39,463 bases of DNA from Burkholderiales bacterium. GTDB taxonomy: Bacteria; Pseudomonadota; Gammaproteobacteria; Burkholderiales; Burkholderiaceae_C. The notes under the pieces were generated by a model, which worked only from the letters and a program-made list of their open reading frames with translations, had not been told where the DNA came from and did no database searches. A program made the translations under genes and the position numbers. Each line of letters starts with the position of its first letter. Position 1 is the first letter of the stretch. The DNA lies in NCBI GenBank assembly GCA_030603635.1, contig JAUVXK010000013.1, positions 1 to 39,463 of the forward strand. The letters run 5' to 3'. This document shows positions 1 through 39,463 of this stretch, piece by piece.

Positions 1-639
1 GGCGAGGGTGTGGCCGCCAGCATCCGCGCCAGCGGCGGGCAGGCCACTTTCTTCGCCGCAGACGTCACCCGCTCGGCCGACATGAAGGCCCTGGTCGAAG
101 CAGCCGTGCAGCGCCACGGCAAGCTCGACGCGATGGTCAACAACGCCGGCTGGACGCACCGCAACCAGCCGGCACTCGACGTGAGCGAAGAAGAGTTCGA
201 CCGCTGCTACGCGGTCAACGTCAAAAGCATCTACCTCTCGACGGTGCACGCCGTGCCGCACTTGCGCGCCAACGGTGGGGGCAGCTTCATCAACATCGCG
301 TCCACCGCCGGTGTGCGCCCGCGCCCTGGCCTGACCTGGTACAACGGGTCCAAGGGGGCGGTCATCATCACGTCCAAATCGCTGGCCGCCGAACTCGGCC
401 CCGACAACATCCGGGTCAACTGCATCAACCCGGTCATGAACCCGACCACCGGCCTGGGCACCGCCTTCGCGGGCGGTGAACTCACCGAAGAGCGTCTGGC
501 GAAATTCCGCGCCACGATCCCGCTGGGGCGCTTTTCCACAGCACTGGACGTGGCCAACGCGGTTCTCTTCCTCGCCAGCGACGAGGCGGCATTCATCAGC
601 GGCGTGTGCCTGGAAGTGGACGGCGGGCGCTGCGTCTGA
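1..639 (+). CDS. SDR family oxidoreductase, 5' end cut by the window edge
   Basis: This is the C-terminal part of a short-chain dehydrogenase/reductase, probably an NAD(P)-dependent alcohol or 3-oxoacyl reductase of the FabG/glucose-dehydrogenase type. The frame is open from base 1, so the true start and the N-terminal TGxxxGIG nucleotide-binding motif lie outside the window; the GTG at position 10 is unlikely to be the real start. Visible family marks are the NNAG motif (bases about 138-149), the catalytic Ser in 'NIAST', the YNGSK form of the YxxxK active site, and the usual C-terminal ending 'LEVDGGRCV'. It converges with the next gene, another SDR, with a short GC hairpin between them. 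The substrate cannot be read from the sequence. Confidence 0.9.
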   Translation, partial: GEGVAASIRASGGQATFFAADVTRSADMKALVEAAVQRHGKLDAMVNNAGWTHRNQPALDVSEEEFDRCYAVNVKSIYLSTVHAVPHLRANGGGSFINIASTAGVRPRPGLTWYNGSKGAVIITSKSLAAELGPDNIRVNCINPVMNPTTGLGTAFAGGELTEERLAKFRATIPLGRFSTALDVANAVLFLASDEAAFISGVCLEVDGGRCV

Positions 640-644
640 ATCCG

Positions 645-664
645 CCGGCGCCGTGCAGCGCCGG
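645..664. terminator. GC hairpin between two convergent SDR genes
   Basis: A perfect 7-bp inverted repeat, CCGGCGC (645-651) and GCGCCGG (658-664), with a 6-base loop, lies between the stop codons of the convergent genes. There is no T tract on either side, so it is a weak candidate for a shared terminator or a transcript-end hairpin. Confidence 0.3.
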
Positions 665-681
665 TGAATACAGCGGGGCGC

Positions 682-1431
682 TCAGCCGCGGCCCACAAAC
701 GGCATCTTGGTGGCCATCACCGTGGTGAACAGGATGTTGGCCGAAAGGGGCAGGCGCACCATGGTCATGAAGGTATCGACCACAGCGGACATGTCCATAC
801 GCGCCTCGGGGCGCACGCTGCCATCGGCCTGCGGCACGCCAGCGGCCATGGCTGCGGTCATGTCGCTGGCCACGTTGCCGATGTCGATCTGCCCCACGGC
901 GATGTCGAAGGCCCGGCCGTCCAGCGCTGCGGCTTTGGTGAGCCCGGTGATGGCATGCTTGGTGGCGGTGTAGCCGATGCTCCCCGGGCGCGGAGCGTGC
1001 GCCGAAATCGACCCGTTGTTGATGATGCGCCCGCCCTGCGGTGATTGCTCGCGCATCAGCCGGAAGGCGTGCGACAGGCAGTAGAACGCCCCGTTGAGGT
1101 TCACGTCCACGCTGCGCCGCCAGTCCTCGAACGCCATCTCGTCCGGGGTTCTGGCGGGGGTGAAGATGCCGGCGTTGTTGAACAGCAGATCCAGCCGCCC
1201 GCAGCGCTCGCGGATGGCGGCGAACACATGGGCCACTTCGCTTTCATTGCTGATATCTGCAGGCACGATGTGGGCCATGCCGCTGAAGCCTTCTGCCGCC
1301 TGGGCGGTGGCCCGCAGGGCGTCCTCGCGCCGCCCCACCAGAAACACCTGCCAGCCTTCGGCCAGCAGGGCCAGCGCACAGGCCTTGCCGATCCCGCTGC
1401 CCGCGCCCGTCACCATCGCGATCTGACTCAT
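682..1431 (-). CDS. SDR family oxidoreductase
   Basis: A complete 249-residue classical short-chain dehydrogenase. The N-terminus has the TGAGSGIG dinucleotide-binding glycine motif (residues about 8-15), the NNAG motif near residue 90, a catalytic Ser in 'NNGSIS' and YTATK as the YxxxK active site, in the usual order and spacing. It is expected to be a cytoplasmic NAD(P)-dependent oxidoreductase; the substrate is not evident. It reads in the same direction as putA, 71 bases downstream of the putA stop, so it could be co-transcribed with it, but a link to proline metabolism is only a guess. Its C-terminus has a methionine- and valine-rich extension and ends 'MPFVGRG'. The ATG start at 1431 gives the full Rossmann motif directly after it. 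Confidence 0.92.
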   Translation of the reverse strand: MSQIAMVTGAGSGIGKACALALLAEGWQVFLVGRREDALRATAQAAEGFSGMAHIVPADISNESEVAHVFAAIRERCGRLDLLFNNAGIFTPARTPDEMAFEDWRRSVDVNLNGAFYCLSHAFRLMREQSPQGGRIINNGSISAHAPRPGSIGYTATKHAITGLTKAAALDGRAFDIAVGQIDIGNVASDMTAAMAAGVPQADGSVRPEARMDMSAVVDTFMTMVRLPLSANILFTTVMATKMPFVGRG

Positions 1432-1502
1432 CTGTTCGTCTCCGTTGATTGATGCCAGCCGCGATTGTGGACCAGGCCCGGGTAGGGCAGGTGCGGGTGG
1501 AT

Positions 1503-4500
1503 TCAGGTGGCCAGCATCATGAGGCTGGCGTTGCCACCGGCGGCAGCCGTGTTGATGCTGAGGCTGCGCTCGGCCCAGACGGCCTCGGCGGGGGGCGGGG
1601 CGTGAGGGTCGTCGAGCACGAACACGTTGACGATCGGGCCGGGGCGTTGTGCCAACTGAGTCAGCAGGGTGCGCAGCGCATCGGTGGTGCCGGTGAAGAG
1701 CACGGCTTCCAGCGCTTGGTGCAGGGAGGATTCATCCAGCGGACCCGAGGCGTGCACCACATGGCGTGGCACCAGCCGGTAGAGGTTGCGCTCTCCCGTG
1801 GGGCCGGGCAGGGTGATGTCGGTGCCAGGAACGCCGGGTTCGCTGGCACCGATGAAGCGCAGCGCCTGCGCCAGTGCGTCGGCCGGGCGTTGGGCCAGCA
1901 GCCGGTACAGGTACAGGGGCCCACCGGCTTTGGGGCCGGTGCCCGAGAGGCCTTCGCCGCCAAAGGGCTGAACCCCCACCACGGCCCCGACCATGTTGCG
2001 GTTCACGTACTGGTTGCCGGCTTGAACGGCGCCGGTGATCTGGGTGATGGTTTCGTCGATGCGCGAGTGCACGCCCAGCGTCAGACCATAGCCGGTGGCG
2101 TTGATCTGTTCGATGACCTGGGGCAGGTCGCGGCGGGCGTAGCGCAGCACGTGCAGGACCGGGCCGAACACCTCGCGCTGCAGCTCGTTCAGGTGGGGAA
2201 TTTCGATCAGCGTGGGTGGCACGAAATGGCCATGGGCGGTTTCATCTCCTTCGACCCGGGCGGCCTGGAACACCGCGTGGCCGCGCTGGCGCATGTGGTC
2301 GATGTGGGCCTCGATACCGGCGCGGGCCTCGGCGTCGATCACGGGGCCGATGTCCACCGCGAGCCGTGTCGGTGGGCCCAACCGCTGTTCGGCCATGGCG
2401 CCCTTGAGCAGGGCCAGCACCCGGTCGTACACGTCGTCCTGCACGCACAGCACGCGCAGCGCCGAACAGCGCTGGCCCGCGCTGTCGAAGGCCGAGGCGA
2501 TGGCGTCCTGCACCACCTGCTCGGGCAGCGCCGAGGCGTCCACGATCATGGCGTTCTGGCCCCCGGTTTCTGCGACGAGCGGGATCGGGTGCCCGCGTGG
2601 GGACAGGCGCTGGGCGAGCGTGCCCTGGATGAGCCGCGCCACTTCGGTGGAGCCGGTGAACAGTACGCCCTGTACCCGGGCATCGGCCACGAGGGCGGCG
2701 CCCACGGTGTCGCCAGGGCCGGGCAGCAGTTGCAGCGCGGCCGGCGGGATGCCGGCCTGCCACAGCAGCCGCACCGCTTCGGCGGCAATGAGCGGTGTTT
2801 GTTCGGCCGGTTTGGCCAGCACCGTGTTGCCGGCGGCCAGCGCGGCGGCCACCTGCCCGGTGAAGATGGCGAGCGGGAAATTCCACGGGCTGATGCAGAC
2901 CACCGGGCCCAGCGGATGGTGGGTGCTGTGATGGAAATGCTGGCGCACCTGGGCGGCATAGAAGCGCAGGAAATCGATGGCCTCGCGCACCTCGGCGGTG
3001 GCGTTGGCGGCGGTCTTGCCGGCCTCGCGCATCAGCAGGCCGAGCAGGCGCGGCAGTTCGGCCTGCAGGTGGTCGGCTGCGCGGTTGAGCGCGGCGGCGC
3101 GTTCTTCCACCGGTGTGGCGGCCCAGCTCGGGGCAAAGGTGGTCGCCGCCGCGAGGGCGTGCTCGCAAAGGGCCGGGGTGGTGTCGAGGGCCACGCCCAC
3201 GGGGTCGCGCCGGTCGGCCGGGTTGAGCCGGATGGCGGGTGCCCGGGCGCCCGCTTCGGGGGCGCCGGGTGCCAGCATCGGCGAGGCCCGGAAGGGCTCC
3301 TGCAGGGTGTGCTCCCAGGTGCCCAGCAGTGAAGCCAGCACCTGTTCGTTGGCCAGGTCGACCCCGGCCGAGTTTGCTCGAACGGTGCCGTACAGCCGGG
3401 CCGGCAAGGGAATGGCCGGGTGTGGCAGACCCAGACCGCTTTCCTCCCGGGCCCATTGTTCAACCCGCTCCACCGGGTCCTGCACGAGATCGGCGATGGG
3501 CGTGTGGGGATCGGCCATCTGGTGCACGAAGGAGGAGTTGGCCCCGTTTTCCAGCAGGCGTCGCACCAGGTAGGCGAGCAGGGTGTCGTGGGTGCCGACG
3601 GGGGCGTAGATCCGGCACGGCCGGCCCAGGCCGCTCGGGTCCACCACCTGGGTGTACAGGGGCTCGCCCATGCCGTGCAGGCACTGGAATTCGTACTGGC
3701 CGCTGTGGTACCGGGCCGGGTCGGCCATGTGTACGATGGAGGCCACGGTGTGGGCGTTGTGGGTGGCGAACTGGGGGTAGATCGCATCGGGGGCGGCCAG
3801 CAGCTGGCGTGCACAGGCCAGGTAGGCGACATCGGTGTAGGCCTTGCGGGTGTAGACAGGGTAGTCATCGAGCCCGTCGAGCTGGGCGCGCTTGATCTCG
3901 CTGTCCCAGTAGGCGCCTTTGACGAGCCGCACCATCAGCCGGTGCCCACTGCGCCGAGCCAGGTCGATGAGGTGCTCGATCACAGCGGGGCAGCGTTTCT
4001 GGTAGGCCTGCACCACGAAGCCGATGCCGTCGAAACCGGCCAGATCGGGTTCCTGGCACAGGCGTTCGAGCAGGTCCAGCGAGAGCTCCAGCCGGTCGGC
4101 CTCTTCGGCGTCGATGTTCAGGCCGATCCGGTAGTGGCCAGCCAGCCGCGCCAGCTCCAGCAGCACCGGGTAGAGCTCGTCCATCACGCGCTGGTACTGG
4201 GCCCGGCTGTAGCGAGGGTGCAGGGCCGAGAGCTTGATGGAGATGCCCGGCCCCTCGATCACCCCGCGGCCTTGCGCGGCCTGGCCGATGGCGTGGATGG
4301 CGGCTTCGTAGGCGCGCCGGTAGCGTTCCGCATCGTCGGCCGTGAGGGCCGCTTCACCCAACATGTCGTAGGAGTGGCGAAAGCCTTCGGCCTCCCGGCT
4401 GCGGGCGCGCTCCAGGGCCTGGGTGATGGTCTCGCCCATGACGAACTGTTCGCCCATCAGCCGCATGGCCATGTCCACCCCTTTGCGGACCAGGGGTTCC

Positions 4501-5036
4501 CCGCCCTTGCGCAGCAGCCCGCCCAGCACCCGTTGCAGGCCTTGTTCGCTGTGGGTGGCCACCAGCTTGCCCGTGAGCAGCAGGCCCCAGGTGGCGGCGT
4601 TGACGAACAGCGAGCGGCTCTGGCCCAGGTGCGTGGCCCACTGCCCCTGCCCGATCTTGTCGCGGATGAGGGCGTCGCGGGTGGCGGCGTCGGGGATGCG
4701 CAGCAGCGCTTCGGCCAGGCACATGAGGGCCACCCCCTCCTGTGAAGACAGGGCGTATTCCTGCAGCAGACCCTGCACCAAGCCCTGCCGCCCGGCGGCG
4801 GGTGGGTGGTCCCGCATGGCCTGGGCCAGTTGCCGGGCCAGGGACTGTGTGGCTTGTTGTTGTACGGAGGTCGGTCGTGCGCGTTCCAGCAGGGTGGGCA
4901 GCAGGGCTGCTTCAGGCTGGCGCCAGGCCGTGGTGATGGCTGCGCGCAATGGGCTGCGTTCCAGTGGTCCGTCGACCCCATGGGCAAAGGGGTTGGCACT
5001 GGGTGGCAAGGCCTGGGAGGGCAAGAAAGCGTTCAT
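1503..5036 (-). CDS. putA: Bifunctional proline dehydrogenase / L-glutamate gamma-semialdehyde dehydrogenase (PutA)
   Basis: PutA oxidises L-proline to pyrroline-5-carboxylate with FAD and then glutamate semialdehyde to glutamate with NAD+, feeding electrons to the quinone pool. From the ATG at 5036 the protein has 1177 residues. The FAD-dependent PRODH barrel spans roughly residues 180-480 (for example 'SIKLSALHPRYS' near 265). The aldehyde dehydrogenase domain spans roughly 570-1030, with 'ETGGQNAMIVD' and the catalytic Cys in 'GQRCSALR' near 855. A C-terminal domain ends in 'ERSLSINTAAAGGNASLM', typical of long PutAs. The N-terminal ribbon-helix-helix DNA-binding domain of E. coli PutA is absent, so this form should not regulate itself. 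The adjacent divergent Lrp-type gene is the probable regulator. A GTG at 5051 is an alternative start in the same frame; neither start has a clear Shine-Dalgarno sequence. Confidence 0.96.
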   Translation of the reverse strand: MNAFLPSQALPPSANPFAHGVDGPLERSPLRAAITTAWRQPEAALLPTLLERARPTSVQQQATQSLARQLAQAMRDHPPAAGRQGLVQGLLQEYALSSQEGVALMCLAEALLRIPDAATRDALIRDKIGQGQWATHLGQSRSLFVNAATWGLLLTGKLVATHSEQGLQRVLGGLLRKGGEPLVRKGVDMAMRLMGEQFVMGETITQALERARSREAEGFRHSYDMLGEAALTADDAERYRRAYEAAIHAIGQAAQGRGVIEGPGISIKLSALHPRYSRAQYQRVMDELYPVLLELARLAGHYRIGLNIDAEEADRLELSLDLLERLCQEPDLAGFDGIGFVVQAYQKRCPAVIEHLIDLARRSGHRLMVRLVKGAYWDSEIKRAQLDGLDDYPVYTRKAYTDVAYLACARQLLAAPDAIYPQFATHNAHTVASIVHMADPARYHSGQYEFQCLHGMGEPLYTQVVDPSGLGRPCRIYAPVGTHDTLLAYLVRRLLENGANSSFVHQMADPHTPIADLVQDPVERVEQWAREESGLGLPHPAIPLPARLYGTVRANSAGVDLANEQVLASLLGTWEHTLQEPFRASPMLAPGAPEAGARAPAIRLNPADRRDPVGVALDTTPALCEHALAAATTFAPSWAATPVEERAAALNRAADHLQAELPRLLGLLMREAGKTAANATAEVREAIDFLRFYAAQVRQHFHHSTHHPLGPVVCISPWNFPLAIFTGQVAAALAAGNTVLAKPAEQTPLIAAEAVRLLWQAGIPPAALQLLPGPGDTVGAALVADARVQGVLFTGSTEVARLIQGTLAQRLSPRGHPIPLVAETGGQNAMIVDASALPEQVVQDAIASAFDSAGQRCSALRVLCVQDDVYDRVLALLKGAMAEQRLGPPTRLAVDIGPVIDAEARAGIEAHIDHMRQRGHAVFQAARVEGDETAHGHFVPPTLIEIPHLNELQREVFGPVLHVLRYARRDLPQVIEQINATGYGLTLGVHSRIDETITQITGAVQAGNQYVNRNMVGAVVGVQPFGGEGLSGTGPKAGGPLYLYRLLAQRPADALAQALRFIGASEPGVPGTDITLPGPTGERNLYRLVPRHVVHASGPLDESSLHQALEAVLFTGTTDALRTLLTQLAQRPGPIVNVFVLDDPHAPPPAEAVWAERSLSINTAAAGGNASLMMLAT

Positions 5037-5072
5037 GGCGAGCAATGGCACATGGTGGATGATGTGTGTATG

Positions 5073-5131
5073 CTCAATCCAATTGAGACGAATGAATAAC
5101 CATTATTCAATGGTTTTATGGTGAATAATTC
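5073..5131. promoter_or_regulatory. Phased palindromes between putA and the Lrp-type regulator (probable PutR operators)
   Basis: This AT-rich intergenic stretch holds two perfect inverted repeats with the same 3-base spacer: CTCAAT-CCA-ATTGAG (5073-5087) and TGAATAA-CCA-TTATTCA (5093-5109). Their centres (5080 and 5101) are 21 bases apart, about two helical turns. A third short palindrome, GAAT-A-ATTC, sits at 5123-5131, just before the regulator's start codon. Lrp/AsnC proteins bind phased, imperfect palindromes of about 15 bp, so these are good candidates for shared operators controlling putA and the regulator. The binding assignment is inference. Confidence 0.6.
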
Positions 5132-5136
5132 GGCAA

Positions 5137-5601
5137 ATGGAAGACCTTGACCGGATCGATCTGCGCATCCTCGACGTGCTGCAACGCGACGGGCGCATCA
5201 GCAACCTCAAGTTGGCCGAAGCCGTGGCCCTCTCGCCCACGGCGGTGCTGGCGCGCGTGCAACGCCTGACCCGAGAGGGTTACATCCTGGGCTACGAGGC
5301 GCGGCTCAACCCCATGAAGCTGGGGGCCGGGATGCTGGTGTTCGTGGAGGTGTTGCTGGACCGCACCACCCCCAATGTGTTTGATGCCTTCAAGGCCGCC
5401 GTGCAGGTGCGCCCGGAAATTCTGGAATGCCACATGGTGGCTGGCGGGTTCGACTACCTGCTCAAGACGCGCGCGGCCGACATGAACGCCTACCGCCGCT
5501 TTGCCGGCGATGTGCTCTGGCAGTTGCCTGGGGTGCGTGAAACCCGCACCTATGCGGTGATGGAAGAGGTGAAGGACAGCGCCCGGCTCCACCTCTTCTG
5601 A
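5137..5601 (+). CDS. putR: Lrp/AsnC family transcriptional regulator, probable regulator of putA
   Basis: A 154-residue protein of normal Lrp/AsnC length. Residues about 4-60 form the AsnC-type helix-turn-helix ('DRIDLRILDVLQRDGRISN', then 'LAEAVALSPTAVLARVQRL'), and residues about 70-150 form the RAM ligand-binding and oligomerisation domain. It is divergent from putA across a 100-base intergenic region full of palindromes. In Agrobacterium and Rhodobacter, PutR is an Lrp-like activator of a putA that lacks its own DNA-binding domain, which matches this arrangement. I infer that it senses proline and activates putA; the gene symbol rests on context rather than on a distinctive motif. It converges with the RidA-family gene, with 22 bases between stop codons. 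Confidence 0.88.
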   Translation: MEDLDRIDLRILDVLQRDGRISNLKLAEAVALSPTAVLARVQRLTREGYILGYEARLNPMKLGAGMLVFVEVLLDRTTPNVFDAFKAAVQVRPEILECHMVAGGFDYLLKTRAADMNAYRRFAGDVLWQLPGVRETRTYAVMEEVKDSARLHLF

Positions 5602-5623
5602 GGCCGGCGGGAGCGAGCGGGCA

Positions 5624-5968
5624 TTAGAGCGCGGCGGTGGCGACGATTTCCAGCCGCCATCCTGGATTCGCGAGCGCAGCCTGCACCGTGGCACGCGGCG
5701 GGGTGTGCCCTGCAGGCACCCAGGCGTCCCAGGCGCGGTTCATGCCCTCGAAATCGGCCAGGTCGGCGATGAAGATCTGGACCATCAGCAGTTTCGTCTT
5801 GTCGGTGCCGGCACGGGCCAGCAGGGCATCGATGGCGGCCAGCACCTGGCGTGTCTGGCCTTCGATGTCCAGACTGGCGTCTTCGGGCACCTGTCCGGCC
5901 AGGTACACGGTGCCGTTGTGGATGGCCATTTCCGAAAGCCGTGGGCCGACATCGAAGCGTTGAATCAT
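5624..5968 (-). CDS. RidA family protein (reactive imine/enamine deaminase)
   Basis: A compact 114-residue RidA/YjgF/UK114-family protein. RidA enzymes hydrolyse reactive enamines and imines released by PLP enzymes and amino-acid oxidases, forming trimers in the cytoplasm. The conserved arginine that binds the substrate carboxylate is present in 'PPRATVQAAL', and the family's C-terminal 'LEIVATA' strand with its Glu follows. It lies 30 bases downstream of a pyrroline-2-carboxylate reductase gene in the same direction and is probably co-transcribed with it. That suggests it handles cyclic or linear imines of proline, lysine or D-amino-acid breakdown. Which RidA subgroup it belongs to cannot be settled by eye. 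Confidence 0.88.
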   Translation of the reverse strand: MIQRFDVGPRLSEMAIHNGTVYLAGQVPEDASLDIEGQTRQVLAAIDALLARAGTDKTKLLMVQIFIADLADFEGMNRAWDAWVPAGHTPPRATVQAALANPGWRLEIVATAAL

Positions 5969-5998
5969 GGAGAAGTTCCTTTCTGGATAACGGCGGGC

Positions 5999-6925
5999 TC
6001 AGCCCACCACACAACGTGCCGCCGCCAGGTCCCACCCGGCCCAGCCGCAGCTTTTGAAGAACACGGGGCCCTGGCGTGGCTGCATGCGTTGCCATGTGGG
6101 GGTGTCGAGCACCACGTCGGCGAGCGTAGGTAGTGCGGTCACGTCGACGCCGGCCTGCAGCAGGTCGCCAGCCTCGTGGTCGGCGTCGCGGGTGTCCACC
6201 ACCAGGGTGCCGTGTTCGGCGAGTTGCTGGCACACCTCGGGTGCCCACTCCACCATGCGCGGGGTGAAGGCGCCCACGGCAGCGACGAAGGCGTCGTCTC
6301 GTGGCAAGGCGCGCAGCGCCACGGCCTGGGCCGAGGTGCAGCTCACCACGAGCGGGCAGTCGGACAGGGCGGCATCGGCGTCGTCCACCCGGCGGGCCTG
6401 CAGGCCCCGTGCCCGGGCGTGGGCCACGAGGGCGTCGGCACTGCTGGCGCTGCGCGAGGCCACCCATGCTTCCCGGACACCCAGCCCGTCGGCAAAGGCG
6501 TCCAGGTGGGCGCGACCCTGCACCCCGGCGCCCACGATGAGCAGGGGGCCGTCGGTACGGGGTGCCAGCTTCTGTGCGGCCAGCAACGACACCGCTGCCG
6601 TGCGCCGCGCGGTGACGGTGGGGCCATCGACGATGCAGCGCCGCTGACCGGTGGCGGTGTCGAACACCACAATGTCGCCCTGGATCGTGGGCAGCTGGCG
6701 CTGGGCGTTGTCGGCCACGAAGGTGATGAGTTTGGTGATGGTCACCGTGGGGCTCACGGCGGGCATGACGAACAGGCTGCCGCCACCGGGCAGGGGCTGG
6801 ATCAGCCGTGGTGGCACAGTCACCGCCGGGTCGCGGAGCACGGTTTCGATGGCCCGGGCCAGTGCGGGGTAGGGCAGCGCTTGGGCGGTGCTGGCGGGGC
6901 CGAGCAGGGCAGGGGAGTCGGTCAT
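5999..6925 (-). CDS. Delta-1-pyrroline-2-carboxylate reductase, ornithine cyclodeaminase / mu-crystallin family
   Basis: A 308-residue member of the ornithine cyclodeaminase/mu-crystallin family. Family marks are the substrate-side segment 'TVTITKLITFVADN', the Rossmann motif 'LLIVGAGVQGRAH' near residue 125, and 'VVSCTSA' before the C-terminal region. Members whose genes sit near proline genes usually reduce the cyclic imine pyrroline-2-carboxylate (and piperideine-2-carboxylate) to L-proline (L-pipecolate) with NAD(P)H. The neighbouring RidA and putA genes support that role: the product L-proline would be the PutA substrate. The frame stays open far upstream on this strand across the gspE gene, but the ATG at 6925 is the start that matches family length; the upstream part is antisense to gspE. 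Ornithine cyclodeaminase activity is a less likely alternative. Confidence 0.88.
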   Translation of the reverse strand: MTDSPALLGPASTAQALPYPALARAIETVLRDPAVTVPPRLIQPLPGGGSLFVMPAVSPTVTITKLITFVADNAQRQLPTIQGDIVVFDTATGQRRCIVDGPTVTARRTAAVSLLAAQKLAPRTDGPLLIVGAGVQGRAHLDAFADGLGVREAWVASRSASSADALVAHARARGLQARRVDDADAALSDCPLVVSCTSAQAVALRALPRDDAFVAAVGAFTPRMVEWAPEVCQQLAEHGTLVVDTRDADHEAGDLLQAGVDVTALPTLADVVLDTPTWQRMQPRQGPVFFKSCGWAGWDLAAARCVVG

Positions 6926-7003
6926 GCAAGGGAGCGGAGGCCTGTGCCGCCGCAAGGGTCGTGAGTCAGGGCACAATGGTAATACCCCCCGCCGTTGGAA
7001 CGC

Positions 7004-8935
7004 ATGCGCATGACCGAGTCCACCTTGTCCCGTCTGGCCGCCACGCCGTATCCGCAACCCCGCTCGCCCGATGAGCTCTGGGAGTTGCTGCAGGATCCGC
7101 AATCCAGGGCCCACGGGGCGCGGCACTTGGGCGAGGCCCTGGTGCACAGTGGCGTGATCACGCTGGACCAGCTGCGCGACTCCCTGCGGGCGCAGCTGGA
7201 GGAGCGCAAGATCGGCATTCACCGGCCGCTGGGTCAGCAGATGGTGGACAAGGGCCTGTTGTCGGAGCAGCAGTTGCGCCACGTGATCGCCGGCTGGTTG
7301 GGCAACCGGGTGTTGGACCCCAGACACTTCCGTTTCGACCCCGACGCGGTGGCCCTGGTGCCCCAGGCCGTGGCCCAGCGCGAGGCGGTGTTGCCGCTGA
7401 TGTTGCACGAGGACCTGCTGGTGGTGCTCATGGCCGACCCGCTGGACCAGCGCCTGCTCGACGAACTGCGTTTCATGACGCAGCGTCGCATCGTGCCCGT
7501 GCTGGCCGCGCCGGGGAGTCTGCCGCCGGCCATTGCCCGTGCCTACGAGCGACCCGCGGTGGCGGGCGTGCCCTCGGGGCGCCGTGTGCAGAACCAGGCC
7601 GCCGCCCGCGATCTGGCGCTGGACTTGCAATCCGCCACCGATGTGAGCAACGAGCCCGAAGCCGACGTGGTCAGCGAATCCGACAACACGCTGGTCCGGC
7701 TCATCAACAGCCTGATCGAGGAAGCGATCGCGCAGAAGGCGTCCGATATCCACATCGAGACCGAGCCCGCGCCCAAGCCCGTGAGAATCCGCTTCCGGCT
7801 CGATGGTGAGCTGGTGCGCTACCTGGAGGTGGAGTCGCGCTTTCGCTACGCGCTGGTGGCCCGCATCAAGATCATGGCGGGCATGGACATTTCCGAGCAC
7901 CGCAAGCCGCAGGACGGCAAGATCGACTTTGCGCGTTTTGGGGGCTCCAAGACCGAACTGCGCGTGGTCACCGTGCCCACCACGGGAGGGTTGGAGGACG
8001 TGGTGCTTCGTCTGCTGGCGGGCTCCAAGCCCATGCCCATGGACGGCATCGGCCTGAGCCCGCAGAACCTGACCGACCTGCGCCGCATGGCGCTCAAACC
8101 CTACGGCCTCATCCTCGTGTGCGGGCCGACGGGCAGCGGCAAGACCACCACCTTGCATTCGCTCATTTCCGACATCAACGACGACAGCCGCAAGATCTGG
8201 ACCGCTGAAGACCCGATCGAGATCACCCAGGAAGGACTGCGCCAGGTGCAGATGAACCCGCGCATCGGCTGGACGTTCGCACAGGCCATGCGCACCTTCC
8301 TGCGTGCCGACCCGGACGTGATCATGATCGGCGAGATGCGCGACGAGGAAACCGCGCGCATCGCGGTGGAGGCTTCGCTGACGGGGCACCTGGTGCTGTC
8401 CACGCTGCACACCAACAGCGCGCCCGAGAGCATCACACGCCTGCTGGAAATCGGCATCGACCCGTTCAACTTCTCCGATTCGCTGCTCGCCATCCTGGCG
8501 CAGCGGCTGGTGCGGCGCCTGTGCAAGAAGTGCGTGCAGGACCGCCCCGCCACCGACGAGGAAATGCAGGCCCTCGCGGTGCAGTATTTCGACGGGGTGC
8601 AGCACTACGATGACCGCGACCTGGCCACGCAGATCGAACGCTGGAAGGACCAGTACGGCGTGGACGACGGGCACGGGGGGCGGTATCTGCGCGTCTTCAC
8701 CAAAAAGGGCTGCGATGTTTGCGAAGGCCGTGGCCTCAAGGGCCGGCTGGGCATTTACGAACTCATGCTCAACAGCGACGACATCCGCCACCACATCCGG
8801 CACCGTTCCTCGGCGGGTGACATCCGCGCCAGCGCCCTGCAGGCTGGCATGAAAACGCTGCGGCAGGACGGCATTGAAAAGGTCGTGCAGGGGCTGACCG
8901 ACATCAGTGAGGTGATCGCGGCGACGAATCTGTGA
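7004..8935 (+). CDS. GspE/PulE/PilB-type secretion or pilus assembly ATPase
   Basis: A hexameric cytoplasmic ATPase of the type II secretion / type IV pilus class, about 643 residues. An N-terminal MshEN/T2SSE_N region (roughly 45-160) is followed by the ATPase core: Walker A 'GPTGSGKTT' near residue 375, the Asp-box 'EDPIEI', Walker B 'DPDVIMIGEMRDEETA' and the His-box 'LVLSTLHTNS'. A tetracysteine zinc element is present as 'CKKC' and 'CDVC', but the stretch between the two pairs is about 60 residues, longer than I expect for GspE or PilB. No other secretion or pilus gene lies in the window, so its partner machine is unknown. Starts at 7004 and 7010 are both ATG; a weak GGA lies at 6997-6999. 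A TTG at 6995 is less likely. Confidence 0.9.
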   Translation: MRMTESTLSRLAATPYPQPRSPDELWELLQDPQSRAHGARHLGEALVHSGVITLDQLRDSLRAQLEERKIGIHRPLGQQMVDKGLLSEQQLRHVIAGWLGNRVLDPRHFRFDPDAVALVPQAVAQREAVLPLMLHEDLLVVLMADPLDQRLLDELRFMTQRRIVPVLAAPGSLPPAIARAYERPAVAGVPSGRRVQNQAAARDLALDLQSATDVSNEPEADVVSESDNTLVRLINSLIEEAIAQKASDIHIETEPAPKPVRIRFRLDGELVRYLEVESRFRYALVARIKIMAGMDISEHRKPQDGKIDFARFGGSKTELRVVTVPTTGGLEDVVLRLLAGSKPMPMDGIGLSPQNLTDLRRMALKPYGLILVCGPTGSGKTTTLHSLISDINDDSRKIWTAEDPIEITQEGLRQVQMNPRIGWTFAQAMRTFLRADPDVIMIGEMRDEETARIAVEASLTGHLVLSTLHTNSAPESITRLLEIGIDPFNFSDSLLAILAQRLVRRLCKKCVQDRPATDEEMQALAVQYFDGVQHYDDRDLATQIERWKDQYGVDDGHGGRYLRVFTKKGCDVCEGRGLKGRLGIYELMLNSDDIRHHIRHRSSAGDIRASALQAGMKTLRQDGIEKVVQGLTDISEVIAATNL

Positions 8936-8942
8936 CGTTTCC

Positions 8943-8948
8943 TACAAT
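8943..8948 (+). promoter_or_regulatory. Candidate -10 box (TACAAT) very close to the next start codon
   Basis: TACAAT at 8943-8948 is a near-consensus sigma-70 -10 hexamer. It ends 6 bases before the ATG of the hydrolase gene, so a transcript started at the normal distance would begin at or next to the start codon (leaderless). No convincing -35 box is seen 16-18 bases upstream. Confidence 0.35.
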
Positions 8949-8954
8949 CGCCGC

Positions 8955-9596
8955 ATGCTCCAATACCTCACCATCCCCGTCACGCCTTTCCAGCAGAACT
9001 GCTCGCTCGTCTGGTGCGACGAGACGAAGGACGCCGCCGTCATCGATCCCGGCGGCGATCTGGACATGGTGCTGGCCGAGGCCCAGCGCCTGGGGCTGAA
9101 GCTGACGCAGATCCTGCTCACGCACGCGCACATCGATCACGCGGGCGGTACCGCCGCTCTGGCCGAACGGCTGCAACTGCCCATCGTGGGTCCGCACCCC
9201 GGCGACCAGTTCTGGATCGACGGGTTGCCGCAACAGAGCGTGATGTTCGGTTTTCCGCCTGCCGGCCATTTCACGCCCACGCGCTGGCTGGCCGACGGCG
9301 ACACGGTGCAGGTGGGCCGCAGCACCTTGAACGTGCGCCACTGTCCGGGGCACACGCCCGGCCACGTGGTGTTCCACTCGGTCGAAGCCCGGCGTGCCTT
9401 CGTGGGGGATGTGCTGTTTGCCGGCAGCATCGGCCGCACCGATTTCCCCCAGGGCGATCACGAGCAACTGATCAGCAGCATTCGCGAGCGCTTGTGGCCT
9501 ATGGGTGATGACACGGTGTTCATTCCCGGTCACGGCCCGGAAAGCACCTTCGGGCGGGAGCGTCGCAGCAACCCCTTCGTGCGCGACGGCCTCTGA
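8955..9596 (+). CDS. Metallo-beta-lactamase-fold hydrolase, type II glyoxalase-like (YcbL/GloB group)
   Basis: A 213-residue protein of the length of the short, YcbL-like group of glyoxalase II relatives. The binuclear metal site is complete: 'HAHIDH' at residues 57-62 (HxHxDH), a following His in 'CPGHTPGH', the bridging Asp in 'GDVLFAGSIGRTD' and the last His in 'IPGHGPES'. It probably hydrolyses a thioester such as S-lactoylglutathione in the cytoplasm; the exact substrate is inferred. The start codon follows the gspE stop by 19 bases, with a TACAAT box in between, so it may have its own near-leaderless promoter. It converges with the M48 peptidase gene. Confidence 0.9.
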   Translation: MLQYLTIPVTPFQQNCSLVWCDETKDAAVIDPGGDLDMVLAEAQRLGLKLTQILLTHAHIDHAGGTAALAERLQLPIVGPHPGDQFWIDGLPQQSVMFGFPPAGHFTPTRWLADGDTVQVGRSTLNVRHCPGHTPGHVVFHSVEARRAFVGDVLFAGSIGRTDFPQGDHEQLISSIRERLWPMGDDTVFIPGHGPESTFGRERRSNPFVRDGL

Positions 9597-9610
9597 CTCA
9601 GTGGGGCGCG

Positions 9611-10492
9611 TCAGCCCCCGCGCCGGGCCTGCTCGTACAGGCCCATCACCTTGGGCACATTGGCTTGCAGTTCGCGGATGCGGTTGGGGCCACTGGGGTG
9701 GGTGGACAGGAACCCCGGCCCGCTGCCGCCGCCTTGGGCGGTCATTTTTTCCCAGAGTGTGACGCTGGCCTGTGGGTGGAAGGCCCCGCGCGCGGCCAGT
9801 TCCAGCCCCACCAGGTCGGCGTCGGTTTCATCGTCGCGGCTGTATTTGAGGCTGAGCAATTGCGTGCCCAGATTGGCGGCCACGTTGCCCAGATCGCCCA
9901 GGCCCAGCAACTGGGCACCGAGCGACAGACCGATGCTGGTGGCCTGCGTCTTGGCCAGGCGGGCCCGGGCGTGCTCGCGCAGGGCGTGCGCCATTTCGTG
10001 GCCCATGATCATGGCCACCTCGTTGTCGTTGAGCTGCAGCTTGTCCAGGATACCGGTGTAGAAAGCGATCTTGCCGCCCGGCATGCAGAAGGCGTTGATC
10101 TGGTCGCTGCCGATCAGGTTGACCTCCCATTGCCAGTCGCGCGCCCGAGGGTTCCAGGGCGGGGTGAATGGGATCAGGTCGCGGGCAATCCGGCGCAGCC
10201 GCACCACCTGGGCATGGCCGTCTGGGGCCAGGGCACCCTGCCGACGGGCCTGTTCCATCATCTGCCGGTACTGTTGCGAGGCGGCGCCTTCCAGCTGCTG
10301 CGCCGGGACCAGGCGCCGCATGCCAGAGGCACTGCCCACCTCCACCTGGGCTTCTGCCTCGGTAGGCAGCAGCGTGCTGGCCGCCGCCGCGCCGGAGGCC
10401 AGCAGAAAGCCCCGCCGCGACGACCATCGATGCGTCGAGGCTGGAGTCGAGGAATCGTTGAGGGCGGATTTCGCTTCACAAAGCCAGCACAT
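9611..10492 (-). CDS. Tat-exported M48 family zinc metalloprotease
   Basis: A 293-residue M48-type peptidase. The zinc motif HEMAH (HExxH) lies in 'IMGHEMAHALREHAR', and the third zinc ligand, a Glu, is in 'DDETDADLVGLELAARG'. The N-terminus has a twin-arginine signal, 'SSRRGFLLASG', followed by an alanine-rich hydrophobic stretch ending near 'AEAQ', so it should act in the periplasm, resembling BepA/LoiP-type proteins that process outer-membrane or envelope proteins. The ATG at 10492 places the Tat motif about 20 residues in; the frame is open for another 27 codons upstream, but that extension lacks signal character and overlaps the divergent ampG start. It lies back-to-back with ampG, 26 bases apart. 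Confidence 0.9.
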   Translation of the reverse strand: MCWLCEAKSALNDSSTPASTHRWSSRRGFLLASGAAAASTLLPTEAEAQVEVGSASGMRRLVPAQQLEGAASQQYRQMMEQARRQGALAPDGHAQVVRLRRIARDLIPFTPPWNPRARDWQWEVNLIGSDQINAFCMPGGKIAFYTGILDKLQLNDNEVAMIMGHEMAHALREHARARLAKTQATSIGLSLGAQLLGLGDLGNVAANLGTQLLSLKYSRDDETDADLVGLELAARGAFHPQASVTLWEKMTAQGGGSGPGFLSTHPSGPNRIRELQANVPKVMGLYEQARRGG

Positions 10493-10518
10493 GCCGGAAT
10501 CATAGGCAAAATCGTGGG

Positions 10519-12105
<1,587 letters not shown>

Positions 12106-12192
12106 GGCCGCGACTTTCTCGGGACGACCGGGCTTCATGCAACTTTACACAGGCTTGCACGGTGCATCACAAGGCCGTGGCAACATCGGGCC

Positions 12193-12912
12193 ATGAACAT
12201 GCCGCATCTGCTCATGATCGAGGACGACACGCGCCTGGCCACCATGGTGGGTGAGTACCTGCAGCAGTCGGGTTACACCTTCGAGCAGGCGCCCGAGGGG
12301 GGCGCAGGCGTGCAGCGCCTGCAGGATCGCCTGCCCGATCTGGTCATCCTGGACCTGATGCTGCCCGACATCGATGGCCTGGAGGTGTGCCGGCGGCTGC
12401 GTGCCTTGCCAGGGGCCGCATGCCGTGTGCCGGTCATCATGCTCACCGCCAAGGGCGATCCGATGGACCGGGTGATCGGCCTGGAGATGGGCGCGGACGA
12501 CTACCTGCCCAAGCCGTTCGAGCCGCGTGAGCTGCTGGCCCGCATTCGTGCCGTGCTGCGCCGTCGCGCCGAACCGGGACCTGGCCCGGACGCGGGCGCA
12601 CGTCCCCCGCTGCGCTTCGGTTCGCTCGAAATCGACCGCGATGCGAGGACCGTGACCGTGGCGGGTCAACCGTGCGAGATCACTTCCCACCAGTTCGACC
12701 TGCTGGTGGTGCTGGCCGAGCGCGCCGGTCGGGTGCTCACGCGGGACCAGATCATGGAAGCCGTGCGTGGCCGCGAGCTGGAGGCGTTCGACCGCTCGAT
12801 CGACGTGCACATGGGACGCATTCGCCAGGCGATCGAGGCCGACCCCAAAAACCCACGCCGCATCCTGACGGTGCGTGGGGTGGGCTATGTGTTTGCCAAA
12901 CAGCAGGATTGA
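12193..12912 (+). CDS. OmpR/PhoB-family response regulator
   Basis: A 239-residue DNA-binding response regulator. The receiver domain (residues about 4-120) has the acidic pair 'EDD', the phosphoacceptor Asp54 in 'VILDLMLPD', Thr in 'MLTAKGD' and Lys in 'YLPKPF'. The C-terminal winged helix (about 140-235) shows the family pattern ending 'ILTVRGVGYVFAK'. It is followed after 12 bases by its cognate histidine kinase, so the two form an operon. The layout resembles RstA/CpxR-type regulators, but the stimulus is not readable. ATGs at 12193 and 12199 are both possible; neither has a clear Shine-Dalgarno sequence. Confidence 0.95.
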   Translation: MNMPHLLMIEDDTRLATMVGEYLQQSGYTFEQAPEGGAGVQRLQDRLPDLVILDLMLPDIDGLEVCRRLRALPGAACRVPVIMLTAKGDPMDRVIGLEMGADDYLPKPFEPRELLARIRAVLRRRAEPGPGPDAGARPPLRFGSLEIDRDARTVTVAGQPCEITSHQFDLLVVLAERAGRVLTRDQIMEAVRGRELEAFDRSIDVHMGRIRQAIEADPKNPRRILTVRGVGYVFAKQQD

Positions 12913-12924
12913 AGGGCACTGCGC

Positions 12925-14160
12925 ATGCGCCTGCACCAGCACCTGTATCTGCGCATCTGGCTCGCGCTCACGGCGGTGATCGTGGTCATGACCCTGCTGC
13001 TGGGGTGGCTCTGGCGAGCCCAGTGGGAGCACGAGCGTGCCCAGCGTCCGGGCGGCGTGGTGGTGCTGCGCGATGCCGCCGGACAGGAAGTGGGGCGTGC
13101 CCAGGCCCGCCGCCAGTGGGTGCCTGGGCAGGGAGTGGAATTCGAGGTCCCGCTGGCCGATGGCCAGACACTGACCATCCAGTTGCCGCGCCCGAGTCGC
13201 CCGCCCCACGCCCGCAGCACGGATCCGTTTCGGTTCATCCAGTCGTTCTGGGGGTTCACCACCCTGCTCTTGCTGATTGCCTTGGCGGTGGCCTTGGGCG
13301 CCTACCCGGTGGTGCGTCGTCTCACGCAGCGCCTGGAAGTCCTGCAGCGGGGGGTGGAGCGTTGGGGTGATGGCCGCCTCGACACCCGCCTGCCCGTGCA
13401 GGGGCAGGACGAGGTCGCCTTTCTGGCCGAGCGCTTCAATGCCGCGGCCGATCGTGTGCAGGCCCTGCTGGCGTCGCACAAGGCGCTGCTGGCCAACGCC
13501 TCGCACGAACTGCGTTCGCCACTGGCCCGTATCCGCATGGGGCTGGAGCTCTTGGGCAACCCTTCCGCTGACACGGTTGTCCGTGAGCGGCAACGGTCGG
13601 AAATTTCCCGCAACATCGCAGAACTGGACGAACTGATCGACGAAATCCTGCTGGCCAGCCGACTGGATTTGACGGATCCTAACGATCCCGGAGCGCTGGG
13701 GGCGGCGGAAGATGTCGATCTGCTCGGACTGGCCGCCGAAGAGTGCGCCCGCGTCGGGGCGACCCTGGAGGCGGCAGGAGAGACGCCTCAGTTGCTGTTG
13801 CGCGGCTATCCACGCCTGTTGCGCCGCCTCTTGCGCAACCTGCTGGAGAACGCCCGCCGCCACGGCGGGGTGCAGGCACCGGATGCGGTCACCTGCACCA
13901 TCGAGTCCTTGCAGGATGTGGCGGGTACCCCCCTGTGGCGCATCACCGTGGCCGACCGGGGCCCGGGCGTGCCCGATGCCTACAAGGAGCGGGTGTTCGA
14001 GCCCTTTTTCCGGCTCCCTGGCCAGAGCGAGCGCGAAGGCGGTGTAGGGCTTGGCTTGGCCCTCGTGCGGGCCATCGCCCGTCGCCACCGGGGTGAAGTC
14101 CGTTGCACCGACCGACCGGACGGTGGTGCCTGCTTCGTTGTCAATTTGATGTCAGTTTGA
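12925..14160 (+). CDS. Membrane sensor histidine kinase (HAMP, HisKA, HATPase)
   Basis: A 411-residue kinase paired with the regulator just upstream. It has a first membrane helix at about 11-30, a short periplasmic sensor of about 75 residues, a second helix at about 110-130, a HAMP linker, and the HisKA motif 'ASHELRSPLARIR' with phosphoacceptor His194. The ATPase domain follows, with the N box 'NLLENARRHGG', G1 'ADRGPGVPD' and G2 'GGVGLGLALV'. The small periplasmic domain is arginine- and proline-rich near the second helix ('PRPSRPPHARS'), and its ligand is unknown. The overall size resembles the CpxA/RstB group of envelope sensors. It is followed by a long 3' region with stable hairpins and an intrinsic terminator at 14337-14361. 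Confidence 0.95.
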   Translation: MRLHQHLYLRIWLALTAVIVVMTLLLGWLWRAQWEHERAQRPGGVVVLRDAAGQEVGRAQARRQWVPGQGVEFEVPLADGQTLTIQLPRPSRPPHARSTDPFRFIQSFWGFTTLLLLIALAVALGAYPVVRRLTQRLEVLQRGVERWGDGRLDTRLPVQGQDEVAFLAERFNAAADRVQALLASHKALLANASHELRSPLARIRMGLELLGNPSADTVVRERQRSEISRNIAELDELIDEILLASRLDLTDPNDPGALGAAEDVDLLGLAAEECARVGATLEAAGETPQLLLRGYPRLLRRLLRNLLENARRHGGVQAPDAVTCTIESLQDVAGTPLWRITVADRGPGVPDAYKERVFEPFFRLPGQSEREGGVGLGLALVRAIARRHRGEVRCTDRPDGGACFVVNLMSV

Positions 14161-14336
14161 CGAACATCCCCCAAACAGGGGATGTCCAGAACCGTGCTGC
14201 GGTTGCACAATATCCACCAACGCTGTCAGCACAACACGATAACAGCCCGTACGAGGGCATTCAGGGAGTGGCTGGCATCAAAGAGGAAGCCGGCCACTTA
14301 TGGAAAGGTTCCCAACGACGTCCTGATGGACTTCAC

Positions 14337-14361
14337 GCCGCCCTTCGGGGCGGCTTTTTTT
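14337..14361 (+). terminator. Intrinsic terminator downstream of the two-component operon
   Basis: A 7-bp perfect GC stem, GCCGCCC/GGGCGGC, closed by a TTCG tetraloop (14344-14347), is followed directly by seven T residues (14355-14361). This is a textbook Rho-independent terminator for plus-strand transcripts from the response regulator/kinase operon or from a separate RNA encoded in its 3' region. Confidence 0.9.
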
Positions 14362-14380
14362 CGTCCATTGCCCAATGACC

Positions 14381-14411
14381 AAAAAAAAGCCCGGTCGTGA
14401 TGACCGGGCCT
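14381..14411 (-). terminator. Intrinsic terminator of the minus-strand small RNA candidate
   Basis: Read on the minus strand, GCCCGGTC and GACCGGGC form an 8-bp stem (one arm 14402-14409, the other 14389-14396) with a 5-base loop, followed by eight T residues (14388-14381). No protein gene on the minus strand lies upstream of it within reach, which is why a small RNA is proposed. Confidence 0.88.
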
Positions 14412-14501
14412 GAACCACCCGTTGAGGGCAGAGGAGACAACTGACAACAGGGGGAGGCCCCCCGGGCGATGCAAGACCGGTACACGGCAATTGCATACAA
14501 T
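14382..14501 (-). ncRNA. Candidate small regulatory RNA of about 120 nt
   Basis: A near-consensus sigma-70 promoter on the minus strand (-35 TTGCAT at 14536-14531, 17-base spacer, -10 TATACT at 14513-14508) points to a start at A14501. An intrinsic terminator with eight T residues ends the unit near 14382, giving about 120 nt. The only frame opened by an ATG (14496) has no stop before the terminator, so it is not a short gene. The middle of the RNA carries pyrimidine-rich single-strand candidates, GCCTCCCCCTG and TCTCCTCTGCC, complementary to Shine-Dalgarno sequences, a common seed type in trans-acting small RNAs. It is divergent from the OsmC-family gene. The existence of the RNA and its mode of action are inference; the promoter and terminator are seen directly. 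Confidence 0.62.
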
Positions 14502-14507
14502 GGTTCT

Positions 14508-14536
14508 AGTATATGCCGGTTTTTGTTGCGATGCAA
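14508..14536 (-). promoter_or_regulatory. Sigma-70 promoter of the small RNA candidate
   Basis: On the minus strand TTGCAT (14536-14531) and TATACT (14513-14508) are separated by exactly 17 bases, with a purine (A14501) seven bases past the -10 box. Each hexamer is close to consensus (TTGACA and TATAAT). Confidence 0.7.
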
Positions 14537-14538
14537 CA
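14524..14538. promoter_or_regulatory. Perfect 15-bp palindrome over the -35 box (candidate operator)
   Basis: TGTTGC-GAT-GCAACA is a perfect inverted repeat that covers the whole -35 box of the minus-strand promoter. It also lies about 40 bases upstream of the OsmC-family start. A repressor bound here would block the small RNA promoter and could also affect the OsmC gene. The cognate protein is unknown. Confidence 0.5.
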
Positions 14539-14579
14539 TTTTCCGCTGTCCGGCTGTTGTTTTTATGGAGAAATGCCTC

Positions 14580-15029
14580 GTGGAATGCACTGTGACCTGG
14601 ACCGGCGGCGCCGGCACCCGATCCGCAATGGGCTTTGTTGCAGAAACCGGCAGTGGCCATGTCCTGACCATGGATGGCGCACCCGATGCGGCCAAACCGG
14701 AGAACGGTGGCGCGAACCTGGCGCCACGCCCGATGGAAACCGTGCTGGCGGGCACCGGAGGGTGCACCGCTTACGATGTGGTGCTGATCCTCAAGCGTGG
14801 GCGGCACGACGTGCGGGGCTGCAGCGTCCAGCTCACCAGTGAACGCGCCGACACCGACCCGAAGGTTTTCACCCGGATCCACATGCACTTCACGATCACG
14901 GGCAAGGGCATTCCGGCCACGGCGGTGGAGCGGGCCATCGCCATGAGCCACGACAAGTACTGCTCGGCCAGCATCATGCTTGGCAAGACGGCGGACATCA
15001 CCACCAGTTTCGAGTTGGTCGAGGCCTGA
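14580..15029 (+). CDS. OsmC family protein, YhfA-like
   Basis: A 149-residue OsmC/Ohr-fold protein. OsmC-type proteins are usually thiol-dependent peroxidases; the YhfA subgroup has no firmly established role. Family marks are 'PRPMETVLAGTGGCTAYDVV' with the first Cys, 'KRGRHDVRGC' and the C-terminal 'SHDKYCSASIMLGKTA' with a second Cys. I chose the GTG at 14580 because GGAG (14567-14570) lies 9 bases upstream and because the resulting N-terminus lines up with the start of E. coli YhfA as I recall it. An in-frame ATG at 14565 has no ribosome-binding site, and an ATG at 14469 would run through the small RNA promoter. The gene stands alone, divergent from the small RNA candidate and convergent with the NarL-type regulator. 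Confidence 0.87.
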   Translation: MECTVTWTGGAGTRSAMGFVAETGSGHVLTMDGAPDAAKPENGGANLAPRPMETVLAGTGGCTAYDVVLILKRGRHDVRGCSVQLTSERADTDPKVFTRIHMHFTITGKGIPATAVERAIAMSHDKYCSASIMLGKTADITTSFELVEA

Positions 15030-15037
15030 TACCCGTC

Positions 15038-15670
15038 TCAGATGAGCCCGAGGCTGCGGGCCTTGAGTGCGGCCTCGGCCCGGCTACCGATGTTGAGCTT
15101 GCGGTAGATGGCCTTGACGTGGTCACCCACGGTGAAGCGAGAAATCTCCAGCGCCTGCGCGATGTCGACGATGCGCACCCCCTTGGCCAGCAACCCCAAC
15201 ACTTCACGCTCCCGGGCGCTCAGTGACAAATTTTCGGCCGCATCTGGCCCGGTATGCTGAAAGTGACGCAGCAGGCGCCGGGCAATGGCCGGTGACAGGG
15301 GTGGGTGACCGTCTGCGATGCCCTGGAGTTGGCGGATCAACAAATCGGGCGGCTGGTCCTTGAGTACATAGCCCTGGGCACCGGCTTGCAGGGCGCTGAA
15401 CAGGTGGTCGTCATCGCCGTAAATGGTGGACACGACCACGGTGCAGTGAGGCTGGACCTGGGTGAGCAGGGCGATCAGGTCCTGCCCGTTGCCATCGCCC
15501 AGGCACAGATCGACCAGCGCCAGATCGAAACGGTGTCGGTGCACCAGCGCCCGTCCATCGGCCAGGTTGGTGGCCAGGGTCTGCTGGGCGTGTGGAAAGG
15601 CGCTCGCCACCGAGGGCCCCAGCAGTGCCAGGACTTCGGGCATGTCGTCCACCAGCAGGATCTGGTTCAC
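15038..15670 (-). CDS. NarL/FixJ-family response regulator
   Basis: A 210-residue response regulator. The receiver domain (about 1-120) has 'VDD', phosphoacceptor Asp54 in 'ALVDLCLGDG' and Lys in 'YVLKDQPP'. A LuxR-type helix-turn-helix occupies about 146-208 ('LSAREREVLGLLAKG', 'TVGDHVKAIYRKLNI'). Its start overlaps the stop of the histidine kinase gene by four bases (ATGA at 15667-15670), so the two are translationally coupled and form a cognate pair. The target genes are not evident; the nearest downstream gene on this strand is far away. Confidence 0.94.
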   Translation of the reverse strand: MNQILLVDDMPEVLALLGPSVASAFPHAQQTLATNLADGRALVHRHRFDLALVDLCLGDGNGQDLIALLTQVQPHCTVVVSTIYGDDDHLFSALQAGAQGYVLKDQPPDLLIRQLQGIADGHPPLSPAIARRLLRHFQHTGPDAAENLSLSAREREVLGLLAKGVRIVDIAQALEISRFTVGDHVKAIYRKLNIGSRAEAALKARSLGLI

Positions 15671-17856
15671 TGTGCAGCCTTTGCGCCCGGATCGGTCGGC
15701 AGGTGGAGGACCACAGTATGCCCCGCCAGGGTGTCTGGCCCGGGGCGTTGAAGCATCAGGGTACCGCCCTGTTCAGCGAGGCGCTGTTCCAGCCCCCTGA
15801 GGCCTCGGCCCAGGGTCCAGGGACCTGTCCCGGACGGTCCGTCGTCGTGAACGTGGAGTTCGATGCTCCCGCCCCCGGCCAGCCGCAAGCGTATCTGGAT
15901 CGACCGAGGCGCTGCGTGTTTCAGGGCGTTGGTGAGGCACTCACGTAAGGCCCGTTCAAGCAGCGAACGCACGCGTGGCTCCAGCGTCAACGTCTCAAGC
16001 GCAGCATCGGTTTCCCATTCGAGTGCGACATGGGCGGCTTCGCAGCGCTGGTGGGCTTCGGCGCGCCAGTCGGCCATCGCGTCGCCCATCGGCATGGGTT
16101 GGCCGTCGATCGCCGACAGCGCGGTGCGCAGGTCGGTCATGGCGACACGCGCCAACTCCGCCTGCTGGGGCGTGGTGGCGCTGTGGATGAGCATGAGCAG
16201 TCGCGCGCCGACATCGTCGTGGATGTCGCGAGCAATGCGTCGACGTTCCTCCTGTGCGCCTCGTTCGTGGGCCTCTCGTCCAGCCTCGGCCTGGTCCATG
16301 AGCTTGCACAGGGCGCTCACGAAGCGGACATCCAGTGGAGAAAACAGCCGGCGGCCTCGGTCGGGGAAACGCAGCAGCCGGCCCCCCAGGCTGCCGCACG
16401 GCGCCAGGGTGAGCGCCAAGCCTTCCTCCGAGAGGTCGTGTGCGGTGTGTCCCGGTGTGGTGAGCGGTTTGAGTTCCAGTGGGTCGAAGAGTCGCTGCAG
16501 CAGCGTGTCCCATTGCTGTTCCCGCTTGCGCCGGTCCGGGCTGAAGGCGATCTGGACCAGATCGGGCAGGAGTTCGTGTGGGCGCAGCCGGGGCTGGTGC
16601 ATCAACCGGGCCCAGAGCCATTGCCGGGCCGGGAAATACAAGGCGCCACACACCCACAGCGACACGCCAAGCGCCGGCCCGGCGGACCAGTCCAGCGCCA
16701 GGATGAGCACGGCGTCGAGCCCCAGCACGGCGAGAGCGCCTCCGATCCACAGCAGGAGGCGGTAGGCCCAGAGGTCCAACTCGAACAGCCGGTAGCGCCG
16801 CAGGCCCAGCGCCACACCGGCGTAGATGATGAGGAAGAAGCCGAAGGCGTAGCCTTGGGGGATTGGGGGCAGCCAACCCAGGCTGGCGGTGACGATGTGC
16901 GTGACGATGAACAGACCGCCGCCGGTCATCAGCGACAGCGTGAGCCAGCGCAGGGCTGCCCGGTCATGGGGGCGGTCCCGGCTCTGCCGCCACTGGACGA
17001 CCGCGAGCCCCATGGCGAGCAGCAGTTCGGTGAAGATGGGGAAGCGAAAGCCCCAGTCCGGGTTGTCGGTGAGCCGGAACGCCGACACCAGCCACCACAG
17101 CCCGAAACCCAGCAGCAGGCCGATCAGCACCTGTGGCGGCACCAGCCGTTTCGGGTAGGCGAAAAAAATCCCCGCAAACGCCGCTCCGTACACCAGCGAA
17201 CTGAGGTGGTTCAGTCCGCTGAGTGCCGCGAACCAGTGGCCGGGCAAGGCCAGCTCACGGGTGCTGTAGACGGCGGCCGACATCGCGAACAGCGGGAACA
17301 TGAGTCCGGTGATGCCGAACATGCGGGCCCCCCAGTCTGCCGAACGCAACACCCAGACCCAGGTGGCGATCAGGCACCCCAGGATAGCGACGCCCAATTG
17401 AAACCAGAACATGGCCGGGAGCGCCGTGAGGGGACGGGAGCCGGGCCGGATGTCGGAAAACCGTGGAGAGGGGTCATCGTCCGTTCGCCAGTGAAGCCGA
17501 ACCTCAGGGGCAGACACCCGTTCGTGCAGGGATTGCTGGCGGTCGAAGAAGCGGTCGATGGCCGTGTACGTGTCCAGGATGTCAGGCTCTTCCATGACAT
17601 CCTGGGCCTCGAGCGGCAAATAGGCTCCGCCGTCGGTTCGGGATAGGGCCAGTAGCAGGGCCCCCATTGGCACGTCGGTGCCCGGGCCCCGACTGTCCGC
17701 GACGCGGACCACACCGCTTGGTTCGGCCACCAGCCGCAGGCCGAGCCAAGGGGTTTGCAGGGCCAGGCCGATGGCGGCAATCGCCGCGACCACGCAGTAC
17801 ACCATCGCCACCACCAGCCAGCGGGTGGGGGTTCTGAGGCCCGATGACGGGACCAT
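15667..17856 (-). CDS. Large membrane histidine kinase of the NarX/LytS-like HisKA_3 type
   Basis: A 729-residue sensor kinase. A first membrane helix (about 13-33) precedes a roughly 110-residue extracytoplasmic segment that begins like a PDZ-type fold ('VVRVADSRGPGTDVPMG'). A block of about seven further hydrophobic helices follows (roughly 150-400). The cytoplasmic part has the HisKA_3 motif 'ARDIHDDVGARLL' (His near residue 544) and an HATPase domain with 'ECLTNALKHA' and 'GRGLRGLEQRLAEQGG'. The G1 box reads 'HDDGPSG', slightly unlike the usual DNGxG. It is coupled to the NarL-type regulator by a four-base overlap. A multi-helix sensor with an outside domain suggests it detects a membrane or periplasmic signal; the ligand is unknown. 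Confidence 0.9.
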   Translation of the reverse strand: MVPSSGLRTPTRWLVVAMVYCVVAAIAAIGLALQTPWLGLRLVAEPSGVVRVADSRGPGTDVPMGALLLALSRTDGGAYLPLEAQDVMEEPDILDTYTAIDRFFDRQQSLHERVSAPEVRLHWRTDDDPSPRFSDIRPGSRPLTALPAMFWFQLGVAILGCLIATWVWVLRSADWGARMFGITGLMFPLFAMSAAVYSTRELALPGHWFAALSGLNHLSSLVYGAAFAGIFFAYPKRLVPPQVLIGLLLGFGLWWLVSAFRLTDNPDWGFRFPIFTELLLAMGLAVVQWRQSRDRPHDRAALRWLTLSLMTGGGLFIVTHIVTASLGWLPPIPQGYAFGFFLIIYAGVALGLRRYRLFELDLWAYRLLLWIGGALAVLGLDAVLILALDWSAGPALGVSLWVCGALYFPARQWLWARLMHQPRLRPHELLPDLVQIAFSPDRRKREQQWDTLLQRLFDPLELKPLTTPGHTAHDLSEEGLALTLAPCGSLGGRLLRFPDRGRRLFSPLDVRFVSALCKLMDQAEAGREAHERGAQEERRRIARDIHDDVGARLLMLIHSATTPQQAELARVAMTDLRTALSAIDGQPMPMGDAMADWRAEAHQRCEAAHVALEWETDAALETLTLEPRVRSLLERALRECLTNALKHAAPRSIQIRLRLAGGGSIELHVHDDGPSGTGPWTLGRGLRGLEQRLAEQGGTLMLQRPGPDTLAGHTVVLHLPTDPGAKAAQ

Positions 17857-17887
17857 GTGCGCGGGTCTCAGCCCTGTCCCGCCAGAT

Positions 17888-18553
17888 TCAGATCCGATGC
17901 GCCACGGTGGTCATGACTTTGGCTGCCAGGCGCATCAGACCCTTGACCGGGGTGGGCAGCTCCGCCGCGCCGGCGTGCTGTGCGTCGCGCGCATGGCGGA
18001 TTTCGTCGTCTTTCATCTGCGCGACGATGGCGCGCGAGGCGTGGTCGTGGGCTGGCAGGCGGTCCATGTGGCCGTCAAGATGGGCTTCGACCTGGCGCTC
18101 GGTCTCCACCACGAAGCCCAGGCTCACCTTGTCACCCAGTCGGCCAGCCACCAGACCGATGCCGAAAGCACCGGCAAACCACAGGGGGTTGAGCAGGGAG
18201 GGGCGGTCGCCCAGTTCGTCGAGCCGCTGCTTGCACCAGGCGAGGTGATCGGTTTCCTCCTGCCCGGCGGCTTCCAGGTGCCGGGCCAGCCTTTCGCGAG
18301 TGGTGGGGTGGCCGGGGCCCAGGCGCGCGGCCAGGGCCTGCGAGGTGTACAGCGCCTGGGCACAGATTTCACCCACGTGGTTGACGCGCATCAGTGCGCC
18401 CGCGTGGCGCTTTTCCTCGTCGTTGAGGGGGTGGGCATCGGCCTGCTGGGCGTCGGGCACGGTGGGACAGGCGCGGCCTGCGCGGTGGGGGGCGAACAGC
18501 GTGCGCAAGGCGCTGTCGGCGGCGATCAGGTGGGCATCGACGAAAGAGGTCAT
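17888..18553 (-). CDS. coq7: Coq7-type 2-polyprenyl-3-methyl-6-methoxy-1,4-benzoquinone monooxygenase
   Basis: A 221-residue di-iron hydroxylase that carries out the penultimate step of ubiquinone synthesis (hydroxylation of demethoxyubiquinone) at the inner membrane. Iron-ligand motifs are visible: '[12 protein letters not shown]', 'QEETDHLAW' (ExxH), '[10 protein letters not shown]' and '[11 protein letters not shown]' (ExxH). The length and the N-terminal '[21 protein letters not shown]' region agree with the bacterial Coq7 group, which replaces the flavin enzyme UbiF in many betaproteobacteria. The start at 18553 has the candidate ribosome-binding site AGGAGC about 8 bases upstream. It follows the TAXI-type gene by 20 bases in the same direction and may share its transcript. 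Confidence 0.95.
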
Positions 18554-18573
18554 GACAGTGCTCCTGTGAGGGA

Positions 18574-19905
18574 TTATCCCTGTTCGCCCAGCCGGTGCAA
18601 GCGCTGGCGCACCAGTTCGATGTGGTGGCGCAGGGCATAGAGTTCGTCGGTGTAGGCCAGCGGCAGGCTGATTTTTTCGGCGCGGTGCTCCAGGTCGTCC
18701 AGCTCGTGCAGCAGCCCTTCGATGGCCGCCACTTCGGCTTCGGCCCGGGTTTCGATGTCGCGCAGCTCAGCGTACCAGCGAAACACCCGTGAGCGGATGC
18801 GGAAGCTGTAGAGCGGCGGCAGGATGCGCGACAGCGGCAGCACCAGCGCAATGATCAGGCCCATGGCCAGCCACATGCGCTCCACCAGATTGGCCAGCCA
18901 GAACGGCAGGTAGCGCTGCAGCAGCGGTTTGCCATTGCGGATGGCGCGCTCGGCTTCCGGCGAGGCGGGCAGCTCGCCGAGCTGGAGGTTGGGGTATTCA
19001 CGCGTGCGGTTGAACCAGCCCGGCGGGCCGTGCAGGTCCAACGCGGTCTGCGCGAACAGCTGCAGGATGGCAGGATGGGTCTCGTTGCGGGTGACGAGGC
19101 TGGTGGTCGACGCCACCAGGTGCAGATCCTGCGCGGGCCGGTTGGCCGCCAGGTCCACCACGCCCTGGGGCAGCACCACGGGCGTGAGGAAGCCGAAGCG
19201 CCGGGCGTAGGCCTGAGCCTGCTGGAAGTTCATGAGCCGCACGCCCGGTGTCTGCAGCAGCATTTGCACCAGTGGCGATTCGGGGGCGGAGGCGAACACC
19301 AGCGCATCCACTTCCTGTTCCAGGAACGCCACGGTGCCCGGGGTTTGTGCCAGTTGGGTCAGGTGCAGGTCGGTCGGCTCCAGCCGGTTGGCGTCGAGCA
19401 GGCGGTTGAAAAGCTGTGGAACGCCGCTGCCTTCGGTGTCCACGCTGACGCGCCAGCCGCGCAGATCGGTGAGGGCCGACACCCGTTCGCTGCCGTTGAG
19501 GCGTTGCGCCGATGTCTCGTGGTAGAACAGCCAGAGCGGTTCCACGAACAGGCTGCCCAGCGTCTGGAAGCGGTCTTCGTCATCCCGCTGAAGGTGGCCG
19601 CTGCCACCCTGCACAAAGGCGAGGTCGGCGCGGCCACTGCGCAGCAGCTCCACGTTGTCGGCGGAGCCGTCGCTGGGCAGCAGTTCCACCGTGATGCCAT
19701 AGGCGCGCAGGGCGTCGGCATAGCGCTGGCCGAAGGTGTCGTAGGCGCTTTGCTCGGGGCCTGTGGCCAGCACCACCCGTTGAGGTGGGTTGGGATCGAG
19801 CCACCAGTACGCCAGCCAGAGCAAGCCCGCCGTGAGCAGCACGAAGGGGCCGACCGAGGCCAGCAGGTCGCGCAGCGACAGCAGGGAGAAGCGGAGTCGG
19901 GGCAT
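18574..19905 (-). CDS. Membrane-anchored TAXI-family (TRAP-associated) solute-binding protein
   Basis: A 443-residue protein whose middle (about 40-320) matches the TAXI family of TRAP-transporter binding proteins ('[20 protein letters not shown]', '[12 protein letters not shown]', '[15 protein letters not shown]'). It differs from secreted family members in two ways. The N-terminus is an uncleaved-looking membrane helix (about 14-34, '[15 protein letters not shown]'), and a second helix (about 345-370, '[19 protein letters not shown]') leads to a charged, helical C-terminal tail of about 75 residues rich in Glu, Arg and Leu, probably a cytoplasmic coiled coil. No TRAP permease (DctQM) gene is nearby. 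It may therefore be a ligand sensor or a subunit for a distant permease; this is inference. Confidence 0.85.
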
Positions 19906-19917
19906 GGTCCCCGAAGC

Positions 19918-20682
19918 TTACTGCATGGGCTGCAGTTCCATCACGGTGTACTGGCCGTTGACGCGGTCGGCGCTGAAGCGGATGCGCTCGCCCACCTTCA
20001 CCCGCTCCAGCATGGCCGGGTCGCTGACCTGGAAGAACATGGTCATGGGGGGCATGTCGAGGTTGTCGATGCGGCCGTGACGCAGGCTCAGGCGGTTGCC
20101 ACGTGCATCGATGCGGCGCACCTCTGCTTCCGCCCAGGGGCGGCCCTGGGTGTCGGTGGCGGTCTGGGCCGCGGGATTGTCCCCTGGGTTGGTGGGGCGG
20201 TCGCCGCCGGTCGGTTGGTGGTAGGAGGCGAACACGCGGCTGCTGCCGTCGCGTTGCACCAGCAGCACGTCGTACGGGTCCTTGCGGCCGCCGTACTCCG
20301 GGCCGTCCATGCCGGGGCTGCCGATGGGCATGCGCGGCACGCTCAGGCCCAGCGCCTGCGGGCGTTCCTGGAGCAGGCGGTGGATGTCGGTTGCGGGCAC
20401 GTGGCCTTCGATCACGTAGCCACCCACCTGGGCCGTGTGGCAGGAGCCAAAGGATTCAGGCATGCCGAGTCGGCGGCGTGCCGCCATGTTGCCGGTGTCG
20501 AACGCGCGGACTTCGAAGCCGTTGTCCTGCAGGTGGGTGATCCAGTCGTTGCAGCAGCCGCAGTTGGGGTCCTTCCAGACCTGCACCTGGGGCTTGCCGG
20601 GGCGGGCTTGGGCCAGAGCGGTGCCGGACAGCGAGGTGGCCAGCGCGGCCATGGCGGAGGTGATGAGGGTGCGTCGTTGCAT
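19918..20682 (-). CDS. DUF411 protein fused to a CusF-like copper-binding domain
   Basis: A 254-residue exported protein (signal peptide about 1-25, 'RRTLITSAMAALATSL...ALAQA') with two metal modules. Residues about 32-150 are a DUF411 domain with the Cys cluster 'DPNCGCC' (Cys41, 43, 44) and a second Cys in 'GSCHTAQVGGYVIEGH'. Residues about 185-252 match CusF, the periplasmic Cu(I)/Ag(I) carrier: His202, Met213 and Met215 fall at the same spacing as CusF His36, Met47 and Met49. The position of CusF Trp44, which caps the copper by a cation-pi contact, is Met210 here. It is the last gene of the copper cluster, 19 bases after the cupredoxin gene. It probably shuttles or stores copper in the periplasm. 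Confidence 0.87.
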   Translation of the reverse strand: MQRRTLITSAMAALATSLSGTALAQARPGKPQVQVWKDPNCGCCNDWITHLQDNGFEVRAFDTGNMAARRRLGMPESFGSCHTAQVGGYVIEGHVPATDIHRLLQERPQALGLSVPRMPIGSPGMDGPEYGGRKDPYDVLLVQRDGSSRVFASYHQPTGGDRPTNPGDNPAAQTATDTQGRPWAEAEVRRIDARGNRLSLRHGRIDNLDMPPMTMFFQVSDPAMLERVKVGERIRFSADRVNGQYTVMELQPMQ

Positions 20683-20701
20683 GGTGTATTTCTCCTGTGG
20701 G

Positions 20702-21211
20702 TCAGCGGCGCACGGTGATCTGGCCCGTCATTCCGGCTTCGAAGTGGCCCGGGATGAGGCACGCGAACTCGAAGGTGCCTGGGCGGTTGAAGGTCCAGAC
20801 GATGTCGCCGCGCTGGCCCGGGTCCACGTGCGCCATGTAGGGTTCGTCGTGTTCCATGTTGGGGTGCTTTTTCATGAGCTCGGCGTGCTCCTTCAGCTCC
20901 TCGGGCGTGCCGATCACGATCTCGTGCAGGACCTGCCCGGCGTTGACCGCGACCAGCCGCACGGTTTCCCCGAGTTTGACATCGATGCGGTCGGGGGTGA
21001 AGCGCATGTCGTCGGTCATGCGGATTTCGATGGTGCGCCTGGCGTCTTTGGCCTCGCCGGCGATGCCCCAGGGCTTCTGTTCCTTGACCACGGGGCCGGC
21101 GTGCGCACGGTGTCCACCGTGTCCGTGCCCGCTGGGGCCATGGGCCCAGGCCGGCAAGGCCATGACCAGGGAGGTGAAAAGAGCGGCGGCGATAGGGGTG
21201 AAGGTCTTCAT
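20702..21211 (-). CDS. Periplasmic cupredoxin (plastocyanin/azurin-like copper protein)
   Basis: A 169-residue blue-copper protein with a signal peptide ending near 'PAWAHG'. The type 1 copper ligands are His96 ('VLHEI') and Cys151-His156-Met161 in 'CLIPGHFEAGM' (C-x4-H-x4-M). A His/Gly-rich N-terminus (about 24-38, six His) may bind extra metal. It likely carries electrons or copper in the periplasm, perhaps to or from the multicopper oxidase encoded 18 bases upstream. I chose the ATG at 21211 because AGGAG lies 9 bases upstream; a TTG three codons earlier is less likely. This class is often annotated as a copper-resistance cupredoxin. Confidence 0.92.
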   Translation of the reverse strand: MKTFTPIAAALFTSLVMALPAWAHGPSGHGHGGHRAHAGPVVKEQKPWGIAGEAKDARRTIEIRMTDDMRFTPDRIDVKLGETVRLVAVNAGQVLHEIVIGTPEELKEHAELMKKHPNMEHDEPYMAHVDPGQRGDIVWTFNRPGTFEFACLIPGHFEAGMTGQITVRR

Positions 21212-21229
21212 GGATGACAACTCCTGTGT

Positions 21230-22645
21230 TCAGTGATGGGCATGCCCCTGAGGGCGACGGACCTGGGGCAGGGATTCGTTGGGCAATCCTTGACCAGGGG
21301 GAGCGGCTTCGGCCGCGCGGGGGGCGGTGGGCACGGGGCCCTGGTATTCGTAAGCCACGGTGCCGCTCGGGTAGGCATATTGACCGGGGTCGGTGTAGTC
21401 GTCGGGGGCCTGGTCGGCGCGCACCTTGAGCAGCGTGAACATGCCGCCCATGCCGATGGGGCCGAACTGGCCATGCCCCGCCATCATGGGGAAGGTATTG
21501 GGAGGGAGCTCCATCTCCATCTCCTTCATGTCGTACATGCCGCGTTCGCCCATGACCATGTAGTCGGGCACCAACTGCTGGATCTTGCCGACCAGGCCGC
21601 GATGGTCCACCCCGATCATTGTGGGTGCGTCATGGCCCATGGCGCCCATGGTGTGGTGACTCTTGTGGCAGTGCATGGCCCAGTCGCCGGGTTCGTCGGC
21701 GATGAACTCGATCTGCCGCATCTGGCCCACGGCGATGTCGGTGGTGACCTCGGGCCAGCGAGCCGATTTCGGAACCGGACCGCCGTCGGTGCCGGTGACT
21801 TCGAATTCGATGCCGTGCACGTGGATGGGGTGGTTGGTCATGGTGAGGTTGCCCACGCGGATGCGCACGCGGTCGTTCAGACGGGCCACCAGCGGGTCCA
21901 GCCCCGGGAACACCCGGCTGTTGAAGGCCCAGATGTTGAAGTCCAGCATGGTGTTGATGTTGGGCGTCTTCGCGCCGGGCTCCACGTCAAAGGCGTTGAG
22001 CAGGAAGCAGTAGTCCCGGTCCACTTCGTTGATCAGGGGGTGCTGGCCTTTGGGATGGGTCACCCAGAAGCCCATCATCCCCATGGCCATCTGCACGGCT
22101 TCGTCGGCGTGCGGGTGGTACATGAAGGTGCCGGGGCGCTTGGCCTCGAACTCGTACACATAGGTCTTGCCCACGGGGATGGCGGGCTGGTTGACGCCGC
22201 TGACTCCGTCCATGCCGTTGGGCAGGCGCTGGCCGTGCCAGTGGATGGTGGTGGGTTCGGGCAGGCGGTTGGTGACGAACAGGCGCACGCGGTCGCCTTC
22301 CACCACCTCGATGGTGGGACCGGGGCTCTGGCCGTTGTAGCCCCACATGTTGACCTCGAAACCGGGTGCGACTTCGCGCACCACCGGTTCGGCCACCAGG
22401 TGGAACTCCTTGACGCCGTTGTTCATGCGGAAGGGCAGCGTCCAGCCGTTGAGCGTGACGACCGGACGGTAAGGGCGCCCGGCACCGGTGACGCCCGGAG
22501 GTGTCCAGGGCGGGGCGGTTTCGGGGCCCGTGGCCATGACGGGTTCCGGCAGGCCCGCGAGGGCGGCACGGCCGACGGTGGCCGAGGCGGCGGCGCTGAA
22601 AGCCCCGGCAGCCAGGGCGCGTTGGAAGAATTGGCGGCGTTGCAT
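21230..22645 (-). CDS. Tat-exported multicopper oxidase (copper resistance type)
   Basis: A 471-residue multicopper oxidase. The N-terminus 'MQRRQFFQRALAAGAFSAA' is a twin-arginine signal, expected because copper oxidases are exported folded. All four copper-ligand clusters are present: HWHG (135-138), HPHA (177-180), HPIHVHG (272-278) and HCH-x3-H-x4-M (325-336), with Met336 as the type 1 axial ligand. After it comes a Met-rich stretch ('MVMGERGMYDMKEMEMEL', then 'MM' and 'GMGGM'), as in cuprous oxidases such as CueO, and the protein ends in 'GHAHH'. It probably oxidises toxic Cu(I) to Cu(II) in the periplasm. It starts 2 bases after the tolC-like gene stops. The frame is open far upstream, but that part is antisense-like overlap with the tolC-like gene. 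Confidence 0.94.
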   Translation of the reverse strand: MQRRQFFQRALAAGAFSAAASATVGRAALAGLPEPVMATGPETAPPWTPPGVTGAGRPYRPVVTLNGWTLPFRMNNGVKEFHLVAEPVVREVAPGFEVNMWGYNGQSPGPTIEVVEGDRVRLFVTNRLPEPTTIHWHGQRLPNGMDGVSGVNQPAIPVGKTYVYEFEAKRPGTFMYHPHADEAVQMAMGMMGFWVTHPKGQHPLINEVDRDYCFLLNAFDVEPGAKTPNINTMLDFNIWAFNSRVFPGLDPLVARLNDRVRIRVGNLTMTNHPIHVHGIEFEVTGTDGGPVPKSARWPEVTTDIAVGQMRQIEFIADEPGDWAMHCHKSHHTMGAMGHDAPTMIGVDHRGLVGKIQQLVPDYMVMGERGMYDMKEMEMELPPNTFPMMAGHGQFGPIGMGGMFTLLKVRADQAPDDYTDPGQYAYPSGTVAYEYQGPVPTAPRAAEAAPPGQGLPNESLPQVRRPQGHAHH

Positions 22646-22647
22646 GG

Positions 22648-23916
22648 TCAATGTCCTTTGTCGGCGGCGGGCGCGGTAGTGTTGGCGCGGGGGCTTGCAC
22701 CGGTGTAGGGCAGGCCGTCGAGCACGGCGCGCAGATCGGCCCGAGCCAGGGCGGCGTTCAGCCGCGCCTGCTGGGTGGCGTGGACCGCCTGCAGCCGGGT
22801 GCGGCTGGCGGCGAGGAGGTCCCAGGTGCTCTTGAACATGCCGTTGTAGCGTTGCAGCATGTCCTCTTCCAGCGCGGTGTGCAGGCGCGCGGCTTCGGTC
22901 GCGGTGACCTGGGCCAGCATGTGCGCGGTCTGCCAGGCGCTGTAGGCCATGCGCACGTCGGCGCGGATGCGGCGCTCCAGGGCGTCCGCCTCCAGGTGCG
23001 CCAGCAGGGCCCGGTCCCAGTCGTGCGGCCAGCGTGTGATGTTGCCAAGGCTGGGCAGGGCTTGAGGGGTACCGGTGGCGGGGTCGGGTTCGGTGGCGGC
23101 ATGCAGGGCGGTGAGCAGGGGTTGCAGATCGCCAACGGCCTGTCGAGCCCGTTGCGCCTGCAGCATCAGCGCAGGCCAGGTGGGGTGCTGCTGCAGGGCG
23201 GTCTGTTCGAGTGCAGACAGGTTCTGCTCTGAAGGGAATGGGTCTGACTCGGGCAGATCCGCCGGTAGCCGCCGTGCCAGCGTTTCGACCGGTAGCGCCG
23301 CGCCGGTGAGGCGCCACAGCTCCAGCACCGCGACACGCTCGGCGTGTTCGGCCAGGCGGAGTTGGGCCTGGGCATCGAGCAGGGCCAATGCTTCGCGTTG
23401 TCGCCTCGCTTCGGGCCAGTTGCCGACCCGCGCCATGCGCAGCGCCAATTCATGGCCGGCCTCGGCCGCTTGCAGCAACGTCCGCTGCAAGGCGGTGTTG
23501 TGGCGTGCCAGCACGGCTTGCAGCCAGGCGCGTTCCACCTGCAGGGCGAGTTCCCGCTGGCGCCCCTGCAAATGGGCGCGTTCGAGGGCACTCAGACCGG
23601 GGCGGGCGATCCAGTCGGGCCGTGTGCGTTGTGCGGCCACGATGGCCTCGTTCAGCGTCCAGGGCGAAGCGTCGGGTGCCTCTGGGGCTGGAGCGGCCGG
23701 CAGGTGCTCGGCCTCCCAGCGCAGCAGGTCGATGTGACCGCGCTCGAATCGGCCCACCGTGTCGTTGGCTGTGCGCCAGTCCTCGATGGGTTCGGCTCGA
23801 CCGGCCTGGGGCGCAAGGCTGGCACCGAGCGCGGTGACCACGATCAGGGCAGCGACAGCGCGCTGCGGTGTCGGCAAGGGTTGCCCAAACGGCGTTCGGG
23901 CAGGGGTGACGGACAT
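22648..23916 (-). CDS. TolC family outer-membrane efflux protein
   Basis: A 422-residue TolC/OEP-like protein with an N-terminal signal peptide (hydrophobic core 'AVAALIVVTALGASL', ending near 'GRAEP'). The mature part is mostly helical, with two OEP-type repeats rich in Ala, Leu, Gln and Arg, for example 'LALQVERAWLQAVLARHNTAL' near residue 130 and its counterpart 'MLQRYNGMFKSTWDLLAASRTRL' near 370. There is no lipobox Cys after the signal. CusC-like proteins of this family form the outer-membrane channel of copper efflux systems, but the CusA and CusB partners are absent here. The next gene, the multicopper oxidase, begins 2 bases downstream, which implies coupled translation. Confidence 0.88.
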   Translation of the reverse strand: MSVTPARTPFGQPLPTPQRAVAALIVVTALGASLAPQAGRAEPIEDWRTANDTVGRFERGHIDLLRWEAEHLPAAPAPEAPDASPWTLNEAIVAAQRTRPDWIARPGLSALERAHLQGRQRELALQVERAWLQAVLARHNTALQRTLLQAAEAGHELALRMARVGNWPEARRQREALALLDAQAQLRLAEHAERVAVLELWRLTGAALPVETLARRLPADLPESDPFPSEQNLSALEQTALQQHPTWPALMLQAQRARQAVGDLQPLLTALHAATEPDPATGTPQALPSLGNITRWPHDWDRALLAHLEADALERRIRADVRMAYSAWQTAHMLAQVTATEAARLHTALEEDMLQRYNGMFKSTWDLLAASRTRLQAVHATQQARLNAALARADLRAVLDGLPYTGASPRANTTAPAADKGH

Positions 23917-23951
23917 GGAAGACCTCCGGGAAACACAGACAGGGGGCGCCC

Positions 23952-23971
23952 TTGGCGGCCAAATCCGCCAA
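23952..23971. promoter_or_regulatory. 20-bp inverted repeat upstream of the tolC-like gene
   Basis: TTGGCGG (23952-23958) and CCGCCAA (23965-23971) form a perfect 7-bp dyad with a 6-base spacer between the His-rich gene and the tolC-like gene. There is no T tract, so it is more likely an operator or a processing hairpin than a terminator. No copper regulator gene is adjacent. Confidence 0.35.
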
Positions 23972-23997
23972 CCGTGGACGCACTGAGGGTGTGGAGG

Positions 23998-24372
23998 TCA
24001 ACCGATGGGCGGTTTGAAGCCCGGTTGGCGATCGGCACTGGCCACGGGTTCGATTCGACCCGATGGGTTGCCGTGAACGGACAAAGGGGTGGTGAGCGGG
24101 GGCTGTGGGGTGAGCCCGAGGGCGTTGTGACAGACGTCGCACAGCAGGCAAATGCCGTGATGGGCGTGGTCACCCGTGGCGTCGTGGTGCGTCGGGTGCA
24201 TGGCGTCGGCGGTGACCGGAGCCGCAGAGTGATGTGCCTCATGGCCCATCTGGCAGGGGGTGTGCTGGGCCGGGGACTCGGGCGTTCCGGTTTTTTGCAG
24301 GGCCATGGCGTCCGCTGCCCAGAGCCGCCAGGGCAGGAGCACGATGAACAGGATGAGGACCCAGCGGCGCAT
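23998..24372 (-). CDS. Small exported His/Cys-rich protein of the copper cluster
   Basis: A 124-residue protein I cannot assign firmly to a family. It starts with a signal-like hydrophobic stretch ('RRWVLILFIVLLPWRLWAADA', cleavage probably near residue 21). The mature part is full of potential metal ligands: Cys40, Cys75, Cys78 and Cys81 (C-x2-C-x2-C in 'CLLCDVCHNA') and eleven His, many in clusters such as 'HEAHH', 'HPTHH' and 'DHAHH'. The tail is proline-rich. Its position at the head of the copper cluster supports a periplasmic copper-binding role. It recalls the small CxxC/His-rich proteins (DUF2946-like) often found beside copper genes, but that family call is tentative. Confidence 0.75.
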   Translation of the reverse strand: MRRWVLILFIVLLPWRLWAADAMALQKTGTPESPAQHTPCQMGHEAHHSAAPVTADAMHPTHHDATGDHAHHGICLLCDVCHNALGLTPQPPLTTPLSVHGNPSGRIEPVASADRQPGFKPPIG

Positions 24373-24396
24373 GTTCCAGAGATATCGGGGTGCCGC

Positions 24397-24690
24397 TTAA
24401 GTTCCCTGACCGACGGCCAGCCGCTGGGAAGCCTTGTCGATCCACAGCTGCAGGCTGTCGATGAGGTCCTGCTGGCTGAAGGAGCAGCTTTCCTCGGCAA
24501 ACAGTGCACTGGACTCCAGCCGGTCGAGCAGGTTGTGCCAGACATCGGTGAACGCCGGGGGCAGTGCCTGTAGCAGTTCGCTCGGCGGCTGACGGCTCGT
24601 CTGCAGGAACGCCGCGAGCGGCAGCGACCCATCCTGCAGGGCCAGGAGGCGATGCTGGAGTTCAGACAGGGCGCAAGCGTGGGCGTTCAC
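24397..24690 (-). CDS. Hypothetical 97-residue protein upstream of the copper cluster
   Basis: I do not recognise this protein. It is 97 residues, begins with GTG at 24690 (no other Met in the frame), lacks a signal peptide or membrane segment, and looks largely helical and acidic to neutral ('ALSELQHRLLALQDGSL', 'LQLWIDKASQRLAVG'). It contains two Cys (residues 6 and 69). It reads with the copper cluster, 24 bases ahead of the His/Cys-rich gene, and follows the MFS gene's side of the region by 16 bases (the MFS gene lies downstream of nothing it shares; its stop is at 24707). No clear Shine-Dalgarno sequence precedes the GTG. A copper-related or regulatory role would be a guess from position only. 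Confidence 0.6.
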   Translation of the reverse strand: MNAHACALSELQHRLLALQDGSLPLAAFLQTSRQPPSELLQALPPAFTDVWHNLLDRLESSALFAEESCSFSQQDLIDSLQLWIDKASQRLAVGQGT

Positions 24691-24706
24691 GGAGGGACAG
24701 GCAAGT

Positions 24707-25903
24707 TCAATGACGAATCGGGCCAGGGCGCTTCGGGCTCCAGCGCGGCAACAGGGTCAGGGCGCTGACGATCACGAACAGCGCTCCCAGCCAGGGCAGA
24801 TGCACGAAACCCACCCAGGGGATGGCCGCACCGCCGAGCGCCGCGCCCACGGCGGTGCCAATGTACACCATGGAGGCATTCACGCTCATGAGCATGGGGG
24901 TTTGCCCCTGCCCCATTTCGGCGATTCGCGACTGCTGTGGCGTCATCATCCCGAAGCCACAGACGGCCCAGAGGGTGAAGGCCATCATCGTCAGCCAGAG
25001 CTGCCCTGCCGTGAACGGAACCAGGAACATGCAGACCAGCAAGGTGTGGATTTGCCAGCGCAGTGCGCGGTGAGGCCCGAAGGTGTCGCTGGCCCAGCCC
25101 CCCAGCAGGGTACCCACCACACCGCCGGCACCGATGGCCATCAGCGACCAGCTCAGTTGCGTCGAGGTCAGGGGGTTCATGGCGAGCTGGATCGGCCCCA
25201 TGTAGGCAGACACGACAAAAATCCCACAGAAGTACAGCAGGGTCAGGCTGAGGGTCAGCATGACTTCGCGCTGACGCATCAGCGCCCCGATGCCGGCAAA
25301 ACCTTCACTGGCACCTCCTGCATGGCGGGGTACGCAGCGGGTGACCAGCACCCACATGATGAGACCAAAAGCCCCCACGGCGACCAGTGGCCAGCGCCAG
25401 CCATATTCGAGACCGAGCCAGGCTCCGAACGGCATACCCAGCACGTAGCTCAGGCTCATGCCCAGAAAGGTGCGCGACAGCGCCTTGCCGCGCTGACTGG
25501 GGGCGACCAGTGCCACGGCCACACCGGCGGCGACCGGGGTGAACACCGCTCCCATGCCCATGAGCACCCGCCCTGCCATGAGGGTGGACAGGTTGGGGGC
25601 CAGTGCGCTGACCCAGGCCCCCGCGGTGAACAGGCCCAGTGCCCACACCATCAGCCGCTGCCGAGCCCAGGCACCGGTTCGCCACATGATGAGCGGAGCC
25701 AGAAACGCGTTGGCCAGGGCGTAGGCGGTCATGGTTTGCCCAGCGGCGCTCACGCTCACGCCCAGCCCCTCGGACAGCGGCCCCAGGTAGCCGGAGAGCC
25801 CGAATGCCCCCGTGCCGATCACGAAGTTGCAGAACGCAAAAAGCCACAGCACCGGAGGCGGTGCCGTGGCAGGGGTTGGGGGTTCGGCGGTGCCGGCAGA
25901 CAT
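24707..25903 (-). CDS. MFS transporter, drug/sugar efflux type
   Basis: A 398-residue major-facilitator protein with about 12 membrane helices. Visible marks are the helix 1 region 'FCNFVIGTGAFGLSGYLGPLSE', 'AGRVLMGMGAVFTPVAAGVAVAL' in helix 4, and a loop 'GGWASDTFGPHRALRW' between the two halves that fits MFS motif A-like sequences. It resembles the AraJ/arabinose-efflux group of proton-driven exporters, and the substrate cannot be predicted. It reads toward the copper cluster with only 16 bases before the 97-residue gene, so co-transcription is possible. It lies 59 bases downstream of aapP on the same strand. Confidence 0.88.
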   Translation of the reverse strand: MSAGTAEPPTPATAPPPVLWLFAFCNFVIGTGAFGLSGYLGPLSEGLGVSVSAAGQTMTAYALANAFLAPLIMWRTGAWARQRLMVWALGLFTAGAWVSALAPNLSTLMAGRVLMGMGAVFTPVAAGVAVALVAPSQRGKALSRTFLGMSLSYVLGMPFGAWLGLEYGWRWPLVAVGAFGLIMWVLVTRCVPRHAGGASEGFAGIGALMRQREVMLTLSLTLLYFCGIFVVSAYMGPIQLAMNPLTSTQLSWSLMAIGAGGVVGTLLGGWASDTFGPHRALRWQIHTLLVCMFLVPFTAGQLWLTMMAFTLWAVCGFGMMTPQQSRIAEMGQGQTPMLMSVNASMVYIGTAVGAALGGAAIPWVGFVHLPWLGALFVIVSALTLLPRWSPKRPGPIRH

Positions 25904-25962
25904 CGACCGCCATCATAGGCGAGCCGTGCCGGCCTGGCTGGCACAGGCGCGACTCGTCCGGC

Positions 25963-26706
25963 TCAGTGGCCCAGGATCTTGGAGAGGAAGTCCCGGCTGC
26001 GCTCGTTCTGCGGGTTGTTGAAGAACTCGTTCGGCGTGTTCTGCTCGACGATCTGGCCCTGATCCATGAAGATCACCCGATCGGCCACGGCCTTGGCAAA
26101 GCCCATCTCGTGCGTCACGCACAGCATGGTGATGCCCTGGTTGGCCAGTTCGATCATCACGTCCAGCACCTCCTTGATCATCTCTGGGTCGAGGGCCGAG
26201 GTGGGCTCATCGAACAACATGATCTTGGGGGTGAGGCACAGCGCGCGCGCAATGGCCACGCGCTGCTGCTGGCCACCGGAAAGCTGCAGTGGGTACTTCT
26301 TCGCCTGTTCGGCGATACGCACCCGTTCCAACTGCTGCATGGCCCTTTCCTCGGCCTCTTTCTTCGGCACCTTGCCCACCCACATGGGGGAGAGGGTGAG
26401 GTTTTCCAGCACCGTCAGGTGCGGGAACAGGTTGAACTGCTGGAACACCATGCCCACTTCGCGCCGTACGCGGTCGATGGCCTTGATGTCGTCAGAGAGC
26501 TCGGTACCGTCCACGATGATCTGGCCCTGCTGGTGCTCTTCGAGCCGGTTCACGCAGCGGATCAGCGTGGACTTGCCCGACCCCGAGGGGCCGCAGATCA
26601 CGATGCGCTCACCCTTGGCCACGTCGAGGTTGACGTCACGCAGCACGTGGAAATCGTTGCCGTACCACTTGTTGACGTTCTTGAATTGAATGATGGGTTC
26701 TGACAT
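25963..26706 (-). CDS. aapP: ABC transporter ATPase for amino acids (AapP-like)
   Basis: A 247-residue polar-amino-acid ABC ATPase of the GlnQ/HisP/AapP group that powers the Aap importer. Walker A is 'GPSGSGKST' near residue 39, the signature is '[15 protein letters not shown]', Walker B is '[12 protein letters not shown]', and the H-loop is 'VTHEMGFA'. It is the last gene of the aapJQMP operon, 21 bases after aapM. In Rhizobium the same gene order encodes a general importer of acidic, basic and aliphatic L-amino acids; I infer a similar broad range here. Confidence 0.95.
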
Positions 26707-26727
26707 GTTGGAGTCCTCGCGCCCGCC

Positions 26728-27831
26728 TCAGCGGGCCTTGCTCTTGACGAGTTGCTTTTCCACCCACAGGCTGTAGCGCGACATGGAAAAGCAGAAGGCA
26801 AAATAGACCAGAGTGATGAACAGGTAGGCCTCGATCTTGAACGGCCGCCAGACGGCGTCGGAGTTCAGGGCGATGCCCAGCGCACCGGTCAGTTCGTACA
26901 GCGAGACGATCGTGACCAGCGAGGTGTCCTTGAACACCGAGATGAAGTTGTTCATCATGCTCGGTACGGTCATGGCCAACGCCTGGGGCAGTACGATCTT
27001 GCGCTGGGTCTGCCAGTACGTCAGGCCCAGGGTGGCCGCAGCCTCGATCTGCCCCTTCGGGATGGCCTGCAGGCCGCCACGCACGATCTCGGCCATGTAG
27101 GCGGCCGCGAACAGCGTGATCCCGATCACCACCCGAACCAGCACGTCGACCGTCACGCCCTGGGGCATGAACAGCGGGAACATGAACGAGGCCATGAACA
27201 GGATCGAGATGAGTGGCACCCCACGGATCAGCTCGATGTAGGTGACGCAGATGCTGCGGATGATGGGCAGATGGCTGCGCCGGCCCAGGGCCACCACCAC
27301 CGACAGCGGAAAGGCCAGGAACAGCGAAAGCGTGGCCAGCATGACCGTCAGCGGCAGGCCGCCCCACATGTCGGAGCGCACGGGGGTGAGCCCGAACCAG
27401 CCGCCGCCCATGAGCACGAAGAACGCGCCCAGGATGCCGACCCACATCAGGGCCAGCCACGGTTTCCAGAAGAAGCGCATGCAGCTCAGCACGAGGCCGC
27501 TGACCAGAATCAGCGTGGCCAGGATCGGGCGCCAGTGCTCTTCATAGGGGAAGCGGCCCCAGAGGATCAGACGGTATTTTTCCGTCACGACGCCCCAGCA
27601 GGCACCCGAGCCGCGCACTTCCTGGCAGGCCGCCACGTCGGGCGAGAACACGGCGTTGAACAGGCCCCATTGGAACGCGCCGGGGACGATGTAGAGCGCC
27701 AGACCCAGCAGGAACAGGGTGGTCAGGGTGTTGGACGTGCTGCCAAACAGGTTGTTGCGTGCCCAGGCCACGAGCCCGGACTGTTTCACCGGGGAAGGGC
27801 GGGGCGCGATGGGGGTGAAGGTTTCGGCCAT
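26728..27831 (-). CDS. aapM: Amino-acid ABC transporter permease (AapM-like)
   Basis: A 367-residue inner-membrane permease of the His/Glu/Gln/Arg/opine family. A long N-terminal part, with a first helix near 30-50 and an extra periplasmic segment, is longer than in HisQ/GlnP permeases and typical of AapM. The EAA loop that contacts the ATPase is visible as 'AAATLGLTYWQTQRKIVLPQAL' with its neighbouring Gly. It starts 3 bases after aapQ ends, so translation is probably coupled. It pairs with AapQ as a heterodimer. Confidence 0.95.
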   Translation of the reverse strand: MAETFTPIAPRPSPVKQSGLVAWARNNLFGSTSNTLTTLFLLGLALYIVPGAFQWGLFNAVFSPDVAACQEVRGSGACWGVVTEKYRLILWGRFPYEEHWRPILATLILVSGLVLSCMRFFWKPWLALMWVGILGAFFVLMGGGWFGLTPVRSDMWGGLPLTVMLATLSLFLAFPLSVVVALGRRSHLPIIRSICVTYIELIRGVPLISILFMASFMFPLFMPQGVTVDVLVRVVIGITLFAAAYMAEIVRGGLQAIPKGQIEAAATLGLTYWQTQRKIVLPQALAMTVPSMMNNFISVFKDTSLVTIVSLYELTGALGIALNSDAVWRPFKIEAYLFITLVYFAFCFSMSRYSLWVEKQLVKSKAR

Positions 27832-27834
27832 GTT

Positions 27835-29019
27835 TCAGCGCTCCTTGATGGCCTTGCGGGCGTTGTACCAGTTCATGAAGACGGAGGTGGACAGCGAGGT
27901 GGAGAGGTACACCAGCATGATGATGGCGATGCATTCCACGGCGCGTCCGCTCTGGTTGATCGCGGTGTTGGCCACCGAGACCACGTCTGGGTAGCCCACG
28001 GCCACGGCCAGCGAGGAGTTCTTGGTCAGGTTCAGATACTGGTTGGTCAGAGGAGGAATGATCACGCGCAGGGCCTGCGGCAGCACCACCAGTTTCATGG
28101 TCTGTCGTGGTGTCAGTCCCAGGGCCGAAGCGGCTTCGGTCTGCCCGTGGCTGACCGACTGGATGCCGCTGCGCACCACCTCTGCCACGAAGGCGGCGGT
28201 GTAGGTGACCAGGCCGATGAGAACGGTGAGGAATTCGGGCGTGGCGCTGTAGCCGCCATCGACCATGAAGACCAGCTGTTCGGGCAGATCCCACTGTGTG
28301 GGCATGCCTCCAACCAGCCAACCGACCATGGCCAGCACGACCACCAGGGCCATGGGGACCCAGATCATGTCACCTTCCTGGCCGGTTTCCTCGAAGCGCT
28401 TGAACATGCGTTGACGCCAGACGACGGCGGCGGCCAGGCCGGCCAGGAGGCCCCAGAAGAGCCAGTTCCAGCCCACGCCGCTCGCCGGGACCGGCATGGA
28501 AAAGCCGCCTTTGCTGAGGAAGAACAGTTCCCACAGGTTCCAGGACTCGTTGGAGGGCGGCAGCACCTCCACCATGAACAGGTACCACATCAGGAGCTGC
28601 AGGAGCACGGGCACGTTGCGGAACAGTTCCACGTAGCCGTAGCAAAGCCCCCGGATCAGCCCGTTGCGGGAGAAGCGTCCCACACCAAGCAGAACGCCCA
28701 GCAGGGTGGTGAGGATGATCCCCAGGACCGCCACTTTCAGGGTGTTGAGCACGCCAACCCAGATGGCCTTGCCGTAGCTTTCGCTCGGGTTGTAGTCGAT
28801 CACCGTCTGGCCGATGTCGAAACCGGCCGGGGTGCTCAGGAAATCGAAGCCGCTCGGGATGCCCCGGGCCGCCATGTTGGTTTGTGTGTTGTGTGCCAGG
28901 AACCAGATCCCCAGGGCCACCAGGGCGAGTGCAATCGCCTGGAACAGCATGCCGCGGGTTGCGCGGCTGTTGAGGGACCAGCGGCTCGTGGTTGGGTGTG
29001 TTGGATGTGTCACCACCAC
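27835..29019 (-). CDS. aapQ: Amino-acid ABC transporter permease (AapQ-like)
   Basis: A 394-residue permease of the same family as AapM. It has an N-terminal helix (about 28-45), the large periplasmic region typical of AapQ and the EAA loop 'ASALGLTPRQTMKLVVLPQAL'. The start is one of three consecutive GTG codons (29019-29011), with GTGAGG just upstream as a possible ribosome-binding site; I give the first. It is separated from aapJ by a strong intrinsic terminator, so its expression depends on readthrough from aapJ or on a promoter I cannot see in the 79-base gap. Confidence 0.93.
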   Translation of the reverse strand: MVVTHPTHPTTSRWSLNSRATRGMLFQAIALALVALGIWFLAHNTQTNMAARGIPSGFDFLSTPAGFDIGQTVIDYNPSESYGKAIWVGVLNTLKVAVLGIILTTLLGVLLGVGRFSRNGLIRGLCYGYVELFRNVPVLLQLLMWYLFMVEVLPPSNESWNLWELFFLSKGGFSMPVPASGVGWNWLFWGLLAGLAAAVVWRQRMFKRFEETGQEGDMIWVPMALVVVLAMVGWLVGGMPTQWDLPEQLVFMVDGGYSATPEFLTVLIGLVTYTAAFVAEVVRSGIQSVSHGQTEAASALGLTPRQTMKLVVLPQALRVIIPPLTNQYLNLTKNSSLAVAVGYPDVVSVANTAINQSGRAVECIAIIMLVYLSTSLSTSVFMNWYNARKAIKER

Positions 29020-29048
29020 CTCACTGTCTGAATGTCATGTTCGGGAAC

Positions 29049-29084
29049 AAAAAAACCGGGACATGAGGAGCCATGTCCCGGTTT
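29049..29084 (-). terminator. Intrinsic terminator/attenuator between aapJ and aapQ
   Basis: On the minus strand a 10-bp perfect stem, CCGGGACATG and its complement CATGTCCCGG (29081-29072 with 29065-29056, loop GGCTCC or nearby), extended by A-T pairs, is followed by a run of seven T residues (29055-29049). It sits 15 bases after the aapJ stop. It would end most transcripts after aapJ, giving much more binding protein than permease, a common arrangement in ABC importer operons. Confidence 0.85.
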
Positions 29085-29098
29085 GGCGGTCACAGTGA

Positions 29099-30127
29099 TC
29101 AGCGGACCGGAGGGGCGTACATGGCGCCACCGTTGTTCCAGAGGTTGTTCAGGCCGCGCGGCAGGCCCAGCGGCTCGATGTTGCGCTTGTAGGACTCTCC
29201 GTAGTTGCCGACCGACTTGATGATGCGGTATGCCCAGTCCTTATCCAGGCCCAGCAGGCGACCGGTGTCCTCGTTGCCGGCTCCCAGCAGACGACGCACG
29301 CTCGGGTTGGTGGAAGAGGCCTTCATCTGGTCGACGTTGGCGCTGGTGATGCCCAGTTCCTCGGCTTCCAGCATGGCGTACAGCGCCCACTTGACGATGG
29401 CGAAGAACTCGTCGTCACCACGGCGCACGGCCGGGCCCAGCGGCTCTTTGGAGATCAGCTCGGGCAGGATCACGTGGTCGTCAGGGCGCTGGGCGTTGTT
29501 GGCGCGGTAGGCAGCCAGACCGGAGGCGTCAGTCGTGTAAACCTGGCAACGGCCACTGAAGTACGCGTTGGTGGCGGCGGCACTTTCGTTGAACACCACG
29601 GGACGCAGGTTCAGGTTGTTGGCGCGGGAGAAGTCGGTCAGGTTGAGCTCGGTGGTGGTGCCAGACTCGACGCAGACGGTGGCGCCACGCAGGTCCTTGG
29701 CGCTCTTCACGTTCAGGCTCTTGGGCACCATGAAGCCCTGGCCGTCGTAGAAGGTAATGCCGGTGAAGTGCAGGCCCAGCGAGGCGTCGCGGGTCAGCGT
29801 CCAGGTGGTGTTGCGCGACAGCATGTCGATTTCGCCGGACTGCAGGGCGGTGAAACGCTGCTGGGCGGTCAGGGGTACGTAGCGGACCTTGTTGGCATCG
29901 CCCAGGGCGGCGGCGGCAACGGCCTTGCAGACATCCACGTCGATGCCGCTCCAGCGGCCCTGGCTGTCGGCGGCCGAGAAACCGGGCAGGCCCTGGTGAA
30001 CACCGCACACGAGCGTGCCGCGGCTCTTGATGGCATCGAGGTCCTTGCCTGCGTGCGCGGGGGCCGCCAGCAGCGTGGCCGCGGTAGCGACGGCAGCAGA
30101 GGTGATCTTGAGCGTCTTGCGAATCAT
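29099..30127 (-). CDS. aapJ: Amino-acid ABC transporter substrate-binding protein (AapJ-like)
   Basis: A 342-residue periplasmic binding protein of the type 3 (SBP_bac_3) family. The signal peptide (about 1-25, 'IRKTLKITSAAVATAATLLAAPAHA') precedes 'RGTLVCGVHQGLPGFSAADSQG' and 'GIDVDVCKAVAAAALGD', which are typical of AapJ. The length exceeds that of HisJ/GlnH (about 240) because of the AapJ C-terminal extension ending 'GLPRGLNNLWNNGGAMYAPPVR'. The ATG at 30127 gives the signal peptide directly and has AAGGAA about 10 bases upstream; the open frame extends 39 codons further without signal character. It is the first gene of the operon. Confidence 0.95.
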   Translation of the reverse strand: MIRKTLKITSAAVATAATLLAAPAHAGKDLDAIKSRGTLVCGVHQGLPGFSAADSQGRWSGIDVDVCKAVAAAALGDANKVRYVPLTAQQRFTALQSGEIDMLSRNTTWTLTRDASLGLHFTGITFYDGQGFMVPKSLNVKSAKDLRGATVCVESGTTTELNLTDFSRANNLNLRPVVFNESAAATNAYFSGRCQVYTTDASGLAAYRANNAQRPDDHVILPELISKEPLGPAVRRGDDEFFAIVKWALYAMLEAEELGITSANVDQMKASSTNPSVRRLLGAGNEDTGRLLGLDKDWAYRIIKSVGNYGESYKRNIEPLGLPRGLNNLWNNGGAMYAPPVR

Positions 30128-30493
30128 GACTTGTGGTTCCTTCTGTTTCGTTGATACGGCCGCCACCCTCTTGGGGCTGTTGCGGCCTGCCTGAACTTTA
30201 GTGAAGTTGGCTTCGGAGAAGCATCGGGGTTTACCTGAGCCCACGATGAAAAATTTTCATGATGTGGCCGGCAAACCCGCATAAACACCCATGCAATCGG
30301 CATGCCAGATCAGACTGATGCCGAAATGGATCTGCGAATGCGGGCGCAATTGGTTCCTTGTGGCCGGCGTCTGGCCGTCTCATTCGAGACAAACCGGCGG
30401 GTTGGCCCGGTGTTCAGCGCCGCCACGCTGGATTAACCTGTCGCCGCTGCCGTGGCAGACCGCTGCGTCATGCACCAACAAGGAGACCGACGC
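30128..30493. other. Divergent intergenic region of aapJ and the acyl-CoA ligase gene
   Basis: A stretch of 366 bases with no convincing gene. It must contain the promoters of both aapJ (minus) and the ligase (plus), but I find no clear -35/-10 pair for either. The left half is less GC-rich and has a 13-bp palindrome at 30247-30259. The right end has AAGGAGA at 30479-30485 as the ligase ribosome-binding site. Confidence 0.5.
30247..30259. promoter_or_regulatory. AT-rich palindrome upstream of aapJ
   Basis: TGAAAA-A-TTTTCA is a perfect dyad around A30253, about 125 bases upstream of the aapJ start, inside an otherwise GC-rich region. It resembles half-site pairs bound by amino-acid regulators such as ArgR (TGAAT...ATTCA) but is one base shorter than the ARG box. 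A regulator-binding site is inferred only. Confidence 0.35.
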
Positions 30494-32206
30494 ATGCCCT
30501 CAACACAGGCCTTGCACCATGCGGTGTGGCCGCGCCGACTGCCGCACGCCATCACGGTGCCCCAGACCTCCCTCTGGTTCAACCTGGAAGCGAGTGCCAC
30601 CCGCTACCCGGACAAGCCCGCCACCGTGTTCTTCGATCAGGTGCTCAGCTATGCGCAACTCCGCGATGCCGCTTTGCGCATGGCCGCATGGCTGCACCGG
30701 CAGGGGGTACGCCCAGGCGACCGGGTGATCCTGCTGATGCAGAACTGTCCGCAGCACGTGATCGCCTACTACGGCATCCTGCGCGCCAACGCGGTGGTGG
30801 TGCCGGTCAATCCCATGAACAAGGCCGATGAGCTGGGGCACTACATCACCGACCCCGGGGCACGCGTGGCTGTCGTGGCGGCGGACCTGGCCGATGAGCT
30901 CCTCCAGGCCAGCCGGCGCCTGCCCGAGGGACAGCGTCTGCAGCGCGTGCTGTGCGCCCATTACGCCGACCTGATGCCAGCCGATGCGCTCGCCGGCGAG
31001 GCCATCGGCGTTCCGCCCGCCTGGCGCGAGTGGCTGGTCCGGCGCCATCCGTTGCCTGAGGTCCCGGGCGGGCAGGCCCACGACTGGGAGGAGGTCATGG
31101 CCTGTACGGCCGAGCCCCCCGCGCACACCGCTGGCCCCGATGATCTGGTGGTGTTGCCCTATACCAGCGGCACGACCGGTCTGCCCAAGGGTTGCATGCA
31201 CCCGCACCGCACCCTCATGCACAACGCCGTGGCCAGCACCTTGTGGGGCAACGGCACCGCGGAGAACGTGGCGCTCGTCGTGGTCCCCATGTTCCACATC
31301 ACCGGTATGGTCATCGGCATGCACGGCAACATCTACGCCGGGGCCACGATGGTGATCATGCCGCGCTGGGACCGTGAGCTGGCTGGTCGACTGATCTCGC
31401 GCTGGAAGGTGACCCACTGGGTCAACATCCCCACCATGATCATTGACCTGCTGGCCAGTCCGAACTTTGCCAGCCATGACCTCACCAGTCTCGCCTACAT
31501 CGGCGGTGGAGGCGCGGCCATGCCCCAGGCCGTGGCCCAGAAGCTGCTGGATCTCTATGGCCTGCGTTATGTCGAGGGCTATGGGCTCACCGAAACCGCA
31601 GCCCCTTCACACAACAACCCCCCGGACCATCCCAAACAGCAGTGCCTCGGCATTCCCTTCATCGGTACCGATGCGCGCATCGTGGACCCTGACACCCTGC
31701 AGGAGCGAACGGTGGGGTCGCAGGGCGAAATCGTGATCCATGGTCCCGAGGTGTTCGACGGCTACTGGCAGCGCCCCGACGCCACGGCCGCCGTGTTCTT
31801 CGAGTTGGATGGCAAGCGCTTCTTCCGCACCGGCGACCTGGGGCACATGGACGAGCAGGGCTATTTTTTCATCACCGATCGCCTCAAGCGCATGATCAAT
31901 GCCAGTGGCTACAAGGTGTGGCCGGCCGAGGTCGAAGCCCTGATGTTCAGGCACCCGGCCATTGCCGAAGCCTGCGTGATCGGTGTGCAGGATGCTTACC
32001 GTGGCGAGACGGTCAAGGCGGTGGTGGTGTTGCGGGCCGAGGCACGAGGGCAGGTGAGCGAGCAGGACATCATCGACTGGTGCCACGAGCACATGGCTGC
32101 CTACAAGGTGCCGCGCATGGTGGCGTTTTCCGAGGCGCTCCCCAAGAGCGGGAGCGGCAAGGTGATGTGGCGCCTGCTGCAGGAGGCCGAGGCCCGGGCG
32201 CGGTAA
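30494..32206 (+). CDS. Acyl-CoA synthetase (AMP-dependent, FadD-like)
   Basis: A 570-residue member of the ANL (acyl-adenylate) family that activates a carboxylic acid to its CoA ester with ATP. Motifs in order: the P-loop-like 'YTSGTTGLPKG', 'YVEGYGLTETA' (A5), 'RTGDLGHMDEQGYFFITDR' (A7-A8), 'KRMINASGYKVWPAEVEALM' (A8-A10 hinge) and the catalytic Lys in 'PKSGSGKVMWR' near the C-terminus. I chose the ATG at 30494 because AGGAGA lies 8 bases upstream; an upstream ATG at 30452 lacks this. Downstream are a small membrane protein and an AcuI-like acrylyl-CoA reductase, so the ligase may activate a short or unsaturated acid, although long-chain substrates are equally compatible with the sequence. 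Confidence 0.92.
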   Translation: MPSTQALHHAVWPRRLPHAITVPQTSLWFNLEASATRYPDKPATVFFDQVLSYAQLRDAALRMAAWLHRQGVRPGDRVILLMQNCPQHVIAYYGILRANAVVVPVNPMNKADELGHYITDPGARVAVVAADLADELLQASRRLPEGQRLQRVLCAHYADLMPADALAGEAIGVPPAWREWLVRRHPLPEVPGGQAHDWEEVMACTAEPPAHTAGPDDLVVLPYTSGTTGLPKGCMHPHRTLMHNAVASTLWGNGTAENVALVVVPMFHITGMVIGMHGNIYAGATMVIMPRWDRELAGRLISRWKVTHWVNIPTMIIDLLASPNFASHDLTSLAYIGGGGAAMPQAVAQKLLDLYGLRYVEGYGLTETAAPSHNNPPDHPKQQCLGIPFIGTDARIVDPDTLQERTVGSQGEIVIHGPEVFDGYWQRPDATAAVFFELDGKRFFRTGDLGHMDEQGYFFITDRLKRMINASGYKVWPAEVEALMFRHPAIAEACVIGVQDAYRGETVKAVVVLRAEARGQVSEQDIIDWCHEHMAAYKVPRMVAFSEALPKSGSGKVMWRLLQEAEARAR

Positions 32207-32215
32207 CATGACCGG

Positions 32216-32491
32216 ATGCATGCAATCCCCAATGGGCTGACCCGGCTGACCCGGCTGTGGCAGCCCCGTCATCCGCTGTTCCGGCTGATGCTGGTGTTCA
32301 ACGTCCTGTCATCCGGCATGGCGTGGGCGCTGCATCTGGCCCGCCCCGAAGGGGCGCTGCTGTGGATCTTGACCCTGCTGGCGCTGGGCAACGCGGGGGC
32401 CGGGATGGTGCTGTTGTGGCGGCTGTGGCAGGACACGGCCACCGGCCCCGAGGAGACGGAACCCGACCGGCCCGATGGCCGTGCACCCTGA
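32216..32491 (+). CDS. Small predicted membrane protein (unknown function)
   Basis: A 91-residue protein with two hydrophobic segments (about 22-41 'LFRLMLVFNVLSSGMAWALH' and 48-69 'ALLWILTLLALGNAGAGMVLLW') and a charged, acidic C-terminus ('GPEETEPDRPDG'). It is encoded between the acyl-CoA ligase (10 bases upstream) and the AcuI-like gene (10 bases downstream), so all three are probably one operon. I do not recognise the family. The start at 32216 lacks a clear Shine-Dalgarno sequence, and a second ATG follows 4 bases later in another frame. Confidence 0.7.
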   Translation: MHAIPNGLTRLTRLWQPRHPLFRLMLVFNVLSSGMAWALHLARPEGALLWILTLLALGNAGAGMVLLWRLWQDTATGPEETEPDRPDGRAP

Positions 32492-32501
32492 GGAGATGAC
32501 C

Positions 32502-33500
<999 letters not shown>

Positions 33501-33507
33501 ACCTGAT

Positions 33508-33523
33508 CCCATCTACGGATGGG
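33508..33523. terminator. Hairpin between convergent genes
   Basis: CCCATC-TACG-GATGGG, a 6-bp stem with a 4-base loop, lies between the stops of the AcuI-like and Na/Pi cotransporter genes. There is no T tract, so it is a weak terminator candidate at best. Confidence 0.3.
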
Positions 33524-33534
33524 CGCCGCCCGGC

Positions 33535-34503
33535 TCAGATGGGGGCGTTTTCTGACGAGTGTCTGGGCTCTGCTTTTGGCGCGAAACGCCTTCCCATCCA
33601 TCCGGTGAAAGGCAGGAAGAGCAGGGCCACGCCAGCGTTGAAGGCGAGGTTGGCAATGGCCACGGCCTGTGAGGGGGTCTCTCCTACCCGTACCGCCCAC
33701 TCCCCGAACGCCGTCACGAAAGGCAGCATGACCACGACGCCCACCGCGTTGAACACCAGATTCATGATCGCGGCCCGTTTCGCGAAGGCGTCCATGGGGA
33801 TGCTGGCAATCAGGCCGGTGGCCGTGGTCCCCAACGTCGCACCGACGACGATCGCGACTGCGCCCATGGGGTCTAGCACACCCTGCTGCACCAGCACGAT
33901 CGCCAGTCCGCTGACCACGCTGCTGGACTGCAGCAGCACCGTCATCAGCACGCCCATGATCACGCCCAGCCAGGGCTCCTCGGCACGGGCCAGCCATTCG
34001 AGCACCCATGGCGACTGGCGCAAGGGCTCCAGCGAGTCGCCGATCAGGTCCAGGGTGAAAAAGATGAACCCGAAATAGAAAATGGCCCGACCGACGACTC
34101 GGATGGAAAACGGGAGCATCGTCAGGATGCCACCCAGCACGATCAGGTAGGGACCGATGTGGGTCAGCTTGAACGACACCAGCCAGGCGGTGGAGGTGGT
34201 GCCGATCTTGGCGCCCAGCAGCACGGCGAGGCTGCTGGCAAAACTCAGGGTGCCTGCATTGACCAGCGCGATGACCAGTGCCGATACCGCACTGCTGGAC
34301 TGGACCACTGCAGTGACGGAAGCACCCAGCAAGAGGCCGCGAAAGCGATCACGGGTGGCCAGGCCAAGCCAGCGCGGCAACTTGTCGCGACCGACGGTCT
34401 GCAATTCCTGACTGAAATGCTCCAGCCCATAGAGGAACAGCAGCAGGGCGCTGAGCACCAGGATGAACACCTGGAATTCGCTGAAATCGAGAGGTCCGAG
34501 CAT
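33535..34503 (-). CDS. Na/Pi cotransporter family protein (short form, no PhoU domain)
   Basis: A 322-residue polytopic membrane protein of the NptA/Na-phosphate cotransporter II family. The diagnostic inverted-repeat motif QSSSA/V is present twice: 'VTAVVQSSSAVSALVIALVNAG' near residue 68 and 'MTVLLQSSSVVSGLAIVLVQQG' near 205. Each is followed by the 'GAKIGTT' or 'GATLGTT' loop. Many bacterial members (about 540 residues) carry a C-terminal PhoU-like domain; this one ends after the membrane part with a short basic tail. It probably imports phosphate with sodium, but export or another anion is possible. It converges with the AcuI-like gene and is followed by the DUF2189-type gene upstream on the same strand, 75 bases away. 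Confidence 0.9.
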   Translation of the reverse strand: MLGPLDFSEFQVFILVLSALLLFLYGLEHFSQELQTVGRDKLPRWLGLATRDRFRGLLLGASVTAVVQSSSAVSALVIALVNAGTLSFASSLAVLLGAKIGTTSTAWLVSFKLTHIGPYLIVLGGILTMLPFSIRVVGRAIFYFGFIFFTLDLIGDSLEPLRQSPWVLEWLARAEEPWLGVIMGVLMTVLLQSSSVVSGLAIVLVQQGVLDPMGAVAIVVGATLGTTATGLIASIPMDAFAKRAAIMNLVFNAVGVVVMLPFVTAFGEWAVRVGETPSQAVAIANLAFNAGVALLFLPFTGWMGRRFAPKAEPRHSSENAPI

Positions 34504-34578
34504 GCAGGCATCTTGCCACGTTCGGCCGGTGAACGCACATAGGCCAGGAGGTGGCGGCGATCCAGGCGGAGGTGGGTG

Positions 34579-35427
34579 TCAGGGGGCCGGCACGATGTGG
34601 CGGTAGGTGTGCCAGGTGGCGTGGCCCAGCACCGGGCCGGCGATCAGCAGGCCCAGGAACCAGGGCAGCATGGCCAGCAACACCAACCCCGTGATGAGCG
34701 CGCCCCACCACAGCATCACCCCCGGGTTCTGCAGGCAGGCCCGGATGCTGGTGAGCCCGGCCGAGATGGCGTCCACCTGTCGGTCCAGGATCATGGGGAT
34801 GGAGATGACGCTGGTGACGAAGATGAGCCCGGCAAAGATGGCGCCCACCACGGTGTAGGTGATGATGAACTCCAGGTTCTCCACGCTCAGCAGCACCTTG
34901 AGCAGGTTGGCCGTGTCGGGCATGGTGTTGAACGTGACGGCGAATACCACCAGAGAGGCGCGACCCCAGAGCATTTCCAGGATCAGGAGCACGCCGGCAA
35001 AGATGGCCATGGTGCCCTTGGTGGGCAGCCAGGAGGTCAGCGAGGCGCGCAGCGACGGGCGCTGGCCCTGCTCCAGGGAGCGACTGGCGTCGTAGAGACC
35101 CAGGCACAGAAACGGTCCCATCAGCAGAAAGCCAGCGCTCAGTGCCAGCACGTAGGCCGGCGCTTCACGCAGCACGATCCAGAGCGCGTGGCCCATGAGG
35201 AAGAAACAGGCGCCGTAGAACAGGCCGATGCGCGGACAGCGGACGAAATCCTGCCAGCCCAGCGCGATCCAGCGGAGCGGATCGCCGACGGAGAGGTCCG
35301 CCAGTGCGAGGGTGAACACCGATGCGCTTTCAGGAGCCGAGCCGGCGGAAGCCGAGTCAGCGGGTGGCTCGGTCGGTATCTCGTGGCGGTTGGGGTTGGG
35401 CTCGTCGGCTGGCTGGGTGCGGCTCAT
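34579..35427 (-). CDS. DUF2189 domain membrane protein
   Basis: A 282-residue integral membrane protein with about six hydrophobic helices after a disordered, Pro/Ser/Glu-rich N-terminus (about 1-40). The segments 'PLRWIALGWQDFVRCPRIGLFYG' and 'LSAGFLLMGPFLCLGLYDASR' are typical of DUF2189, a family of unknown function common in Proteobacteria. The C-terminal 'PVLGHATWHTYRHIV' also fits. I chose the ATG at 35427 because AGGAG lies 5 bases upstream; a start five codons earlier overlaps that ribosome-binding site. It could be co-transcribed with the Na/Pi cotransporter gene downstream. Confidence 0.85.
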   Translation of the reverse strand: MSRTQPADEPNPNRHEIPTEPPADSASAGSAPESASVFTLALADLSVGDPLRWIALGWQDFVRCPRIGLFYGACFFLMGHALWIVLREAPAYVLALSAGFLLMGPFLCLGLYDASRSLEQGQRPSLRASLTSWLPTKGTMAIFAGVLLILEMLWGRASLVVFAVTFNTMPDTANLLKVLLSVENLEFIITYTVVGAIFAGLIFVTSVISIPMILDRQVDAISAGLTSIRACLQNPGVMLWWGALITGLVLLAMLPWFLGLLIAGPVLGHATWHTYRHIVPAP

Positions 35428-35549
35428 CGGTCTCCTCGTCACAGGGGTATTCTTGTTGTGGCACAGGGTAGCGAAATGCGTCGCATCCGTGTAGCGTGTT
35501 TACCCGGTGGGGCATGGTGCTGACCTGGGCCGGGCTACACTTCGCGGCC

Positions 35550-36290
35550 ATGAACGCCCATTTTCTGCCCCCCTGCGTGCCGTTGGGCCGCGTTGACGAC
35601 ACCCTGGCTCAACAGGGTTATGCGCTGATGGATGCGCGCTCCGTCCAGCAGTGGCTGGGGCTGGAGCCGCAGGCGCTGGCCGCGCTGCAGCCCAGCTGGG
35701 ACGACCTCCCCAGCGACCGTTATCTGAAGGACGGGGGGCGCTACCGCAAGCGCCGTCACAGCTGTTTCGTGGTCGATGGCGGGTCTGTGCAGCAGGTGCC
35801 GCACCGTGCCCACTGGCAGCCGGTGGAGTACAACGCGCTGCACGGCGGCATGCAGCGCTGGTTCGAGCCCATGGACCCGGCCGTCGCGGCTTCAGCGGCC
35901 TTCCAGCGCCTGCTGGTACAGACGGCTGCCGTCACCTCGGTGCTCAAGGGGGCACAGACCTGGTATGTCGAAGCGCACCAGTTCCGGATCGACACCACCG
36001 ACGGCATCGGCCGACCCACCCCCGAAGGGGCCCACCGCGACGGCGTGGAACTGGTTGCGGTGTACCTGGTGGGACGGCATCGCATCAAGGGCGGCGAAAG
36101 CCGTGTCTTCGAGGCCCATGGCCCCAACGGACAACGCTTTACCCTCACCGAACCGTGGTCCCTGCTGCTGCTCGACGATGCGCGGGTGATCCATGAAACC
36201 ACCCCGATCCAGCCTCAGGAGGCCGACGAGCTGGGGTGGCGCGACACGTTGGTGCTGACGTGCCGCGCCGGGGGCTTCCAGGGCGACTGA
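35550..36290 (+). CDS. 2-oxoglutarate/Fe(II) dioxygenase of the BsmA/isoleucine-dioxygenase type (PF10014)
   Basis: A 246-residue protein of the 2OG-Fe_Oxy_2 family, whose characterised members hydroxylate free L-amino acids such as isoleucine. The iron triad is visible: His162-x-Asp164 in 'GAHRDGVELV' and His215 in 'VIHETTPI', with a candidate 2OG-binding Arg231 in 'WRDTLVLT'. The length agrees with the family. I start at the ATG at 35550; an ATG 18 codons upstream would add a segment unlike the family. The gene stands alone, convergent with bktB with 10 bases between stops. The substrate is unknown; BsmA was first linked to biofilm and stress phenotypes in E. coli. Confidence 0.88.
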   Translation: MNAHFLPPCVPLGRVDDTLAQQGYALMDARSVQQWLGLEPQALAALQPSWDDLPSDRYLKDGGRYRKRRHSCFVVDGGSVQQVPHRAHWQPVEYNALHGGMQRWFEPMDPAVAASAAFQRLLVQTAAVTSVLKGAQTWYVEAHQFRIDTTDGIGRPTPEGAHRDGVELVAVYLVGRHRIKGGESRVFEAHGPNGQRFTLTEPWSLLLLDDARVIHETTPIQPQEADELGWRDTLVLTCRAGGFQGD

Positions 36291-36300
36291 GCGCCCCTGC

Positions 36301-37485
36301 TTACATACGTTCGAAGATGGCGGCGATGCCTTGTCCGCCGCCGATGCACATGGTCACCAGCGCGTAGCGGCCGTTGATGCGCTGGAGCTCGTGTAGGGCC
36401 TTGACGGTGATCAGCGCGCCCGTGGCGCCAATGGGGTGTCCCAGCGAAATGCCGGAACCGTTTGGGTTGACCTTGGCCGGGTCCAGTCCCAGCCCCTTGG
36501 TCACGGCGCAGGCCTGGGCGGCAAAGGCCTCGTTGGCCTCGATCACGTCCAGGTCGTTCACGCTCAGGCCGGTGCGTTTGAGCACTGCCTGCGTGGCAGA
36601 GATCGGGCCCACGCCCATGATCTTTGGGTCCAGACCGGTGTGTGCGTAGCCCACCAGGCGGGCCATGGGCGCCAGCCCACGGGCCTTGGCCGCACCGGCC
36701 TCCATCAGCACCACGGCAGCGGCCGCGTCGTTGATCCCGCTGGCGTTGCCGGCCGTCACCGTGCCGTTTTCCTTCAGGAATACCGGCTTGAGCTTGGCCA
36801 TGTCGGCCAGGGTGCAGCCGGGGCGGAAGTGCTCATCGGTGTCGTAGGCCACCTCGCCCTTGCGGCTCTTGAGCATCACCGGCACGATCTGGTCCTTGAA
36901 GCGGCCTTCCTGCGTCGCACGCTCGGCGCGGTTGTGGCTTTCCACGGCCAGTTCATCCTGCATCTCACGGGTGATGCCGAACTGTGCGGCCACGTTCTCG
37001 GCGGTCACGCCCATGTGGATGTTATGGAAGGGGTCATGCAGGGCTCCGACCATCATGTCGATCAGCTTGGTGTCACCCATGCGGGAGCCGAAGCGGCTGG
37101 TGAGGCTGGCGTAGGGTGCGCGGCTCATGTTCTCGGCACCGGCGCCGATGGCCACGTCGCAGTCGCCGAGCATGATGGCCTGGCTGGCCGAGACGATGGC
37201 CTGCAGACCGGAGCCGCACAGGCGATTGACGTTGAAGGCGGGGGTGGTCTCGGGACAGCCGCCGTTCATGGCGGCCACGCGCGAGAGGTACATGTCCCTG
37301 GGCTCGGTGTTGACGACGTGGCCGAAGACGACATGGCCCACATCCTTGCCTTCAACCTGGGCACGGGCCAGGGCTTCGCGCACCACGAGGGCGCCGAGTT
37401 CGGTGGTGGGGGTGTCCTTGAGGCTGCCGCCAAAGGTACCGATGGCGGTGCGCACACCGCTGACGACGACGACTTCTCTGCTCAT
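36301..37485 (-). CDS. bktB: Acetyl-CoA C-acyltransferase / beta-ketothiolase (BktB-like)
   Basis: A 394-residue biosynthetic-type thiolase that reversibly condenses acyl-CoA with acetyl-CoA, the first step to 3-hydroxyalkanoate precursors. The catalytic Cys90 is in 'NRLCGSGLQAI', the His in 'GISLGHPIGATG' and the second Cys in 'MCIGGGQG'. The N-terminus ('REVVVVSGVRTAIGTFGGSL') and the C-terminus closely resemble Cupriavidus necator BktB as I recall it, including 'GALHDPFH-IHMGVTAENVA'. BktB accepts propionyl-CoA and longer acyl-CoAs and supplies 3-hydroxyvalerate units. No phaB or phaC gene is in the window. The propionyl-CoA product of the AcuI-like enzyme could feed it, although the genes are not in one operon. 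Confidence 0.95.
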   Translation of the reverse strand: MSREVVVVSGVRTAIGTFGGSLKDTPTTELGALVVREALARAQVEGKDVGHVVFGHVVNTEPRDMYLSRVAAMNGGCPETTPAFNVNRLCGSGLQAIVSASQAIMLGDCDVAIGAGAENMSRAPYASLTSRFGSRMGDTKLIDMMVGALHDPFHNIHMGVTAENVAAQFGITREMQDELAVESHNRAERATQEGRFKDQIVPVMLKSRKGEVAYDTDEHFRPGCTLADMAKLKPVFLKENGTVTAGNASGINDAAAAVVLMEAGAAKARGLAPMARLVGYAHTGLDPKIMGVGPISATQAVLKRTGLSVNDLDVIEANEAFAAQACAVTKGLGLDPAKVNPNGSGISLGHPIGATGALITVKALHELQRINGRYALVTMCIGGGQGIAAIFERM

Positions 37486-37551
37486 GATGGGTTCCTTGTG
37501 CCTGTGGGGTGGGATGGTTCCAACGCCATCTTAGCGGCATGCGCGGCGCCT

Positions 37552-38187
37552 TCAACCGGGCAGGCGGGCCAGCACCGTCAGGCGATCGGGCCGGGCCGTC
37601 TCGAAGCGGGTCAGGAACACCTCGCCCATGGCCGGGAACACGCCGGTGAGTGTGGTGATGTTGACCTGGTGGGTGACCAGCATCCAGTTTTCTGGCGCGC
37701 ACAGGGAGGCAACCCGTTGCAGCACTTCCCGGGTCTGGGCGTCCGCTTTGCCTTGACCCTGAAAGAACGAGTTGAGCGCCGGCCAGACCCGATGGGGCGG
37801 ATAGTGCGGATCGAAGGCCAGACGCGCGGTGTCGGTGCAGCGGCACCAGGCGCTGCTGTAGACCGCGCTGAGCCGCACACCCCGCTCCTGGAAGCGTTCG
37901 CCCAGCCGTCGCGAGGCTTCGCGGCCGGCTTCGCTCAGGTTGCGTTGGGTGCGGCAGTCGTCGAGCCGGAAGCCGGGTGGGTCGCCCACACCGGGAACGG
38001 TGGCGGCGTGGCGCATCAGCAGCACGCAGCCGCCTTCGCGGGCCAGCGTCCAGAAGGTGTCGTCGTCCCGCGCGGGTACCGTCACGCCGGGGGTGGCCTG
38101 TACCCAACCTGCGGGGGCCGATACCAGCGCGGCCGCACCAGCCAGCCATCTCAGATGCTGGCGCCGGTGGGTCGGGCCCGTCGCCAC
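37552..38187 (-). CDS. Exported histidine phosphatase family protein
   Basis: A 211-residue protein of the histidine phosphatase (phosphoglycerate mutase-like) superfamily. The catalytic 'LMRHAAT' (RHA, here RHAAT rather than RHGxT) is near residue 58, and the second catalytic His is in 'MLVTHQVNI' near 171. 'YSSAWCRCTDTARLAF' carries the conserved Arg and Ser region. The N-terminus has a signal-like segment after basic residues ('HRRQHLRWLAGAAALVSAPAG', ending near 'VQA'), so it probably works in the periplasm. The substrate is unknown. It lies 3 bases downstream of the SDR gene on the same strand, so they are probably co-transcribed. Confidence 0.86.
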   Translation of the reverse strand: MATGPTHRRQHLRWLAGAAALVSAPAGWVQATPGVTVPARDDDTFWTLAREGGCVLLMRHAATVPGVGDPPGFRLDDCRTQRNLSEAGREASRRLGERFQERGVRLSAVYSSAWCRCTDTARLAFDPHYPPHRVWPALNSFFQGQGKADAQTREVLQRVASLCAPENWMLVTHQVNITTLTGVFPAMGEVFLTRFETARPDRLTVLARLPG

Positions 38188-38190
38188 GGC

Positions 38191-38967
38191 TCAATCCCTC
38201 ACATCGGCCACGGGGTGGTCGCCGAAGTCCGGTCGGGCCAGGTAGCTGAGCACATGGCGGGCAGCTGCTTCGGGTGAAGCCAGCAGACCCTGCGCCTTGA
38301 GGTCGACGAAGCGGTCGAGGTCGGGGAAGGCCTCCGGGTCGCCAGCGCGCAGGTGGGTTTGCATGTCGGTGTCGATCACGCCCGGCGCCAGCGACACGAT
38401 GCGCGCGCCGTGTGGCCGGTGTGCCTCGTCGAGCGCGGTGCAACGGCTGAAATGGTCCAGACCCGCCTTGGCGGCACAGTAGGGGGCCTGCCCCGCCATG
38501 GGGCGGCGCCCCAGACCAGAGGAGATGTTGAGCACCTTGCGCCGCCCTTCCCAGCCTTGTGCCGCCCATGTGCCCGTCGCTCTGAGGAAGGACGCGGTGA
38601 GCATCATGGGGGCTTCGAGGCCGACCCGCAGGGCCCGGGCCAGCTCATGGGCCAGGCAGTCGTCGATGGGGCCGATGCGGGGAATGACCCCGGCGTTGTT
38701 GATCAGGGTGGCGCTGGACAGGCTGGGGGTGTGCAGGCTGTGCAGCCAGCGCTCGAGGCGGTCGGCGGCCTCGGCGGTGTCCGCCAGGTCCTGCGCCCAT
38801 TGCTCCAGGTGCACGCCGTGAGCCATGGCCTGATGGCCCAGGTCGTCGCTGGTGTGGCGGGAGATGCACAGCAGCAGACTGTCCGGGGACAGGAGCTGGT
38901 GCGCCATGGCCTGCCCCAGGCCGCGAGACGCCCCGGTCAGGATGGTCAGATGCCGTGGAGGGTTCAC
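38191..38967 (-). CDS. SDR family oxidoreductase (sepiapterin/benzil reductase-like)
   Basis: A 258-residue short-chain dehydrogenase. The cofactor motif is 'TGASRGLG' (residues about 11-18), the NNAG motif is present, the catalytic Ser is in 'LNISSGLGRR', and the active site is 'YCAAK' (YxxxK). The linker between strands includes an insertion ('HTPSLSSATLINNAG') and a C-terminal region ending 'SYLARPDFGDHPVADVRD', features shared with the sepiapterin-reductase-like/YueD group. Its substrate cannot be predicted. It is divergent from the TatD-family gene and followed closely by the histidine phosphatase gene. Confidence 0.9.
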   Translation of the reverse strand: MNPPRHLTILTGASRGLGQAMAHQLLSPDSLLLCISRHTSDDLGHQAMAHGVHLEQWAQDLADTAEAADRLERWLHSLHTPSLSSATLINNAGVIPRIGPIDDCLAHELARALRVGLEAPMMLTASFLRATGTWAAQGWEGRRKVLNISSGLGRRPMAGQAPYCAAKAGLDHFSRCTALDEAHRPHGARIVSLAPGVIDTDMQTHLRAGDPEAFPDLDRFVDLKAQGLLASPEAAARHVLSYLARPDFGDHPVADVRD

Positions 38968-39028
38968 TGGGTTGGCTCCGTCGTCGTGTCCAAAACATTG
39001 TGCATCACGTGCCTGTCCCCTGCTGACC

Positions 39029-39034
39029 CATAAT
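39029..39034 (+). promoter_or_regulatory. Candidate -10 box (CATAAT) just upstream of the TatD-family gene
   Basis: CATAAT (39029-39034) is a near-consensus -10 hexamer that ends 10 bases before the ATG, implying a 5' leader of only a few bases. No good -35 box is visible at the expected distance. Confidence 0.35.
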
Positions 39035-39044
39035 CGAAACCCCC

Positions 39045-39463
39045 ATGTGGATCGACAGCCATTGCCATCTCGACGCTCCGGAGTGGACCGACTCCGAGCG
39101 CTGGCGCGTGCGCGAAGCGGCTCGGATGGCTGGTGTTCGCCTGTGTGTGTTGCCTGCCGTCGAGCGCGCGAACTGGGACACGGTGCGCGACTGGGCCCAT
39201 CGCACCGGCGATGCCTATGCGCTCGGCATCCACCCGCTGTACGTGCCCCAGGCCGATGAGGCCGATCTGCAGGCCCTGGACGAGCGGCTGGCCGGGGCCG
39301 TGGCCGACGAGCGGCTGGTCGCCGTGGGCGAGATCGGGCTCGATTTCTTCGTGCCGGCGCTGTGCGAGCCCGAGATGCGTGACAAGCAGCACCGCTTCTA
39401 CCGGGCTCAGTTGTGGCTGGCGCAGCGCCACGGCCTGCCGGTGATCCTGCACGTGCGCCGTTC
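39045..39463 (+). CDS. TatD family metal-dependent hydrolase, 3' end cut by the window edge
   Basis: The first 139 codons of a TatD-type protein, a TIM-barrel metal-dependent hydrolase with DNase activity in characterised members. The N-terminal metal motif HxH is in 'WIDSHCHLD', followed by 'YALGIHPLYV' and the metal-ligand Glu in 'VAVGEIGLDFF'. The frame stays open to the last base, so about half the usual length of roughly 260 residues is present. It is divergent from the SDR gene, with 77 bases between the starts. Confidence 0.9.
   Translation, partial: MWIDSHCHLDAPEWTDSERWRVREAARMAGVRLCVLPAVERANWDTVRDWAHRTGDAYALGIHPLYVPQADEADLQALDERLAGAVADERLVAVGEIGLDFFVPALCEPEMRDKQHRFYRAQLWLAQRHGLPVILHVRR

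Follow-up and report, generated by a model that had tools for sequence, protein, structure and literature searches.

The promoter of a double-hairpin small RNA lies within a predicted PhaR site, suggesting that full carbon stores may switch the RNA on and damp nutrient uptake

The window analyzed here, the whole stretch of 39,463 nt of contig JAUVXK010000013.1 from a Burkholderiales bacterium, carries a short unit on its minus strand (14380-14538), flanked on both sides by plus-strand genes. A two-component system is encoded upstream on the plus strand (12193-14160), and between the stop codon of its sensor kinase and a plus-strand terminator there are about 190 nt without an obvious gene (14161-14354), which could represent a long 3'UTR or another RNA. 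This terminator (14337-14354, plus strand), detected by terminator search, is convergent to the unit and not part of it, and probably belongs to the upstream two-component operon. On the other side an OsmC-family gene is transcribed divergently (14580-15029, plus strand; PF02566, E 2.9e-16), with a GTG start deduced from its homologues; its score against NF008009 is 137.8 bits, the cut-off being 138. This gene possibly shares an operator with the RNA described below.

The promoter elements of the unit can be read directly from the minus strand, where TTGCAT (-35; 14531-14536) and TATACT (-10; 14508-14513) are separated by exactly 17 bp. The unit extends for about 120 nt from promoter to terminator and is closed by an intrinsic terminator, hairpin 2 with its T tract (14381-14411, minus strand), which was recovered by both terminator search and fold and consists of a 10-pair stem (14411-14387) and a T run, with eight T residues in all. 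The original prediction had correctly described this spacing and this terminator. It had also called the promoter near-consensus, which is overstated, as the -35 box retains only the TTG of TTGACA, and a sigma-70 scan listed no promoter in 13000-16000. Support for the promoter comes from its conservation: among 93 homologous operator-bearing loci, 89 have a -10 element at 16-18 bp, and a -10 with A2 and T6 is seen in 91 of the 93 when aligned. The further statement that no open reading frame ends inside the unit holds for likely genes, yet a mechanical plus-strand frame of 72 aa stops at 14400; minus-strand reading frames run through the RNA unit.

Transcription is predicted to begin near 14501 and to produce a long transcript, composed of a self-folding 5' leader (14444-14501, minus strand) and a conserved double-hairpin core (14380-14443, minus strand), the probable mature RNA, which was delineated by covariance model, Rfam, fold and covariation. 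The predicted fold of the last 64 nt, i.e., the core, contains two hairpins and an unpaired 5' arm, CAGUUGUCUCCU, with a folding energy of -26.2 kcal/mol (z -3.6), and none of 200 shuffles was equally stable. The seed GUUGUCUCCUC (14431-14441, minus strand), an anti-Shine-Dalgarno sequence recognized from the alignment and the predicted fold, is unpaired in this fold except for its last base, and GUCUCCU is invariant across the 25 aligned sequences. It is followed by hairpin 1 (CUGCCC-UCAAC-GGGUGG; 14415-14431, minus strand), supported by covariation and fold. Two CU-rich stretches had been highlighted at the outset, of which TCTCCTCTGCC indeed falls within the conserved core, while GCCTCCCCCTG is in the leader and is paired in the predicted fold. 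Many BLAST matches span the core only, and not the leader. By analogy with S17 of Bordetella pertussis and with ncS27 of Burkholderia cenocepacia (called bdhR1 in later work), it is probably the 3' part of about 64 nt, and not the whole of about 120 nt, that constitutes the mature RNA; the leader may, as in S17, be removed by RNase E.

The relationship of the core to known RNA families was examined at two levels of stringency. An Rfam search of the whole window at gathering level gave no match, and a permissive search gave RF02278 (Betaproteobacteria toxic sRNA) at 14381-14439 over the full length of the model, with 41.5 bits (E 5.3e-7) against a gathering score of 50 bits. Since the formal threshold is missed, the window RNA is regarded as a divergent homologue of the RF02278, double-hairpin and S17 RNAs and not as a filed member, yet judged by sequence the homology is clear, and the features of RF02278, namely two hairpins, an unpaired CU-rich 5' seed and a terminator, are all present. 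The locus also gave sub-threshold matches to TarB, SorX, sX11, suhB and others, which we attribute to the resemblance that terminators share in general; the match to anti-hemB was likewise sub-threshold (29.1 bits vs 49.5). Three weaker RF02278 matches in the own genome were disbelieved, as the model also responds, at E ≤ 1, in 11 of the 14 control genomes; one of the three, at C33:4823, resembles by eye the 3' end of a tRNA gene.

A covariance model, R1, built from 25 relatives with the window locus included, detected the RNA in 188 of 200 genomes of the window organism's family (E ≤ 0.01), a conservation well above what chance would give; for the order the figure is 97 of 200 genomes (E ≤ 0.001), genome sampling being unequal. 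The window RNA, itself a training member, scores 78.3 bits (E 3.3e-14). In the alignment used for training, 92.4% of the cells agree with the nine consensus pairs vs 82.4% in shuffles, and the covariation score is 0.385 vs 0.215, a value reached by none of 500 shuffles, where the consensus structure tested was derived from the same alignment. Six of the nine pairs change on both sides, including all four consensus pairs of hairpin 1, and covariation is seen in both hairpins. Loss of promoter and core in related genomes had been named as an outcome that would count against the original prediction; both proved to be conserved (188/200 genomes and 89/93 loci), and a regulatory sRNA whose CU-rich core, homologous to RF02278/S17, would pair with ribosome-binding sites continues to be the best reading of the unit. 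One genome (G206:C1:1646156-1646603; L206, L354) contains two copies of the double-hairpin RNA, both on one strand and separated by about 300 nt, and genomes of its family contain up to six copies.

The -35 box lies inside a palindrome, TGTTGCATCGCAACA (14524-14538, read on the minus strand), and forms part of its left half. This sequence fits the consensus TG[N]TGC[N]3GCAA of PhbF, the PhaR protein of Herbaspirillum seropedicae, a consensus backed by DNase I footprint; PhbF is reported to repress from such promoters and to bind PHB granules (PMC3206438). On the basis of consensus and matrix the palindrome is thus a predicted PhaR/PhbF operator. Of the 105 family loci in which OsmC is divergent, 93 show at least 11 of 12 matches to the pattern TGYTGCNNNGCARCA within 220 nt upstream; dinucleotide shuffles reach this level in 0.95% of cases, and an interval farther away does so in 2 of the 105 loci. 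These counts are partly circular, as the motif was first spotted in these RNA loci. As the pattern had been read off the OsmC-class loci, a separate matrix was built from phasin promoters, using 31 sites in front of phasin genes in 16 other genomes (25 of 27 phasin loci outside the family); these were hand-picked among 37 matches to TGCNNNGCA, six with poor flanks being left out by hand, and the threshold was set at 99% of shuffles. With this matrix the predicted operator scores 23.3, and the next best site in the 39-kb window 10.7. Upstream sites exceed the threshold in 96 of 105 family loci and fall below it in nine, exceed it in 65 of 66 Bordetella/Achromobacter-type S17 loci, and do so in 2/6 family loci classed as 'other' and in 0/5 phasin-3'UTR loci. 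The 116 family loci comprise 30 from the R1 search, 80 fetched and six picked from BLAST matches, further R1 matches having been left out. An operator-like site is also seen downstream of the RNA core, at 19-75 nt, in 11 of the 105 OsmC-class loci (L080, L094, L127, L146, L149, L150, L153, L164, L166, L169 and L177).

A close, experimentally described counterpart of the window RNA is S17 of B. pertussis, whose promoter has a -35 element TTGCAT and a 17-bp spacer (PMC11722255). S17 is reported to be shortened by RNase E from a 190-nt to a 67-nt form and to depend on Hfq; in its absence 92 genes rise, of which 70 show complementarity in or close to the ribosome-binding site, compensatory mutations demonstrated the pairing for one target gene in Bordetella, and the target list is rich in transporters (PMC11722255). 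The two RNAs share TTGCAT, the 17-bp spacing, a -10 element, an intrinsic terminator and a related seed. They differ in their neighbours, which for S17 are a glycosyltransferase gene and coq7, and in the leader, of about 123 nt in S17 (PMC11722255) and about 58 nt in the window RNA. The invariant 27-nt 5' region of the short form of S17 is not retained in the window, which reads GTTGTCTCCTCTGCCCTC where Bordetella-type loci read GTTGTCTCCTCCACCCTCC, the comparison being with these loci and not with the published 27 letters. The operator of the S17-type relatives is mostly TCTTGCNNNGCACAA, and not the full palindrome of the window. Among Alcaligenaceae-type S17 loci, TGCNNNGCA occurs upstream of the RNA in 67 of 67 and the form TTGCNNNGCA[CA]AA in 60 of 67; this set, which includes Bordetella hinzii, petrii, trematum and ansorpii, Achromobacter, Pusillimonas and others, consisted of 70 loci, three being dropped for short upstream DNA, and 66 were used for the matrix count. 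At the B. hinzii locus the operator holds TTGCAT, followed after 17 bp by TACTAT, just as described for the S17 promoter, and a site of this kind is also present in the phasin promoters of B. hinzii, B. petrii and A. xylosoxidans. B. pertussis itself is absent from the S17-type loci recovered. The S17 promoter needs no BvgA in vitro, and the authors of that work postulate an unidentified repressor (PMC11722255), for which PhaR, judging from these sites, is a candidate. PHB accumulation by B. pertussis has been reported under some conditions, although the study that relays this saw none itself (PMC4684311).

The co-occurrence of operator and phaR was then compared across genomes. A phaR match is present in 195 of 200 family genomes, and the order was thus used for comparison with genomes lacking it. 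Among R1-positive genomes of the order 28 of 97 are without a phaR match, so that the RNA can persist without PhaR. The operator was found in 41 of 62 loci of other phaR-bearing genomes vs 1 of 17 loci from genomes without a match (Fisher 1.0e-5, kinship ignored). The multi-copy family f8 has sites above threshold in 5/15 loci and below it in 10/15; without f8, which was split off from the phaR-positive set only after its scores had been seen (41/62 being the merged figure), the operator occurs in 36 of 47 phaR-bearing loci vs 1 of 17 (Fisher 3.6e-7, kinship ignored). This comparison comprised 79 loci, 47 phaR-positive, 15 of f8 and 17 phaR-negative (from 17 of the 28 such genomes); four phaR-adjacent matches, L297 and L354 were among those left out. 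The phaR-negative loci have a signature of their own, ATTAGA near the -10 element, present in 16 of 17 vs 2 of 47 phaR-positive loci without f8, and often within the palindrome ATTAGA-N4-TCTAAT or close to it (L196, L197 and L287-L302 except L292). As ATTAGA is common to 16 of the 17, these loci may amount to hardly more than a single lineage and one additional case, and the alternation of ATTAGA and operator possibly represents a swap of regulators at the same RNA.

The genome from which the window derives encodes phaR (C41:37413-37730), next to which only a weak site is found (matrix 8.8). Two operator sites precede a phasin gene (C157), another lies 23 bp upstream of a PHB depolymerase gene (TIGR01849, E 7e-174), and a second phasin gene (G000 C78:1164-1893; L052, L377, L381) has a PhaR-type operator at its promoter. 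Loose palindromes number 46 in this genome; 22 of them, among which is that of the window, were inspected, and several lie inside open reading frames and are not regarded as operators. Two further genes have strong PhaR-type sites. One site is at the start of the gene for a ParA-like ATPase (L061, G000 C159:2424; 18.2), a protein that, if controlled by PhaR, could have to do with the partitioning of granules; the other is 77 bp ahead of the gene for a LysR-type regulator (L050, G000 C63:14845; 21.0). Candidate targets of the seed were sought with the pattern GAGGAGACAN{0,8}ATG, which occurs at only seven own-genome sites, a control pattern giving none. Gene starts of the GAGGAGACAN type presumably include those of a TctC-type receptor, pyruvate dehydrogenase E1, an acyl-CoA ligase and a branched-chain amino-acid permease. 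The fit of this seven-site list to the transporter-rich targets of S17 is weak evidence.

A second tie to PHB is provided by the phasin genes themselves. The second R1 match in the own genome (29.7 bits, E 0.0023) lies 25 nt after the stop codon of the C78 phasin gene, the 3'UTR of which contains a sibling hairpin with the GUCUCCU seed of the window RNA. Across the family, 39 of 50 phasin loci (24/30 and 15/20 in the two sets) have a GUCUCCU-bearing sibling double hairpin on the strand of the gene, 0-165 nt behind its stop codon. R1 matches numbered 25/30 and 16/20, of which L393 and L422 were excluded for lack of the GUCUCCU seed; 50 of the 60 family genomes searched were included, each with its best-scoring phasin only, one of the 39 loci (L404, G034) is an R1 training sequence, and at L420 just 24 nt are available after the stop codon, too short to show a sibling. 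A PhaR-type site, judged by eye, lies within 300 nt upstream of the assumed phasin start in 49 of 50 family loci. Outside the family, weak R1 matches (E ≤ 1) with TCTCCTC are found behind 3 of 27 phasin genes (L325, L328, L329), and three further hairpins are located behind Phasin_2 genes next to phaR. The phaR-adjacent R1 matches were considered as a third class, which was dropped, three of the four being behind Phasin_2 genes, one of them barely so (25.0 vs 24.9 bits). As the window RNA and the sibling share their seed, they could act on overlapping targets.

Relatives of RF02278 have been described in B. cenocepacia, namely ncS03, ncS05, ncS27 and ncS62 (PMC4603805, PMC5688073), and four related RNAs in H. 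seropedicae (PMC7011215). Such double-hairpin RNAs have been reported as 'toxic' since 2012 (reference cited in PMC4603805), inhibiting growth upon cloning in E. coli (PMC4603805, PMC7011215), and they resemble the window RNA in their two hairpins, unpaired CU-rich anti-RBS seed and short size. ncS03, ncS05 and ncS27 are up in glucose medium, starvation and biofilm, overexpression of ncS27 slows growth, its longer form is processed, and the control of these RNAs in B. cenocepacia was called unknown (PMC5688073). This published expression agrees with the reading proposed below. A term look-up in the main texts of PMC5688073 and PMC4603805 found no mention of PhaR or PHB. The PhbF regulon of H. 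seropedicae shares with the window the operator consensus and its overlap with promoters, yet the targets given for it are promoters of PHB-metabolism genes, with no sRNA among them (PMC3206438). Control of an sRNA by PhaR has nevertheless been reported before, from another class: PhaR/AniA of Sinorhizobium meliloti is a repressor of the sRNA MmgR, the promoter of which carries a site of the same type, and MmgR is thought to act on phasin expression (PMC12542648). MmgR and the window RNA are alike in being short sRNAs with a PhaR site at the promoter (predicted for the window) and a link to PHB, although the window RNA scores 22.8 bits against the MmgR family RF00519, with a gathering score of 41, which indicates a functional parallel and not a shown homology. 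Deletion of the Burkholderia sRNA ncS35 lowers the phasin-like transcript BCAL2206 (PMC5760752), perhaps a further tie between sRNAs and PHB, unrelated in sequence as far as known.

The homology, the structure, the terminator, the conserved operator and the phasin sibling, all read from the sequence, suggest a model for which we infer transcription, RNase E trimming, PhaR binding, the targets and the physiological purpose. Transcription of the RNA would run leftwards, starting near 14501 and ending with the terminator at about 14381, and the long transcript would be trimmed to its conserved 3' part of about 64 nt. In the absence of PHB, PhaR would occupy the -35 box and block RNA polymerase; once PHB granules form they would titrate PhaR, and the RNA would be made. 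Its unpaired seed GUUGUCUCCUC may then bind to ribosome-binding sites rich in purines (GAGGAGACA-like) and prevent translation, chiefly that of genes for uptake and catabolism. With the same type of operator before phasin genes, PHB accumulation would release two anti-RBS RNAs, which would damp carbon uptake while the stores fill. We are reasonably confident that the window RNA is a stand-alone, trans-acting homologue of RF02278/S17, repressed by PhaR, released by PHB and serving as an anti-RBS brake on uptake.

Several other explanations were weighed against this reading. The RNA may be an ordinary sRNA of the RF02278/S17 type, its palindrome serving another regulator of the TGC-N3-GCA kind or none, and the tie to PHB being coincidental. 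The copies of f8, mostly without a strong operator (5/15 above threshold), would fit such a view, as would the levels of S17, which follow the Bvg state in B. pertussis (PMC11722255), and the association with phaR may rest on few independent losses. Nevertheless, a matrix derived from phasin promoters only still recovers the operator at the RNA, genomes without a phaR match have almost no such operator at their loci (1/17), and the phasin sibling is a second link to PHB; we consider this explanation unlikely, though it is the strongest of the competitors. More improbable still, to a degree that leaves it little weight, is that the operator belongs to the OsmC gene and the RNA is a mere neighbour with a constitutive promoter of its own. 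A divergent OsmC gene accompanies 105 of the 116 family loci examined, which speaks for it, yet the operator contains the -35 box of the RNA itself, with a -10 element at 16-18 bp in 89/93 loci. In S17-type loci, moreover, no divergent OsmC gene lies within 700 nt in any of the 63 with at least 900 nt of upstream DNA, and where such a gene is found it is at least 1 kb away, while the operator stays at the RNA; the operator thus goes with the RNA and not with OsmC. Finally, the plus-strand terminator facing that of the RNA might suggest that there is no functional RNA, and that two operons are simply separated by terminators facing each other and by a promoter arisen by chance. Core, hairpins and promoter are conserved, however, and homologues have been seen experimentally in Burkholderia, Herbaspirillum and Bordetella (PMC4603805, PMC7011215, PMC11722255), which renders this last explanation nearly negligible.

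Control by PhaR, released by PHB, is thus the preferred reading for the window RNA, and it may be extended, more tentatively and with chances that we place slightly below even, to a carbon-storage circuit throughout the Burkholderiales. PHB would titrate PhaR and thereby release two anti-Shine-Dalgarno RNAs sharing a seed, the stand-alone window RNA/S17 and the phasin 3'UTR sibling, which would brake nutrient uptake; PhaR would be the missing repressor of S17, and the circuit would have arisen in parallel with PhaR-MmgR of the alphaproteobacteria. In searches of the open-licence PubMed Central literature no report was found of PhaR control of the RF02278/S17 family, nor of the phasin 3'UTR sibling; the RNA family itself was already known, and what appears new here, from the sequence evidence, is its PhaR-type control. 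The predicted PhaR operator provides a named candidate controller for the double-hairpin RNAs of B. cenocepacia and for S17, and the phasin 3'UTR sibling connects the seed to PHB a second time. If true, bacteria that store bioplastic would use the granule itself as a signal for post-transcriptional control of uptake, which would matter for metabolic engineering of PHB and for carbon control in the large order Burkholderiales.
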